Shown: piece after piece, positions 1-64,000 of the stretch
How the letters are laid out: each line of letters opens with the position of its first letter
How positions within the stretch are numbered: the first letter of the stretch is position 1
Origin: Planctomycetota bacterium
GTDB taxonomy: Bacteria; Planctomycetota; Phycisphaerae; Phycisphaerales; SM1A02
DNA: 64,000 bases
Direction: 5' to 3'
Assembly (NCBI GenBank): GCA_024230295.1
Contig: JAAERN010000009.1
Span: forward strand, 1 to 64,000
Position numbers and translations under genes: made by a program
Notes under the pieces: generated by a model
Database searches by the model: none
Told to the model about the DNA's origin: nothing
Seen by the model: the letters and a program-made list of their open reading frames with translations, nothing else

Positions 1-1
1 C

Positions 2-115
2 ATGGCCTCTGATAAACCGTTTGCAAGCATGACAAGTTGGGTGCTCTTTTCTGATGTGCCGCCCCCAGCAACAGCACCTGTTCCCTCTCCGTCACCCGCA
101 ACACCAACACCATGA
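2..115 (+). CDS. C-terminal end of an upstream CDS (truncated by window start), Pro/Thr-rich tail
   Basis: Open frame from base 2 (...MASDKPFASMTSWVLFSDVPPPATAPVPSPSPATPTP*), TGA at 113-115 overlapping the next ATG as ATGA. Confidence 0.5.
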   Translation: MASDKPFASMTSWVLFSDVPPPATAPVPSPSPATPTP

Positions 116-540
116 GGTTGGCTCTTGACCGCCAGCCACAGTCCCGTGGGCGGCGCGTCCTGATGCCCATGATCATCCTGGTTGTTGCGGTGTGTATTGG
201 GTGGTGGTCGGGATGGATGCGTACCAATGAAAATCAGGGGCTTGCCGAAGGTATGCACGTCGCCGTGCAGCAAATATGCGAACACGATGCTGGGCCCATG
301 CCAATCGCGTGGGCACTCCCAATTCTTCGCGAAACGTTTGCAGACGCTGTTGGTGGTTGGTGTGAGCACGGGATCGATCTGGCATCCATCACGGTACTGG
401 TCAGCCAACCAGCAGCGGGCGAAGATTGGCGGGTCGTCACGGTGTCCGCAATGCCCGTGAGCTCTTTGGATCTTGAAGTCATCTTTGTGTCGGGAGAGAC
501 CCCGATGGTTCGGGCGGTCCGCATCAACACAGATCTGTGA
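112..540 (+). CDS. hypothetical single-pass membrane protein
   Basis: ATGA overlap with preceding stop; N-terminal hydrophobic segment MPMIILVVAVCIGWWSGW. Confidence 0.6.
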   Translation: MRLALDRQPQSRGRRVLMPMIILVVAVCIGWWSGWMRTNENQGLAEGMHVAVQQICEHDAGPMPIAWALPILRETFADAVGGWCEHGIDLASITVLVSQPAAGEDWRVVTVSAMPVSSLDLEVIFVSGETPMVRAVRINTDL

Positions 541-628
541 TGGGACCACTGGTAGTCGGCCATGTGGGGGGACCTGATTGCCGTATACATGCCTCTTGAG
601 GTCACCTGTGGCCTGCTAACCTGCCCAT

Positions 629-1579
629 ATGGATGTCTGGATAAATGGCGATTTTGTGCCTGATGGCGATGCTCGTGTCTCCGTGTTTGATGCGGGGATT
701 CAGCACGGCATTGGCCTCTTTGAGACCATGGCTGTTCGTAATGATGCTGTCTTTCGTGTCGATCGACATATTGAACGGTTGATCAACTCAGCTCAGACGC
801 TCCATCTGACAGACCGTCTGCACTCGGAGCCGCTCGCCGAGGCGGTCCGGCATGCCGTGAAACACAATGGTCTTTCTGACGCGCGAATCCGGCTAACGGT
901 CACGGGTGGGGATCTCAACGCGCTTCGTAGTACCGGAACTGGACCCCAAGACCCGACGATCATCATCGTCGTACAGCCACCGACACCGTATCCCGACACC
1001 TTCTTTACAGAGGGTGTCGCCGCCATTTTGGCTCCGGGGCGGCTCAACCCATGGCAGGTGACCACTGGTCACAAAACCATCGACTATTGGCCCCGTATTT
1101 CTGCGCTTCAGACAGCAGCTTCACTGGGAGCTGGTGAAGCACTTTGGCTCACTCCAGAGGCTCGTGTCGCTTCTGGATCGGTTAGCAACCTCTTCTTGGT
1201 CTCTGATGGTGTTCTCATCACGCCACCGGCACGTGGAGGGCAGGCTCGGGGCGAAGTCATTCCACCTGTGAGGCCTGGCGTCACACGAGAAGCGGTACTT
1301 GAGGTTGCTGCTCGACTTGGAATTCAGTCTCGTGAGACAATGCCAACCATTGAAGATGTGTGTGCCGCCGATGAGTGCTTCTTGACCAACTCAAGTTGGC
1401 ACATTCTGCCAATGACCGGCCTTGGCCTCACGGTTCAGACGAGTGAAGACTCTGATGACGAACCTGAGCTGAGACACCACCCAATCGGCTCGGGAACCGT
1501 CGGCACGACCACTGCAGACTTGCGAGCGGCGTTGTTGGAGCTCATCCAGCGAGAAACTGCTGGAGCGATGTCGCCATGA
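629..1579 (+). CDS. aminotransferase class IV (branched-chain / D-amino acid aminotransferase or ADC lyase-like)
   Basis: Class IV fold-type pattern VFDAGIQHGIGLFETM..., GHKTIDYWPR, ASGSVSNLFLV. Confidence 0.85.
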   Translation: MDVWINGDFVPDGDARVSVFDAGIQHGIGLFETMAVRNDAVFRVDRHIERLINSAQTLHLTDRLHSEPLAEAVRHAVKHNGLSDARIRLTVTGGDLNALRSTGTGPQDPTIIIVVQPPTPYPDTFFTEGVAAILAPGRLNPWQVTTGHKTIDYWPRISALQTAASLGAGEALWLTPEARVASGSVSNLFLVSDGVLITPPARGGQARGEVIPPVRPGVTREAVLEVAARLGIQSRETMPTIEDVCAADECFLTNSSWHILPMTGLGLTVQTSEDSDDEPELRHHPIGSGTVGTTTADLRAALLELIQRETAGAMSP

Positions 1580-1854
1580 CCGGCCCGGGTAAACCACCAG
1601 GCACCGGAATCCCAGGAGCGGGACGTGTCTTTCAGGTCATTCAATCCCAGCCCGGATCCGCATCGCGCATTGCGATGATCGTTTTTTTGCTCATTATCGC
1701 CTTGCCGTTGTTGCTGCTGGGCCTCATTGCTGCCGCCGTTTCGGTTGCTGTGTTCTTGGTGCTCTCTGGGTGGAACCGGCTCTTTGGCAAGAGGTCTCCT
1801 GACTGGGCCAAACATGATGCTGAGGGGCGGAAGGGTGTACGTGTCCGGCGATAG
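1576..1854 (+). CDS. small membrane protein, hypothetical
   Basis: ATGA overlap with upstream aminotransferase; hydrophobic stretch IAMIVFLLIIALPLLLLGLIAAAVSVAVFLVLS. Confidence 0.6.
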   Translation: MTGPGKPPGTGIPGAGRVFQVIQSQPGSASRIAMIVFLLIIALPLLLLGLIAAAVSVAVFLVLSGWNRLFGKRSPDWAKHDAEGRKGVRVRR

Positions 1855-1946
1855 TCCGTGGGGCCACAAGTTCATCCACAAGTGATCACAACCCAATTGG
1901 CCGCAATAGCCAAGGCGCTGGCTTCGGTATCATCGCCCAAGCCCCT

Positions 1947-4900
1947 ATGACCGCACAAACACCCGACTCAACGCGATTCGTACATCTTCACCTGCACAGC
2001 GAGTACTCGCTACTCGACGGCCATAACCGGATCACTCGGCTGGTCAATCGAGTCGCCGAACTTGGCATGACGGCAGTTGCGCTGACCGATCATGGCAACT
2101 TGTATGGTGCTGCGGAATTTTATGGCGCTGCGCACAAAGCGGGGATCAAACCGATCCTCGGTATCGAAGCGTATGTCGCTCCAGAAGCTCGCACCATGCG
2201 GAGCCCTTCGAAATTGGGACCAGATGGTGGATTTCACCTCGTCTTGCTAGCTCGAACAAACGAAGGGTGGGGCAATCTTCTTCGGTTGAGCAGTGATGCG
2301 TTTCTCAATGGCTTCTATCGGAAGCCTCGAATGGATAAGGAAACGCTTGCTGCCAAATCAACTGGGCTCATTGCCATCAATGGACACCTTGGGTCGTCAC
2401 TGGCCTACCACTTGGTTCGGTTTGAGCAGACTGGTGATGTGAAGCACTGGGAAGCCGCCGTCAAGGACGCGAAGTGGCACGCGCGGGTGTTTGGAGCTGA
2501 TGAACACGGCGAACCGTCGTTCTTCGTCGAACTACAACGCGTTGGGGTTGAGGACCAAACAGCGATCAATCCCCATTTGATTCGCCTTGCGGAAGAGTTG
2601 AATCTCCCTTTGGTGTGTGACAACGATGCGCACTTTTTGACGGCAGAAGATCATCAATCACATGACACTTTGTGTTGTATTTCGATGGGCCGCACAAAGG
2701 ATGATCCATCGAGACTCACGTATCCAAACGATCTGTATGTCAAGTCGCCGGAAGAGATGGTTGGGGTCTTCCACGATCTTCCAGAAGCAATTGAGAACAC
2801 AAACCGAATCGCAGAGCGGTGCGAAACCTCGATTGACTTCGATGCCAACCACGCGCCTGTCGTCCGAGTTGTAGCTCCAGATTCAGTTCCCGGTTGGGAT
2901 GGCAAAGAAGACCTGACAGAATGGTTCACGGCATGGTGTTCGCACATTGAACTGCTTCCTTTTGACGAGGAAGGTGGTGAACAAGTCGATCGAGCTGCAT
3001 TGGAGGCGGAGTGTGATCGGGTACTGAGACTCATCACGGAAGCCGGACTCGTCTGGCGATATGGCGCCGATGGAATCACCGACGAAATCCGAACCCGGTG
3101 CGAGCGTGAGCTTCAAATACTCGCCGAAAAACAAATCAGCGCGTACTTTCTCATCTGCTGGGATTTCGTTAACTGGGCGCGGCAACGCGGTATTCCCGCC
3201 AGCGCCCGTGGAAGTGGCGTCGGAACCATGGTTGGCTATGTGCTTGGTCTATCCAATGCATGCCCCGTGAAGTATGGGCTGCTGTTTGAAAGGTTCACAG
3301 ATCCTGATAGGTCGGAATACCCCGACATCGATATTGATATCTGCCAAAACGGACGCGGAAGGGTAATCAAGTACGTCCGTGAGAAGTACGGACATGTCGC
3401 CCAGATCATCACGTTCGGCCGGCTCAAGGCGAAAGCCGCCATCAAGGATGTATCACGTGTCATGGGACTGGAGGCGACGGAGGGACAACGGCTCTCCAAC
3501 CTCGTTCCCGCCGAACTTAATATCACGATCGATGCAGCCATGGAGTCGTCTCCGGACTTCAAGAGCGAGTACGAAAAAAACCCATTGGCTCGCAGGGTTA
3601 TCGACGAGGCAAAAACACTGGAAGGACACGCGCGGCATGCTGGTGTTCACGCGGCTGGTGTTGTTGTTGCAACCCAGCCACTCGACACGATTGTGCCGTT
3701 ATGCCGAGTCAGTGGCAATGATGAGGCTGTCACCCAGTGGGATGGTCCAACTTGTGAGCGTGTTGGGCTTCTCAAGATGGACTTTCTTGGGCTGCGAACA
3801 CTCTCTACTTTGGAATTGGCTCGCGAGCTGATCCAAGTCACACTCGATGAAGATGAGATATGGAAGGCTGTTGGGCGCGCACCGGGCGATGGACCACACC
3901 CTTTGGATCTCGATCGGATCCCATGGGATGATCAGCGGGTTCTTGATGTTTTCCAACGGGGTGATACATCTGGTGTATTCCAGTTTGAATCCGCTGGGAT
4001 GCGGCAACTCCTCAGAGAGATGCAACCAGACAGACTTGAAGATCTCATCGCCGCGAACGCCCTGTACCGACCCGGCCCCATGGATCTCATCCCCGAGTAC
4101 AACGCCCGAAAGCACGGCCGAACCCCCGTGCCAAGCGTACACCCGATCGTTGATTCGTTTACGTCTGAAACATATGGCGTCATGGTGTATCAGGAACAGA
4201 TCATGCAGATCGTCCATGGGCTGGGCGACATTCCACTTCGGCAGGCTTACACACTCATCAAGGCGATCAGTAAAAAGAAAGTCGATGTCATTGACTCGGC
4301 CCGCGAAGGGTTTATCACAGGAGCCGGGGAGAAGGGGCTCTCAAAGGGGGAGGCCGAAGAGCTCTTTGAACTCATCCTCAAGTTTGCGGGCTATGGGTTC
4401 AACAAATCTCATTCAACCGGCTACGCAATCATTGCGTACCAGACCGCATGGCTTAAGACTTGGTTCCCCGTGCAGTACATGGCGTCTGTTTTGACGTTTG
4501 AGAGCGCCGCCAAAAAGACAGAAGACTGGGCGCCGTACCTTGAAGATTGCAGACACGTTCGGTTCTCTGATCACACCGATGATCGGAGTCATGAGGGGAT
4601 CGAGGTCAAAGGACCCGATATCAACCAAAGCCGCCGACGGTTCACTGTTGTTCACACCGAAGATGAACATCACACAAGTCTCAATGGTGCGATTCGATTT
4701 GGACTGGGTGGTATCAAGGGCGTTGGGCAAAACGCCGTTGAGTCAATCATTTCAGAGCGAGATAAACATGGGCCCTATGGATCCATTTGGGATCTCTGCG
4801 AGCGCGCTGCACCAGGCAGTGTGAATCGGGCAACCCTGGAGGCGCTCATCAAAGCTGGCGCGCTAGATTCACTCCATGGAATGCCGTCTCGCGCGGCCAT

Positions 4901-5789
4901 GGTGATCGAAGCAGAGTCGGCACTCCGGGCCGGACACGCCCTCGCCAAAGATGCGGCGTCTGGTCAGAGCCAATTGTGGGGGGGTGGTGATTCTGAATCG
5001 GTAGAAGAGGAAATCTCCGCAACGCTGCCAAAAACAACGCCTTGGATTGAACGAGAGGCATTGGGGTATGAACGGGAGCTTCTTGGGTTCCATGTGTCGG
5101 GTCATCCACTCGATGAACATGAAGCTGTGCTCCGTTCGTTCTGTACAAGCACAATTTCAAACATGGCCGATGTGCCTCTTGGTCGGCAAGTGCGAATCGG
5201 TGCCATGATCACATCGACCAGGGTGGTGACAATTCAACGGGGGCGCAATGCGGGCCAACGAATGGCGATGTTGTCACTACAAGATCGAGCAAGTTCAATT
5301 GATGCGGTCATGTTCTCGGATCACTTTGCTCGAGATGGAAACCTGATCATCACTGATGCTGTGGTTGTCGTTGAGGGCCACATGGACATCAACAAGCGAA
5401 GTGGTGGTCGGCAGTTCATTGTGGAACGGGTGATTACTCCAGAAGATGCACCACGGTGCTTGACTGATCGCATCGAGTTGCGGATGCCATGGATTGATGG
5501 TGAGTCCGACAAGGCCGCGAGGGAGCGGCTGCGAATGACGGCGGGGGTTATCAAACAAGCTGGTGGCGCCCGCATATCAAATGGGGGACACGCGGCCAAA
5601 GTTGTATTGCATCTGGATCTGCCCGATCAGATGGTCACACTGAAGAGCAATTTCCGCGTTGTTCCACATGATGAACTGGTCGGCCAACTCTCTGAAATGC
5701 TCGGGGGGCAGGATCAGGTTCGTCTTGTGGGGACCATTCCACACGCTACCGAGAAGCCGAACAGGCGACAGGGCGGTCGGCCTCAATAG
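1947..5789 (+). CDS. dnaE: DNA polymerase III subunit alpha
   Basis: 1280 aa; PHP start FVHLHLHSEYSLLDG; polymerase core PDIDIDICQNGRGRVIKYVREKYG; GYGFNKSHSTGYAIIAYQTAWLKTWFP. Confidence 0.98.
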   Translation: MTAQTPDSTRFVHLHLHSEYSLLDGHNRITRLVNRVAELGMTAVALTDHGNLYGAAEFYGAAHKAGIKPILGIEAYVAPEARTMRSPSKLGPDGGFHLVLLARTNEGWGNLLRLSSDAFLNGFYRKPRMDKETLAAKSTGLIAINGHLGSSLAYHLVRFEQTGDVKHWEAAVKDAKWHARVFGADEHGEPSFFVELQRVGVEDQTAINPHLIRLAEELNLPLVCDNDAHFLTAEDHQSHDTLCCISMGRTKDDPSRLTYPNDLYVKSPEEMVGVFHDLPEAIENTNRIAERCETSIDFDANHAPVVRVVAPDSVPGWDGKEDLTEWFTAWCSHIELLPFDEEGGEQVDRAALEAECDRVLRLITEAGLVWRYGADGITDEIRTRCERELQILAEKQISAYFLICWDFVNWARQRGIPASARGSGVGTMVGYVLGLSNACPVKYGLLFERFTDPDRSEYPDIDIDICQNGRGRVIKYVREKYGHVAQIITFGRLKAKAAIKDVSRVMGLEATEGQRLSNLVPAELNITIDAAMESSPDFKSEYEKNPLARRVIDEAKTLEGHARHAGVHAAGVVVATQPLDTIVPLCRVSGNDEAVTQWDGPTCERVGLLKMDFLGLRTLSTLELARELIQVTLDEDEIWKAVGRAPGDGPHPLDLDRIPWDDQRVLDVFQRGDTSGVFQFESAGMRQLLREMQPDRLEDLIAANALYRPGPMDLIPEYNARKHGRTPVPSVHPIVDSFTSETYGVMVYQEQIMQIVHGLGDIPLRQAYTLIKAISKKKVDVIDSAREGFITGAGEKGLSKGEAEELFELILKFAGYGFNKSHSTGYAIIAYQTAWLKTWFPVQYMASVLTFESAAKKTEDWAPYLEDCRHVRFSDHTDDRSHEGIEVKGPDINQSRRRFTVVHTEDEHHTSLNGAIRFGLGGIKGVGQNAVESIISERDKHGPYGSIWDLCERAAPGSVNRATLEALIKAGALDSLHGMPSRAAMVIEAESALRAGHALAKDAASGQSQLWGGGDSESVEEEISATLPKTTPWIEREALGYERELLGFHVSGHPLDEHEAVLRSFCTSTISNMADVPLGRQVRIGAMITSTRVVTIQRGRNAGQRMAMLSLQDRASSIDAVMFSDHFARDGNLIITDAVVVVEGHMDINKRSGGRQFIVERVITPEDAPRCLTDRIELRMPWIDGESDKAARERLRMTAGVIKQAGGARISNGGHAAKVVLHLDLPDQMVTLKSNFRVVPHDELVGQLSEMLGGQDQVRLVGTIPHATEKPNRRQGGRPQ

Positions 5790-5821
5790 AGCGATTGAAA
5801 ACTCTCATTTGGTCCGATCAA

Positions 5822-6931
5822 TCAAGCAGCGATGTCCCAATTATCTCCCGCTGGTTCATCTGGCCACTCGGGCTTCGATCGCTTGTGGATGCGAATGATC
5901 TTGGAGAGTTGTTCGGAGATGATCGTTCGAAGTACGTCCAGCAACGTGGCGTGTTTGACATCAAACCCTGTGGCGGCATCACGGAACAACACAAAGATAG
6001 CCAAGCACTCATCGCCACGGTGGCACGCGAATGACACGACCTGTGAGCCGTCCAATTGGGCGAGTGACCCACCGGCCTGCTCGGCGAACTCTGTGGTGTC
6101 GTCAAACCGCACAAGTTCGCGCTCTGTGGACATTGGTCGGCACAGAATGCCGCTGAGATCGTTCAGCATGGGAATGAGGTCTGATTCTTGCCATTGGTAG
6201 TTCACATACGCACCAACGCCATATTGATCTTCGCCTTCTTTGAGATACACAACCGCGTTTGTCGGTCCGATCTTTTGAAGGATGTACTCCAGCGATGTTC
6301 GGAGCATGTCTTCGACATCCAGCTCCTGAGAAACCAGCGCCTTGAACTCACTTGACATCGCAACATCACTCATCTGCTCACGCATCGTTCGATAGGCGGA
6401 CGCCAGATCGCTGCATAGCACGTCGACTTGTCCCGACATCTCATCACGAGCTTCGGACAATTGTCGGCATGTATCCGTCAATTCCTCGAGCTGCTCCTCT
6501 CGCGAGCGGTGAGCTTGAACACGATCTATGATCTGAGCGACGCGTTCGGGAAGCCGCTTTGTGTCCCCGGGCAAATTGATCCAATCGGAAGCCCCACTGC
6601 GAATCGCCTCAACCACCGACTCTGGCGTCGGGCGACCCCCATAGACAATTGCCCGAATACAGGGATGCGAGGCTTGAGTATCACGAATCAGCTGCATGTT
6701 CTCGGCGCCACTTGCTGTTGATGCAACAGCAAGGATGTCGATCGATCCGCCATCAAGAACCTCGTACGCGGTCTCCACAGATTCGTTGACACAGCACGAA
6801 TACCCTTGGGCTTCCAGGTTGGCGACCAAACGGTCACGATCACAACTGGCAGGGCCCACGATGAGGAAAGAGCCAAGGCCCGTGGCCTTGGTTGAGGTAG
6901 CAGTGGTGTATTCCAGTGGTTCCATGATCAA
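5822..6931 (-). CDS. degenerate response-regulator receiver domain + coiled coil + GAF-like domain protein
   Basis: N-terminal receiver-like fold (FLIVGPASCDRDRLVANLEAQGY...SVVEAIRSGASDWINLP), then coiled coil, then GAF-like C-terminus. Confidence 0.65.
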   Translation of the reverse strand: MIMEPLEYTTATSTKATGLGSFLIVGPASCDRDRLVANLEAQGYSCCVNESVETAYEVLDGGSIDILAVASTASGAENMQLIRDTQASHPCIRAIVYGGRPTPESVVEAIRSGASDWINLPGDTKRLPERVAQIIDRVQAHRSREEQLEELTDTCRQLSEARDEMSGQVDVLCSDLASAYRTMREQMSDVAMSSEFKALVSQELDVEDMLRTSLEYILQKIGPTNAVVYLKEGEDQYGVGAYVNYQWQESDLIPMLNDLSGILCRPMSTERELVRFDDTTEFAEQAGGSLAQLDGSQVVSFACHRGDECLAIFVLFRDAATGFDVKHATLLDVLRTIISEQLSKIIRIHKRSKPEWPDEPAGDNWDIAA

Positions 6932-7165
6932 ACTCCGTGTGAGTCTTCGTAGTCATCCGAATACCGGGTCTCGTTTCCGGCCCATGAAAGCCATCGGGCC
7001 ATTTTGAGGGCTGTTTCACTACGACTCGCACGTTCCCAGCACATTTCATGCCACATCCGGAGTTGATCACGTCATCTCGATCACGCAGGGATAGTCTTGC
7101 GCAAGTTGCGACAAGGAGATACGAACCTGAAAGATTCCCGATTCCACTTGGGAAGTTCTGATGTC

Positions 7166-7834
7166 TTATCGGGCGTCAAAGAGACGAACGGCCTCTGGAG
7201 GACGTGGATACAGGGGCTCCAACTGATGGATTCCGACCGTTTGGCCACGTTCTGCGAAGGCTTGGGCCAACTTCAGGCATGCTGCCGGATTGGCGGGGAG
7301 ATCCCGAACCGGCAGTCCAGATGTATGGATTCCATCCCTGAACGTCTCTTGAATATGCAGGTCTCCGACCAGAATCTCGCAGCCATCAACCCGCTCGGCC
7401 AACGAGTGCGTGTCCACCAATCCAGGAGTTCCCATTGGCTCTCCAGAGGCGGAAATACAGGTACACCAAGCAGTCCCTCGCCGCTCGGACAACAACACGC
7501 CAACCGCTTTGTGTGGACTGGGGAGACTCGCAGCCACAACATGCGCCGTTGGAACTGCTGCAAGTTGGCATCCGGTCACGAATGCCAGTGTCTTTGCGGT
7601 CGCCATCGCCACCCTGAGTCCAGTAAAGCCACCTGGGCCGATGGATACGCCTACCAATGAGAGATCTTGGGGGACTGCAGACGCCTCCTTAAACAACCTT
7701 GCGATGGCTGTCATCAACTGATCGTCCACGCCAGAAGCTGATTCAAGTGCTTCTGTTCGTATAACACCGTCTGACCCTTGTACAGCCAATCCGCCGGTTC
7801 GCTGCGAACACTCCAGTGCCAGAGTGACACTCAT
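7166..7834 (-). CDS. tsaB: tRNA threonylcarbamoyladenosine biosynthesis protein TsaB
   Basis: LALECSQRTGGLAV...SLVGVSIGPGGFTGLRVAMATAKTLAF. Confidence 0.9.
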   Translation of the reverse strand: MSVTLALECSQRTGGLAVQGSDGVIRTEALESASGVDDQLMTAIARLFKEASAVPQDLSLVGVSIGPGGFTGLRVAMATAKTLAFVTGCQLAAVPTAHVVAASLPSPHKAVGVLLSERRGTAWCTCISASGEPMGTPGLVDTHSLAERVDGCEILVGDLHIQETFRDGIHTSGLPVRDLPANPAACLKLAQAFAERGQTVGIHQLEPLYPRPPEAVRLFDAR

Positions 7835-8715
7835 AAGAGTGGTTCACATGCCGGCAATACTTGAATTGGCCGAACCGATTCAAACAATGCGTCAGGGTCA
7901 ACTGTTGATCCAAGATTCATGATCAGGGCAGCGCCTGTGTCTGTATCGCTCGCCAATGCCATCACTTTTTCGGAGGCTCGCAAGACACCTTGTGGCACCT
8001 GAAGGTGTCCGATGATGAAGCACTTGACGCCCCATTTGGAAGCAAGCGCTTCGATTTGCTCGTCTGAGAATCGCCGACCCCATGTCATGAGATACGCGGA
8101 GCCATCCACCCCGCGGCGATCGTCGTCCAACAACTCTCGGTCCAGGATCCCGACGTCGAACCGATTCATCAGAACTGCATCTGGAAGCGAGTGACTGCAT
8201 TGAACACCGGAGGCTGTAGAAACAGCCAGTGGCATTGATCGAAGGAATCGATCGATAGCACCGCCGACCCGCTCCCAGTCTTCCCCAAATGTCAACGCAA
8301 CGCCATCTTCAAACAATTCCACACTGTTTCCGCCGCCCTTGGTCACCCCAACACCGGTCAACTGCGAGTTTTCGTGGTTACCCAGCAGTGGGTGAACTTG
8401 ACCAGGAAACTCTTGGATGAGCCGTGCCACACGAGCCAACATACGCCAACTCATATCGCATCCATGTACAAGACTTGGTCCGTGGATCAATTCCTGAAGA
8501 ACCACGTGGTGTCCTGGCTCATGAAGTGCCGCGGCTGTCACAATTCGGTGATAGTTCGGCAGGTGGTCATGAAGATCGCCGGAAATCAGAAGTGAACCTT
8601 GGTTGGGAAGCTTCACCCGACACCCTATTCGCCCTGGTGTATCCAGGAGTGTCTTGGATGCGTGTTGAAACATCGCCACGATTTCATCGGCATTTGTTGT
8701 GTTGAACGAATCCAC
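7831..8715 (-). CDS. metallophosphoesterase (calcineurin-like)
   Basis: SGDLHDHLPNYHRIV...LLGNHENSQL...GHLQVPQG; overlaps tsaB by 4 nt. Confidence 0.85.
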   Translation of the reverse strand: MDSFNTTNADEIVAMFQHASKTLLDTPGRIGCRVKLPNQGSLLISGDLHDHLPNYHRIVTAAALHEPGHHVVLQELIHGPSLVHGCDMSWRMLARVARLIQEFPGQVHPLLGNHENSQLTGVGVTKGGGNSVELFEDGVALTFGEDWERVGGAIDRFLRSMPLAVSTASGVQCSHSLPDAVLMNRFDVGILDRELLDDDRRGVDGSAYLMTWGRRFSDEQIEALASKWGVKCFIIGHLQVPQGVLRASEKVMALASDTDTGAALIMNLGSTVDPDALFESVRPIQVLPACEPLL

Positions 8716-9737
8716 TACGACCGGTTTCCTGATCGCTTTCCGGTCGATCTCTTACTAAATATGGCCGACGACTGACCGGTCGACGCGTGCTTTCTAACCA
8801 TGCCAATTTTTGAAATTCGTTCCCATGCGCTCGTGGCTGTAACCGGTGATTGTTCAATACCGATTGATCTGCGACCATGAGCCCGCGCAACTGTTCCTGT
8901 TGTCCCACTACCCGCGAATGGGTCGAGGATGAGATCATTCTCATTTGAACAAGCAAGAATGACACGCTCCAGATATACCTCGGGGATTTGGTTTTGATGA
9001 CCGTGCCGTCGTTCCGAATTGTTGCCCTGAATCCTCCCCCAATACTTCCCATACCAGACATCCATTGGAACACGCATGCCCTTGTTGGAATCCTTTTCCA
9101 TCGTCCTACGATCGCCATAAATACTAGCTCGGTCGGATTGCTCCAACACCGCGTCGGGGTTCCAAATTCGTTTGTCTGGATCTTTGCAGAAGTAGAGCGC
9201 ATGAACCTTGCTCGTGATGAAAGATGAGTTTCGGCATTGTCCAAAGCGGAAGTGCCAAACACACCAGTTGACCATGACCAATCCACGACGCTTGAGATGC
9301 ATCACAACTTCAGCAGCTGTGTCGTCTGGGATGTTTACCCAGATGCTCCCTGTCGGAGACAGTGCATCAATACAGCCATCGAGCCAATCAAAGGTGAATC
9401 GCTCATACTGGCGGCGTGACATGTCGTCAGACCATCCGTCATAAGGGACATCCCAGTTGAATGGTGGATCCGCAAAGATCAAGTCCACTGCACCGCGATC
9501 GGGCAGGTTGGCCAACACATCCCGTGAATCGCCCACATACAGCCTTGTGTCGGGGTCATCGACCTGATAGCTGGGCTCTGGCGTGGACGTCACCGCTGTG
9601 TGGGGTGGTTGTGAATCTCCCATGAGCCTCACATCGGCCTCTAGTAAGTCTTGGCGGCCTGATCGATGCACGCCCATTGCTCCAGATGGGCCTGAGAGTG
9701 ATTTTGCTGGTGTTTTCTTGGTTTCTGACTGCTCCAT
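8715..9737 (-). CDS. site-specific DNA methyltransferase (N4/N6 type, beta-class motif order)
   Basis: Catalytic DPPF (DLIFADPPFNWDVPYDGW) precedes SAM motif LILDPFAGSGTTGTVARAHGRRSIGIE. Confidence 0.9.
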   Translation of the reverse strand: MEQSETKKTPAKSLSGPSGAMGVHRSGRQDLLEADVRLMGDSQPPHTAVTSTPEPSYQVDDPDTRLYVGDSRDVLANLPDRGAVDLIFADPPFNWDVPYDGWSDDMSRRQYERFTFDWLDGCIDALSPTGSIWVNIPDDTAAEVVMHLKRRGLVMVNWCVWHFRFGQCRNSSFITSKVHALYFCKDPDKRIWNPDAVLEQSDRASIYGDRRTMEKDSNKGMRVPMDVWYGKYWGRIQGNNSERRHGHQNQIPEVYLERVILACSNENDLILDPFAGSGTTGTVARAHGRRSIGIEQSPVTATSAWERISKIGMVRKHASTGQSSAIFSKRSTGKRSGNRS

Positions 9738-9799
9738 GGGTCCCAGTATGGCAGGTCTGCGCCTTCAATGCGGAGGGTCTGGTACGTACAATCAACACC

Positions 9800-11581
9800 A
9801 TGAGATTTGTGCTTGCTGTACCAGTGATGATGTGTGTGGTCGGGTGCTCGCCAGACTTTCACACCATTGACCGCCATGTCAATGAGATGCTGCTGGAGGG
9901 GGCTGAGGGCATCAACGCACCGGTGCCGCCTCGACCAGTGGAGCGATGGGCCGAAGTGACCGCCTCGGAAGAGGCGATGAATGACAAGCATCCATCCACA
10001 TTCAATCCACCGGCCGAATCGATGGAGTGGGAGTCTATTGCATCGATCGAGGCGCAGGAGGTGCTCGCAAGGCTTCGAGGCTACGAGGTTGCAGCTGATG
10101 CTGGCAATGAACTTTCATTTGATGAAGCTGTGTCGTGGGCCTTTGAACATGGTCGTGAGTATCGATTCGCCGAAGAAGATTACCTCCTTGCATGCCTTCG
10201 GCTCGTTCTCGAACTTCACGATTGGACGCCACAGATCGCCGATGAAATCGCTTTGCAGTATGAACACGAAGATGGTGATAATGACTTTCTTCAATCTTCG
10301 AAGGGTCTTATCAACACATTCAGTGCTTCACAACAACTTCCATGGGGAGGTGAGGTCACCGCTTCGTATGTAGCAACCTTCGCACATGAGGTGTATGGGA
10401 CGGCTGCAAATCAGACTGGAAGTAGTACCACCCGTGTTGGCCAATTCTTTCTTGGGGGCCATATTCCACTCCTCCGCGGCGCTGGAATGATCGCCCAAGA
10501 GGGGATCATTCAAGCAGAACGTGAATTGGTATATGCCGCACGTGGCTTCGAAGAGTTTCGCCGTAGTTTCTGGTTTCGAATTGTTCGGTCATGGCTTGGT
10601 CTTCTTGTCCAACGGCAACAACTCGACAACGCACTGGAAGCAGCTGCACTACTCGATCGACTCGCCGAAAGGCGACGCGCACTGTATGAGGCGGGTCGAG
10701 CTCGTCTCTATGACGCCGCTGAGGCCGAGAACCGTGCGCTGCAAGAACGGTCTCGCGTTGCTGGACTCTGGGAGTCGTATCGTTTGTCTGTTGATCGCTT
10801 CAAACTGCTGATCAACTGGCCCGTCGACGACCCGGTTCGAATCGATACGAAGACCTTTGCTATAGATCCACCCGTTACGAACCTCGACACCGCGGTTGAG
10901 GTGGCGATGGCGCAGCGTCTTGATCTTCAAAGCGATCGCGATCGACTGGTCGACCGGCAACGTGGTGTCCGAAATGCCTTGAATGGCCTACTGCCAGATC
11001 TCAACCTGGGTGGTCAAGTACGGTTTGGCTCCAACGACACCTATTACTACGACGCAGTACTCCCTTCAATGGAAGACATGAATGCCGAGGCATCGCTCAC
11101 ACTTGGCCTCCCTTTGGATCGTGAGGCCGAACGAATCGCCGTACGACAAGCTCAGGTTGTGTTGGAACGGGATCGCCGCGAATACCGCAAACTCAAGGAT
11201 GAGGCCACTCTTGAGGTTCGATCTGCAGTCCGAGACATTGATGCGAACCTCTTCTCTTTGGATATCCAGAAGCGTAATGTCGATATTGCGAGGATGAACA
11301 TCGAATCCATCAACGCGGATCCTGATAGCTATACGGTCCTCGATCAACTGTCGTCCATTCAGAGTTTGCAGCAAGCACAGAATGGGCGGGCCCGGGCGTT
11401 TCAAAGCGTCCAAGAGTCGATACTTCAGTACTTGTTGGCTACCGGCCAAATGAGAATTGATAGTGATGCGACCCTAGAGCCCCTGCCTGGAATGGTGATC
11501 TCTACAACACATTCACTGTCCTACAACGACCCAACTTCTGATTCATCCTCCGTACAAACCAACGACACCCAAGTACACTGA
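9800..11581 (+). CDS. TolC-family outer membrane efflux protein (lipoprotein)
   Basis: Signal/lipobox MRFVLAVPVMMCVVGC; long alpha-helical OEP-type sequence with LSFDEAVSWAFEHGREY and VEVAMAQRLDLQSDRDRL; ORF track extends upstream to 9677. Confidence 0.85.
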   Translation: MRFVLAVPVMMCVVGCSPDFHTIDRHVNEMLLEGAEGINAPVPPRPVERWAEVTASEEAMNDKHPSTFNPPAESMEWESIASIEAQEVLARLRGYEVAADAGNELSFDEAVSWAFEHGREYRFAEEDYLLACLRLVLELHDWTPQIADEIALQYEHEDGDNDFLQSSKGLINTFSASQQLPWGGEVTASYVATFAHEVYGTAANQTGSSTTRVGQFFLGGHIPLLRGAGMIAQEGIIQAERELVYAARGFEEFRRSFWFRIVRSWLGLLVQRQQLDNALEAAALLDRLAERRRALYEAGRARLYDAAEAENRALQERSRVAGLWESYRLSVDRFKLLINWPVDDPVRIDTKTFAIDPPVTNLDTAVEVAMAQRLDLQSDRDRLVDRQRGVRNALNGLLPDLNLGGQVRFGSNDTYYYDAVLPSMEDMNAEASLTLGLPLDREAERIAVRQAQVVLERDRREYRKLKDEATLEVRSAVRDIDANLFSLDIQKRNVDIARMNIESINADPDSYTVLDQLSSIQSLQQAQNGRARAFQSVQESILQYLLATGQMRIDSDATLEPLPGMVISTTHSLSYNDPTSDSSSVQTNDTQVH

Positions 11582-11590
11582 ACCACTGTC

Positions 11591-13096
11591 ATGACACGAC
11601 TTCTCTATCGCAATCAAAGGGGGATCAGCACGGTGGGCATTCTCGCCGCTGGGGGGGTTGTTGTTGTCATCATTGCCGTTTCGTTGCTACGTGGCGGGGG
11701 ATCGGATTCGTCAATCCAAAGTGATGTGGATCTGTTTGAGGCGGTGGTTGGTGACTTTGAAGTCACCATTCCAGCTTCTGGTGAGCTCATCGCCGGTGAA
11801 CAAGTTGAACTTCGATCTGAGGTTGATGGGACAGCAACGATCTCAGAGATTGTCGATGAGGGAACCGTTGTCAGTGTGGGTGATGTTCTTGTTCGAATGG
11901 ATGATAAGGATGCGAAGGATCGCATTGAGTCTGCAGAAGAAGCGGTCGTCAGCGCCAGGAACCAGGTTGAAACCCGAACCGCATCACTGTCAATTTCTGA
12001 GAAGTCCCGAGAATCAGAACTTGCACGATCCAAAGTTGCTGTGGATCAAGCCCAACTTGGCTTGCTTGCGTGGCAAGAAGGTGAAGTTGTGGCCAAACGC
12101 AATCAACTCACCTTGTCGCTTCGAACGGCCGAGAAGGATCACAAACGACTCGCGGACAAGTACCAGAAGTCGTTAGAACTTCGAGAGAGAGAGTTCATCA
12201 GCCAAAACGATCTGGAGCAAGACGAAATCCAAATGATTCGCGCCGAAGCGAGTCTTTCCCAAGCGAGATTGGATCAGGAGGTGTATGAGAAATACACCTT
12301 CGTCAAAGACAAGCAGCGGATGGAGTCGGATCTCAAACAAGCACAAGAAGAACTTGTTCGGGTAGAGACCAGAACTAAAGCCAGTGTCAATAGTGCGAAG
12401 AGTAATCTTGAAGCAGCAAAGAGCAACTTAGAATCTAAGATCGAGCGGCTTGTGAGGTATCAAGATCAGCTTGAAAGCTGCACCGTTGTGGCGACTGCGG
12501 ATGGAATGGTCGTTTATGGAACTACGGTTGGTGGGTGGGATCGTGATGATGCCCTCCGAGTTGGTTCGAAGGTGTCACGGAACAGACTTCTTGTTGTGTT
12601 GCCGAACACAAAACAGATGTTGGCGGATGTAAAGGTCAACGAAGCACTGAGTGGACATGTGCATTCAGAGCAACCAGCAATTGTTCAGATGGATGCTTTC
12701 CCGAAAGTCGTGTTGTCTGGAACGGTTCAATCAGTCGGTGTTCTCGCTGAAGATGGTGGTTGGAGAGATCCAAATCGACGGGACTATTCTGTTCTCGTCC
12801 ATATTGACAACACGCCCAATCTGGCTCTCAAGCCGTCAATGCGGTGCAAGGCCACAATTCTCGTTGACACAGTGATCAACACTCTGCACGTACCGGTTCA
12901 ATCTGTTCACAGAAACGGTAGGGTGACATTGGTCTATGTCGCCAAGGGAAATCGATATTCCGCCGTCCCAGTCACGCTTGGAAGATCAAGTGAACTCTAT
13001 GTAGAGATTTTAGATGGCATTACTGCTGGCGACCAAATCCTGCTTCGGGATCCGCCACTTGGTTCGGTATTGAATTCCGAAGAGTTGCCGAGTTGA
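11591..13096 (+). CDS. HlyD-family periplasmic adaptor subunit
   Basis: N-terminal TM, ASGELIAGEQVELRSEVDGTATISEIVDEGTVVSVGDVLVRMDD, coiled coil, beta-barrel C-terminus. Confidence 0.9.
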   Translation: MTRLLYRNQRGISTVGILAAGGVVVVIIAVSLLRGGGSDSSIQSDVDLFEAVVGDFEVTIPASGELIAGEQVELRSEVDGTATISEIVDEGTVVSVGDVLVRMDDKDAKDRIESAEEAVVSARNQVETRTASLSISEKSRESELARSKVAVDQAQLGLLAWQEGEVVAKRNQLTLSLRTAEKDHKRLADKYQKSLELREREFISQNDLEQDEIQMIRAEASLSQARLDQEVYEKYTFVKDKQRMESDLKQAQEELVRVETRTKASVNSAKSNLEAAKSNLESKIERLVRYQDQLESCTVVATADGMVVYGTTVGGWDRDDALRVGSKVSRNRLLVVLPNTKQMLADVKVNEALSGHVHSEQPAIVQMDAFPKVVLSGTVQSVGVLAEDGGWRDPNRRDYSVLVHIDNTPNLALKPSMRCKATILVDTVINTLHVPVQSVHRNGRVTLVYVAKGNRYSAVPVTLGRSSELYVEILDGITAGDQILLRDPPLGSVLNSEELPS

Positions 13097-13699
13097 TCAG
13101 CCGTCCCACCTGACGGGAAGTTCGTGCTCGACGCCGAGAAGATCTAGCATTCTCCCGGCCATAAAGTCGATGAGATCATCTACAGATGTAGGGTTCATAT
13201 AAAAACCAGGCGATAGTGGCGCAATGGTGGCTCCTGCACGAGCCATTCGGTCCATGTTGCTGATATCGATCTGACTCAGGGGAGATTCCCGGTGGGCCAA
13301 TATCAATGGACGGCCTTCCTTCAACGTAACGGCAGCTGCCCGTTGAACGAGCGACATGGTGATTCCTGAAGCGAGTGCGCCAAGTGTGTTACTTGAGCAC
13401 GGAATGATGATCATGCCGTCGTGCGAGAATGATCCACTGGCAATGATCGCCCCCATATCACGTCCTGAATAGAGGTGAACCATCGCCGAATCGCCGGCCC
13501 TTGCAAGTGAGTCAGCGTCAAGGGTGGTCATCCCGCACTCCTCGGCCAGAAGGCGGCGACCTAGGTCTGAAACTGCCACGTGGACCTCGACTCCCCGTTG
13601 AGACAAGAGCTCGATGACCCGCACCGCATACTCTGCACCCGACGCACCACTGATTCCAACCACGATTCTCTTGGCACTATTCATCCACGTCATACCCAC
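13097..13699 (-). CDS. ubiX: UbiX-family flavin prenyltransferase
   Basis: IVVGISGASGAEYAVRVIELL; GSFSHDGMIIIPCSSNTLGALASGI; RPLILAHRESPLSQIDISNMDRMARAGATIAPLSPGFY. Confidence 0.93.
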   Translation of the reverse strand: MGMTWMNSAKRIVVGISGASGAEYAVRVIELLSQRGVEVHVAVSDLGRRLLAEECGMTTLDADSLARAGDSAMVHLYSGRDMGAIIASGSFSHDGMIIIPCSSNTLGALASGITMSLVQRAAAVTLKEGRPLILAHRESPLSQIDISNMDRMARAGATIAPLSPGFYMNPTSVDDLIDFMAGRMLDLLGVEHELPVRWDG

Positions 13700-13776
13700 A
13701 AGGTAGCGGCATCTTGTGGGGGTTTCACTCGTCGTACTTCAGCCCCTTGATACACTGGAGTCTGAGGAGCCCCGCC

Positions 13777-14319
13777 ATGCGAATTGTGTTGTACCTACCG
13801 ATCTTATTTTGCCTTGTGGCGTGCGCCCCAGAGGCCCGTTGGCCACAAGAAACGTCGATTCAGACCGCGTCTCCGGCAGACGCTCCTGTCCCCGAGGCAA
13901 TTGCCTCTGCTGTTGATTGGTGGATGACTCATGAACCAACAGCACGCTCGAATGGACCGGTTGAGGTTTATTTAGCCCCCTCGTTGGCTGCAGCCAATAC
14001 TCGCCTGGCGAGTTTGCTTCCCTCTTGCACCATTGTCGATACGGACAATGGGATTGCTGTGGCTGTTCGTGCTGTTCGTATGCACCATAGTTCTGCCCAG
14101 ATCGATCTTGACACACCTCGACCGGAACGGGGCCGGCAGTTGATCACACTGGACATGCAGAAGTATGTGTTGACACCGTGGCAGGTCACCGGTGCCAATT
14201 GGTGGCGATTCAACAACAATCAGCTGAAGCGGATCACAAACGAGGCTGTAACCGCCTCTCTCGCCAAGCCTGCCGAAGAAGCAACTTCAACGGCTACCGC
14301 TGAATCGGACAATGAGTGA
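13777..14319 (+). CDS. hypothetical lipoprotein
   Basis: MRIVLYLPILFCLVACAPE lipobox; no recognised domain; ORF track start 13714 is probably too long. Confidence 0.6.
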   Translation: MRIVLYLPILFCLVACAPEARWPQETSIQTASPADAPVPEAIASAVDWWMTHEPTARSNGPVEVYLAPSLAAANTRLASLLPSCTIVDTDNGIAVAVRAVRMHHSSAQIDLDTPRPERGRQLITLDMQKYVLTPWQVTGANWWRFNNNQLKRITNEAVTASLAKPAEEATSTATAESDNE

Positions 14320-14764
14320 ATTGTTCCAAGATGCTTGGTTGACGGCAGCAATCGAGCAAGCTGAGAAGTCGTGGAGCGAGGGGGGTATTCCGATTGGCGC
14401 GGTCCTCGCTCACTCTAAAACAGGTGAAATCGTCTCTCGGGGCCATAACCAAAGAGTGCAGACTGGTGATCCAACAGCACACGCAGAAGTAGATTGCATT
14501 CGCAATGCCGGCCGGCGCCGAGACTGGCGGTCGCTCACAATGACATCAACATTAAGTCCATGCTGCATGTGTAGTGGTACTGCCATGCTCTTCAAGATTC
14601 CACGTGTCGTCATTGGTGAAAACAGGAGCTTTGTGGGCGCCGAGACGTGGATGCGAGATAACGGCATCGATCTATGTGTACTTGATGATCCACGGTGTGT
14701 AGCGCTCATGGACCGCCTTGTCCGAGAGAAACCAGACTTGTGGGCTGAGGATATTGGTGAGTAG
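14312..14764 (+). CDS. zinc cytosine/nucleoside deaminase, yeast Fcy1-like
   Basis: HAEVDCIRNAGR, TLSPCCMCSGTAMLFKIPRVVIGEN, C-terminal KPDLWAEDIGE. Confidence 0.9.
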   Translation: MSELFQDAWLTAAIEQAEKSWSEGGIPIGAVLAHSKTGEIVSRGHNQRVQTGDPTAHAEVDCIRNAGRRRDWRSLTMTSTLSPCCMCSGTAMLFKIPRVVIGENRSFVGAETWMRDNGIDLCVLDDPRCVALMDRLVREKPDLWAEDIGE

Positions 14765-14775
14765 AACGCGGCCTG

Positions 14776-15852
14776 CTAGCCCATTGAGATGGACACAGAT
14801 TGGGCTTTGGCCGTGGTTTGAGCCGGTGGCGGGCGGTACATCCATGACTTTGGCGCAGCTTTGCGAACCACCATCCACCAGACAAAGAGACATGTCAATA
14901 GCACCTTTGTGGTATTGACGCTCCAGAGTGGGATGGTGTCACGAAGGTCAACGAGCATGCCATCGCTGCCAAACTCACCGTACCCAATCAGTGTTGGGAT
15001 TCTGAACCAGTAGTAGGCAGAGACAGCGGCGGCTGCGAAAAGTGCATCAAGTCGGCGTTGGTCTTGTTTGGGAATTGCCGAACGCAAAAGTAGCCACAGC
15101 ACAAGGGTGACCACCAAGCCACCAAATGGCCACAACCAGAGTGAAGCCGACAACACTGATCCACCATCTGGCACCTGAAACCAACCCCACACAAACCCGG
15201 GAAAGCCACCAACAATAACTGCGTGTGATATTTGTCTGGGTATCGATCGAGCGCCCTGTCCGTGCCTGATACCAGGGGAAGTATCGGGGCAGGGCGTTGT
15301 GCATTTGACACACTCGCCGCAGTGGCTACTGGTCACCGTTACACAGGGACGACTTCCATACAGTCGCTCAACTGCGTGTACTGGGCAAAGCCCAGCGCAC
15401 CATCCACTCTTGCCGATTGTCAGGACGCCTACCAAGAGAGCCACGACACCGATGACCACGAGCAGAACACATGTCGCGACACCACTGACATTGAACCATG
15501 GGTGTCTAAGTGGAACGATCGCCAGAAGCAAAGCGATCCCGATGAGCGCCATCCATGCTTGAGCCTGTGATCCCATTCGAAAACCACTCGTCCGCATGAG
15601 ACGTCGACTCAATTGTGATGTCGTTCCCAGTGGACAGATGTTCCGCCACACACCAGGTGCAAACACGACCAAGGCTGGGGCTGCCGGAATCAGAACATCC
15701 CAAAGGGCATGAATTCCTATTTGGGGCCAGAAAATGAGGGATACCAAGAGAAACACACCCGCTGCCCACACCACAGCCAGAGCGATGGTCCACTTGGCAA
15801 TAATGCTCCGCCTCACTGAATCAGATCGGTGGGGACTCGTACGACAGGCCAT
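14776..15852 (-). CDS. polytopic membrane 4Fe-4S protein (NapH/NosR-like)
   Basis: NICPLGT, GWCAGLCPVHAVERLYG, CGECVKCTTPCPD (CxxCxxCxxxCP) plus multiple TM segments. Confidence 0.75.
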   Translation of the reverse strand: MACRTSPHRSDSVRRSIIAKWTIALAVVWAAGVFLLVSLIFWPQIGIHALWDVLIPAAPALVVFAPGVWRNICPLGTTSQLSRRLMRTSGFRMGSQAQAWMALIGIALLLAIVPLRHPWFNVSGVATCVLLVVIGVVALLVGVLTIGKSGWCAGLCPVHAVERLYGSRPCVTVTSSHCGECVKCTTPCPDTSPGIRHGQGARSIPRQISHAVIVGGFPGFVWGWFQVPDGGSVLSASLWLWPFGGLVVTLVLWLLLRSAIPKQDQRRLDALFAAAAVSAYYWFRIPTLIGYGEFGSDGMLVDLRDTIPLWSVNTTKVLLTCLFVWWMVVRKAAPKSWMYRPPPAQTTAKAQSVSISMG

Positions 15853-15933
15853 ATCGTGCTCCTATAGGTGGCTAGGTAGCCAACCCTTCGGAACATCGGA
15901 CCAATTAATCCCTGTATATCCTATTTATCATTC

Positions 15934-15980
15934 AAAAGGTCTTCGATTGGGGGGTTGCGAAACCACAATGGAGGCCTTTT
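15934..15980 (-). terminator. candidate intrinsic terminator downstream of thiolase gene (symmetric, possibly bidirectional)
   Basis: AAAAGG...CCTTTT outer arms with inner ATTG/CAAT and GGTT/AACC pairing around GCGA. Confidence 0.4.
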
Positions 15981-15996
15981 CCCAATCTCTTGAGCA

Positions 15997-17169
15997 CTAC
16001 CGCTCAAGCAACATCGTCACCGCGTTTCCACCCCCAAGACAGAGGCTTGCCACACCACGCTTAACCCCGAGTCGTTGCATCTGATTGATAAGCGTGACAA
16101 GCACCCTCGCCCCAGAAGCGCCGATTGGATGGCCAATAGCAATCGACCCGCCACAGATGTTGACCTTCGATGGATCGATGTCCAAATATCGAGTGTTGCA
16201 CAAGGCTTGGGCTGCAAATGCCTCATTGAGTTCATAGAGATCAACATCATCAGAGTTGATTCCGCAGTTGACCAGCAACTGCTCCACGCCGAGTCCAGGA
16301 GCCTCAAAGAGATCCTTGGGTTCAACACCTACTGTATTGCAGGCCACAATTCGGGCCATTGGTGTCAGACCGTGTTCCTCGGCGAACTCTTCTGATGCCA
16401 CCACCATCGCTGCGCCGCCGTCACTGATTTGCGATGCATTCCCCGCCGTCACGGTGCCATCCTTCTTGAAGGATGGGCGTAGCTTGCCAAGTTTTTCTGC
16501 AGTCGTGCCTGAGCGGACCCCTTCATCGGCCACTATGTCGGCCTTCTGTTTGACTTGTTCGGCCGTCAGTGGAATCAACTCTGCATCAAACCATCCCTCG
16601 GTAGCTGCGTGGGCTGCCTTCTGGTGTGATTCTGCCGAGAGTGCATCCATATCTTCTCTTGAAATCTTGTGCTTCTCGGCAGTGTGTTCGGCAGCCATGC
16701 CCATACCCCAGCCCTCAAAGGCGCACTCAAGGCCATCATGTGCCATATGGTCATTGAGTGTTCCAGGGCCAAATTTGATCCCACTTCGAACCTCTGCGTA
16801 GTGGGGGGCACGTGTCATATTTTCAAGTCCGCCAGCCACAACGACGTGGTTGTCACCAGCTCGTATCGACTGATCCGCCGTCATAACCGCCTGCAAACCC
16901 GATCCACACACTTTGTTGATCGTCTGAGCACTGACTGATGAGGGGAGTCCTCCTCGCAGCGCGGCCTGTCTGGCTGGATTCTGGCCGAGGCCAGCCTGTA
17001 ACACACAGCCCATGATGCACTCGTCGATGTCGTCGACAGACACTCCAGCAGAATCGACTGCCGCTTCAACCGCAAAGGCACCGAGTTGGGGCGCAGGAAC
17101 ACGGCTGAATCCTCCTAAGAATCGTCCAATTGGTGTTCGACGGGCCGACAAGATCACACTGGAAGTCAT
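15997..17169 (-). CDS. acetyl-CoA C-acyltransferase (thiolase)
   Basis: ILSARRTPIGRFLGGFSRV; INKVCGSGLQAVM; NICGGSIAIGHPIGASGARVLVTL; GVASLCLGGGNAVTMLLER. Confidence 0.95.
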   Translation of the reverse strand: MTSSVILSARRTPIGRFLGGFSRVPAPQLGAFAVEAAVDSAGVSVDDIDECIMGCVLQAGLGQNPARQAALRGGLPSSVSAQTINKVCGSGLQAVMTADQSIRAGDNHVVVAGGLENMTRAPHYAEVRSGIKFGPGTLNDHMAHDGLECAFEGWGMGMAAEHTAEKHKISREDMDALSAESHQKAAHAATEGWFDAELIPLTAEQVKQKADIVADEGVRSGTTAEKLGKLRPSFKKDGTVTAGNASQISDGGAAMVVASEEFAEEHGLTPMARIVACNTVGVEPKDLFEAPGLGVEQLLVNCGINSDDVDLYELNEAFAAQALCNTRYLDIDPSKVNICGGSIAIGHPIGASGARVLVTLINQMQRLGVKRGVASLCLGGGNAVTMLLER

Positions 17170-17324
17170 GATGGGGGCTCCATTGGATATGAGACGAGGA
17201 CTGATGATCACGCTGCCGTGTCGGGTACCATGGCTGGTCTGGCCGAATCCGGCGGGGACCGTGGATCCTAGCGAATCCCAACCTCCCCGTCGCCACCTCT
17301 CCATCTGCACAAGGAGATACCCCG

Positions 17325-18335
17325 ATGGGCGATCCGACGACAACGTGGACTGACGACAACCTGATGTCGCTCCAGAGTCATGTTCTAGCTGGAGAACGAG
17401 AGCACCCAGGAGCGACTGGTGACTTCTCGTGGATCCTCTCTGCTATTTCCTTGGCAACCAAGACAATTGGAAACAAGGTACGCCGAGCGAGGATTGAGGA
17501 TGTCATCGGCGAGTTGGCCTCGAACAACACCCACGGCGAACAACAGCAAAAACTCGACGTCATCGCGAATGAAATCATCAAGTCTTGCCTTGGAAGCCGC
17601 GCCAACATCGGCGTGCTTGTAAGCGAAGAAGATGAAGAACCCACGATTCTCCGAACCCGAAGTGATGGTGGGCGATACGCAGTCTTTTTTGACCCGCTTG
17701 ATGGATCATCAAATATCGATGTTTCGGTTGGGGTTGGGACTATTTTCGGAGTACTTCGTTTGCCAGATGGTGGCAAAGGTGGAACCGAAGCGCTCCTCTC
17801 CCCAGAAGCCGTCATGGTCGCCGCGGGGTATGTCTTGTATGGCTCCTCGACAGTATTCGTGTTGACCACTGGAAATGGTGTCGACATGTTTGTACTTGAT
17901 CACTCCATTGGGTCCTATGTACTCACGAAGCGGGACATTCGGATTCCGACAGAGGGAAAGATTTACTCCATCAACGAGGCGTACTCGGCTCGTTTCCAAG
18001 AGCATGTCCAAACGTATCTACAGTGGGCACACGACAACGACTACTCCTCTCGCTACATCGGATCCATGGTGGCGGACGTCCACAGAACACTCTTGAAGGG
18101 TGGGGTCTTCCTGTATCCAGCGACCAGTGATCGACCCGAGGGCAAACTCCGCATGTTGTATGAGGCGCTCCCGATGGCCATGTTGATTGAGCAGGCTGGT
18201 GGTCGAGCGGTCACAGATCATGGAACTCGCATTCTCGATCTAAAGGCCTCAACAATTCATGAGCGAACCAGTGTCGTTCTTGGGTCTTCTGGCGAAGTCG
18301 ACTTGTTTGAAAAACACTCGGATACCTCTTTGTGA
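17325..18335 (+). CDS. fbp: class 1 fructose-1,6-bisphosphatase
   Basis: VFFDPLDGSSNIDVSVGVGTIFGVL; YIGSMVADVHRTLLKGGVFLYPAT; AAGGAG ribosome-binding site upstream. Confidence 0.97.
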   Translation: MGDPTTTWTDDNLMSLQSHVLAGEREHPGATGDFSWILSAISLATKTIGNKVRRARIEDVIGELASNNTHGEQQQKLDVIANEIIKSCLGSRANIGVLVSEEDEEPTILRTRSDGGRYAVFFDPLDGSSNIDVSVGVGTIFGVLRLPDGGKGGTEALLSPEAVMVAAGYVLYGSSTVFVLTTGNGVDMFVLDHSIGSYVLTKRDIRIPTEGKIYSINEAYSARFQEHVQTYLQWAHDNDYSSRYIGSMVADVHRTLLKGGVFLYPATSDRPEGKLRMLYEALPMAMLIEQAGGRAVTDHGTRILDLKASTIHERTSVVLGSSGEVDLFEKHSDTSL

Positions 18336-18369
18336 TTTTAGAATCCACTACAGAAAGCAGTATTGCGTC

Positions 18370-19932
18370 ATGACCGCCACAGCGACCGACACGACAACAA
18401 CCCTGGGCCGAGACACCAACCAAGCTCTTGGAGTCGGGCAATTCGCCTGTGACTTCATCTCTGGTAATTTGGGAAATCCAGGATCGGCCGTCGAAGCACG
18501 GACCATTCAGTTTTTTGTCGACAGTGTCTTGTGTGGCCTCTCGGCGATTGCGATGCAGACAAACGCACCACGTGTTCTTCGAGATGAGGCTTTGTGTTAT
18601 CTCGATGACGCTGGTGCGACGATGTTCGGATGCGGCACCCGACTCGCAACCGAGAAGGCAATCGCCGCCAATGCTTCTGCGGTTCGTGAGTGGGATAGCA
18701 ATGGAACCAACTTTGGTTTCAATCCAACACTCGGTAATACAGCTGGGGAGTTTGGTCACAACGACTTCTATGCGGTTCCGATTGCCGCAGCGCAAGCCAG
18801 AGGTCTGGATGGCGCAGCCGCGGTCCGAGGGATGATCTGCCTTGATGAAATAAGGGGCCGATTGGCCGAAGTATTCAGCCTCAAGACCTACAAGATTGAC
18901 CATGTCGTCCATGGCGCGATTGCGTCAGCTGCCGTCTATGGGGCCATGCTCGGTGCGACACCAGAGCAGATTGAGTCAGCGATAGGCATGGTGGTTGCCC
19001 ACTACACCCCATGGAGGGCGATCCGGGCTGGCAAACAATTGTCGGACTCAAAGGGTGCCTCGGCGGCCATTAGCACTGAGGTTGCGATTCTTTCGATGAA
19101 GCGTTCTATGAGAGGCTTCATCGGACCCAAAGACATCTTCCGAAATCCAGAGGCGATTTGGCGGCAATTCGAGCCCACCGACGGAGACTCTCCGTTCGAT
19201 CTCACACTCTCACACAGTGGTGACGATTTCGCAGTAATGGGCATGCACTTCAAACTTGGTTTGTATGAGCATCAAAGCGCTGGTGCACTTCAAGGGTTGA
19301 TTGATCTGATTTCTGCGAACCCGGTGATCCTTGAACATCCAGAATCAATCGGTGAAATTCGAATTGTCGCATATGAACCGGCGTTCGGAATTATTGGTGA
19401 TCCAGCCAAACGTGACCCTCGAACACGGCAGAGTGCGGATCACTCGATGGTCTACATCGTCTCCACAATGCTTCGAAAGGCTGTTGACCTTGCTGAACAC
19501 CACGGCTCGGGAGATCTTTCAGATGGCAATGATGCTTGGTGGAAGTTGCTTATGCTCCTTCCAGAAGACTATGGCATCGAGGCGATTCACAATAAGACAA
19601 CACGCCGATTGATGGATCTCATCACATTCGAACATGGTGGTGAGGAATATGACCGTCGCTATCCAGACGGTATCCCAACATCGATCACAATGATCTTGCA
19701 AGATGGAACAGTGTTAGAGAGTGGGTTGGTGATGTACCCGTCGGGACACGCCAGAAACACATCCGCCGACCTCGAAGACATTCTTCTACACAAGACAGAT
19801 ATGTTGGGGCAGATCGCAATGAACGAAGCACAGGGCACAATTGATCAATTCCGATCAGTAGCCACTATGTCCAGTGAGGAACTTCTGCACTTGATGGACT
19901 TCACCATTGCCAAGCGGGATCCGGTTGACTGA
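18370..19932 (+). CDS. prpD: MmgE/PrpD family protein, 2-methylcitrate dehydratase-like
   Basis: Internal ATG at 18370 gives MTATATDTTTTLG...; YKIDHVVHGAIASAAVYGAMLGATPEQIESAIGMVVAHYTPWRAIRAGKQLSDSKGASAA. Confidence 0.88.
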   Translation: MTATATDTTTTLGRDTNQALGVGQFACDFISGNLGNPGSAVEARTIQFFVDSVLCGLSAIAMQTNAPRVLRDEALCYLDDAGATMFGCGTRLATEKAIAANASAVREWDSNGTNFGFNPTLGNTAGEFGHNDFYAVPIAAAQARGLDGAAAVRGMICLDEIRGRLAEVFSLKTYKIDHVVHGAIASAAVYGAMLGATPEQIESAIGMVVAHYTPWRAIRAGKQLSDSKGASAAISTEVAILSMKRSMRGFIGPKDIFRNPEAIWRQFEPTDGDSPFDLTLSHSGDDFAVMGMHFKLGLYEHQSAGALQGLIDLISANPVILEHPESIGEIRIVAYEPAFGIIGDPAKRDPRTRQSADHSMVYIVSTMLRKAVDLAEHHGSGDLSDGNDAWWKLLMLLPEDYGIEAIHNKTTRRLMDLITFEHGGEEYDRRYPDGIPTSITMILQDGTVLESGLVMYPSGHARNTSADLEDILLHKTDMLGQIAMNEAQGTIDQFRSVATMSSEELLHLMDFTIAKRDPVD

Positions 19933-19943
19933 CGATTGTGAGA

Positions 19944-20195
19944 TCAGTCCAATCCACCAGCATCGACTGATGTAATGTTCTGCCGAATAAATCCAATGAG
20001 TGCTACGGCGAATCCACCTAGGCCAATCCATGTCCAATAGTGACCATCACCGTAAACCATCAACACGCAACCTCCGATCGCCAAGAGGAACCACACCAAA
20101 GCCAAAAGGCCGCGGACACTTGAGCGGGGAAGACGATCTGCCCACCCAGACTCTGGCTTCAGAAGTCCCATTTTTCGAAGATCACGAATGCTCAT
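19944..20195 (-). CDS. small 2-TM membrane protein
   Basis: Two hydrophobic segments; 4-nt overlap with downstream partner of upstream APC gene. Confidence 0.6.
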   Translation of the reverse strand: MSIRDLRKMGLLKPESGWADRLPRSSVRGLLALVWFLLAIGGCVLMVYGDGHYWTWIGLGGFAVALIGFIRQNITSVDAGGLD

Positions 20196-22624
20196 TGTTC
20201 TGGTTCCTTGGACAACAGAAAATCAATTGTCCGTTGCGCTGCGAACCTCGCAGCGCCAGAGTGCATACGAACCAGCAATAACGGTCCTTGCCATCGAGCA
20301 GCGAGACCATAGTGGATTGGGCTGAACATACTTCCTCGCCACCCACCACGGGTCGCTCCAAGTATCAATAGATCTGACCGCTCAGCAGCCTCCACAAGCG
20401 CATTGGTGACATCTCCAGACACGATGATCTGAAGTTCAATAGGCCACTCGACTCCCGCAATGTCTGGGGACCCGTCTTCGCCAAAGAGGTCTATTTTAAG
20501 ACGACGCTCCGCCTCTTCCACATCTGTTGTGTCTGGAACAATTCGAATGGCTTCGATGATCGTTTGTGGACCAGCAAGCCTGGCTGCAAGCGATACAGCA
20601 AAGTGGCCTTGTTTGGGATGGGCAACGGGAACAATGATCCGCCGCGGAGACAGTGGTACCGACCCACGAACGACGACCGTATCGCAATCCGCCTTCTTGA
20701 TCACCGTGTCAATCTGCTCGCCAATAACGATGGATCGCATTCGGCGCGGCCCACGCTTTGGTCCAGTCCATCCCATAACAAGCGTGCCGATGCTTCTCTC
20801 GTGAACAGTTTCGACGATTGATTGTCCGGGGTGGCGACTCACTCGAACCAATCCGGCTACTTCTCTTCCACTTGCTTCCGCGGCAGCCATAGCACGTTCG
20901 ACCACCCGTCTTCCTGCCTCTACAAATGGTTCTGTTGATCCGTATGGGAGTTGCTCTGGAACCTTCACCACATTGAGAACTGTGACGGCCGTGTTCTTGG
21001 GGTCCGTCAGTCGAGCAGCCAAGTCGACAAGCGATCCAGCTGTCGCCGGATTCGCCACGGGCACCAATACTTCGTGTTCCGATTCAATTACCTGAGCCGT
21101 CTGTTCATAGATCACGGGCGACGCCCTGAATGCGTGTTCTTGTGATCTTGACCATGTGTAGTAGATCACTAACCCAATGACTACCCAGCCAACGGTCAAC
21201 CACAATGTAAGTGGTTGGGATGCAAGCAGCCAGACTGCCAGACCTACTTGCCCGAGAGCAGCCACAATTGGCACCACGGGACCACCTGGAACCATGTATC
21301 CGTATCGAAGTTTGTCACCATACTTGCGCCTAATGACGATAGATGCGATGTTGACTAGTGCGAACACAAGCAGGAACATTGCACATGTTGCCGCAGCTAC
21401 TTTTTCAGCTGGTAACAACAAGGCAACACCAATAATGAGAACACCGCTTGCCGCCAATGCAATTGATGGAGTTCTTGTGGTTGGGGACACGTGTGACAGG
21501 GCGGCGGGGAGATATCGATCTCGTCCCATGGCAAACGACACGCGGGTTGATGAAAATGTGGTCGCATTGAGAGCGCTCATCGTTGAGAGCACTGCTCCAA
21601 TAACCAGAAGGATGGCGCCAATACCAAAGGGGAGAAATGCATTGGCTGCGACTGCAACGCCAGTTTCACCAAGGCCAGCCAAGTATCGCCATGTGTCTCC
21701 GGACCGCCATCCTGTCGCCTCGATGACATCGAGTGGTATCGACATCGCACCAAGACACACAATGGCGACCAATATGTAGATCGGTATGACGATTAGAAGT
21801 GAAAGAAATACGGCCTTTGGAATATTACGCCTCGGCTCAACGACTTCCTCGCCGGCCTGAACAATGATCTCATAGCCCTCAAACGCGATGAACGTCAAGC
21901 CCATCGCAATCAACACACCACTGAATCCCTCTGGAAGAAACGGTGTAAATTTATCACCTATCTGTTCCGCGCCACCTCGAGCCATGGCAACGAAACCCGC
22001 AGCAATGAAAATGGTGATGACGATGATCTTCGCCACCGTAATGATGTTTCCCGCCTTACCCGTCTCGCTAGATCCACGATGGTTGATCCACAGGAACAGC
22101 AGGCATATCGCCAGCGTCAACCCTTTTGCTATTGGCCACGCTGGTACTCCAAAGAGCGTTCCCATGGCTGCGTCGTGACCAGTGCCGCTTGGTGGTTCAC
22201 CCCAACCAAGAATGGTCTGCGCGCCCCACACGACATAGGCACCAAAGATGACTGCGTACAACGAGCCCGCAACCGCATGGGCGAGCCAATCCATCCATCC
22301 TGTCAAGAATGCCGCTGGACCTGGTAAACCAAATCGTGCCCAAAGGTAGCCGCCGCCAGCAGCTGGAACAGCACTTCCTACCTCGGCATAAACCATGGCC
22401 GTACACAACGTCAGCACACCGTTGAGGCAGAATGCCAAGATGAGACCGGGGCCAGCCTTACCTGCTGCTATTCCCGTAAGCGCAAATATTCCAGCACCGA
22501 TCATCGCTCCAACGCCGACCATCGTCACATCGAAGAGTCGAAGATCTCGCGCCAGTTCAGTAACCGGCTGGTGGTGTTCGTGGGCGCCGGGCGAAGCGGT
22601 CGCCTCGGAATCAGACATTGTCAT
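20192..22624 (-). CDS. APC-superfamily amino acid permease with C-terminal tandem universal stress protein (USP) domains
   Basis: LFDVTMVGVGAMIGAGIFALTGIAAGKAGPG; C-terminal VLVPVANP...VMGWTG... and RIIVPVAHPKQ...LLILGATRGGWRGS. Confidence 0.92.
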   Translation of the reverse strand: MTMSDSEATASPGAHEHHQPVTELARDLRLFDVTMVGVGAMIGAGIFALTGIAAGKAGPGLILAFCLNGVLTLCTAMVYAEVGSAVPAAGGGYLWARFGLPGPAAFLTGWMDWLAHAVAGSLYAVIFGAYVVWGAQTILGWGEPPSGTGHDAAMGTLFGVPAWPIAKGLTLAICLLFLWINHRGSSETGKAGNIITVAKIIVITIFIAAGFVAMARGGAEQIGDKFTPFLPEGFSGVLIAMGLTFIAFEGYEIIVQAGEEVVEPRRNIPKAVFLSLLIVIPIYILVAIVCLGAMSIPLDVIEATGWRSGDTWRYLAGLGETGVAVAANAFLPFGIGAILLVIGAVLSTMSALNATTFSSTRVSFAMGRDRYLPAALSHVSPTTRTPSIALAASGVLIIGVALLLPAEKVAAATCAMFLLVFALVNIASIVIRRKYGDKLRYGYMVPGGPVVPIVAALGQVGLAVWLLASQPLTLWLTVGWVVIGLVIYYTWSRSQEHAFRASPVIYEQTAQVIESEHEVLVPVANPATAGSLVDLAARLTDPKNTAVTVLNVVKVPEQLPYGSTEPFVEAGRRVVERAMAAAEASGREVAGLVRVSRHPGQSIVETVHERSIGTLVMGWTGPKRGPRRMRSIVIGEQIDTVIKKADCDTVVVRGSVPLSPRRIIVPVAHPKQGHFAVSLAARLAGPQTIIEAIRIVPDTTDVEEAERRLKIDLFGEDGSPDIAGVEWPIELQIIVSGDVTNALVEAAERSDLLILGATRGGWRGSMFSPIHYGLAARWQGPLLLVRMHSGAARFAAQRTIDFLLSKEPEQ

Positions 22625-22642
22625 GGAGTGTACAACCCCAAG

Positions 22643-23770
22643 TCAATCTGCCGCTGGAAAGATGTGCTCTACCAATTCTTCAACCCCTTGGCCCCTCGTT
22701 GCAACCGTCTCAAAGATGGGGCGGCCCGTCGAAATATCAAGGAGTTCCCGAACCAGGCGGGCCTCACCCTCAAAATCAGCCTTGTTGACGATGAACACAT
22801 CCGCAATCTCAAGGATTCCCGCCTTGTCCATCTGCACCGCATCGCCCATTCCGGGAACAACTACGACAGCTGTCAAATCTACATGATCACGAATTGCCAC
22901 ATCACTTTGACCTGACCCGACAGTTTCAATGAGGACGTTGTTATATCCAGCCCCACCCAACAAACCAATGATGGATGAAAGGTGTTGGTAGTCCTCTCCG
23001 ATCACTGCAAGTGATCGATAAAACACCGACTCATCCACCTTGTTGAAGTCGACCCGAAGACGATCACCCAAAAGTGCGCCACTGGTAATTGGGCTCATTG
23101 GATCAAATGCGATCACAGCAAGTTTATCCCCACGGTCATGAAGTTCCGACGCCATGGATGCCACTAAAGTGCTCTTGCCGGCACCTGGCGATCCTGTAAG
23201 ACCGATGACCCGCGATGGTCTCGCCGTCGGATGGTCAAACGATCGCCCCTCCCAACACAGGCTAATCGCTCGGGACAACTTGGATTGAGGTACCGAGTCA
23301 TCGGACGGTGCTTCATATGGACACACGGAATCTGCAACGGACTCGACAATATCGAGCATGCTGGTGCCTGTATGAAAAACCTTGTGAACACCAGCATCCA
23401 GCATTCCCTGCACATCTTCTTGTGGAATGATTCCGCCAACATTAATCCGAATATCATCACAACCGATCTCGCGACATGAGTCGATCAGATTAGGAACAAG
23501 CACATTGTGTGAGTTACTCATCATCGACGCCGCAATGCAATCCACATCCTCATCACGGGCAGCGATTGCAAGGCTTCTTGGAGTCTGCCACAAGCCCGAA
23601 TAGATGACATGTACGCCGCTGTCACGAAGCGCTCTTGCGATCAACTTGACGCCACGGTCATGGCCATCGAGTCCCATTTTTCCAAGTAAGACTCGTGGCC
23701 GATGAGCTAAGTGGCTGCATCGATCGATCTTCTCCAATACGGTTGTCGGTTCGGTGGTGGGGCTTGGCAT
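22643..23770 (-). CDS. cobalamin-binding domain fused to MeaB/ArgK-type G-protein chaperone
   Basis: B12 motif RVLLGKMGLDGHDRGVKLIARAL...SMMSNSH...INVGGI; then VIGLTGSPGAGKSTLVASMASEL...VLIETVGSGQSDVAI...FIVNKADFEGE. Confidence 0.9.
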   Translation of the reverse strand: MPSPTTEPTTVLEKIDRCSHLAHRPRVLLGKMGLDGHDRGVKLIARALRDSGVHVIYSGLWQTPRSLAIAARDEDVDCIAASMMSNSHNVLVPNLIDSCREIGCDDIRINVGGIIPQEDVQGMLDAGVHKVFHTGTSMLDIVESVADSVCPYEAPSDDSVPQSKLSRAISLCWEGRSFDHPTARPSRVIGLTGSPGAGKSTLVASMASELHDRGDKLAVIAFDPMSPITSGALLGDRLRVDFNKVDESVFYRSLAVIGEDYQHLSSIIGLLGGAGYNNVLIETVGSGQSDVAIRDHVDLTAVVVVPGMGDAVQMDKAGILEIADVFIVNKADFEGEARLVRELLDISTGRPIFETVATRGQGVEELVEHIFPAAD

Positions 23771-23848
23771 GGGATGTCTTTCAGAGACGCACATGATAGT
23801 TGAAGCCGCATCAAGACTCACAAATCGGGAGCTATACTCCCGTTCCCA

Positions 23849-25678
23849 ATGCCAACCACCCCATACCAACATCTGGCAGACGCCTTTGGATCCGCCATTG
23901 TGGCCGTCCTTGGGCCGGATTTCGCGGGGAGTGATCCTGTTATTCGGGTTTCTACGAAGCCGGAATTTGGCGACTACCAGTGCAATGCTTCGATGGGACT
24001 CGCGAAACAAACTGGTCGAAAGCCGCGGGAGCTCGCAGCTGAATTGATTGAAGTGGTTGATGTCGCCGACATTGCGGAGCAACTAGAGGTCGCCGGCCCA
24101 GGATTCATCAATATCACGCTCAAGACATCGACCATTGCCACCGCGCTGGAATCTATGGACACACCGGCACTTGGAGTGAAGCCCAATGAACACCCAGAAA
24201 TTGTTGTCATCGATATGTGTGGCGTCAATGTTGCTAAGCAGATGCATGTCGGTCATCTTCGATCAACAATTATCGGCGATGCGTTCGCCCGAATTCTGAC
24301 GCGACTCGGCGATGACGTGCATAGAGAAAATCATCTTGGAGATTGGGGACTTCCGGTCGCATTGGTTCTGCATCTTCTACGTACACGTGGTGTAGATCTC
24401 ACCACCTTGACCCTTGGTGATCTTGACGCCGCATACCGCGATGCACAAGCACTCGCCAAGGCCGACCAAAAAGGTCTCACTGCAGCGATATCGAAACAAT
24501 CGGGCCCACACCGGATTGCCGAGTTGGAAGATCAGAACACGGGAGCTGCAGATATACGATCTGAAGCCGGGCAGACATTGGTAGCTTTGCAGCAGGGAGA
24601 TGAAGATCTTGTTCGGGACTGGAACTCGCTCATCAGCGTGACAACCGATGCCATGAGCGAAGCACTAAATCTTCTCGGTGTCCAAATGACAAAGTCAAAT
24701 AACCGAGGAGAGTCTTTCTATCGAGATCGTCTTCGAGGTGTTCTTGATTGGTTTGAATCACAGGGTCTGTGCCGAAAAGACGATGGAGCCGTTGTGGTTG
24801 ACTTTGATGACCGCGAGCGGCCGCTCTTGATTCAGAAATCTGATGGGGGATTTCTCTACGCCACAACAGATTTGGCTGCCGTACGTGTTCGAACTGAAGA
24901 AACTGGCGCGGGCCGTTGTATCTATGTAGTTGACTCTAGACAGCGGGACCACTTCAAAGATGTATTCGACGCAGCCACATTGGCTGGCTGGTGTAAAAAT
25001 CCAAGCGGTAAGCATGTTGTTCTCTCACACACTGGATTTGGATCCGTGCTTGGACCGGATCGCAGACCTCTCAAAACACGAAGTGGAGAGAACGCCACAC
25101 TCGCAAGCCTTCTCAAAGAGGCCATAAGCCGCGGCCGCGCTGAAGTACATTCTCGTGCAGAAGATCCAAACGCACCTACACATGGTCTGTCTCAGGTTGA
25201 GCTTGATGCTATTGGTCAGGCTGTTGGAATTGGTGCTGTCAAATACGCTGATCTTGCAAATGATCTTGTCAGAGATTATGTGTTTGATCTCGACAGAATG
25301 GTCGCGTTTGAAGGTGATACCGGGCCGTATCTTCAATACGCCCATGCTCGGATTCGATCTGTTGTTCGTCGGGCCGAGTCTTTCAATCCAGACGCCGCAT
25401 TCTTGATAGAGCAACCTGCGGAGCGTGGCTTGTCTTTGACAATGCTGCGATGGAATGACGTCGTACACGCCGCTGCTGAATCATTGGAACCCCACCGAAT
25501 CGCGGCTTATCTCAGAGAGGTTGCCGAGGACTTCAATGGGTTCTATCAAACGTGTCCTGTGTTGAAAGCTCCAACCCCAGAGTTGAGGGAATCTCGATTG
25601 CGGTTGGCGGACCTTGCTGGCCGCGTGCTGGAGGATGGCCTGGGCCTCCTTGGGATTGATGCCCCTGCTTGTATGTAA
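23849..25678 (+). CDS. argS: arginyl-tRNA synthetase
   Basis: NVAKQMHVGHLRSTIIGDAFARIL (HIGH-like), GDWGLPVALVLHLL, C-terminal anticodon-binding domain. Confidence 0.97.
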   Translation: MPTTPYQHLADAFGSAIVAVLGPDFAGSDPVIRVSTKPEFGDYQCNASMGLAKQTGRKPRELAAELIEVVDVADIAEQLEVAGPGFINITLKTSTIATALESMDTPALGVKPNEHPEIVVIDMCGVNVAKQMHVGHLRSTIIGDAFARILTRLGDDVHRENHLGDWGLPVALVLHLLRTRGVDLTTLTLGDLDAAYRDAQALAKADQKGLTAAISKQSGPHRIAELEDQNTGAADIRSEAGQTLVALQQGDEDLVRDWNSLISVTTDAMSEALNLLGVQMTKSNNRGESFYRDRLRGVLDWFESQGLCRKDDGAVVVDFDDRERPLLIQKSDGGFLYATTDLAAVRVRTEETGAGRCIYVVDSRQRDHFKDVFDAATLAGWCKNPSGKHVVLSHTGFGSVLGPDRRPLKTRSGENATLASLLKEAISRGRAEVHSRAEDPNAPTHGLSQVELDAIGQAVGIGAVKYADLANDLVRDYVFDLDRMVAFEGDTGPYLQYAHARIRSVVRRAESFNPDAAFLIEQPAERGLSLTMLRWNDVVHAAAESLEPHRIAAYLREVAEDFNGFYQTCPVLKAPTPELRESRLRLADLAGRVLEDGLGLLGIDAPACM

Positions 25679-25753
25679 CACCATATTTGATGCAATAGTG
25701 GATGTTTGATGGCGTTCGGGAACATTCCGTTGTGTGGAGAGGAGTCATGTTAG

Positions 25754-27706
25754 ATGTCAAAAAGTAGAAACCAAGGGGGTGTTGTGCAGTCTGATGCGAC
25801 ACCAACTCTTACTCCTATGTTCTTGTGGTTACTTGGATTGTTGTTCATTCTTGTGGCTGTGGTGTTTTCGGGCCTCTTGTCCCTAAAGCAGCTTGGATTC
25901 ATTGGTGACTCACTTCCGGGGTGTGGACCAAAAAGTGCGTGTGGCGCCTTGACCAGCGGTCCCTTTGGGCGGATTCCAGGAATCGGTTGGCCAGTGTCCT
26001 ATCTCGGCCTCTCTTGGTTTCTTGGACTCACAGTTGCATGGCTTCTCGCTCGCCGTGGACTGCAAATGTCGATCGTCTGGTTGATTCGGTTGGGAGCGGT
26101 GGGGAGTCTTGGATTTGTTCTGATAATGGTTGCCAAGGGCCAAATCTGTCCTTATTGCCTCGTTGTTCATCTTGGTAACTTCGCGTTTTGGATTGTCGTC
26201 GAGAACGCTCGGCGGCAAAGCGCTCCATCGAACGCTGTGGTTGGTGGGGTTGCCGCCTTTCTTCTTGCCACGCTAGTGTTGGCTGGCGCGCAGATCGTTC
26301 AATCATCAAACAAGGCAATTCGTGCCGCTGAAGAAGAAGACCTTCTTGTTCAGAAGGTATTAGATCAATCCAACACTGCTACCAAAACCACGGCACCAGT
26401 AGATGAACCACAACAGGAAACAACCCCTGATACTTCACCGGGTGAACCTATTGACGATGTTACGAACGATGATTCTGATACAACATCCAAGCGGGATCTC
26501 TTGGCATCTCGTTGGCTGACAGGTGATGCTGATGCGCCAGTCCATGTCGTGATGATCAGTGACTATCAATGTCCAGATTGTCGATCTTTCGAGAAAGAAA
26601 TTCAACGAGTCCTTGATCGGCGGGGCGATGTTTCGTTGTCAATCAAGCACTTTCCAATGTGCACTGACTGCAACAAACATATGAAGAAGACTTTGCACCA
26701 CAACGCTTGTTGGGCAGCACGATCCGCTGAGGCAGCTGGAATTCTCGGTGGAGAAGAAGCTTTTTGGGAAATGCACCGTTGGCTCTTTGAGAACCGTGGA
26801 CAGTTTCCAAATGGTCAACTTCCCCCTATCGTCGAAGAACTTGGATTCGATCCCATGATCTTCCAAGAGATCATGACAAGTGATGAGACGTTGGAACGGG
26901 TTAAGTCTGATGTTAATGATGGTGTTGAACTTGGTCTCTTCTTTACGCCAATGATCTTCGTCAATGGAGTTGAAGTAAAATGGCAACTTCTTCAGACTTC
27001 ATTGACACCTACGGTGGATCGAATTGCCGAGGCAATCGCCAGTGGCCGTGCTACGGCAGATCGCGTTACTCCACCAGTTGGTATTGAAAAGTTCGTTGCT
27101 GACTGGCGGGACGGTCGGCGCAAGCAAATTCGACCATCCAACCGTGAATTCCTTCGGCCGAACGTGTCGACTGATGCTCCACATATCACCGCATTCATTG
27201 ACTTCATTAGCCCAAACACCGCGACGTTTTTGCATAAAATTCGCGAGTGGGAGTCTGAGAATGGATTAACCAATCTTCAACTTCGCGTCACACCATTGAA
27301 TCACGACTGTAATCCAGGTCTTCCAGAACGCATCAAAGATAGAGCTGGATCTTGTATGGCTGCACGGGCCCTTAAAGCAGCTGGTCTTATTGGTGGCAAT
27401 CAATCAGCCTTTGATATGGCTTGGTGGTTGATCGATAATGGCCCATCACTTGGAGAAATGGACGAGCAAACCATCGTCGATCAGGCTGCAAGTTTTGGAA
27501 TCGATGCCGGTCGATTTCAATCGGCCATGAACTCTGCTGGTGTGGATCAATTAATTGCGCAGGATATTGCCGAATTCAACCGACTGAAGTTCCGGGGCAT
27601 TCCATCTATTCTTGTTCAAAATAGGTTGATCCCCCGAATGAATGTTGAAGACATCTATCTTTTGGGACCCGTTCTTGATGAGGTTCTATCCAAGAAAACA
27701 AACTGA
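25754..27706 (+). CDS. vitamin K epoxide reductase (VKOR) domain fused to two DsbA/thioredoxin-like domains
   Basis: VKOR: SLPGCGPKSACGAL...GIGWPVSYLGLSWF...GQICPYCLVVHLGN; first DsbA: SDYQCPDCRSFEKEI; second DsbA-like: IDFISPNTATFLHKIREWE. Confidence 0.9.
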   Translation: MSKSRNQGGVVQSDATPTLTPMFLWLLGLLFILVAVVFSGLLSLKQLGFIGDSLPGCGPKSACGALTSGPFGRIPGIGWPVSYLGLSWFLGLTVAWLLARRGLQMSIVWLIRLGAVGSLGFVLIMVAKGQICPYCLVVHLGNFAFWIVVENARRQSAPSNAVVGGVAAFLLATLVLAGAQIVQSSNKAIRAAEEEDLLVQKVLDQSNTATKTTAPVDEPQQETTPDTSPGEPIDDVTNDDSDTTSKRDLLASRWLTGDADAPVHVVMISDYQCPDCRSFEKEIQRVLDRRGDVSLSIKHFPMCTDCNKHMKKTLHHNACWAARSAEAAGILGGEEAFWEMHRWLFENRGQFPNGQLPPIVEELGFDPMIFQEIMTSDETLERVKSDVNDGVELGLFFTPMIFVNGVEVKWQLLQTSLTPTVDRIAEAIASGRATADRVTPPVGIEKFVADWRDGRRKQIRPSNREFLRPNVSTDAPHITAFIDFISPNTATFLHKIREWESENGLTNLQLRVTPLNHDCNPGLPERIKDRAGSCMAARALKAAGLIGGNQSAFDMAWWLIDNGPSLGEMDEQTIVDQAASFGIDAGRFQSAMNSAGVDQLIAQDIAEFNRLKFRGIPSILVQNRLIPRMNVEDIYLLGPVLDEVLSKKTN

Positions 27707-27727
27707 CTTGGCGGTCAAGGAACCTGA

Positions 27728-28888
27728 CTACTCGGTCGGTTGCACCTTGACGATTTGGCCGGACCGTTGATATGGCCCTGAGAAGACACACGCAAGTATC
27801 TCTCCATTCGGACCAGTTCCAAATGAACTTGGAAAGAGTCGCTTGGAGCCTGTGATTTCCTTCGTATGGAAGGCTCCTGTTGAATCTCGACACGCACCCC
27901 ACAATCGTCCACTCATGTAGTCGCCGTAGATGTACACGCCATCAAGTGATGGATACTCTGAGCCCCGGTACACCGATCCTCCGGTAACCGATCCTCCTTC
28001 TCCGCGCCCGTATTCGATCACCGGATCAACGAGATCCTTTGGCTCGTCTTCTAATGATTGAAACAAATGGCGACCCTCTCGAAGATTCCATCCATAGTTT
28101 CCACCACGACGAATGATGTCGATTTCCTCCCATGCGTTTTGACCAACATCACCAGCCCATAACTCGCCGGTCTTTGGATCAAACGACATTCGCCATACAT
28201 TCCGAAGACCAAAGGCCCATATCTCTGGTCGAACGTCCTTCTGATCCAAGAATGGGTTGTCCTTCGGAATCAGATATGGAGTGTCTTTGGTAGCGCCAGA
28301 GACATCCAACCTCACAATCGTCCCAAGAAGATTGCTCTTGTCTTGGCCATTGCCATGGGGATCGTTTGCACTACCCCCATCTCCAACTGACAAATACAGC
28401 ATGTGATCGGGTCCAAAGAGAACCGTGCCGCCATTGTGATTGCCATATGGTTGATTAATTGTCAATAGAACTTCTTCCGACTCTGGATCGATGACTGTTG
28501 ATTCTTTTGGTCGTGTAAACCTCGAGAGAACTGTTCGTCGAGGTTTGCTTAGAGATTTGTACACATAACACACACCGGTTTCCTTCCACCTTGGGTGCAA
28601 CGCCACAGATAGAAGACCTTCCTCGCTGTTTCGGGTAGATACAACTCCCCGGAGGTCGAGTAGCAGTTCGTCCGTTCCATGATTCAGTGGTGCTCGAAGA
28701 ATGCGGCCCGACCGTTCAACAACGAGAATCGAATCTTTGTCACCGGGAATGGTGAGGACTTGAATTGGTTCGCGATACGTGCGGCCCCGAAGAACAGGAA
28801 CTGTCTTAACGGATGGAATCTCGCACGCTGTTGTCGGAGCTGTCGGATCTTGTGAACCCAGAACCATCAATAGGAGGATTTTAATCAT
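27728..28888 (-). CDS. PQQ-dependent sugar dehydrogenase (glucose/sorbosone dehydrogenase family)
   Basis: HNGGTVLFGPDHMLYLSVGDGGSANDPHGNGQD; AFGLRNVWRMSFDPKTGELWAGDVGQNAWEEIDII. Confidence 0.93.
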   Translation of the reverse strand: MIKILLLMVLGSQDPTAPTTACEIPSVKTVPVLRGRTYREPIQVLTIPGDKDSILVVERSGRILRAPLNHGTDELLLDLRGVVSTRNSEEGLLSVALHPRWKETGVCYVYKSLSKPRRTVLSRFTRPKESTVIDPESEEVLLTINQPYGNHNGGTVLFGPDHMLYLSVGDGGSANDPHGNGQDKSNLLGTIVRLDVSGATKDTPYLIPKDNPFLDQKDVRPEIWAFGLRNVWRMSFDPKTGELWAGDVGQNAWEEIDIIRRGGNYGWNLREGRHLFQSLEDEPKDLVDPVIEYGRGEGGSVTGGSVYRGSEYPSLDGVYIYGDYMSGRLWGACRDSTGAFHTKEITGSKRLFPSSFGTGPNGEILACVFSGPYQRSGQIVKVQPTE

Positions 28889-28893
28889 GAAGA

Positions 28894-30378
28894 TCAGTGT
28901 ATTGAAATCAACAGAACAATGGTCCACCACAGAATCATGATCGTGCCAGACCAAATCCAAGTGCGCTTGGACTGCGTCATGAAGAACACCACAGAAACTG
29001 CTTCAACCGCCAACACAGTGATCCAAGGCAACCCATCAATGTGAATTCCCGATCCTGGAAGTTCGGCGATCTCATTGACCATGACCCACAAAATGTTGCT
29101 GACGAACTCCAGTAGGTGTCCACATATCTGAAATAGTGGATCAATAAAACTACATACGAGTCGCACATATCCGAGAAGTAAGATCACAACCATGACAGGA
29201 GTCAACAGCAGTGTTGCTGGAATTCCAATCAGGCTATACACACCAAAATGCATGATGGACAACGGAGTCGCAACACACCAAGACACGGTCGCCGCTCGGA
29301 TCGCAGTCTTCCAAAGTGCGAGGTGGTCCTCATGAGAATCTGTTCGCTTTGCCCATTGTGGAAGTATCCAAATCAAGGCTGCGACAACAACGAAACTTAA
29401 TTGAAACCCAGGCCGGATGATCGCCAGTGGTTCCGTGTACAGAATCACTACAACTGCTATTGAAAACGTTGTTGCTGCCGATATTCTCCATCGAGATCCC
29501 AGCATGATCGACCCACCAATCACCATTACCGCTGATCGAAGTATGGGTGTGCGAACTGTCACCAAAACAACCATCAAGAGGACTCCAACAACAGTCAGTA
29601 CAGATGCCCCTTGAGGTGACGCCCCCATCACACGTGCCAGCATGATCACCACTCCACATATGACCGACAGATGAAGACCACTCACCGCAAGGAGATGTGC
29701 TGTGCCGGTATTTCGAAATGGATCTGCAATGTGATCCCATTGTGCATTTCTATCTCCGAGGACAATCGCCAAAGAGAGTGACTGCGTCTCGATTGAAGAA
29801 ACTGGTTCAGATACCAATACACGTCGAGCTGACTTTTTCACAGCTTCGCTGACTTGAACGAAATCGGATGCTGGTTCTATGAGTGAAATATGAAGTGGGT
29901 CCACAATGAACAGCCTGGCGCGATGTCGTCCGAATCGCTTGTCAACTCGGATTCGTGCCAGACACTGAACAACTTGGCCTGGCTCAACCCATTGGGGCGA
30001 TCCCACAAGGAGTGCTGATCCTGTGCTGGGTGTCCACAATCCTGCGTGTCTGACAGATTCGACATGACACAACAAGGCATATCCTGCTTCAGCAGAAACG
30101 CTGATGCGAACTTCCACCGGACCAGATCTCTGTGACCCGAGAAATTGAAGAATGTGTTCTGGTGGCTGAACTTGACTGGCGGCTGCCGATCTTCCACTCG
30201 AAAGTAGCACAACCACAATGAACAAACATCGCTGCATGGCGGGTCCACCATGGCAAATGGATAGTGCCCACCAGGGGGTACCAAGGAGCAGAATCGTGTA
30301 CCACAGCCACCATGGCAGATTGAACCAGACACCCATAATCGCCCCAACGATCCACGCAGCTGCCACATACGAAATCAA
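28894..30378 (-). CDS. ComEC/Rec2-related competence membrane protein, without MBL domain
   Basis: AIVLGDRNAQWDHIADPFRNTGTAHLLAVSGLHLSVICG; multiple TM helices; ends after the TM region. Confidence 0.85.
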   Translation of the reverse strand: MISYVAAAWIVGAIMGVWFNLPWWLWYTILLLGTPWWALSICHGGPAMQRCLFIVVVLLSSGRSAAASQVQPPEHILQFLGSQRSGPVEVRISVSAEAGYALLCHVESVRHAGLWTPSTGSALLVGSPQWVEPGQVVQCLARIRVDKRFGRHRARLFIVDPLHISLIEPASDFVQVSEAVKKSARRVLVSEPVSSIETQSLSLAIVLGDRNAQWDHIADPFRNTGTAHLLAVSGLHLSVICGVVIMLARVMGASPQGASVLTVVGVLLMVVLVTVRTPILRSAVMVIGGSIMLGSRWRISAATTFSIAVVVILYTEPLAIIRPGFQLSFVVVAALIWILPQWAKRTDSHEDHLALWKTAIRAATVSWCVATPLSIMHFGVYSLIGIPATLLLTPVMVVILLLGYVRLVCSFIDPLFQICGHLLEFVSNILWVMVNEIAELPGSGIHIDGLPWITVLAVEAVSVVFFMTQSKRTWIWSGTIMILWWTIVLLISIH

Positions 30379-30503
30379 TCCCGTGGTGCGAGGGATGTTT
30401 GCGCGAATTGGAGGCTGGCTTGAATGGTGGCATGCTCCCTAGAGAATTTCTCTGTTCGCACAATCCTGCCAAAACGCAGGTCAATTCGTGCGATACTGCC
30501 ACG

Positions 30504-31571
30504 ATGCCACCGGTGTTTGGACATCACAGAGCTATTCAGACGCTGACCGCTGCGATTGATGCTGGTCGCATGCACCACGCTTGGATTTTCTCGGGACCCA
30601 CTGGGATTGGAAAGTTCCTTCTTGCAAAGGAAACTGGGGCGATTTTGATCGAGGGTCGTGCTGCGAAACCACTTGGAACTGGTCTACGACCTGATTCAAA
30701 CTGTGGGCGACTTTTGGCCTCTGAAAGTCATCCCGACCTTCATGTCATCCATCGGAAACTTGCTGCTTTGAGCAGCAATCCGAGCCTTCGCGAACGAAAG
30801 CAGATGAATATTCCGTTGGATCTTCTTCGTGAAACGATGCTCGGTGGTCGCACATCGGATGGACGTATTCACGAAGCTGCTGCCTATAGAACGCCAGCAC
30901 TCTCGGACCGAAAAGTTTTCATCATCAATGAAGCAGAACTTCTCGACGCCTCGGGACAGAATGCACTTCTCAAGACGCTTGAAGAACCTCCATCGGAAAC
31001 GTACATCTTCCTTGTCACCAACCGACCTGAGCGACTTCTTCCGACAATCTGGAGTCGTTGCCAACATCTTCCGATGGCCCCACTCGAACCAAGCGAAATG
31101 CAATCGTGGATGCGCGAAACGGCATTTGAGGCAGAGGGGGATGATTTGGAACTCATCCTCGACTTTGCCGAGGGGTCACCTGGAATGGCATTTATGGCGC
31201 ATGATCGAAACGCCTTGGAGTGGATTCGATCACTCAATCCGCTCTTGCAGAATCTTGATCAAGGACAGTGGTCCGAGGGCATTGCTACTGGCTTCTTTGA
31301 ACGGATCGATGCGTATGCCAAAGCCGTCGTTTCAGAAAACCCAAAGTCCAGCAAGAGTGCTGCCAATCTTGAGGCATGTGAAACAATGCTTCGAATCATC
31401 GGTCGCCATGAACGGCTTGCGCTTCGTCGCGCCACAGACGTGAATGTGATGGTCCGACACTGCGGCATCATCGATCGCATTGCCGATGCCGAGCAACAAA
31501 TGCAGTCGGGGCTCAATCTCAAACATGTACTAGAAGGTTTGACGGCCGAGTGGGCGGGATCATCATCCTGA
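30504..31571 (+). CDS. holB: DNA polymerase III subunit delta'
   Basis: MPPVFGHHRAIQTLTAAIDAGRMHHAWIFSGPTGIGKFLLAKE; IINEAELLDASGQNALLKTLEEPPSETYIFLVTNRPERLLPTIWSRCQ. Confidence 0.9.
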   Translation: MPPVFGHHRAIQTLTAAIDAGRMHHAWIFSGPTGIGKFLLAKETGAILIEGRAAKPLGTGLRPDSNCGRLLASESHPDLHVIHRKLAALSSNPSLRERKQMNIPLDLLRETMLGGRTSDGRIHEAAAYRTPALSDRKVFIINEAELLDASGQNALLKTLEEPPSETYIFLVTNRPERLLPTIWSRCQHLPMAPLEPSEMQSWMRETAFEAEGDDLELILDFAEGSPGMAFMAHDRNALEWIRSLNPLLQNLDQGQWSEGIATGFFERIDAYAKAVVSENPKSSKSAANLEACETMLRIIGRHERLALRRATDVNVMVRHCGIIDRIADAEQQMQSGLNLKHVLEGLTAEWAGSSS

Positions 31572-32570
31572 TCTTCGGGACGATGGCCCAATACCACCAA
31601 CTGGAAGATCTGAACGGCTCGAACACACGGCAACGAGGATGATTCCAATCAGGATCATGCCAACGCTCAAAAGTTGGCCCCGCTGAAGTCCGAGCACCAG
31701 CGATACACCTTCATCTGGTTGCCGCACAAGCTCAGTGATAACTCTAAGAATGCCGTAGGCGATCAGAAATGATCCGGACACAATGCCCGGCTTTCGTGGT
31801 TTCCACCATATGAAAATGAGAATCAACAAGAGAACCGGACCATCGCTTATTGCCTGAACAAGCTGCGATGGCCACCACGCCGTCAAGTGTGGCACTATGG
31901 ACTCTGTGATTACAGGGTCGCCTTCCTTGATCGCAGTAACAACTGCTTCGTGAATCGTTTCCTGACCACCGACGCTCGCTTGCACACTTGAAATGTCTAT
32001 TGTTCCCAAGAGCACTTCATCTGGATACTTAACACTCCACCATGGTGGATTGGTTTGGGCAGCATCAGAAAGTCGCTTGCCCCATAACTCACCGTTAATA
32101 AAGTTGGCAATGCGACCCAGAAAGAGTCCAGGACACGCCGCTAAAGCAACCAGATCAACGACGTGCATTGCAGGCAGTGCATGTCGCCTCGCGAATATGA
32201 TCATCGCGACGACAACTCCGATGATTCCACCGTGGCTGGCCATGCCTCCCCGATGAATCGCCAACAGTTCCCACCAGGGTGGACTTGCTGAGAATGAGAT
32301 AAGAATCTCTGGCTGGTAGAAAAACGCATATCCGAGCCGACCACCCACCAGCACGCCAACCACGCAGTACACCACGAGATCACCCACGGCGGCCTCGGGA
32401 ACCAGTGATCGTCCAGTCCTCGCCATCCATCGAATCAGAAGCCACGCAATGACAAAGCCGGCCAGATAGGCGAGCCCATACCACCGAATGCCCCAATCCG
32501 AGGACAGTGGTATGGCAACCGGATCGAGTCGGTGCAAGTACGATTCAGCGATGAAGTATGTCACAGGCAT
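31563..32570 (-). CDS. lgt: prolipoprotein diacylglyceryl transferase
   Basis: IRWYGLAYLAGF...GGMASHGGIIGV...RIANFINGELWG...FLIAYGILRVITELVRQPD. Confidence 0.95.
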   Translation of the reverse strand: MPVTYFIAESYLHRLDPVAIPLSSDWGIRWYGLAYLAGFVIAWLLIRWMARTGRSLVPEAAVGDLVVYCVVGVLVGGRLGYAFFYQPEILISFSASPPWWELLAIHRGGMASHGGIIGVVVAMIIFARRHALPAMHVVDLVALAACPGLFLGRIANFINGELWGKRLSDAAQTNPPWWSVKYPDEVLLGTIDISSVQASVGGQETIHEAVVTAIKEGDPVITESIVPHLTAWWPSQLVQAISDGPVLLLILIFIWWKPRKPGIVSGSFLIAYGILRVITELVRQPDEGVSLVLGLQRGQLLSVGMILIGIILVAVCSSRSDLPVGGIGPSSRRSG

Positions 32571-32642
32571 GGTGGGAACCCGGCGTCGGGCTGATGGTTG
32601 TACCACGAATGTTCTGAGGTCGCGATGGTATGGAGTAGGTTC

Positions 32643-33683
32643 ATGAATTCAGACACTGAATCCTGGGATGCCAAGGAAGTACTCCTCGCACTCTTTGAAG
32701 GCAAGCACCTCGATACGCCAACAACAACCGACCTATTCGAGGCGATGATGGCCGGGACCATCGAGTCAACACAGATTGCGGCAGTCCTCACTATCCTCGC
32801 GCTTCGGGGCCCAGAGACCGAAGAACTTGCTGCAGCAGCCGGTGTCATGCGATCGCATGTCACACCAATCCCGACCGCGGTCGATCCGAACAGCATTGTC
32901 GACACAGCCGGAACCGGTGGAGCCCCAAAGACGTTCAATGTGTCAACCGCGGCCGCCATCGTCGCTGCCGGTGCCGGTATTCCCGTCGCCAAGCACGGGA
33001 ATCGATCCAGAACGGGTCGTGGCTCAGCCGAAGTACTTGCAGACCTCGGTGTAGACATTGATGCGCTTCCGGAGACTCAGGGCCGGTGCCTCGAGGAGGC
33101 CGGAATCTGTTTCTGCTTCGCCATCCACCACCACCCGGCAACCAAGCATGTCGTGCCAATCCGCCGGTCACTCGGATTCCCGACCATTTTTAATCTCTTA
33201 GGACCCCTGACAAATCCAGCAGCCGCGACAAGGCAGTTGCTGGGCGTCTGGGACCACCGTTACGGCGAGCGAGTTGCCCTCGCCTTACGGTCGCTGGGCT
33301 CTCAGCGAGCCCTTGTGGCCCACTCACAGGATGGATTAGATGAGATCTCCATTTCAGCGCCGACCACAATCTGGCAGCTGGTAGGTGACCGTGTCGAAGA
33401 GCAGATTCTCCGACCTGAAGATGTGGGCCTCAAAACGCACCCGATCGAGACGGTCACAGCCCGCGATCTAGACCATGCCACCGTGCTCATTCGTAGCGTC
33501 CTCGATGGCACAGAGAAGGGGCCACCTCTTGACATGGTGCTGATCAACGCAGCGGCAGCAGTCCTGGCCAGTGGAACGGTTGAATCGTTGGCTGAAGGCG
33601 TTGAGCGTAGCCGGGAAGCCATCGAGAGCGGGGCGGCGATGAGCAGTTTGTCGCGGCTCTGTGAGGTCAGTCAAGAAGGGTGA
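32643..33683 (+). CDS. trpD: anthranilate phosphoribosyltransferase
   Basis: VDTAGTGGAPKTFNVSTAAAIVAAGAGIPVAKHGNRSRTGRGSAEVLADLGVDID; LGFPTIFNLLGPLTNPA. Confidence 0.96.
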   Translation: MNSDTESWDAKEVLLALFEGKHLDTPTTTDLFEAMMAGTIESTQIAAVLTILALRGPETEELAAAAGVMRSHVTPIPTAVDPNSIVDTAGTGGAPKTFNVSTAAAIVAAGAGIPVAKHGNRSRTGRGSAEVLADLGVDIDALPETQGRCLEEAGICFCFAIHHHPATKHVVPIRRSLGFPTIFNLLGPLTNPAAATRQLLGVWDHRYGERVALALRSLGSQRALVAHSQDGLDEISISAPTTIWQLVGDRVEEQILRPEDVGLKTHPIETVTARDLDHATVLIRSVLDGTEKGPPLDMVLINAAAAVLASGTVESLAEGVERSREAIESGAAMSSLSRLCEVSQEG

Positions 33684-33746
33684 TTGCTGCCGTTTGTTAT
33701 GTGTTGAGTCCCCAGTGGATTATCTCTCCTCCCTCCTAGTAATGTC

Positions 33747-33966
33747 CCTGTCGGTTGGGGACACAAGGGCCACGAAGACGCGGAAACACTTGGAGTCAAG
33801 AACCTTGGAGGCAGGTCGGCACCACCCACATCCTGTCGGTTTCCCTGTCGATTCCATCTACTTATTGGGTAGAAGACTTCTGAAGCGAACAACTCGGCTG
33901 TCGCCACCGTCGATATGCCAACTCAACTGTCGGCGAACAGACCACCAAGAGAAAACAAACGACAGG
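33747..33966. repeat. cluster of six CTGTCG motifs (five forward, one reverse) in the trpD/dnaA convergent intergenic region
   Basis: CTGTCG at ~33748, 33833, 33845, 33898, 33927 and reverse complement CGACAG at ~33960. Confidence 0.6.
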
Positions 33967-33969
33967 CCA

Positions 33970-34033
33970 CACACAACTCATACATCACAAGTGTGAGGTG
34001 TCTTTGTTGGCAGAGAAGGGGGCATGTTGTGTG
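33970..34033. repeat. inverted repeat CACACAAC ... GTTGTGTG with inner TCACA/TGTGA
   Basis: Perfect 8-bp arms at 33970-33977 and 34026-34033, nested inner stem. Confidence 0.5.
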
Positions 34034-34057
34034 ACGGGAGGGGTCTGAGTTGGCGGT

Positions 34058-34110
34058 GTGTTTGCCTTTTTATCTCTACTCTTGGGGAGAAGAAACGCAA
34101 AAGCAAACAC
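34058..34110 (-). terminator. long hairpin downstream of dnaA, candidate terminator or structural element
   Basis: GTGTTTGC/GCAAACAC perfect 8-bp arms continued by TTTT/AAAA after a one-base bulge. Confidence 0.45.
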
Positions 34111-34118
34111 GTGGTCCA

Positions 34119-35462
34119 CTAGTCCTCGAGAAGAACCGACTCTAACTGGACGATGTCCTGATCAAGCCGATTGTCACCAACCCTGCGACCGTCGATTGAT
34201 TTGACGGCGTGCATGACAGTTGTGTGATCGCGACCACCGAAGTATCCGCCGATTTCGCCAAGGCTGAACCTCGTGTGCTTTCGAGCCAGATACATGCCAA
34301 TCTGCCGCGGAAGTGACACACTCTTGTGTCGCCGCTTTGAGAGCAGTTCGGTCAATTTGAGGCCGTAGTAGCCCGATACGGTGTCCAAAATGTCCTGAAT
34401 CGTCAGTTGTGTAGAGCCACTGGTCTTGAGTTGTTCCCCAACAGACCGCTTGGCCAAACTCAGGTCGATGGCAGATCCATCCAGCATGGCGAGCGTCTGA
34501 ATCTTGGTCAGTGCACCTTCGATTTCCCGGATATTGGTGTCGATTCGGGCAGCGATATACCCAGCGACATCCTCTGGAATAACGAGCGATCTCAACGCTG
34601 CCTTCGATTTCACGATGGCAACGCGAGTTTCGTAGCACGGCCGCTCGATATTGGCGACGAGCCCACATCCAAATCTACTGGTCAACCGCTCTTCAAGATC
34701 TGGAATCTCACTCGGTGGGGCATCTGAACTCAGGACGACTTGGCGGCCGGCCTGATACAGGGCATTGAAAGTGTGGAAGAATTCTTCCTGCGATGGACCC
34801 CGATTTGACAGGTCATGAATGTCGTCGACAACGAGCAGGTCATAATTTCGGAACCGGTGTCGGAACTGATGCATTTCACCACGCTGCACTGATTCCAGAA
34901 ACTCATTCATGAAAGCGTTGCAGGACGTGTAATAAATTCGCGTGTCGGGTCGATGTTGCATTGCCAATTGGCAAATTGCCTGAAGCAAATGAGTTTTTCC
35001 AAGGCCCACGCCACCATGTACAAAGAATGGGTTGTAGGCGCGACCAGGCTGTTGGGCGACGGCCATCGATGCTGCATGGGCCAATCGGTTGTCTGGTCCG
35101 ACGACGAACGATTCAAACGTGTAGTCGGGAGAGAGAATCATCTCCCCATCAAGATCAATCTCAGCACGAGACGTGCTTCCCGAAACGATTTCTTGCGGCG
35201 GATCGGCGGCAAGATCATCTTGTGTAATGAATTCAACCCCAAGCAGTCTTCCTGTGGCCGACTGTGTGGCTTCGGTAAACGGTTCAGTGCAGGACCGCTG
35301 TAGGTATCGAAGTTGTACGGATTCCCGGACGACAAATCGAATTGTTCCGGCATCAACGTCGACTGCTTCAATGTCGCGAAACCAATGGCGACAAATTGAG
35401 GGACTGTGTTCCCACAGATGCTCCAACACGGACCGCATCACTGATGAATCAACTGCTGCCAT
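34119..35462 (-). CDS. dnaA: chromosomal replication initiator protein DnaA
   Basis: NPFFVHGGVGLGKTHLLQAI; DDIHDLSNRGPSQEEFFHTFNALYQAGRQVVLSSD; domain IV FSLGEIGGYFGGRDHTTVMHAVKSI. Confidence 0.97.
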   Translation of the reverse strand: MAAVDSSVMRSVLEHLWEHSPSICRHWFRDIEAVDVDAGTIRFVVRESVQLRYLQRSCTEPFTEATQSATGRLLGVEFITQDDLAADPPQEIVSGSTSRAEIDLDGEMILSPDYTFESFVVGPDNRLAHAASMAVAQQPGRAYNPFFVHGGVGLGKTHLLQAICQLAMQHRPDTRIYYTSCNAFMNEFLESVQRGEMHQFRHRFRNYDLLVVDDIHDLSNRGPSQEEFFHTFNALYQAGRQVVLSSDAPPSEIPDLEERLTSRFGCGLVANIERPCYETRVAIVKSKAALRSLVIPEDVAGYIAARIDTNIREIEGALTKIQTLAMLDGSAIDLSLAKRSVGEQLKTSGSTQLTIQDILDTVSGYYGLKLTELLSKRRHKSVSLPRQIGMYLARKHTRFSLGEIGGYFGGRDHTTVMHAVKSIDGRRVGDNRLDQDIVQLESVLLED

Positions 35463-35547
35463 CACAAACTCTCTTCCCTGCACACGTGAGAGCCGCCAAC
35501 AGAATGCTCTGCAATCGATTCCCACCCACCTGAACTAACACCAAAAA

Positions 35548-36492
35548 CTACGAGTCAGCGGCGACTTCGTCAACAGGTTGTTGAGATGATTGTCCGGACT
35601 CTTCACATTGTCGGTCATATCTCTGGCGGTTTCGCCGGTGGTCCATAAGCAGATGAACCCGCTGGGCATCGTCCGGGCCAAGCACATCATCGATTCGCTG
35701 GCGGGCAGATTCGAGGCTCGATCTGCGGGAAACATGAATAAGGACAACAGCGTCAGCTTCCCAGGCCTCAAGCAGTTCTGGCAGGTTGTCTACGTGGAGA
35801 TGACGCCCCACTCTCGCACGATCTTGGTGTTCAGGCTCGAAAAACGTGCATTCCGAGATAACGACTCTGGATTTGCAAAACTCGGGTCGGAGAAGGTTTG
35901 CGCACATTTGTGTGTCGCCCGTATAGGCCAGGAGTGGAATCTCCATGTTGTAGGTGATCGACTCGCCGCGGTCACGCAGTGTTTTGAGTTCACTCTGGGA
36001 GCGGCCGGCCAGTTCAGGCCGTAACTTGCTTCGGTATTCGATGGCCGCGTACCCCAATGCAGTGGTCGCATGGTGCATTTCTACCGCTCTCAGGCAGACA
36101 TTTGGCTTAAGAGTCGTCTCTTCAAGATGTTCGAGACCTTGGATTTGATAGGGCGTTTCCTGATTCTCAATCGGGACCCAGGCCGCCATCATGTCCATAA
36201 GAGGGCGCTCGAGCCGCTTTGGACAGACACATCGGCCGACGCCCATTTTCTGGAATACACGCTGGCTGAACCAATATGGAAGACCCCCAACATGGTCCAT
36301 GTGACCATGGCTGATTGCTACAAGTGGTGATGAGAGTGATATTCTCGGACACCAACCAAGGTCGAATACGACGTCCAGTTCAGGAACCTGCACAACGGTC
36401 CCCTCCCCGGCGATACTCGAGCCTTGAACCCGCCACGGATGGCAGTAAAGAAATCCGAGCCGCTCACTGAGTTGCGGACGCTTTGGGACCAT
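35548..36492 (-). CDS. MBL-fold metallohydrolase, ribonuclease Z-like
   Basis: LVAISHGHMDHVGGLPYWFSQR; LAYTGDTQ; VVISECTF; VLIHVSRRSSLESARQRI; start codon choice uncertain (ORF extends to 36591). Confidence 0.82.
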   Translation of the reverse strand: MVPKRPQLSERLGFLYCHPWRVQGSSIAGEGTVVQVPELDVVFDLGWCPRISLSSPLVAISHGHMDHVGGLPYWFSQRVFQKMGVGRCVCPKRLERPLMDMMAAWVPIENQETPYQIQGLEHLEETTLKPNVCLRAVEMHHATTALGYAAIEYRSKLRPELAGRSQSELKTLRDRGESITYNMEIPLLAYTGDTQMCANLLRPEFCKSRVVISECTFFEPEHQDRARVGRHLHVDNLPELLEAWEADAVVLIHVSRRSSLESARQRIDDVLGPDDAQRVHLLMDHRRNRQRYDRQCEESGQSSQQPVDEVAADS

Positions 36493-36685
36493 TTGGGGAC
36501 CTCCCGAGGCGACACTTTCGTGCCGACCGGTGACATGATGAGGACCGATGGTAGCAACAGAAAAGTCTTGAGCGACGGCTGTGATCCACAAGTTTCAGGT
36601 GTATAGACGGTGGATTGTCAGTGGAGTACCTGTTTTGTCGCATGTTTCGGTGAATCGGCGGCGGCCCACAGCCGATGCTCGCAAG

Positions 36686-36964
36686 ATGACCAAGAAGCAA
36701 CCATCGCATCCACGAGACGCCATTGAAGCGACCTCCCGCCTCTCAGCGGTTCTAGAAACGATTCGGGCAGCTTCGCCCAATTGGCATCTAGAGATGGAAA
36801 AATTGCCCGATCTGGGTCGTGCCATTGAGGCGGATCCAGCGATGGCATCGATTGTCGCGGCCTACCTTAAATACCAGACCGATTCAGTTGCAGATGTGTC
36901 TTCAGATCTGGCGACGCTGAAGAGTCAGATTGATTCGATGATCGATTCGGTTCGTGGTTATTGA
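36686..36964 (+). CDS. hypothetical small helical protein
   Basis: ATG at 36686 gives a 92-aa helical protein; no recognised family. Confidence 0.5.
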   Translation: MTKKQPSHPRDAIEATSRLSAVLETIRAASPNWHLEMEKLPDLGRAIEADPAMASIVAAYLKYQTDSVADVSSDLATLKSQIDSMIDSVRGY

Positions 36965-36967
36965 TTA

Positions 36968-37966
36968 TTAGAAGCGGCGATCAATGACACCATCGGCCAG
37001 CCGGTGCAGTGTCGTCGCTGCTGGCGTATCAGGCAGATCGCCAATACAACGCCGCGCTGAGGCCACGAGATCAATCGCGGTTTGCTGCGCAGAATCAAAC
37101 CAACCATCAGCCAAAAGACGCTCGCGGAGTTGAGCGTGGCACCGGTCTTTGACGAGCGCAGCAATTGCCCGCCGGTCAGACTCATCACTTTGATCCAGCG
37201 CCCGAATAAGTGGGAGCGTCAGTTTCCCCATATCCAAGTCCCGGCCCACACTCTTGCCAAGTTCTTCCTGGCTTCCCATGAGGTCGAGAAGATCATCGGT
37301 GATTTGAAAAGCGATACCAAGATCGCGTCCATAACACCGAAGCGACTCACATACATCCGGATCCCCACCAGAAACACCAGCACCGATTTCACAGCACGCA
37401 CCAATGAGCGACGCCGTCTTATTGGTGACGATGGAGAAGTACAAATCTTCACCCACATCAAGGTCCTCACGGTGATGCAGTTGAACGATTTCACCCTCAC
37501 ACAGCGTGTTGGTGATTTCCCCGAGTCGGCGATTGACGCTTGGCATACCAAGCGTCGAGCACAGATGAAACGCATTGGAAATGAGGTAGTCGCCAAGCAT
37601 GACGGCCATGTCATTGCCATGTAGGGCGTTGACTGTGGCGCCGCCACGGCGAATCCTCGACTCATCCAACACATCATCATGTACGAGCGTCGCCATATGG
37701 ATCATTTCAGTGACGGCCGCAATGACACGATGGGCTTCAGTCAACAACGAAGTATCAGAATTCCGGTGAACAGCGAGCCCCGAGAGCAGCACAAGAATCG
37801 GTCTAAGCATCTTCCCGCGATACCGGGCCACATGAACCGAGAGCGTGTTGACCGCCGAGAATTCACTGGCGAGTTGCCGCTCGAAAATCTGTGAAACATC
37901 ATCAAGTTCAGTGCCGAGCGCGGCAGCAAGGTGGGAGTCGATGTCAACAAGGTCAAAGATTGACAT
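36968..37966 (-). CDS. polyprenyl (octaprenyl-type) diphosphate synthase
   Basis: GKMLRPILVLLSG; LVHDDVLDESRIRRGGATVNALHGNDMAVMLGDYL; GIAFQITDDLLDLMGSQEELGKSVGRDLDMGKLTLPLI. Confidence 0.95.
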   Translation of the reverse strand: MSIFDLVDIDSHLAAALGTELDDVSQIFERQLASEFSAVNTLSVHVARYRGKMLRPILVLLSGLAVHRNSDTSLLTEAHRVIAAVTEMIHMATLVHDDVLDESRIRRGGATVNALHGNDMAVMLGDYLISNAFHLCSTLGMPSVNRRLGEITNTLCEGEIVQLHHREDLDVGEDLYFSIVTNKTASLIGACCEIGAGVSGGDPDVCESLRCYGRDLGIAFQITDDLLDLMGSQEELGKSVGRDLDMGKLTLPLIRALDQSDESDRRAIAALVKDRCHAQLRERLLADGWFDSAQQTAIDLVASARRCIGDLPDTPAATTLHRLADGVIDRRF

Positions 37967-37969
37967 AGG

Positions 37970-38821
37970 TCAACGAATCCCAACGACGTAGGCAATCCAA
38001 CCCTCGCAGGCCTCACCTTCATTCACGACGGACCACTCACCATTGCCCTCTTCAGTTTCCTCGTCGGTACCTTCCCAATAAACGATTGCATCAGAGAAAC
38101 CAGCTTCGCGGAGCATCTCTTTGATCTCGGGAATAGTCCACAGCCGCCACTCATACGTGAAGGCGCGATCCAAACTCGTCCCATCTGGGAATCGGAAGTG
38201 AATGTAGTTGACGACGTCGCCTGTGACTGGGTCGTACTTGTGTTGGTCCCAGACGTAAGTGAATCCATCAAGGTCACGCTCTTCTTCCATTTCTACAAAG
38301 GAGTCGCTGCCGCCATAACAGTCAAGAATGAAGAGACCATCATCAACGAGATGGGTTCGAGCGACCCTGAAGTAGTCGATGACCTGTTGCCGTTGTTTGA
38401 AGATGAAATACGAGAAGTTGTGGGCGAGCACACAGTCGACCGGGTCCAATGGTGTCGAATTGACATCCCCAAGAACCAACTTGATTCGCTTGGCTTGTTT
38501 CTCGTCAAGTCGATCAGCCATGGCGTTCTTGGCCCAGTCGAGCACATCGGTATCGAGATCGACACCAATCGCCGTGTGCGTCGGATCTTCACAGACCCAT
38601 CGCATGGCGACAGCGGCGGTGCCACAAAAATCCTCTCGAATCGACTTACACACCCTCCCACGTTGTTCGGACCACACCTGGTTGATGATGTCCACTTCGT
38701 TGTCAGGGTCCTGTACCGAAAGCTCATACAACTCATGGATGTCACTACCTTCGGCAGTTCGCCATCCCTGTTTTCGCTTTCGAGCACGGGCACTCTCACG
38801 GGGTATTTTGGTCATACTCAT
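37970..38821 (-). CDS. class I SAM-dependent methyltransferase
   Basis: REDFCGTAAVAMRWVCEDPTHTAIGVDLDTDVLDWA; VDCVLAHNFSYFIFKQR. Confidence 0.85.
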   Translation of the reverse strand: MSMTKIPRESARARKRKQGWRTAEGSDIHELYELSVQDPDNEVDIINQVWSEQRGRVCKSIREDFCGTAAVAMRWVCEDPTHTAIGVDLDTDVLDWAKNAMADRLDEKQAKRIKLVLGDVNSTPLDPVDCVLAHNFSYFIFKQRQQVIDYFRVARTHLVDDGLFILDCYGGSDSFVEMEEERDLDGFTYVWDQHKYDPVTGDVVNYIHFRFPDGTSLDRAFTYEWRLWTIPEIKEMLREAGFSDAIVYWEGTDEETEEGNGEWSVVNEGEACEGWIAYVVGIR

Positions 38822-39216
38822 GACCCGCCATTGTAGTTGCTTGGCGTATCTGGCGGATCAACAACATCATGGATTCGGATCCAGTTGAACTTCGGCTTCC
38901 AGGTCTGGACAAGTTCGACATGCGCTGGATCGACCAAATACGCCAAGTACCCCGGGCCATCCGCAAAGCCCGCGCACAACGCGACGTCATAGTCATCATC
39001 GACCGACGATCGTCCAAAGTCACCAGGCACACCACACCACCACGACTTGACTGTAGGAATATGCGGAAGCAGTCGGTTGCAGTCTTGGAGCAGGGCCTCA
39101 CGATCACTTGGATCCTGGAGCGAAATAAGGACCACATGCTGGATTGCCGCCGGTTTGGTGGCGCATCCGGCTAATGCACACGCTGCGAAGAGCGCCAGTA
39201 CTCGATGAATCCGCAT
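38818..39216 (-). CDS. Dabb (stress-responsive A/B barrel) domain lipoprotein
   Basis: ALFAACALAGC lipobox; IQHVVLISLQDPSDREALLQDCNRLLPHIPTVKSWWCG...YLVDPAHVELV. Confidence 0.75.
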   Translation of the reverse strand: MRIHRVLALFAACALAGCATKPAAIQHVVLISLQDPSDREALLQDCNRLLPHIPTVKSWWCGVPGDFGRSSVDDDYDVALCAGFADGPGYLAYLVDPAHVELVQTWKPKFNWIRIHDVVDPPDTPSNYNGGS

Positions 39217-39275
39217 GGTGGGGTCCTTATGTAGAAGCCGTGGAGCATCCGAGTCTACGGTACCTTCAGGGGGTC

Positions 39276-40025
39276 ATGCCCCGTAGGACGGTCGAATCAC
39301 GATGTACCACCCGAGCATCTGATGCCGAGCGAATCGCAGAGGCTGCAGGCGCTGAAATTCGTAGCGACACAATTGAAGATGGCGAGTATCGCATCGTCCT
39401 CTTTAAGGACCGTGAGGAGTTGTGGGATTCCGCCAGTCGGCGGCGAGGGATGCCACTCTCGTTTCAGCGGATCGACCGCCGCGTAGGGGCTGGCAATCTC
39501 TCACACAAGCAACCACTTGGCCGCGCGATCGGCGCCACCGCCGAGACAATCGTTGACGCCACCGCGGGCCTCGGACACGACGCGTGCCTACTAGCGTGCA
39601 TGGGTTGGAAGGTCACGGCGATCGAGCGTGATCCATTCATTGCCACGATGCTCTCGATTGCCCATCACGACGCCGTTCGATGTGCGGAGTTGTGGTCGGT
39701 ATTGAGAGATGGCTTGACCATACGTTCAGGATCCGCCGAGGCCATCCTTGAGTCGTTGGACCCTCGTCCCGATGTCGTTTTTCTGGATCCGATGTTTTGT
39801 GCGAAGCGGAGGGGATCGGCGCTTCCCAAGAAGCCAGCACAGGTGCTCCAGGCCCTTGCGGAAGTTGGAGAGGACGAACCACTTCTTACTGCCGCCCGTC
39901 GCGCCGCGGACCGGGTTGTCGTGAAGCGGCCAACCGGCGGTCCTCCAATCGTGGGGGACCCCGACCTTGTATTCAAGGGCCGATTGGTGCGATATGACGT
40001 CTACTTGGCAGCGGGCTCGCACTGA
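39276..40025 (+). CDS. class I SAM methyltransferase, RsmJ-like (16S rRNA m2G)
   Basis: LSFQRIDRRVGAGNLSHKQPLGRAIGATAETIVDATAGLGHDACLLACMGWKVTAIERDPFIATML; PDVVFLDPMF. Confidence 0.8.
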   Translation: MPRRTVESRCTTRASDAERIAEAAGAEIRSDTIEDGEYRIVLFKDREELWDSASRRRGMPLSFQRIDRRVGAGNLSHKQPLGRAIGATAETIVDATAGLGHDACLLACMGWKVTAIERDPFIATMLSIAHHDAVRCAELWSVLRDGLTIRSGSAEAILESLDPRPDVVFLDPMFCAKRRGSALPKKPAQVLQALAEVGEDEPLLTAARRAADRVVVKRPTGGPPIVGDPDLVFKGRLVRYDVYLAAGSH

Positions 40026-40067
40026 TCGACAGAATCGTGTTCAATACATTTCTAAGGAGGATTTGGC

Positions 40068-40235
40068 ATATCAGACCAGATAAAAATCGACACGGCGGCC
40101 AAACGCGCTTGGATCACAATGGGCGTGCTACTCGTCGTCTTCATCCTCGGCCTGGTGATCGTGAGTTTCTGGGGCGGCCCATTTGAATCCGACAGCTACT
40201 ACCGCCAAGAAGAGGTGCCAACGTTTTCAAAGTAG
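40068..40235 (+). CDS. small single-TM membrane protein (55 codons), apparent AUA start
   Basis: Perfect TAAGGAGG at 40053-40060, 7 nt before ATA; translation (M)SDQIKIDTAAKRAWITMGVLLVVFILGLVIVSFWGGPFESDSYYRQEEVPTFSK*; only internal ATG is at 40119. Confidence 0.55.
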   Translation: MSDQIKIDTAAKRAWITMGVLLVVFILGLVIVSFWGGPFESDSYYRQEEVPTFSK

Positions 40236-40282
40236 AAGAAACGGGGTCAGATACCGCTTTGGTACCTGACCCAGTTTCTTCT
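40234..40282. repeat. solitary REP-like palindrome (GGGTCAG/CTGACCC type)
   Basis: 22-nt arms AGAAGAAACGGGGTCAGATACC / GGTACCTGACCCAGTTTCTTCT, 20 of 22 positions pair, 5-nt loop GCTTT. Confidence 0.7.
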
Positions 40283-40285
40283 ATA

Positions 40286-40358
40286 TGGAGCCGATCGGGA
40301 TCGAACCGACGACCTCCTGCTTGCAAAGCAGGCGCTCTCCCAACTGAGCTACGGCCCC
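40286..40358 (-). tRNA. tRNA-Ala (anticodon TGC)
   Basis: Reverse complement GGGGCCGTAGCTCAGTTGGGAGAGCGCCTGCTTTGCAAGCAGGAGGTCGTCGGTTCGATCCCGATCGGCTCCA; full cloverleaf with G-U wobble in acceptor, CCA not encoded. Confidence 0.95.
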
Positions 40359-40398
40359 TGAGGTGCGAAGGATACTCAATCCTGGCCCGAAACCACAA

Positions 40399-41703
40399 TC
40401 ACTGTGGTGGATTGACCGAGACGAGGTCGATTCGTTGAGGATCGACGGTCATGACGTTCCAGTCGGGGTTCCATGTCATTCGTCCGACAATGCCGACCCG
40501 CTGGCCGAGCATGCCGCGTACATCGACGGCTGACTCAGGAGAGATGTACGCCAGACTTCGACCCGAGAACGGATCCTGCAAGCGGTAATACAGCGGCTTG
40601 TCGTTGCCGTCGAACACCGGTGAGATTGAGAGTTTGCCACGGATGACGTACTCAGGTGAATCATCAAGCATGCGACGCTGCGAACGGAGGTCTTCACCTG
40701 AACGTGCGATCCTTGCCTGCGCGGCTGCGATTTCGTCGCGGGTTGCGTTGATTGACGAAGCGAGTTCGAGTTGCCGCAACCGAAGTGTGGCTCGCTCTGC
40801 AATATCAGGATGCGATCCAGATTCTGCATCGACGACCGCAACATATCCACTTCGGAGTTTGGCGACGGCTGCAGCATCAAGTTTGAAGAGCGGTGTTGCG
40901 GCCAGCGTGTTCTCAAGTGCCACCATGCGATCGTTGACATAGGGCGGCGGTACAACAACGACTTCCACAACAGGCTCGGGTTCTGGAATGACCTCTTCGA
41001 CGACTTCAATAACCTCTGGTTCTGGGGCATTCATCGCGGCGATCCACGCGGGCCGCTTGGCTGACCATGCTCGCCAATTCGCAAGAGGGCTGCTCGGCAT
41101 CGTGGTCATCCATGTGGGCGCTTCTACCACTGCATTCTCGAAGTTTGAGGCGTCCATCTCGCCAGCGGGGGCAAGCGCCGACGAAACAACCCAACCAGTT
41201 GCTGTTTCAGGAAGACGGATACGGTGCACGGTGTATGGCTCGGTGCCAGTTTCTTCGGCGCCAACTGTGGTCGTTTCCAGAACAACAACTTCGGTATCGG
41301 CTGGAAGTGTGCACGCCCAGCCGAACGAGTCAGACCAACCAGTTCGGTTGATGTTGGGCGCGATGACTTCGGTTGTGCCTCGCGTGATGCCTTGGCTTCC
41401 CAAGACATCAAACCTACCTGGTTCGTCCGCTGGATATCTGATGACGCCCCATGAGTCCGCAAAGACAGGTCCTTCCGCAGCGATTCTCGCCCAGCCAGGC
41501 ATTGTTTCAACAACGCGAACGATGTTTCCAGATTGGGCGTGAAGAAACGGATAGTGCTCGATCGTTGGCCCACACCGAACCGGGATCGAGTCAACCGTGA
41601 CCACATAGAGGCCCGCCGCGAGTTCGTTTGAGGTCGCCTGGGGCGGGGGCGGAGGGGTCATGAGCGAGGTCATGGTGATGGCGAAGGCAACCGAGACAAA
41701 CAT
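40399..41703 (-). CDS. secreted SH3-like domain protein, hypothetical
   Basis: Signal peptide MFVSVAFAITMTSLM; GLYVVTVDSIPVRCGPTIEHYPFLHAQSGNIVRVVETMPGWARI; Pro/Val/Glu linker; C-terminal region. Confidence 0.7.
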   Translation of the reverse strand: MFVSVAFAITMTSLMTPPPPPQATSNELAAGLYVVTVDSIPVRCGPTIEHYPFLHAQSGNIVRVVETMPGWARIAAEGPVFADSWGVIRYPADEPGRFDVLGSQGITRGTTEVIAPNINRTGWSDSFGWACTLPADTEVVVLETTTVGAEETGTEPYTVHRIRLPETATGWVVSSALAPAGEMDASNFENAVVEAPTWMTTMPSSPLANWRAWSAKRPAWIAAMNAPEPEVIEVVEEVIPEPEPVVEVVVVPPPYVNDRMVALENTLAATPLFKLDAAAVAKLRSGYVAVVDAESGSHPDIAERATLRLRQLELASSINATRDEIAAAQARIARSGEDLRSQRRMLDDSPEYVIRGKLSISPVFDGNDKPLYYRLQDPFSGRSLAYISPESAVDVRGMLGQRVGIVGRMTWNPDWNVMTVDPQRIDLVSVNPPQ

Positions 41704-41875
41704 GGGTGAACTCCTGTGGTCAACTGCATACATCTACGGACGAGCAGAGTCTACGATTCCAATCGTCTGCGTGCCCAATGGTTCCTCGGGTCTGTGGATG
41801 TATGGTGCATTCGGTTGTGCGGCTTTGGGAGCCCAGCACGCCGACACGAGGCCCTCGCAATCAGAGATCAGCCCA

Positions 41876-42859
41876 ATGGTGGACATCCAAGCAGACCAAC
41901 CAGCAGTCGATGAGGCGGTCCGCCAACTCAAGGGTGGTGGGGTCGTGGTGATTCCGACGGAAACGGTTTATGGGCTGGCAGGCAGGACCAGCGATATCGG
42001 GGCGATTGACCGGATATTTGCGCTGAAAGGCCGGCCACTCGACAATCCATTGATTGCCCATGTGCTGGACTCGGCAGGTGCGAGCAGTGTGGCGGCGCAT
42101 TGGCCGGACTCAGCCAAGGCGTTGGCTGCGGCATTTTGGCCTGGACCACTGACGATGATTGTGGAACGGAACCAAAATATCCCCGCCCGGGCTTCTGCTG
42201 GGCTGGACACCATTGCCGTTCGTGCCCCACAACATCCAATGGCCCGTGCGATCCTCAAAGGGGTTGGCGAGGCAATTTCTGCCCCATCCGCCAACCGATC
42301 AGGCCGTGTGTCGCCGACCTCTGCCGAGCATGTCAAGGCGGACTATGAAGGTGTTCGAGAAGCGGCCGATCTTCTGGTCGTCGATGGGGGGAGTTGTGGG
42401 TGCGGCATTGAGTCGACGGTGCTCGATCTCACTGGACCGGCACCGCGCATTCTTCGGGCAGGGAGCGTTTTGGCGAGTCAGATCGAGGCCGTCATCGGGC
42501 CTCTTGTTGGCGGATCACTGCCGATGTCACAGGTGGCGTCTCCGGGAACACGAAGCCGCCACTACGCGCCTATGAAACCGGTCATTCGTGTTGAAACTGG
42601 CGATGTCGAGCGGCATCTGGCTGGGTCAACTGACCCGGTCGTCGTGGTGGGGGGCTCAGACCTGGTGGTTCCAAGCCCACATCGACACATGGTGCTCTCC
42701 GATTCTCCAGAGGTCGCAGCGCGGGTGCTCTACAACCACCTCCGAGACGCAGACGGGCAGCCAGGCGACCACATCGTCATCGTGCTTCCACCTGACACAC
42801 CGGCATGGCAAGCGGTGCGAGACCGCTTGATTCGTGCCTCGGTTTCAGAGTCAGGGTGA
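41876..42859 (+). CDS. L-threonylcarbamoyladenylate synthase (Sua5/YwlC/TsaC family)
   Basis: GGVVVIPTETVYGLAGRTSDIGAIDRIFALKGRPLDNPLIAHV; ISAPSANRSGRVSPTSAEHV; C-terminal Sua5-like extension SPGTRSRHYAP. Confidence 0.95.
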   Translation: MVDIQADQPAVDEAVRQLKGGGVVVIPTETVYGLAGRTSDIGAIDRIFALKGRPLDNPLIAHVLDSAGASSVAAHWPDSAKALAAAFWPGPLTMIVERNQNIPARASAGLDTIAVRAPQHPMARAILKGVGEAISAPSANRSGRVSPTSAEHVKADYEGVREAADLLVVDGGSCGCGIESTVLDLTGPAPRILRAGSVLASQIEAVIGPLVGGSLPMSQVASPGTRSRHYAPMKPVIRVETGDVERHLAGSTDPVVVVGGSDLVVPSPHRHMVLSDSPEVAARVLYNHLRDADGQPGDHIVIVLPPDTPAWQAVRDRLIRASVSESG

Positions 42860-43801
42860 CGGTGTTGTGCAGACGACAAAGTCCGCCTGTGGATCATCTT
42901 GATTTGGCTCAACCTCTTCCAGATCCGGCTCAAGACTGATCGTCATCACAATGGCGGATGGATGCAAACGCCGAATTTGCTGAACTGTTCCACCATTCCA
43001 ATCACTGTGAAACCGGCCGACCAACAGCATCATCGGCGGCCCCGCCTTTTTCAAACCGGTTGAGACCGATGCGGCCATTGTGGCATCCCACACTTGCTGC
43101 GAGAGGAAGAATGATTCAGCAATCACCAATGCTTCCGCAATAGTCTCCTCGGTATCACCATCTTCGCCGTGACCACCCATGAGTTCGATGAACCGATCGC
43201 GATAGTCGCCAGTGATCGGTGTGTCTGGGTGGTCAACAAAGCGGGCTCGTTCTTGCCCAAGCTCGTCGATAGCTTCCCAGCCGCCTAGCCGCGCAGCCCG
43301 CACATAGCGGCGGGGCGCATTGGCTGCGATGACGATACCGTTCCGTTCGATCGCGGCATCAATGGTCGGCTGATACCAGGCTTCCCAACTTCCGGGACCC
43401 GACCACGATGTCGATCCAGATTCCTTGGCGAATACCTCGGCGTCAATCACACCATCCCGATAATCCTCAACCAGGACCTGTTCGTCTCGCTCAAGCATTT
43501 CAAGCGCCACACCGCCTTTGCCATCCACGGTGTCAAGGAGATCCTCGATGACGGCGAGTTGGACCGCATGCCCCGTGGCATCATTGTGCTGCTCGCCCAG
43601 TACGACGACATCAGATCCTATGAGGCGATCTACCAACACTTCCCACTCAAGATGCTCGCCCGAGCGGCCATCAATGATGATGAGATCGGACCTGACATCG
43701 ACAAGCGAGCGAGAGACTGGCGCCTGCTTCGGGGCCGCGCAGCTGACCATGGAAACGGCGGACACTGACAAGAGAAGGCCGAATAGAAGGCGTATACGCA
43801 T
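42851..43801 (-). CDS. ChaN-family (DUF399) lipoprotein
   Basis: SVSAVSMVSCAAPK lipobox; DVVVLGEQHNDATGHAVQLAVIEDLL; VALEMLERDEQ; MLLVGRFHSDWNGGTVQQIRR. Confidence 0.85.
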   Translation of the reverse strand: MRIRLLFGLLLSVSAVSMVSCAAPKQAPVSRSLVDVRSDLIIIDGRSGEHLEWEVLVDRLIGSDVVVLGEQHNDATGHAVQLAVIEDLLDTVDGKGGVALEMLERDEQVLVEDYRDGVIDAEVFAKESGSTSWSGPGSWEAWYQPTIDAAIERNGIVIAANAPRRYVRAARLGGWEAIDELGQERARFVDHPDTPITGDYRDRFIELMGGHGEDGDTEETIAEALVIAESFFLSQQVWDATMAASVSTGLKKAGPPMMLLVGRFHSDWNGGTVQQIRRLHPSAIVMTISLEPDLEEVEPNQDDPQADFVVCTTPSP

Positions 43802-43907
43802 GTCAAGGGCTCCAAACGCAGCCGGACGATTGAGTGTGGACCTAGTTGGCAGTACAGTACGGGGATTCACCCCGGATTGCCCGGATTGCTGGAGGTACGG
43901 CAGGAAC

Positions 43908-44828
43908 ATGAACGCAAACAGCCCCGGACTCGACACCGTCATCGGTGGTCAGTCAAGTACAAGCCCCGACGAAGCTTTGGCCCTGGCCGCTGCCTTGGAA
44001 AAGGATGGCGAACGAATCAAAGCGATTGAAGCGCTGGAAGGCGCCTCGGCCGGTGGTGACGAGCGTGTGCTATTCCGCCTTGCTTGGTTGTATGACCTGT
44101 GTGGCGAAGAAGACAAGGCAGTTGCGATGTACCGAGAGTGCATCGACTCCGACCGACCATTGGTCAACGCTGTCATGAACCTGGCTGTGATTCTCGAAGA
44201 TCGCGGCGACTTTGTGTCTGCTGAGAAGTACCTGCAGATGATCGTCAACACGGACCCGAACAACCTCCGAGCCCGTTTGTTCCTTCGTGATGTCCAAGCA
44301 TCCAAGAGTATGTATTACGACGAAGCAGAAGCCCGCGACGTGGCCAAGCAGAATGCACTCATGGACACGCCGGTCACCGACTTTGAACTTTCAGTTCGTG
44401 CGCGGAACTGCCTCAAGAAGATGGAAATCCGAACACTCGGCGATCTTCTCAAAGTGTCCGAGGCCGAACTTCTCTCCTATAAGAACTTCGGCGAAACATC
44501 CTTGGTGGAAATCAAGAGCATGTTGACTTCGCGGAATCTCCGGCTTGGGCAGAATCTTGAGACGCAGTATCACCGCGTCCGCGCCGAGGTCTACGAAGAC
44601 CTCAAAGACCGAGCTTCAGAGGAAGTTCTATCGCGGCCAATCTCAAGCCTCAACTTCTCGGTCCGCGCACGTAAGGCACTCCAGATTCTGGGCGTCCAGA
44701 CGGTTGGTGATCTTGCCACCCGAACCGAGGCCGAGTTGATGGGGATTAAGAACTTTGGATCAACCAGTTTGGACGAGGTTCGCGAGCGTCTCGGCCACAT
44801 TGATCTTGAACTTCGAGTTCTCGACTGA
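43908..44828 (+). CDS. TPR protein with two tandem RNA polymerase alpha C-terminal-like domains
   Basis: TPR-like region (VLFRLAWLYDLCGEEDKAVAMYRECIDSDRPLVNAVMNLAVILEDRGDFVSAEKYLQMIV) then FELSVRARNCLKKMEIRTLGDLLKVSEAELLSYKNFGETSLVEIKSML and LNFSVRARKALQILGVQTVGDLATRTEAELMGIKNFGSTSLDEVRERL. Confidence 0.92.
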   Translation: MNANSPGLDTVIGGQSSTSPDEALALAAALEKDGERIKAIEALEGASAGGDERVLFRLAWLYDLCGEEDKAVAMYRECIDSDRPLVNAVMNLAVILEDRGDFVSAEKYLQMIVNTDPNNLRARLFLRDVQASKSMYYDEAEARDVAKQNALMDTPVTDFELSVRARNCLKKMEIRTLGDLLKVSEAELLSYKNFGETSLVEIKSMLTSRNLRLGQNLETQYHRVRAEVYEDLKDRASEEVLSRPISSLNFSVRARKALQILGVQTVGDLATRTEAELMGIKNFGSTSLDEVRERLGHIDLELRVLD

Positions 44829-44872
44829 TTCCCCAGAGGTATTACACCGGCGGATGGCTGGCACCACTGCTT

Positions 44873-46078
44873 GTGGTGCTGGGCTGTGGCGACGGTGATT
44901 CCAATGCGGTGCCGCCTCACACATCCACATCCGAGGTGGCCGGCGAATCTATGCCACATGTTCGGGTGCGCCTGCACAGAGTGACTGGCGGTCGAGCGGT
45001 TGAGATTAACTCTTCAAGTGACACGATGAGGGTGCTGGGGGGCAATGAGGAAATCACGCTTACTGGGCCAGCCAACATCTCTCGCCGACGCGGCGTATGG
45101 AGTATTCGTGGTCACGATCTCTCACATGCGATGGCCTCCACCAACGATCTGGAGGTACGAGCCGACACAGCGTTAACTGTGTCGGATGAAAAAGGTCGAA
45201 CATACAAAGGCTTCATTCGGTGTGTGGCGGACACAGACCCACCCCGTGCCGACTTCTCTGTCATCAACGTTGTTGATATGAACGAGTACATCCCCGGCGT
45301 GTTGGCCGGCGAACTATACGAGGGCTGGCACGACGCGACCTTCGAGGCTCAGGCTATTGCGGCGCGGAGTTATGCGGCGTATGAGTGCGAGCACCGAAAG
45401 AGCCGATCGTGGGATGTGCTCGATACGCCCGCGTCGCAGGTGTATGTGGGTATCCCAACATGGAAGCAAGCTGGCCGCTGTGCCAAAGCGACCGAGGGCC
45501 TTGTTCTCACATGGAAAGGTGACATCATCCCCGGGTACTTCTCAAGTTGCTGTGGCGGCCGCGCCGCAACCGCAGAGGACGCGGTGGGTCCGAACCCAAT
45601 TAACAAAATTCCTCCACTGCGAGGTCACGGTGGCATCGCGAAGTGCGTGGATGCGCCAAAGTATCGGTGGTCAGATGGGTGGGATGCAGATCGGGTTGGC
45701 CGCGCCATCCGCGCTTGGGGCCGCCGAAGTGGTCAGAAGGATGTTGCATCGCTTGGCACGATCAAATCCATTCGACCGACAGATCCAAACAAACACGGAA
45801 GGCCGACACACTTGGACATCATCGCCCGGAACACGACGGTCACCATTCGATGTGTTGATCTTCCTGGTGTGTTCTCAGAAGCAAATCTTAAAATGCTTTC
45901 TTCTGGGTGGGTCGGCGGTGACGTGTTTAAGGGAAAGATCACCATGAATGGTCGCGGATTCGGTCATGGTGTCGGGCTCTGCCAATACGGCGCCGAATCC
46001 ATGGCTTCCCATGGATCGGCGAGTCGCAAGATCATCAAGTTCTACTACCCGGATGTGAACATCACGCAGGCGTGGTAG
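44873..46078 (+). CDS. SpoIID/LytB-domain protein, probable lipoprotein; true start probably upstream
   Basis: VVDMNEYIPGVLAGELYEGWHDATFEAQAIAARSYAAYECEHRKSRSWDVLDTPASQVY; GRGFGHGVGLCQYGAESMA. Confidence 0.88.
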   Translation: MVLGCGDGDSNAVPPHTSTSEVAGESMPHVRVRLHRVTGGRAVEINSSSDTMRVLGGNEEITLTGPANISRRRGVWSIRGHDLSHAMASTNDLEVRADTALTVSDEKGRTYKGFIRCVADTDPPRADFSVINVVDMNEYIPGVLAGELYEGWHDATFEAQAIAARSYAAYECEHRKSRSWDVLDTPASQVYVGIPTWKQAGRCAKATEGLVLTWKGDIIPGYFSSCCGGRAATAEDAVGPNPINKIPPLRGHGGIAKCVDAPKYRWSDGWDADRVGRAIRAWGRRSGQKDVASLGTIKSIRPTDPNKHGRPTHLDIIARNTTVTIRCVDLPGVFSEANLKMLSSGWVGGDVFKGKITMNGRGFGHGVGLCQYGAESMASHGSASRKIIKFYYPDVNITQAW

Positions 46079-46101
46079 TCCGCACCGCGAAGAAGCGTGT
46101 T

Positions 46102-47040
46102 CTATTGGCGTGCAACTGTCGTGATGTCTCGATCAATCCAAGGAGCGGTTGCCTGGTGCTGCTCATCAACGTTCGTGGCTGGGCCGAAGCCCTCGAACGG
46201 GTTGGATAGATCACTGCTGCCAGTGGCATCGTTGACGAGGGACCGGGCGCGGTGTTCATACTCACCCTGCTTGCCTCGTTCGCCAAGTGCCTGAAGCGTT
46301 CCTTCTTGCACGGCTTGCAGTTCAGCAAGACGAGTTTCGATCGCGCGAAGCGTCTCTGAGTCGCCAGGTGATTGGAATTGCTGGAGTGTCTCGTGTTGTG
46401 ATTCGGTCAGAGCGATGAGTCGATCGTTGCGCTCAATGGAGTCGATTTGCCGATCAAGCTGCCAGACCTGAGCTTGGTACTGGGAATACTCACGCTCAAC
46501 TTGCTCAAGAAGCGTCGTCAGGCGGTCGTGTTGCGAGGAGAGCATTTCAACCTGTCGCTGGTCGGCCACGAGTCGCTCTTGATAGGTCGAACGAATGCCC
46601 TGAATTCTGCGACCTTCTTTGTAGGCGACGGTGAGGTTGACGCCCGCATCTCCCTTGATCAATGAAACCTGCCGCACGCCACCGATTTCAGCGTCACGGA
46701 CCTTTCCGGCGAGCCGATCAAGATCGCTCTCGGTCATAGCTACAACGCGGCGGGCGACGTCGGCATCGTGTGCCATTTGGTCGACCTGGCTGTCGATCCG
46801 AGCAATCTCACCGCGAATCTCAGCGATGCGATCTGGATAGACACCAGCGAGTTCATGGAGCTTTGATCGCAGGGACTTGGCCTCTTCGACGTCGATGTAT
46901 TGATCGACGATGATGCTGGCTTGATCTTGGAATGTCTCAAACGCGGCCGCAACCCGTCCGGGACCGATGATGATGGTGACTCCGCCTACGGCTATTCCGG
47001 CAATGAGTGTCCAACGAACGATGGTCTTGCAGATGTTCAT
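46102..47040 (-). CDS. membrane-anchored coiled-coil protein, hypothetical
   Basis: N-terminal TM WTLIAGIAVGGVTIIIG followed by long heptad-rich sequence. Confidence 0.7.
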   Translation of the reverse strand: MNICKTIVRWTLIAGIAVGGVTIIIGPGRVAAAFETFQDQASIIVDQYIDVEEAKSLRSKLHELAGVYPDRIAEIRGEIARIDSQVDQMAHDADVARRVVAMTESDLDRLAGKVRDAEIGGVRQVSLIKGDAGVNLTVAYKEGRRIQGIRSTYQERLVADQRQVEMLSSQHDRLTTLLEQVEREYSQYQAQVWQLDRQIDSIERNDRLIALTESQHETLQQFQSPGDSETLRAIETRLAELQAVQEGTLQALGERGKQGEYEHRARSLVNDATGSSDLSNPFEGFGPATNVDEQHQATAPWIDRDITTVARQ

Positions 47041-47268
47041 GTGTCAGTCCTTCTGCCACGCTTCGGGGTGGCGTCCGGGACATCATTGGGGTTTGGGGTG
47101 GTGGTATTTCACGCGGGTTAGGGCTTGGTTGTGGAAAAGAAGGGCGTGTGGCCCGGCGTATCCCCATTTTGGGAAGGATTCCGGCGTGTTCATGTGACAG
47201 TGGCCCCAAGGGAGGCGAAACTAGGAACACCCGAATCCCAATGAATGGAAGCGGGCGGGATCAACTCC

Positions 47269-47994
47269 ATGCATCAACTCACCACAACATTTGTCCGCAG
47301 GCTTCGAGACCGCGATGAGGCGGCGTGGTTCGAGTTGTGGCAGGTCTTCGGGCCTGTTCTTCGTGGTCAGCTCATGAAGTGGGGTAACGGCCGGCTCGGA
47401 ATGGAGACAGTTCGTGACCTCAGTCAAGAGACTCTGGCTGCCCTGAGCAAATCGATCGAACGATTTGATCCAACACGCGGTGTCCGATTCAGCACTTGGC
47501 TGCTCGCAATTGCCAAGCACGCCTTGAGTGATGAGATGGACCGCCGGATGGCGCTCAAACGAGGTGCTGGTCGCCGACCCACACATCTCGAAGAAGATTG
47601 GATGGGCGGTATCGGGGCCGCTGTTGACACGCAGTATGAGCAGCGGATCTTCGAAGCCAAGGTGGCTGCTGCTATCCGACGTGCTGGATCCAGCGGGGAC
47701 TTTGTGTCATTTGAGGTGTACCGTATGCGTGTCTTTGATGGACGCAGTGGCAAAGACGTCGCAGATCAGATTGGCGTGAGCCAACCGACGATCAGCCGCC
47801 GTCTTCAGGACGCGCGTTCTCACTTGCGGACGCAATTATCAGAGATCGTCGCCACATGGAGTTTCACGCCTGAGGAGATGGCCGAAGCCGAACTCGCGGG
47901 ACTCTCCGCGGACGACTCGCTCTTTGATGAGGCGCTTGGCGAAATATGGCATCGCGCAGCGTCCCAAGACGACTCGGCGGAAGCCGAGCACTGA
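47269..47994 (+). CDS. ECF-type RNA polymerase sigma factor
   Basis: VRDLSQETLAALSKSIERFDPTRGVRFSTWLLAIAKHALSDEMDRR; region 4 GKDVADQIGVSQPTISRRLQDARSHLR. Confidence 0.88.
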   Translation: MHQLTTTFVRRLRDRDEAAWFELWQVFGPVLRGQLMKWGNGRLGMETVRDLSQETLAALSKSIERFDPTRGVRFSTWLLAIAKHALSDEMDRRMALKRGAGRRPTHLEEDWMGGIGAAVDTQYEQRIFEAKVAAAIRRAGSSGDFVSFEVYRMRVFDGRSGKDVADQIGVSQPTISRRLQDARSHLRTQLSEIVATWSFTPEEMAEAELAGLSADDSLFDEALGEIWHRAASQDDSAEAEH

Positions 47995-47999
47995 TTGGT

Positions 48000-49928
48000 A
48001 TGTGGAAGATTTTCATCATCCTGCTTGTAGTCGTAGCGACAGTGATCGCGGCCACATCGATCGGTGTATTGTTTCGCCATCTCCTGATGCCAACTGTGCG
48101 AGCGGTTTTCAAGGCAATTGCGCTTCTTGGTCAAGTTGTACTTGAGTTGATCCGCGACTTGTTTGCTGCAACGTGGCACATCATTGTTTCAATACTGGTG
48201 CTTCCGGCAATCATCGGAGCATTGCTGTTTGGCCGGTGGGAATCGGCTTCAAGAATGGCCCGCGGGCTCGGAAGCCGATTTCGGCGGGTGGGTCGTCGCA
48301 TTGGCGGTTTGGTTACTCGAACGGCGCCGGCGGCGGGCATGGTTCGGCGGACCCCAAACCAACCCCAGAAGCGAAAGTCGCGCCGATCAGAGGGAAGGTT
48401 TCCAGGGTGGAAACTCGTTGGATCACTGCAAGCGGGGGGTTCTGGAGCAGAACTTCACATTGCGGAACCAGATATCGGGGCGCCACCAGATGCTCCACCT
48501 CGAGTCGTCATTAAGTGCTTCGATGTGGCGGACGGATCTCCACTTGGCCACATGATTCGAGAGTCAAGGGCGCTTGATGGGGCAAAGAAGCTCGGCCTCG
48601 TCATCGAACACGACCACGATGAGTCGCGGTTCTGGTACGTCATGCCATTCATCCCAGGTGTTCATTTGGCCGACGCAGTGAAGTCAATACACACCACCAG
48701 TGGCCCGCTCGACACGACATTGATTAGCAACGCAGTTGTGTGGGCGAGAGATTTACTTTCGATTCTGCACGAATACCACAATGCGGGTTTCTGGCACAAA
48801 GATGTCAAGCCCGAGAACATCATCATAAACGACACCGGGGCGCACTTGGTTGACTTGGGTCTTGTGACACCACTCCAGTCTGCCATGACGTTGACGACGC
48901 ACGGAACAGAGTATTTTCGAGACCCAGAACTTGTTCGTCAGGCACTCCGCGGTGCCAAGGTGTCCGAAGTGGATGGCGCACGCTTTGATATCTACTCCGC
49001 AGGCGCGGTGCTGTACTACATGGTGGAAGGAACATTTCCTGCGCACGGCAACCTGAGTCGGTTTGACCGCGAGCATGGCGACGCGGTGCGTTGGGTGGTT
49101 CGCAGGGCGATGGCCGATTATCACCAGCGGTATGCCAATGCCGCCGAGATGCTGGCGGACGTCGCCCATTTGGCTTCGGCCACCGATCCCCGTGCAGTGC
49201 GTCCCGCTGATCTCCCGAGCTTTACAGGCGAGCCCTCTGAGATACCAGCGCCGCCAGCGCCACCAGTAGCATCGGTGGGGGATGTTCGCCGCCGGCCGAA
49301 TATCGAAGTGACTGATTGGTGGAGCGGCGCCTACCTCGTGCGTGATGCTGTGCCTGGTGTGCCTCAACGTTTGCCCGACGGTTTTTCAAACGCCCGCCGA
49401 AAGAAGAGTGAGGCTCGCCAGCGGCGCTATGAGGAGCGGCAGCGTCGCCGCGCCGTGCGGCGAACTGCAGTTGGTGGCGTCTTTGCGTTCATAGTCGGAT
49501 TGCTGGTGTTGGTGGGTACCTATGGCGTCTTGGTGTCAACCAGGTCGCCTGTGAACAGCCAACAGCACATCGCAGCGAACCTTCCATCTGGTACTGGTGC
49601 AATTGTTGTTCTCAATGATCATCCCCATGGCATTGATGCGTCTGAGGCTGTCATCCAGGCGCTGGCTACCGGCGGTTGGGTGCCGCGCGAGGATGCTCAA
49701 CTCGAGGCATCGATTCGCCGCGTGATGCCCATGGCCGGGACACAGTCGCCTGATCTTGCGACTCTCTTGGCACCTGCATTTGCGACGAATCCGAACATCT
49801 CAGCCGCGATCATCCAATCGCCCGATGGCGACCCTGACGGTATCGAGGTTGTCATGGTCCGGGGTGACCAGAGCAGTACCCACCGCCTGCCGCCTCTGCT
49901 CACCAAGCCCGTACAATCTGCTCCATGA
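48000..49928 (+). CDS. membrane serine/threonine protein kinase
   Basis: N-terminal TM helices; PRVVIKCFDV; HKDVKPENIIINDTGAHLVDLGLVTPL; C-terminal TM FAFIVGLLVLVGTYGVLV. Confidence 0.9.
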   Translation: MWKIFIILLVVVATVIAATSIGVLFRHLLMPTVRAVFKAIALLGQVVLELIRDLFAATWHIIVSILVLPAIIGALLFGRWESASRMARGLGSRFRRVGRRIGGLVTRTAPAAGMVRRTPNQPQKRKSRRSEGRFPGWKLVGSLQAGGSGAELHIAEPDIGAPPDAPPRVVIKCFDVADGSPLGHMIRESRALDGAKKLGLVIEHDHDESRFWYVMPFIPGVHLADAVKSIHTTSGPLDTTLISNAVVWARDLLSILHEYHNAGFWHKDVKPENIIINDTGAHLVDLGLVTPLQSAMTLTTHGTEYFRDPELVRQALRGAKVSEVDGARFDIYSAGAVLYYMVEGTFPAHGNLSRFDREHGDAVRWVVRRAMADYHQRYANAAEMLADVAHLASATDPRAVRPADLPSFTGEPSEIPAPPAPPVASVGDVRRRPNIEVTDWWSGAYLVRDAVPGVPQRLPDGFSNARRKKSEARQRRYEERQRRRAVRRTAVGGVFAFIVGLLVLVGTYGVLVSTRSPVNSQQHIAANLPSGTGAIVVLNDHPHGIDASEAVIQALATGGWVPREDAQLEASIRRVMPMAGTQSPDLATLLAPAFATNPNISAAIIQSPDGDPDGIEVVMVRGDQSSTHRLPPLLTKPVQSAP

Positions 49929-50785
49929 GCAATGAACGGCCTGGCGGGAAACTTCGACAACTGATGTCCCAAGGGATCGTGGCGGCGCCAGGTGCGTTTA
50001 CCGCACTGGTCGGCCGCGCCGTCGCCGCAACAGGATTCGACGCCGTGTACATCTCCGGCGGCGCGACGGCCAACACGGCCGGATTCCCCGATGTGGGTCT
50101 CTTGAGCCTGACCGAAGTGTGCAGGACGATCAATGAGATCTCCAGCGCGTCCGGACTTCCGACGATCGTCGATGCCGACACGGGATATGGAGAAGTCGAG
50201 ATGGTCCGCCGAACCGTGGTCGAGTATGAGCGGGCTGGCGCTGCAGCGATGCACATCGAGGATCAAGTCTTTCCAAAGCGATGCGGGCACCTCGATGGAA
50301 AGACACTCATTACAACCGAAGCAATGGCTGCCAAGATCAGCGCTGCGGCAGAGGCAAAAACAAGCGAATTTGTGTTGATTGCACGAACAGACGCACGGGG
50401 GATTGATGGGTTGGACGCGGCCATCGAGCGGGGCCATGCGTACCGTGCCGCAGGCGCCGACATGATCTTTCCAGAGGGACTTGCCAGCGAAGAAGAGTTT
50501 GCCGCGTTCGCCAAGGGGTGCCCAGGCCTGCTCCTTGCCAACATGACCGAGTTTGGGAAGACCCCGTTCATCGACCAATCCCGATTTGAATCGATGGGTT
50601 ACAACATCGTCATTTTCCCCGTCACAACACAACGCGTTGCGATGGCTGCAGTGACACGTGCGTTGACGGCGCTTCGTGCCGAGGGAAGTGCAGCATCGTC
50701 TGTTGATCAGATGCAAACTCGCCAAGAGTTGTATGACTTGCTCGACTACACACCGGGTGTTGAGTGGGATATCTCCGCGCGATGA
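49925..50785 (+). CDS. prpB: methylisocitrate lyase (isocitrate lyase/PEP mutase family)
   Basis: GIVAAPGAFTALVGRAVAATGFDAVYISGGA; IVDADTGYGE; HIEDQVFPKRCGHLDGKTLI; LIARTDAR. Confidence 0.92.
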   Translation: MSNERPGGKLRQLMSQGIVAAPGAFTALVGRAVAATGFDAVYISGGATANTAGFPDVGLLSLTEVCRTINEISSASGLPTIVDADTGYGEVEMVRRTVVEYERAGAAAMHIEDQVFPKRCGHLDGKTLITTEAMAAKISAAAEAKTSEFVLIARTDARGIDGLDAAIERGHAYRAAGADMIFPEGLASEEEFAAFAKGCPGLLLANMTEFGKTPFIDQSRFESMGYNIVIFPVTTQRVAMAAVTRALTALRAEGSAASSVDQMQTRQELYDLLDYTPGVEWDISAR

Positions 50786-50996
50786 TGTGATCCTTTGCGG
50801 CACACAAACACGTGCAGTGCAATTTCACTAGCGCCGAAACAACACATTCCTACACATTTAAGCCTGTCGGAAGGGGGTCGTTTCTGCTATTATGCTGTGC
50901 TGGTTTCTTCATCACGCGGTGGTTTCTTGGGGAGCGTGATGGACTGTGGTCCGAGAATAACAGTGTTCTTGGATGAAATAGAGGGAAGTGCAGGTC

Positions 50997-52148
50997 ATGA
51001 CGACCGCGACAGCGAAGCCTATGGATACCCGTGGACTGGCTGGACAAGCCGTTGGCGATACCAGCATCTGCTCTGTCAACCAGACGCAGTTGATTTACCG
51101 GGGCTATGAAATCGCCGATCTGGCTGCGCATGCCACTTTTGAGGAAGTCGCTCACTTGTTGCTCGTCGGCCACAAGCCCTCGGCTGAGGAACTGGCGGCA
51201 TTCGATGCTGTGCTCAAGGCAGAGCGAAGCATTCCAACACACATCCGCGATGCGATTGTTCGGATCGCGAAAGACACACCAGACGCGCACCCCATGAGTG
51301 TGCTGCGGTCGGCCGTGTCGCTACTTTCGCACGACGACGCTGACTGTGAAGACAACGGCGCCGAAGCCGAACTTCGCAAGTCCATGCGGCTTCTCGCAAA
51401 GATTCCAACATGCATCGGCGTGCATCAGATGGCACTTGATGGCAAGACACCTGTCGAGCCAGATTCCAATCTGTCTCACGCGGCGAATCTACTGTGGTGT
51501 ATGAGTGGTGAGAAGCCTGGTGAGATCGCCGCCAGGGTGACCGATGTATCGCTGATTCTCTACGCCGAGCATGATTTCAATGCATCGACGTTCACGTGCC
51601 GGGTGATCTCCTCGACCAACAGTGATATGCACTCAGCCGTATGTGGTGGCATCGGTGCACTCAAGGGCAACCTGCATGGCGGCGCTAACGAGGCCGCGAT
51701 GGACATGCTCAAAGACATCATGACTGACACCGAAGGTGGAGCCATGACGGTTGATGCATGGATGCAGCGGGCCTTTACCGAGAAGCGAAAGCTCATGGGC
51801 TTTGGCCACCGTGTCTACAAGAATGGTGACCACCGCGCCGGGATCCTCCGCGAGTGGGGCCTCAAATATGCCGCCGAAGAGAACACTGCTTCCAAGAAGT
51901 GGTTTGATTTGGGCGATGAAGTACAGGACATCATGCTTCGTGAGAAGAACATCCACCCCAACGTGGACTTTCCTTGCGGCATGACCTACTTCGCCATGGG
52001 CATTCCAGTTCCACAATACACCCCGATTTTTGTAGCCAGCCGAATCACCGGCTGGTGCGCTCATATTATGGAACAACATGCAAACAATCGCATCATCCGC
52101 CCCCTCGCCAACTACGTTGGCGCAGCGCTGCGGAATTGGTGCGACTAA
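50997..52148 (+). CDS. prpC: 2-methylcitrate synthase / citrate synthase II
   Basis: GLAGQAVGDTSICSVNQTQLIYRGYEIADLA; GALKGNLHGGANEAAMDML; LMGFGHRVYKNGDHRA. Confidence 0.92.
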   Translation: MTTATAKPMDTRGLAGQAVGDTSICSVNQTQLIYRGYEIADLAAHATFEEVAHLLLVGHKPSAEELAAFDAVLKAERSIPTHIRDAIVRIAKDTPDAHPMSVLRSAVSLLSHDDADCEDNGAEAELRKSMRLLAKIPTCIGVHQMALDGKTPVEPDSNLSHAANLLWCMSGEKPGEIAARVTDVSLILYAEHDFNASTFTCRVISSTNSDMHSAVCGGIGALKGNLHGGANEAAMDMLKDIMTDTEGGAMTVDAWMQRAFTEKRKLMGFGHRVYKNGDHRAGILREWGLKYAAEENTASKKWFDLGDEVQDIMLREKNIHPNVDFPCGMTYFAMGIPVPQYTPIFVASRITGWCAHIMEQHANNRIIRPLANYVGAALRNWCD

Positions 52149-52183
52149 AGATTGCGGTGTCTCCCACCGTAGTTTCCAGGGCG

Positions 52184-52220
52184 AGGGCGAATTCAGGAAG
52201 AGTTTCGCCCTTGTCCATTT
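52184..52220 (+). terminator. candidate terminator hairpin after prpC
   Basis: AGGGCGAA/TTCGCCCT perfect 8-bp stem followed by TGTCCATTTTT. Confidence 0.4.
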
Positions 52221-52328
52221 TTGTGCTTGCCCAATGTTTCATTTCCCCAACATGCCAAGCAAAAACGAATAACCACACCCACAGGGGGTCGTTACAATTA
52301 ACGATTCACCACCAACACGGAGCCCCTT

Positions 52329-53207
52329 ATGTTAGACGTCAACACCATCACAGTCATCGGCGCTGGAACTATGGGGAGTGGCATTGCCATTACGGCAGCC
52401 ATGGCGGGAATCGACGTGTGTCAGGTTGACGTCTCACAAGAACAGCTCGAGCAGGCTCGTGGATACCACGAGAAAACACTCGGCCGCAACGTCGCTAAGG
52501 AACGCATGACACAAGCTCAGGCCGATGCCACACTGGCGCGGATTGGGTATGCCACCGAAACTTGCAAAGCCGCCGAGTCACAATTCGCTATCGAAGCGGC
52601 GACCGAGAACGAAGCGATTAAGAAGAAAATATTCGCAGGTATGGTCGAGACGTATTCAAACGACTGCATCCTCGCCACAAATACGTCGTCAATCTCCATC
52701 GGCTCGATTGCAAAGAGCGTGGGGCCTGCGGCCGATCGGGTCATCGGAATGCACTTCTTCAACCCCGTCCCCGTCATGAAACTCGTCGAGGTCATCAAGT
52801 GTGAGGCAACCAGCCGGGAAACACTTGATCAGACGATGGCACTCGGTAAGGCCATGGGCAAAACTCCGATTGCTGCCAATGACCACCCTGGATTTGTGAG
52901 CAATCGCGTGCTCATGCCCATGATCAACGAGGCGTTCCATGCGTGGAACGATGGTGTCGCAGATCCCGAGTCAATTGACGGCATCATGAAACTGGGCTGT
53001 GCCTTCCCGATGGGACCACTGCGACTCGCTGACCTCATTGGCTTGGACGTCTGCCGCGACATCATGCTCGTGCTGCACAACGGCCTGGGCCATCCTGATA
53101 AGTACAAACCCTGCGACAAACTCGTTGAGTTGGTTGAATCTGGCAGGCTCGGCAACAAGACGGGCTGGGGCGTCTACGACTACCGCGAGGCTGCCGCGAC
53201 AGCCTAA
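52329..53207 (+). CDS. 3-hydroxybutyryl-CoA dehydrogenase
   Basis: ITVIGAGTMGSGIAITAAMAGIDV; GMHFFNPVPVMKLVEVIK; NDHPGFVSNRVLMPMINEA; FPMGPLRLADLIGLDV. Confidence 0.95.
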   Translation: MLDVNTITVIGAGTMGSGIAITAAMAGIDVCQVDVSQEQLEQARGYHEKTLGRNVAKERMTQAQADATLARIGYATETCKAAESQFAIEAATENEAIKKKIFAGMVETYSNDCILATNTSSISIGSIAKSVGPAADRVIGMHFFNPVPVMKLVEVIKCEATSRETLDQTMALGKAMGKTPIAANDHPGFVSNRVLMPMINEAFHAWNDGVADPESIDGIMKLGCAFPMGPLRLADLIGLDVCRDIMLVLHNGLGHPDKYKPCDKLVELVESGRLGNKTGWGVYDYREAAATA

Positions 53208-53290
53208 GCCTCCAACCACTGTTGATAGACTCATTCACATGCGGGTAACCAGATCGCCTGCGCAACTCAGTCAGGTAGAATCTACGCTTC

Positions 53291-55672
53291 ATGACATCGG
53301 CATCCAAACAACGCCGTAAGGGTCTTCCTGGACCTCTTCACCTCCTCGAAAACGTCTGGTTCGGCATTTTTCTTTTGACGCTGTTGTTTGTGTACTGCTC
53401 GATCGGTTCGGCTGGCATACCAGTGAGTTTGGCGTTCTGGGAGCCAACCGCGTGGTATCCACTCCGCGAACATCAGCTTCTGGAGATGACCGAGTACGAG
53501 TGGTTCAACTGGTGGCCGTTCTACACGCTCGTTGGGTTGACCTGCCTCAACATGGCGGTCGTCACGACTCGCTGGATCCCACTGACCGCAGTCAACGCGG
53601 GCGTATGGATGGTTCATGGTGGCATCATCATCATGTGCCTCGGTTGCGTGATCTACTTCGGAACCAAAGTCGAGGGCGATGTCGCTGTGGCGCGTGGCCG
53701 GCTCATGATCGAGACTCCCGATGGCCAGACGACGAGTCTTCTCGCCATGCCCGGAGCCAGCGCGACGGTCGGTTCGTCTGACAAGGTATGGTCGTTTCGG
53801 GTGGCGAGTATTGATCCCGAGTGGTCTCTGCTCAGCGGTGAAGATGCGGGCAAGCAAGCCTACGCGGTGACGGTGTCTGTCGAGGGTCCGGAACAGTCGT
53901 TCATGCGGCAGGTGATTGCGGGATATCCCGAGTACACCGAAGACATTATTCCAAGTGAGAATCATCAACAGCCGATGTCCCGAGCCAAAAATGTGCTTGG
54001 CGAGCCGCTTGTTAATAAGGATCTCTCGCTCACCATGGTGCCTGATCGCCGCGACACGTTCTACCTGCAGGCGCATTCATCCATCTATCTCCGCGAGGTG
54101 TCGTTCGACGATCTGGGTCGCACTGTGCCAAAGACTCCATGGATCGAGCGCCCCATCGGGGGAATGCCAAGGTTCCACGATCGAATCGGCGCGGCGGAGC
54201 GAGTCTGGACCGCAGCGGGCGAAGCGATCGAGATCAACCCACTGGACATGCGCGTCACTCCTGTCAACACGAAGGACCCGCTTGCCGGGACCGATGTGGT
54301 GTTGAGTGATTATCTTCGATATGCCTTGTTGCAACCAAGAGCAGTGCCAATCTCCAATGGCCCCCCGTCGCCTTGGGCATTGGTCACACTCAGTACACCG
54401 GATGGGCGAAGTCAAACCCACGAGGTTATGCCAATCGACGTTGGTCAATCGACGGCGCCGGCCGATCAGTTGTCAATTACATGGGTTGATAAAGATCTCG
54501 ACCTCGAACCAGCCGCCGTGCCACGGTTGCACATTCGGGTTCCCGAATCGGATGTTGACATCACCGTCCCGATCACAGTTGTGAGCGCCGTTGATCCAGA
54601 TCTTGAGATGACGCCGATCGAGGGCACGCCGTTCTCATGGCGGGTGCAACGATTCGATGATGGCCTCTTCATCGCAGACCACACCGTTTCGATGGCCCGT
54701 GTTGAGATTAACGATGGAAAGTCCACCTGGATGCGGTGGGTCTTCGACGACCCGTCGATGAACGCCGACATGGCGCTCGAGGGAAGCCCATCGCACGAGG
54801 GCAATCGAATTCTCGACGAACGGTTGACAGTGGCCTACCTGCCACCAGTCATTGGAAGGTCGACACTCGAACTGATAGCCGGGCCAGCGAGAGATCGGAT
54901 TCGGATACGGGTGTCGCTCCCTGGACAAGCGCCACGCGTTGAAGATGTTGTGGTTGGCACGCCGGTCGATCTTGCCCGCGGCATCACCATGACGGTCAAT
55001 GATTGGTCGCCAAGTGTTCGCGTGGAGACGCGGCCCACGGTTGTTCCAAAGCGGCAGCGTGATCTCGCAGCGGCGAATCAGTTCAGCATGGTTCGCGCGG
55101 TTGTACCGGGGCAGGTCGATCAGGTGGCATGGCTTCCAATGCACCACTATCCATTCGAGTCGCGGGCCGATACCGTCCTTGGTTTCAAGTACTCGCCGAC
55201 AACGATTCAACTCCCCGACGGACGTTTGATCGAAATGATGTTGTCGCGCAGCAGCCACCCGCTACCAGCAGACGTATCGCTGGATGGATTTCGAATTGCG
55301 ACGCATGTTGGTGGGTTCACCGGCAGTGTCAGTAGTGTGCTTAATTGGCACAGCCAGGTTCGATTCGAAGATTCAGACGGCGACGTTGAAATTGTTGAGG
55401 TCAGCGTCAACGATCCCAAGCCCAAAGATGGGCTGTGGTTCTTCCAGTCACAGTGGGACCCACCAGACCCGAGCGGTTCTCGCGGAGGCGTACCATCTGC
55501 CGGTCGCAACTTCACGGTCCTTGGTGTCGGCAACCGAAATGGCGTGTGGACCATGCTTGCGGGGTGCGTACTGAGTGTCGTCGGCATGATCTACGCCTTC
55601 TATATCAAGCCCATGATCAAACGGCGGGCCACGTTGGCTGTGTATCAAGCCGCTGGTGAGGTGACGTCATGA
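53291..55672 (+). CDS. resB: cytochrome c biogenesis protein ResB-like
   Basis: Several TM segments at the N-terminus, large extracytoplasmic region, C-terminal TM; ATGA overlap with CcsA gene. Confidence 0.8.
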   Translation: MTSASKQRRKGLPGPLHLLENVWFGIFLLTLLFVYCSIGSAGIPVSLAFWEPTAWYPLREHQLLEMTEYEWFNWWPFYTLVGLTCLNMAVVTTRWIPLTAVNAGVWMVHGGIIIMCLGCVIYFGTKVEGDVAVARGRLMIETPDGQTTSLLAMPGASATVGSSDKVWSFRVASIDPEWSLLSGEDAGKQAYAVTVSVEGPEQSFMRQVIAGYPEYTEDIIPSENHQQPMSRAKNVLGEPLVNKDLSLTMVPDRRDTFYLQAHSSIYLREVSFDDLGRTVPKTPWIERPIGGMPRFHDRIGAAERVWTAAGEAIEINPLDMRVTPVNTKDPLAGTDVVLSDYLRYALLQPRAVPISNGPPSPWALVTLSTPDGRSQTHEVMPIDVGQSTAPADQLSITWVDKDLDLEPAAVPRLHIRVPESDVDITVPITVVSAVDPDLEMTPIEGTPFSWRVQRFDDGLFIADHTVSMARVEINDGKSTWMRWVFDDPSMNADMALEGSPSHEGNRILDERLTVAYLPPVIGRSTLELIAGPARDRIRIRVSLPGQAPRVEDVVVGTPVDLARGITMTVNDWSPSVRVETRPTVVPKRQRDLAAANQFSMVRAVVPGQVDQVAWLPMHHYPFESRADTVLGFKYSPTTIQLPDGRLIEMMLSRSSHPLPADVSLDGFRIATHVGGFTGSVSSVLNWHSQVRFEDSDGDVEIVEVSVNDPKPKDGLWFFQSQWDPPDPSGSRGGVPSAGRNFTVLGVGNRNGVWTMLAGCVLSVVGMIYAFYIKPMIKRRATLAVYQAAGEVTS

Positions 55673-57369
55673 TTTGGATTGCGATTGTCATGATGTTGAC
55701 CTTTGTGGCGTCGGGTCAAGGGGCGGTACCGGCCACTACCAACGAGAACACGCCGACCTTCTATGAAGCGATCGACCTCACGCCGCTTGACGAAGTCACC
55801 GTGTGGCAAGATGGTCGCCTCAAGAGTTTTGAATCATTCGCCCGCGACACCATGAACTGGATCAGTGGTCCCCGAGAGCCCGGTGGGCTTGAGCCACGCG
55901 TCGCGATGCTCGACGTCATGCTGCGACCATCGGTCTGGCTTGACCAAGACTTGTACTACGTCAAGAACAAACTCGTTCGCGTGGAGATTGCGAGGGCACT
56001 GCGAGACAGCGCCACTAGGCCAGCGTCAGCGAGCGAAGAGCGGTTGGATCGGTTCATTGATCGTGGTCTGGCACCAAGGGGATTTCTAACACACTCCGAT
56101 GTGCAGGCAATACTCGCGCGGATGCGGACGGATGTGATGCGATTCGCCAAGCCAGTGCGAGCAATCGACACAGCGCTCATGGTTGCTCGCCCCGAAGTCA
56201 TTCGAGAGGAACTCCTGCTCGTGCCGCCATCGGGCGACGATGCACTGCGAAAGCCGTGGATGAGTATCGACGGAGTTACCGCGCAGGATCCCGCATCACC
56301 CGTCGCGGTGGCATGGACTGGATTTCAACAGGCGTGGCTCTCGGGTGATGTTGCGGGAGTCGGGGAGGGCGCCGCAACACTCTCGGCAGCCCTTCGGGGT
56401 GTCAACCCTGCGGTATACCCCTCGGGCGAGCGTCTTCGCGCCGAGAGCATGTACTTTCAATGGCGTGGATTCACATGGGGATGGATTTTCTACGTGCTTG
56501 CTGTGGCAGTGCTACTCATGTGGGTGGTGTACCGCTGGCGGGGCGCGTTCTGGGGTGGCCTGTTGATCTTCATGGTTGCCCTTGGACTACAGACGGCGTC
56601 GGTCATTCTCCGAACATACATCTCGGGACGCTGGCCCAACACGAACATGTTCGAGGCCGTGACGACAAGCGCGTGGTATGGCGGAGTCTTTGCGCTGATC
56701 ATGGAAATAATCATTCGAAAGACCCGTATGAAGGGCCTCTTCCTTCTTGGAAGCGCAATCTGTTCCACGGTGGCGCTCATGGCAGCGCACCTCGACCCAG
56801 TTCACCTCAACCCGGCGATCGGCAACAAAATGCCCGTGCTGCACGACGTGTGGCTACACATTCACACCAACGTGATCATCTTCGCCTACGTCCTCATCTT
56901 TCTAGCCGCTACGACGGCGGCCATGTTCTTGATCAGGCGATTGATGCAGATCGTATTTGGCCAGGTCGATGTTGGAAGTGACTATGCCCGAGCTGGCGGT
57001 GCCGGATTCCTAATGTCACCGCGGCCCGACGGCACGACCGCGTTGACCGCGCAGAGCACAACCTTCGGTCAGGTGCTGGATGGCGCGACGATGGTACTTG
57101 TCGAACTCTCTTTCATTCTCCTGTGGGCTGGCATTGTGATGGGCGCCATCTGGGCCGATCACTCGTGGGGCCGGCCATGGGGCTGGGATCCCAAGGAGAC
57201 ATTCGCGCTGAACACCTTCCTTATCTTTGCGCTGCTGATTCACGTGCGATTGACAGTCAAGGACAAGGGACTTTGGACGGCGATACTCGCCCTGATCGGC
57301 TGCGTTGTGATGATCTTCAACTGGATCATCATCAACTTTACGATCAGCGGTTTGCATTCGTATGCCTGA
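55669..57369 (+). CDS. ccsA: cytochrome c biogenesis protein CcsA/CcsB (ResC, heme handling)
   Basis: WADHSWGRPWGWDPKETFALNTFLIFALLIHVRL tryptophan-rich WWD-type motif; polytopic. Confidence 0.93.
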   Translation: MIWIAIVMMLTFVASGQGAVPATTNENTPTFYEAIDLTPLDEVTVWQDGRLKSFESFARDTMNWISGPREPGGLEPRVAMLDVMLRPSVWLDQDLYYVKNKLVRVEIARALRDSATRPASASEERLDRFIDRGLAPRGFLTHSDVQAILARMRTDVMRFAKPVRAIDTALMVARPEVIREELLLVPPSGDDALRKPWMSIDGVTAQDPASPVAVAWTGFQQAWLSGDVAGVGEGAATLSAALRGVNPAVYPSGERLRAESMYFQWRGFTWGWIFYVLAVAVLLMWVVYRWRGAFWGGLLIFMVALGLQTASVILRTYISGRWPNTNMFEAVTTSAWYGGVFALIMEIIIRKTRMKGLFLLGSAICSTVALMAAHLDPVHLNPAIGNKMPVLHDVWLHIHTNVIIFAYVLIFLAATTAAMFLIRRLMQIVFGQVDVGSDYARAGGAGFLMSPRPDGTTALTAQSTTFGQVLDGATMVLVELSFILLWAGIVMGAIWADHSWGRPWGWDPKETFALNTFLIFALLIHVRLTVKDKGLWTAILALIGCVVMIFNWIIINFTISGLHSYA

Positions 57370-57443
57370 TGGAAAGGCACACATAGACCGTACGCGGTCG
57401 ATCATGGAGTCCTGTGGGGCGACGTCCTTGCTGTGCTGCGGAT

Positions 57444-57679
57444 ATGCCGGTCAATACTGATTACGCCAACGGCCTGAGAAGAAGAACAACTCGTCTCGAC
57501 TCCTCTCGCTAATCGAGAGCGATGGTTCTACCCAGCACGCGCCGGGCCCGGCATTCGTTGGAAAGCCTAAGTTCGCCACCGGGCCGACGGTCAACGTGGA
57601 ACTTCGTGGACAGCATGGCCAGCGTGTTCTCGACAATAAAACGCCGCCTGGGGTACAGGAATTGGTAGAGAACATCTGA
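57444..57679 (+). pseudogene. small frame-disrupted ORF (possible one-base frameshift or sequence error)
   Basis: MPVNTDYANGL... in frame 1 ends at TAA, while an adjacent frame stays open as ...EKKNNSSRLLSLIESDGSTQHAPGPAFVGKPKFATGPTVNVELRGQHGQRVLDNKTPPGVQELVENI* (TGA 57677-57679) without a usable start. Confidence 0.4.
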
Positions 57680-57714
57680 ACCCCATCTGCCATGGAGTAG
57701 TCCGCGCGGTTGGT

Positions 57715-60441
57715 ATGATCCATGGCATGATCGAGCGCCGCTTTCTGGGGTCCAACACACATCTATTGCACGCTCTGGCGAAGGACCTTGCTGATCGCCA
57801 CCGGGCCGGTGGTGTGGTTGACCTCTCGCGGACCGTGGTCATGCTTCCAACATCACGGGCACCTCGATGTCTGGAGATGCGACTGCTTCACGAGACCGCA
57901 TCAGATCTGTTGACGCCGCCAATCCTCTTGACACCAGCATCGCTGCTCGATCACATCATCGTGCCGCGGCGAACGATCGCCAGCCGACTGGCGAGTGACA
58001 TGGCTTGGCTCGATGTGGTTCGGATGTTGGATGAGACCGATCGGCGCACACTCCTTGGGCACAGCGACCCGATGTCCGTGGCGGAGTCTCATGCGCTTGG
58101 CAACCGACTGGCAGGCGTGTCGCGGGATCTTGCGGCGGCGTTTATGACGCCCGCCGAGGTAGTGTCTCGCTGTGAGGAGCGGGGCGTACCAGTGGACACA
58201 GCGAGATGGGCGATCATTGCCGGACTGCACGAGGCCATGATGGAGAGTCTCGCCGCGCAAGGATTGGATGATCGCGACGCGGCGCATCGTCAGGCAATCG
58301 ACGAGAGTCGACTGCACCTACATGCCATTGATCAGATCACCACGATCTCGGCTGACCTGCCACCTCGGCTTCGTCGCGTTCTAAACATGATTGCGGACCA
58401 GGGCATTCGCGTTGAGAACATCGTGCACGGGGAAAAATCCGACCTTGGCGACACCATTCTTCCCGATGGAACAGTGGACATCGATGCGTGGTGTGAGCAG
58501 GCCATCGACATCGACCATGTCGATGTGGCGGCGCAGACCAAAGACCAGATTGCCGTGGCTTTTGAACACCTCGCTGCGATGGCCCCGGATGGCGAGGGCA
58601 TCGGTGCCCGCGAGGTCCGACTCGTCGTCCCCGACGAGACGCTGCTTGGTCCGCTTCGCGGCGCAGCGATGGCGGAGGGGGTTCCACTGGAGCATTTTGA
58701 AGGCGACACACTTGATCAATCACCCGTCGGTCGCTTTGTCGTGCTGTTGCGTGATGTTGCCGAGTCAGAATCCGCGTCCGCCCTTTCAGCGCTCATCCGC
58801 CATCCCGCCGTGACGTCTTGGCTCCTGCGACAGGGCGTATCAGACCCAGTGATCACCTGGGATGCCATGTGGCGCACCCATGTACCCGGCCCGATCGCGT
58901 GTCTGACTGAGATCGTGCAGGGCACAGGGGCGAGCGCTGTGGTCGAGCCACTGGTGCACCTCACCGATCCATTGATGCAGCCACGACCGCTCGCCGATTG
59001 GGCCGGCGTGCTGCTGCAGCTTCTGACTAAAGTCTTCGATGACGGCGAACCGATCACGGATGCCACTACGCGCATGTTCGACGCGATGCACGGGGTACTG
59101 ACAGAGTTGCACGAACATCCGCCGGGCGAGGCAGTAGCAGCGTGCGACGCGCTGACGCTGGTGATGAGGCAACTCGAGACGATCGCCGCTACACAGCACG
59201 TGAAGACCGGTGGTCTTGATGTGATCGGATGGCTGGACGCGCATCTTGATGATGCGCCCCACATCATCGTGACCGGGCTCAATGAGGGCACGATCCCCGC
59301 GCCAGTCGGCGTGGATGCGTGGCTGCCCGATGCCAACCGCAGGGCGCTTGGTCTTCCAGATCGCCGCGCCCGTGAAGCCCGGGATGCATTTCTGCTGCGG
59401 TCTATGCTGCAGAGCGGGCGCGACGTCCGCTTGGTGTGCGCAAGGAAGGCCAGTGACGGGGAACCGCTGCCACCAAGCCGGCTGCTGCTTCGCGCGTCGG
59501 GGCGGGCGCTGGCCGAGCGCGTGCTGTCGATCATTGGTCCCAGTGCTTCGGAAGGCGTATCAACTCTCGCCGCCCGTCGCACCATCGTTGACCGAGATTG
59601 CTTGTTTGATCCGTACCCGCTGCCGAGTGGCGATCCAATCATTCGATCGATGTCGGTGACCTCATTCAGCCTGTTCATCAAGGATCCATACGCATTCCTG
59701 ATCGAGCGCGACGCCCGTATCAAGGCGCAGGATGTGAAGCTCGAATATCAACTCGACGCTATGGGCTTTGGAAACATGCTGCACGACAGCCTCGAGCAGT
59801 GGGGACGTGAGGAACTTGACCGCGACGCGCCGACCACCGACGCCGAGCGCATAGCCAGCGACATGTGCCACGCACTGGACCACCACATCAAGACGACGTT
59901 TGGCAGCATCGTGGCGCCTGGGGTTCGGTTGCAGGTCGCCATGGCGCGGCATCGGTTGGCCGCACTTGCCCGTGTACAAGCGGCGCGAGCCTCGGCTGGG
60001 TGGCGGATTCACCAGATCGAACACTTCTTCGGGCCGCCAAAGTTCGCTGACTCGCCGTGGCCGATCTTCCCAGATGACAAAGGCCTCTATCTCACGGGCC
60101 GTATTGATCGTGTGGATGTGCACGAGACTCATGGCTACCAAGCGCTCGACTACAAGAGCGGCCGCAAGGCGGAGGGGCCGGACAAGGTTCACCGCACGAA
60201 GAACGGATGGAAGGATCTGCAACTTCCTCTGTACCGCGTGCTGCTGCGATCGATTGGCATTGAAGTACCCAGTCACGGCCTCGGATACGTCTTGGTGCCG
60301 CCACAGGAATCACTGTGCCGCATCGCCATTGCCAGGTGGACCGAAACCGATCTGAATGAGGCTGAGGCGGAGGCTGCCGAGATCGTGCGGATTGTGTCGC
60401 AGGGGCGGCTGCTCGAAGTGGCGGAGGCGTCATTGGAATGA
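57715..60441 (+). CDS. addB: PD-(D/E)XK nuclease family protein, AddB-like
   Basis: 908 aa; FSLFIKDPYAFLIERDARIKAQD; GNMLHDSLEQWG; GRIDRVDVHETHGYQALDYKSGRKA; ATGA overlap with addA. Confidence 0.87.
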   Translation: MIHGMIERRFLGSNTHLLHALAKDLADRHRAGGVVDLSRTVVMLPTSRAPRCLEMRLLHETASDLLTPPILLTPASLLDHIIVPRRTIASRLASDMAWLDVVRMLDETDRRTLLGHSDPMSVAESHALGNRLAGVSRDLAAAFMTPAEVVSRCEERGVPVDTARWAIIAGLHEAMMESLAAQGLDDRDAAHRQAIDESRLHLHAIDQITTISADLPPRLRRVLNMIADQGIRVENIVHGEKSDLGDTILPDGTVDIDAWCEQAIDIDHVDVAAQTKDQIAVAFEHLAAMAPDGEGIGAREVRLVVPDETLLGPLRGAAMAEGVPLEHFEGDTLDQSPVGRFVVLLRDVAESESASALSALIRHPAVTSWLLRQGVSDPVITWDAMWRTHVPGPIACLTEIVQGTGASAVVEPLVHLTDPLMQPRPLADWAGVLLQLLTKVFDDGEPITDATTRMFDAMHGVLTELHEHPPGEAVAACDALTLVMRQLETIAATQHVKTGGLDVIGWLDAHLDDAPHIIVTGLNEGTIPAPVGVDAWLPDANRRALGLPDRRAREARDAFLLRSMLQSGRDVRLVCARKASDGEPLPPSRLLLRASGRALAERVLSIIGPSASEGVSTLAARRTIVDRDCLFDPYPLPSGDPIIRSMSVTSFSLFIKDPYAFLIERDARIKAQDVKLEYQLDAMGFGNMLHDSLEQWGREELDRDAPTTDAERIASDMCHALDHHIKTTFGSIVAPGVRLQVAMARHRLAALARVQAARASAGWRIHQIEHFFGPPKFADSPWPIFPDDKGLYLTGRIDRVDVHETHGYQALDYKSGRKAEGPDKVHRTKNGWKDLQLPLYRVLLRSIGIEVPSHGLGYVLVPPQESLCRIAIARWTETDLNEAEAEAAEIVRIVSQGRLLEVAEASLE

Positions 60442-63400
60442 GCAAGCCCGGCATGTTGATTGAAGCCAATGCGGGATGTGGCAAGACGTACAGCCTTGCG
60501 AATCGAGTCATCGGATGGATGGTGGCGCACCTGCGCGCGGTGGGCGATGCAGGGGCGACCGGCATTCTGGCGGCGACCTTTACTCGAAAGGCAGCAGGCG
60601 AGATTCAAGAGCGGATTCTGTCGCACCTTGCGGAAGGCGCGGCGGACCCGGCGCTGCTTGAAGGGTTTCAAGACAGCATCGGCGTCGATCCGCCGGCGCG
60701 GTGTGAAGAGTTGCAGCAGGTACTCGAGGAATTCGTCCGCGTGCTTGACCGGCTACAGATCAGCACGCTTGATGGGATTTTCCATCGCCTCGCCAAGGCC
60801 TTCCCTGATGATGTGGGACTTCCCGAGGGATGGACCATCGCCGACCGGCCTGCGCTGGAGCGGCTGCAGCGAGAGGCCATCGACGCGTGGCTCTCTCGGT
60901 GTGACGACGACGAGTTGCAGGCTCTGGCGATGGAGGCCGAAGGGGAAATCCTCAAAGGATCTCCGCACGGGTCCATGATCGGGACGCTGTGGGGAACCGC
61001 CGGTGGTGGACTGCTTTCGCTTTGGCGAGCGAGTCAACACTTCGATGGCTCCGCGCCAGCGTGGGACTGGCTGGAGAGTTGCAGTGATGACGACATCAGT
61101 CCAACGGCCGCGTGGCAGACCAGCGAGGCACTGGCGGCGGCCATCAACGCGCTGGGCCGAGCGGACCTGCCACCGAACAAGGACGGATCCGAGCCCAAGG
61201 TGTGGGTGAATGCCCGCGACCGCGTGGTCAGCCAGGCGCTCGAATCGAATTGGCGAGATGTGCTGGAAGACACACTGGTTGTGGCGGTGGTTAATGGCGC
61301 GAAGTTTAGTTCCAAGAACGCGCCGTCCGACTTTGAGGCGGCGCTGCAGCCCATAGTGTCCCATGCCAGGGCAGATCTGATGCGCCGAGCGCGGCTTCGT
61401 GTGCGCGTTTGGTCCAATCTTCTCCGCACACTCGACGATCAGTATCGGCGGCACCAACGGTCAACCGGACAATATGACTATGCAGACATCACCGATCAAC
61501 TTGTGCAGGCCGACCTGCTCAGCGAGGTGGGCGGGGATGTGCTTGCTTGGCGTCTCGACTCAACGATTCGCGATCTGGCGCTGGACGAGTTTCAGGACAC
61601 ATCAGTGCCACAGTGGAAGGTGATCGAACCTGTCATTGAAGAGATCTTTGCTGGCGAAGGCGCGCACGAGACGCCCCGGCACCTGCTAGTCGTGGCCGAT
61701 CCGAAGCAGTCGATCTATGCGTGGCGGGGCGGCACGCCGGATGTCCTACGGTCGGTGAAGCAGGCTGGCGGCGAGCAACTCGAAACAGGTGAACTCGCTC
61801 GGAGTTATCGATCGGCGCCGGAAATCATGGCCTTTGTCAACGAAGCCTTTGGCACGATCGATACCAACGCCGCGCTTGATGGCGCAGCGGACAAGCACCC
61901 CGCGGTCCCCGATGAGGTTATGCAGCGAGCGGGTCTGCCGAAAGTGAACCCCGGTGGTCCGGTGGCCGAAGTCCGATCCGGGTGGCACTGTCCGGCCCAT
62001 GCGTCTGCGCGGACCGAGTTGGCTGGTGACGTCGCGGCGTGGCTCTCGCCAAAGGATGATGACGCGCACCTAGAGTACGTTGCGGACATCATCGAGGATC
62101 GCGCCGCTGTCGGCGCCGGGGTCGGAGTGCTGTGTCCGACCAACGGCCAAGTTGCCGATCTCTCGCACGAACTTCGCATGCGTGGTGTGGCGGTCAGCGA
62201 AGAGGGGGCGGGCGGCGCAGCCTCAATTCCTGCTGTGGCTGCGATGCTTGATGTCCTGCGATTTGCGTCGCATCCAGGGGATCGCGCCGCAGCCTTTCGT
62301 GTGTCGCATTCACCGCTCGGCCCGATGATTGGATTGCATCCGCTGGAAACGATCGCTAAGAAGGAACGCGATGCCACGTTGGAGCGCATCTCGCTCGGTA
62401 TTCGCTCTCGCATCGCCAAAGAGGGACTTAGTGAGACACTTGCCACACTGGTCCGACAGAGCGGGGATTCTTGCGATGCACGAGGACAGTTCAGCCTTCG
62501 ACTGGTGGCGGATCGCGCCGCCGAGTGGGAGGAGGGTGGCCCGCGCGACACCATGGACTTTGTCCGCACCATCGAACAGACTGGGTTTGGCGCGCCGAGC
62601 GATGCGGCAGTCCGCATCATGACGCAGCACAAGGCCAAAGGCCTCGAGTTCGATGAAGTCGTGCTTCCGTGGCTCGATCGACCGATGGCCAAGGCGAGGC
62701 AGATGCCATGTTTCCCATTTTCAGGCGATCCACTCGAGCCGCCTCTGGCAATGGCGCCGGAGGTCTCACAGAAGCAGCGAGTACATGCGCCTGTGCTTGA
62801 AGCGTTTCAGAATCAGAGTTGGGCCGCGGGTCTGGCTGATTCGCTATCGCTTCTCTATGTCTCGATCACACGCCCACGCACCGGCCTGCACCTGGTCTTC
62901 AGGCCCTCAGACAAAGATCCTCAAGAACAACTGACGTCCGCAACTTTTCTCCGCGCCGCGATCGATGATCTCAACCGCAACTTCTCGAAGGCAGTGGACG
63001 AGATCGACACGCGGCCGAAGGAGCCGTTCTGGACGCGCTCTGGTGGTGCGTTTCAAACAAGTGGTGGGGGCGAGGCGTCGCAGGCTGCGGAGTCGGTGTC
63101 GCTGGTTCGCATCCGTGTAAGCGATGTACCGACCGTCCTAGCGCCCTCATCACACGAGCAGACGGGGTCCATCGCCGATCGCTGGCCGCTGTTGCCGGGC
63201 CGCGCGCGACGCGACGGCGTGATCCTGCATGAACTCTTCCGGCTGGTCCGATGGCTTGATGATGGTCCAGTGGATGACGCGGCGATTGAGCGGGCCTTCG
63301 ACGAAGCGGCACTGCAACTCGGACGTCCCGTCGGCAGCGACTTGCGGGCAGCGTTGCAGACGAGGTTCATGGAGTCACTGGGCGGCCCGGTCGGCGCCGC

Positions 63401-63716
63401 GCTTCGGCGGGAAATGCATGCCGCATGGAAGGTAGAGACGCTCGAAGCGATTCCCGAACATCCCATACTGGTGCAAACCGAAACCGGTGTCATCCGCGGC
63501 CGCATCGACCGGCTCGTGCTGGGCAAAGACTCCTCAGGCGCGGTCGTGCGCGCTGCCATCCTCGACTTCAAGACCGGTCACGCCGAAACAGAAGCCGAAC
63601 TACAGGCCGCTCGGGAGTGGTATCAACCTCAACTCGACCGCTACGCAGAAGGCGTTGCCGCGATCTATGGACTTCCTCTTGAGTCAATCGATACAGGATT
63701 GCTTTTCGTCGGGTAG
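60438..63716 (+). CDS. addA: UvrD-family helicase/nuclease, AddA-like
   Basis: IEANAGCGKTYSLANRVIGW; AATFTRKAAGEIQERIL; LALDEFQDTSVPQWKVIEP; C-terminal GRIDRLVLGKDSSGAVVRAAILDFKTGHA. Confidence 0.92.
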   Translation: MSKPGMLIEANAGCGKTYSLANRVIGWMVAHLRAVGDAGATGILAATFTRKAAGEIQERILSHLAEGAADPALLEGFQDSIGVDPPARCEELQQVLEEFVRVLDRLQISTLDGIFHRLAKAFPDDVGLPEGWTIADRPALERLQREAIDAWLSRCDDDELQALAMEAEGEILKGSPHGSMIGTLWGTAGGGLLSLWRASQHFDGSAPAWDWLESCSDDDISPTAAWQTSEALAAAINALGRADLPPNKDGSEPKVWVNARDRVVSQALESNWRDVLEDTLVVAVVNGAKFSSKNAPSDFEAALQPIVSHARADLMRRARLRVRVWSNLLRTLDDQYRRHQRSTGQYDYADITDQLVQADLLSEVGGDVLAWRLDSTIRDLALDEFQDTSVPQWKVIEPVIEEIFAGEGAHETPRHLLVVADPKQSIYAWRGGTPDVLRSVKQAGGEQLETGELARSYRSAPEIMAFVNEAFGTIDTNAALDGAADKHPAVPDEVMQRAGLPKVNPGGPVAEVRSGWHCPAHASARTELAGDVAAWLSPKDDDAHLEYVADIIEDRAAVGAGVGVLCPTNGQVADLSHELRMRGVAVSEEGAGGAASIPAVAAMLDVLRFASHPGDRAAAFRVSHSPLGPMIGLHPLETIAKKERDATLERISLGIRSRIAKEGLSETLATLVRQSGDSCDARGQFSLRLVADRAAEWEEGGPRDTMDFVRTIEQTGFGAPSDAAVRIMTQHKAKGLEFDEVVLPWLDRPMAKARQMPCFPFSGDPLEPPLAMAPEVSQKQRVHAPVLEAFQNQSWAAGLADSLSLLYVSITRPRTGLHLVFRPSDKDPQEQLTSATFLRAAIDDLNRNFSKAVDEIDTRPKEPFWTRSGGAFQTSGGGEASQAAESVSLVRIRVSDVPTVLAPSSHEQTGSIADRWPLLPGRARRDGVILHELFRLVRWLDDGPVDDAAIERAFDEAALQLGRPVGSDLRAALQTRFMESLGGPVGAALRREMHAAWKVETLEAIPEHPILVQTETGVIRGRIDRLVLGKDSSGAVVRAAILDFKTGHAETEAELQAAREWYQPQLDRYAEGVAAIYGLPLESIDTGLLFVG

Positions 63717-63952
63717 TTGGACGAATTCAATCTCTAAGGTCTTGCGACCAGCAACGTACTTCGGCCTGCAGTGCCATCGAAAGACATCCCAGTGCGGGCC
63801 CAGACCCGCTCATATTCGATGACCGCATCGGAATTCCCGTGGATGCGCGAGAACGCCCCGAAAGAGAGTTTCTCGCGCCTCATACACATGATGACCACCG
63901 GAGTCCCTCTGGAATCGCATTCAAGCGACCTCTTGTCTTAGAGTATTGCACG

Positions 63953-64000
63953 ATGTCCGCCGTGCCAAAGATAATTGTCACTGAACCTTTGACCGAGGAG
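63953..64000 (+). CDS. start of a CDS truncated by the window, possibly phosphoglycerate dehydrogenase
   Basis: MSAVPKIIVTEPLTEE, resembling the N-terminus of SerA proteins; only 16 codons visible. Confidence 0.45.
   Translation, partial: MSAVPKIIVTEPLTEE

Follow-up and report, generated by a model that had tools for sequence, protein, structure and literature searches.

Organization of the Locus

In the window, by which we mean the whole 64,000-nucleotide stretch of planctomycete DNA analyzed, positions 43908–44828 of the forward strand encode a protein of 306 amino acids (plus stop codon), whose translation consists of a TPR region followed by two alpha-CTDs (PF03118). In RNA polymerase, the alpha-CTD is known as the tail by which UP elements and activators are recognized. 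The coding sequence was supported by its translation, by Pfam, and by the alignment of relatives, those of the same genus starting in register with the ATG at 43908 (...GLDTVIG) and aligning over the whole length. The mechanical open reading frame extends upstream to 43518, and this upstream stretch lies outside the conserved alignment. Purifying selection within the genus was strong, with dN/dS, where dS was estimable, of ~0.07–0.08 over the gene and ~0.03–0.05 in the first alpha-CTD (CTD1), at dS values near saturation; this places the domain observation far beyond chance.

Downstream on the same strand is a gene for a SpoIID-domain protein (PF08486; 44873–46078), which begins 44 bp past the stop codon if its GTG start is right. 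Upstream, a divergent gene on the reverse strand (42851–43801, probable start 43801), recognized by Pfam and its reading frame, encodes a ChaN-like (Cofac_haem_bdg) lipoprotein; the intergenic DNA leaves ~106 bp for both promoters, and tsaC/sua5 lies beyond. Farther along the window, a possibly coiled-coil protein of 312 amino acids is encoded on the reverse strand at 46102–47040 with no Pfam match, and at 47245–49928 the end of a sigma-70-family (ECF-like) gene overlaps, in another frame, a predicted Ser/Thr kinase frame.

The neighbors varied between lineages. The spoIID gene was a conserved neighbor in 31 of 77 loci, including four distant lineages. In several distant lineages the gene immediately preceded ruvA or spoIID and was part of a ruvAB-queH-spoIID-tgt-yajC-secDF cluster, of which the window keeps only spoIID; ruvA followed directly 3' on the same strand in 6 of the 19 distant loci (L135, L136, L137, L138, L140, and L145), with ruvB next in two of them. 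These surroundings suggest an old housekeeping locus rather than a mobile or defense island. A mobile or phage origin was rejected, as tblastn against phages and plasmids returned only partial matches (≤53% of the query) that were mostly annotated as RNA polymerase alpha; PHROGs gave a single weak match, to the TPR region. Membership in a defense system was likewise rejected, PADLOC having given just a sub-domain match to PglW.

Domain Composition and Predicted Structure

PF03118 matched the protein in two stretches with an E value of 2e-41 and 140 bits (cut-off, 23.8), the separate scores being 77.4 and 69.1 bits. TPR_14 (35 bits), TPR_2 (33.9), and TPR_7 (31.5) exceeded their gathering cut-offs at residues ~53–126. 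Pfam detected neither of the alpha N-terminal dimerisation/insert domains (PF01193 and PF01000) in the 306 residues. The NCBIfam rpoA equivalogs aligned to the protein via the CTDs only and stayed below their cut-offs (TIGR02027, 128.9 vs 227.8; NF003513, 130.3 vs 302). The rest of the genome contained one further PF03118, which belongs to an rpoA on another contig (C39) that is complete with its dimerisation, insert, and C-terminal domains. A truncated or duplicated rpoA was thus ruled out by the lack of the N-terminal domain, the equivalog scores, and the intact rpoA elsewhere. A generic helix-hairpin-helix repair domain, an assignment that the earlier note had named as speaking against its reading, was ruled out by the Pfam scores, HHH_5 reaching 20.9 bits against a cut-off of 27.

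AlphaFold2 modeling with 32 relatives gave a mean pLDDT of 83 and a pTM of 0.44. From N- to C-terminus, the model has a helical array of TPRs, then one CTD, a long linker helix, and the other CTD; because of the low pTM, the prediction does not fix the mutual arrangement of these domains. Foldseek matches in the PDB were TPR proteins and RNA polymerase alpha subunits. The alpha-CTD overlay with 8y5t_A2 had a TMt of 0.95 and an rmsd of 0.7, and the Caulobacter crescentus alpha-CTD on AT-rich DNA (9zum) superposed at 0.7–0.8 Å over 65–66 residues. The predicted models confirmed the expected folds for both domain kinds, so that TPR membership was indicated both by models above the cut-off and by a superhelix fold.

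From these data and the alignments, the TPR superhelix was assigned to residues ~20–135 (43965–44312), where the predicted helices H20–H135 had a pLDDT of ~90. It is followed by a linker with a widespread YYDEE-type motif, kept in most distant members (44313–44345). CTD1 (44346–44528) has the equivalents of R265, N268, C269, N294, G296, S299, and E302, with K297 replaced by Glu. A helical and poorly conserved inter-CTD linker (44529–44609; predicted helix 215–235, majority fraction 0.39) leads to the second alpha-CTD (CTD2; 44610–44792), in which R265, N294, G296, S299, and E302 are kept and N268 is replaced by Lys. The domain composition that the earlier note had read from the sequence, a TPR N-terminus with two alpha-CTD copies and no alpha N-terminal domain, was thereby borne out, as was the separate rpoA that it expected. 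Its residue assignments were also correct: the first copy keeps the Arg, Asn, Cys, Gly, Ser, and Glu positions, and the second keeps Arg and Ser with Lys at 268. The retention of N294, G296, and E302 in CTD2 had gone unmentioned.

Occurrence in Planctomycetota

With a family profile (strong match, E ≤ 1e-60), 239 of 244 Planctomycetota genomes of at least 85% completeness gave a strong match, in line with the earlier expectation that similar proteins occur in this phylum. Among the five exceptions, G090, G198, and G230 had short CTD2 fragments, that of G198 lying at a contig edge; in G175 and G345 the profile found not even a CTD2 fragment. Among 61 close relatives, 56 had the gene, and the other five (G001, G012, G015, G016, and G030) gave RpoA and unrelated TPR matches only. 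Real gene loss is possible in some small genomes, and the five close relatives seemingly without the gene indicate that it is not strictly indispensable. Members from the window's order were ~300–330 amino acids long. Outside that order, most open frames of the phylum spanned 430–610 codons, and the sequences that we read had additional N-terminal TPR-like sequence. Two contigs titled 'Leptolyngbya sp. PLA1' (L070) and 'Singulisphaera sp. GP187' (L093) carried Phycisphaerales-like copies, and these record names look wrong.

Scanning the GTDB collection with a pattern yielded 57 relatives of planctomycete type, plus a single locus from a Caenarcanales genome (G356). That locus was discarded as a family member outside the phylum, since its frame turned out to hold one CTD only. 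Across 98 genomes from the phylum to which G356 belongs, matches to RpoA and to TPRs occurred only separately. The family is likely restricted to Planctomycetota, the comparison outside covering these 98 genomes of one other phylum.

Evolution and Conservation of the Domains

In a tree of 43 CTD1, 43 CTD2, 23 planctomycete RpoA-CTD, and 3 outgroup domains, whose few columns limit its resolution, CTD1 formed one clade (support 98) and CTD2 another (support 88, which is not decisive), both apart from RpoA. The separation of these clades fits an architecture older than most of the diversification of the phylum, and vertical, nearly phylum-wide inheritance within Planctomycetota is part of the explanation that we favor. 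Among 17 genomes with all three domains, the mean pairwise identity was 0.72 for CTD1, 0.61 for RpoA-CTD, and 0.47 for CTD2. Of the 136 pairs, which are interdependent, 111 showed higher identity for CTD1 than for RpoA-CTD.

In the TPR regions of 105 members, N91, E97, and D98 were conserved at 99–100%, and the conserved last repeats contained an xNLGxxxEDRG-like motif. This conservation, together with the YYDEE-type motif found between the TPRs and CTD1 in most lineages, suggests that the last TPR repeats may share a common partner across members.

DNA-Contact and Activator Surfaces Compared with RpoA

It is established that the alpha-CTD contacts DNA through R265 and N268 (PMC11434276; PMC3828302). 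R265 was present in 101 of 102 CTD1 and in all 102 CTD2 domains, and N294, G296, S299, and E302 were near-invariant in both. At position 268, CTD1 had Asn in 71% and Thr in 27% of the domains, and 94% of CTD2 had Lys or Arg. In E. coli RpoA, N268T abolishes PBAD activity (PMC11434276). The position of K298 was Thr in the CTDs, as it is in the native RpoA of the phylum. In two loci of one lineage (L137 and L138, lineage f50), CTD2 was without the N-F-G DNA-loop motif, with R265 still present.

Three sites differed systematically from RpoA: R267 was near-universal in both CTDs; residues 271–273 were K-K-M in CTD1 and Q-L-L in CTD2 vs E-S-E in native RpoA; and position 297 (residue 196 of the protein described here), Lys in 91% of planctomycete RpoA, was acidic, Glu or Asp, in each of the 102 CTD1 domains. 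This charge reversal adjoins the DNA-contact loop and is near-diagnostic of CTD1. As a result of these changes, helix 1, which carries R265, was more basic (mean net charge, +3.4 in CTD1 and +2.9 in CTD2, against 0.0 in planctomycete RpoA), and the segment 292–304 on the loop/helix-4 face was less basic (-0.2, +0.7, and +2.2, respectively). The acidic 286–289 positions resembled RpoA. CTD1 kept the acidic pair at 259/261 (D259, 98%; E/D261, 99%), CTD2 to a lesser degree; in E. coli these positions face sigma region 4.

In enterobacteria, residues 271–273 form the contact patch for AraC, CysB, MelR, Fis, and MrkH (PMC11434276; PMC3828302). From the K-K-M sequence and the acidic residue at 297, CTD1 appears to be without the activator surface of RpoA; in our reading, that patch was not copied, and DNA binding was probably kept but re-tuned. 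The charge shift to helix 1 and the acidic residue at 297 favor autonomous DNA binding and speak against simple mimicry of the activator patch.

Comparison with Known Proteins

The protein shares with the RpoA alpha-CTD its fold, its family (PF03118), and R265, N294, G296, S299, and E302, CTD1 being on average 52% identical to the E. coli domain. It differs in having tandem CTDs on a TPR scaffold and no N-terminal dimerisation/insert domain, in a far more basic helix 1, in the acidic residue at 297 of CTD1, and in the Lys or Arg at 268 of CTD2. The BREX kinase PglW contains, at model positions ~771–864 of NF033442 and PDLC02512, a segment related to the RNA polymerase alpha-CTD, which CTD1 matched with 45.7 and 47.5 bits, respectively; however, PglW is a kinase of ~1400 amino acids that shares no TPR architecture with the protein, and 45.7 bits is far below the NF033442 cut-off of 990. 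The model of the hypothetical protein PRK07758/NF005841 also matched the alpha-CTD region (43.7 bits; cut-off, 115), but at 95 amino acids it has no room for a TPR array. MamA, the TPR domain of OGT, and consensus TPR proteins resembled the N-terminal region in sequence and superhelical fold, whereas none of these chains bears alpha-CTDs.

The component domains are known. The literature that we searched contained no description of a TPR protein with twin alpha-CTDs, nor of this architecture as a nearly phylum-wide protein, and the main text of the essential-gene paper on the genetically tractable planctomycete Planctopirus limnophila (PMC10632474) does not name the protein. Automatic annotation presumably gives it a generic name.

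Possible Function

The best explanation, to which we give about an even chance of being right, is that the protein is an accessory transcription factor that binds DNA bivalently and attaches to a partner via its TPRs. The two covalently linked alpha-CTDs would each bind DNA through the conserved Arg265-type contact, most likely at the A/T-rich minor groove of UP-element-like sequence, while the TPR superhelix would dock a partner, for instance RNA polymerase, a sigma factor, or an activator. The protein would thereby supply a promoter with two further alpha-CTDs of different tuning, or it would mark such DNA. DNA binding by the CTDs is predicted from residue conservation, and the role in transcription is putative. 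This explanation is favored by the combination of two PF03118 domains and TPRs with a fold like that in 9zum on AT-rich DNA, by the near-invariant R265, N294, G296, S299, and E302 and the basic helix 1, and by the acidic D259/E261 of CTD1, its identity above that of RpoA-CTD, and the presence of the gene in 239 of 244 genomes. Counting against it are the Thr268 in 27% of CTD1, given the effect of N268T in E. coli; the Glu or Asp at 297 in all CTD1 and a loop/helix-4 face less basic than in RpoA; the loss of the CTD2 N-F-G motif in two loci; neighbors that are DNA-repair, secretion, or wall genes and not transcription genes; and the apparent lack of the gene in 5 of 61 close relatives. A doubtful but more specific form is that the protein serves as an auxiliary 'third and fourth alpha-CTD', a TPR-borne subunit acting at promoters with RNA polymerase or activators with altered DNA specificity, in which case promoter recognition would be unlike that of the textbook alpha2.

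The same bivalent DNA-binding surface might instead belong to a nucleoid or architectural protein, in which the pair of alpha-CTDs would grip the minor grooves of AT-rich DNA throughout the genome, the TPRs would self-associate or form a scaffold, and any effect on transcription would be indirect. Near-universality in the phylum would suit a housekeeping architectural protein, and planctomycete DNA has been described as highly condensed (PMC10632474), but CTD1 keeps the sigma-facing acidic residues, and the conservation of its whole surface exceeds what bare DNA binding needs; we regard this role as unlikely. The placement of ruvA and, in two loci, ruvB directly behind the gene would suit a recombination or repair cofactor whose alpha-CTDs act with RuvAB as generic helix-hairpin-helix DNA binders. 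This is quite improbable, however, with the RNA_pol_A_CTD score of 140 bits far above that of HHH_5, and with a ruvA linkage that belongs to the general cluster and is absent from the window's lineage.

The strong form of the earlier interpretation, that the protein mimics the RpoA alpha-CTD as a decoy or adaptor and diverts transcription factors from RNA polymerase, draws on the alpha-CTD fold and the RpoA-like acidic 259/261 and 286–289 positions; it conflicts with the altered 271–273 patch of both CTDs and the charge reversal at K297, and we consider it slightly less probable again. A loss of DNA binding, the CTDs having become protein-interaction modules or binding RNA or ribosome-related partners, would agree with Thr268 and the shifted charge pattern; the R265 kept in 203 of 204 domains, together with N294, G296, S299, and E302, makes it very unlikely. 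The earlier interpretation as a whole was partly supported: the Pfam matches to both the RNA_pol_A_CTD and TPR families, the modeled alpha-CTD folds, and the near-invariant DNA-facing Arg agreed with it, and the K-K-M patch and the acidic residue at 297 of CTD1 spoke against simple mimicry of the RNA polymerase alpha-CTD. Putative competition with the RNA polymerase alpha-CTD for AT-rich DNA is possible.

An alpha-CTD has in this protein been freed from the polymerase, doubled, mounted on TPRs, and kept nearly phylum-wide, with CTD1 more constrained than the domain of RpoA itself. Such conservation suggests that transcription or nucleoid organization in Planctomycetota includes a basal or global layer that is so far undescribed.
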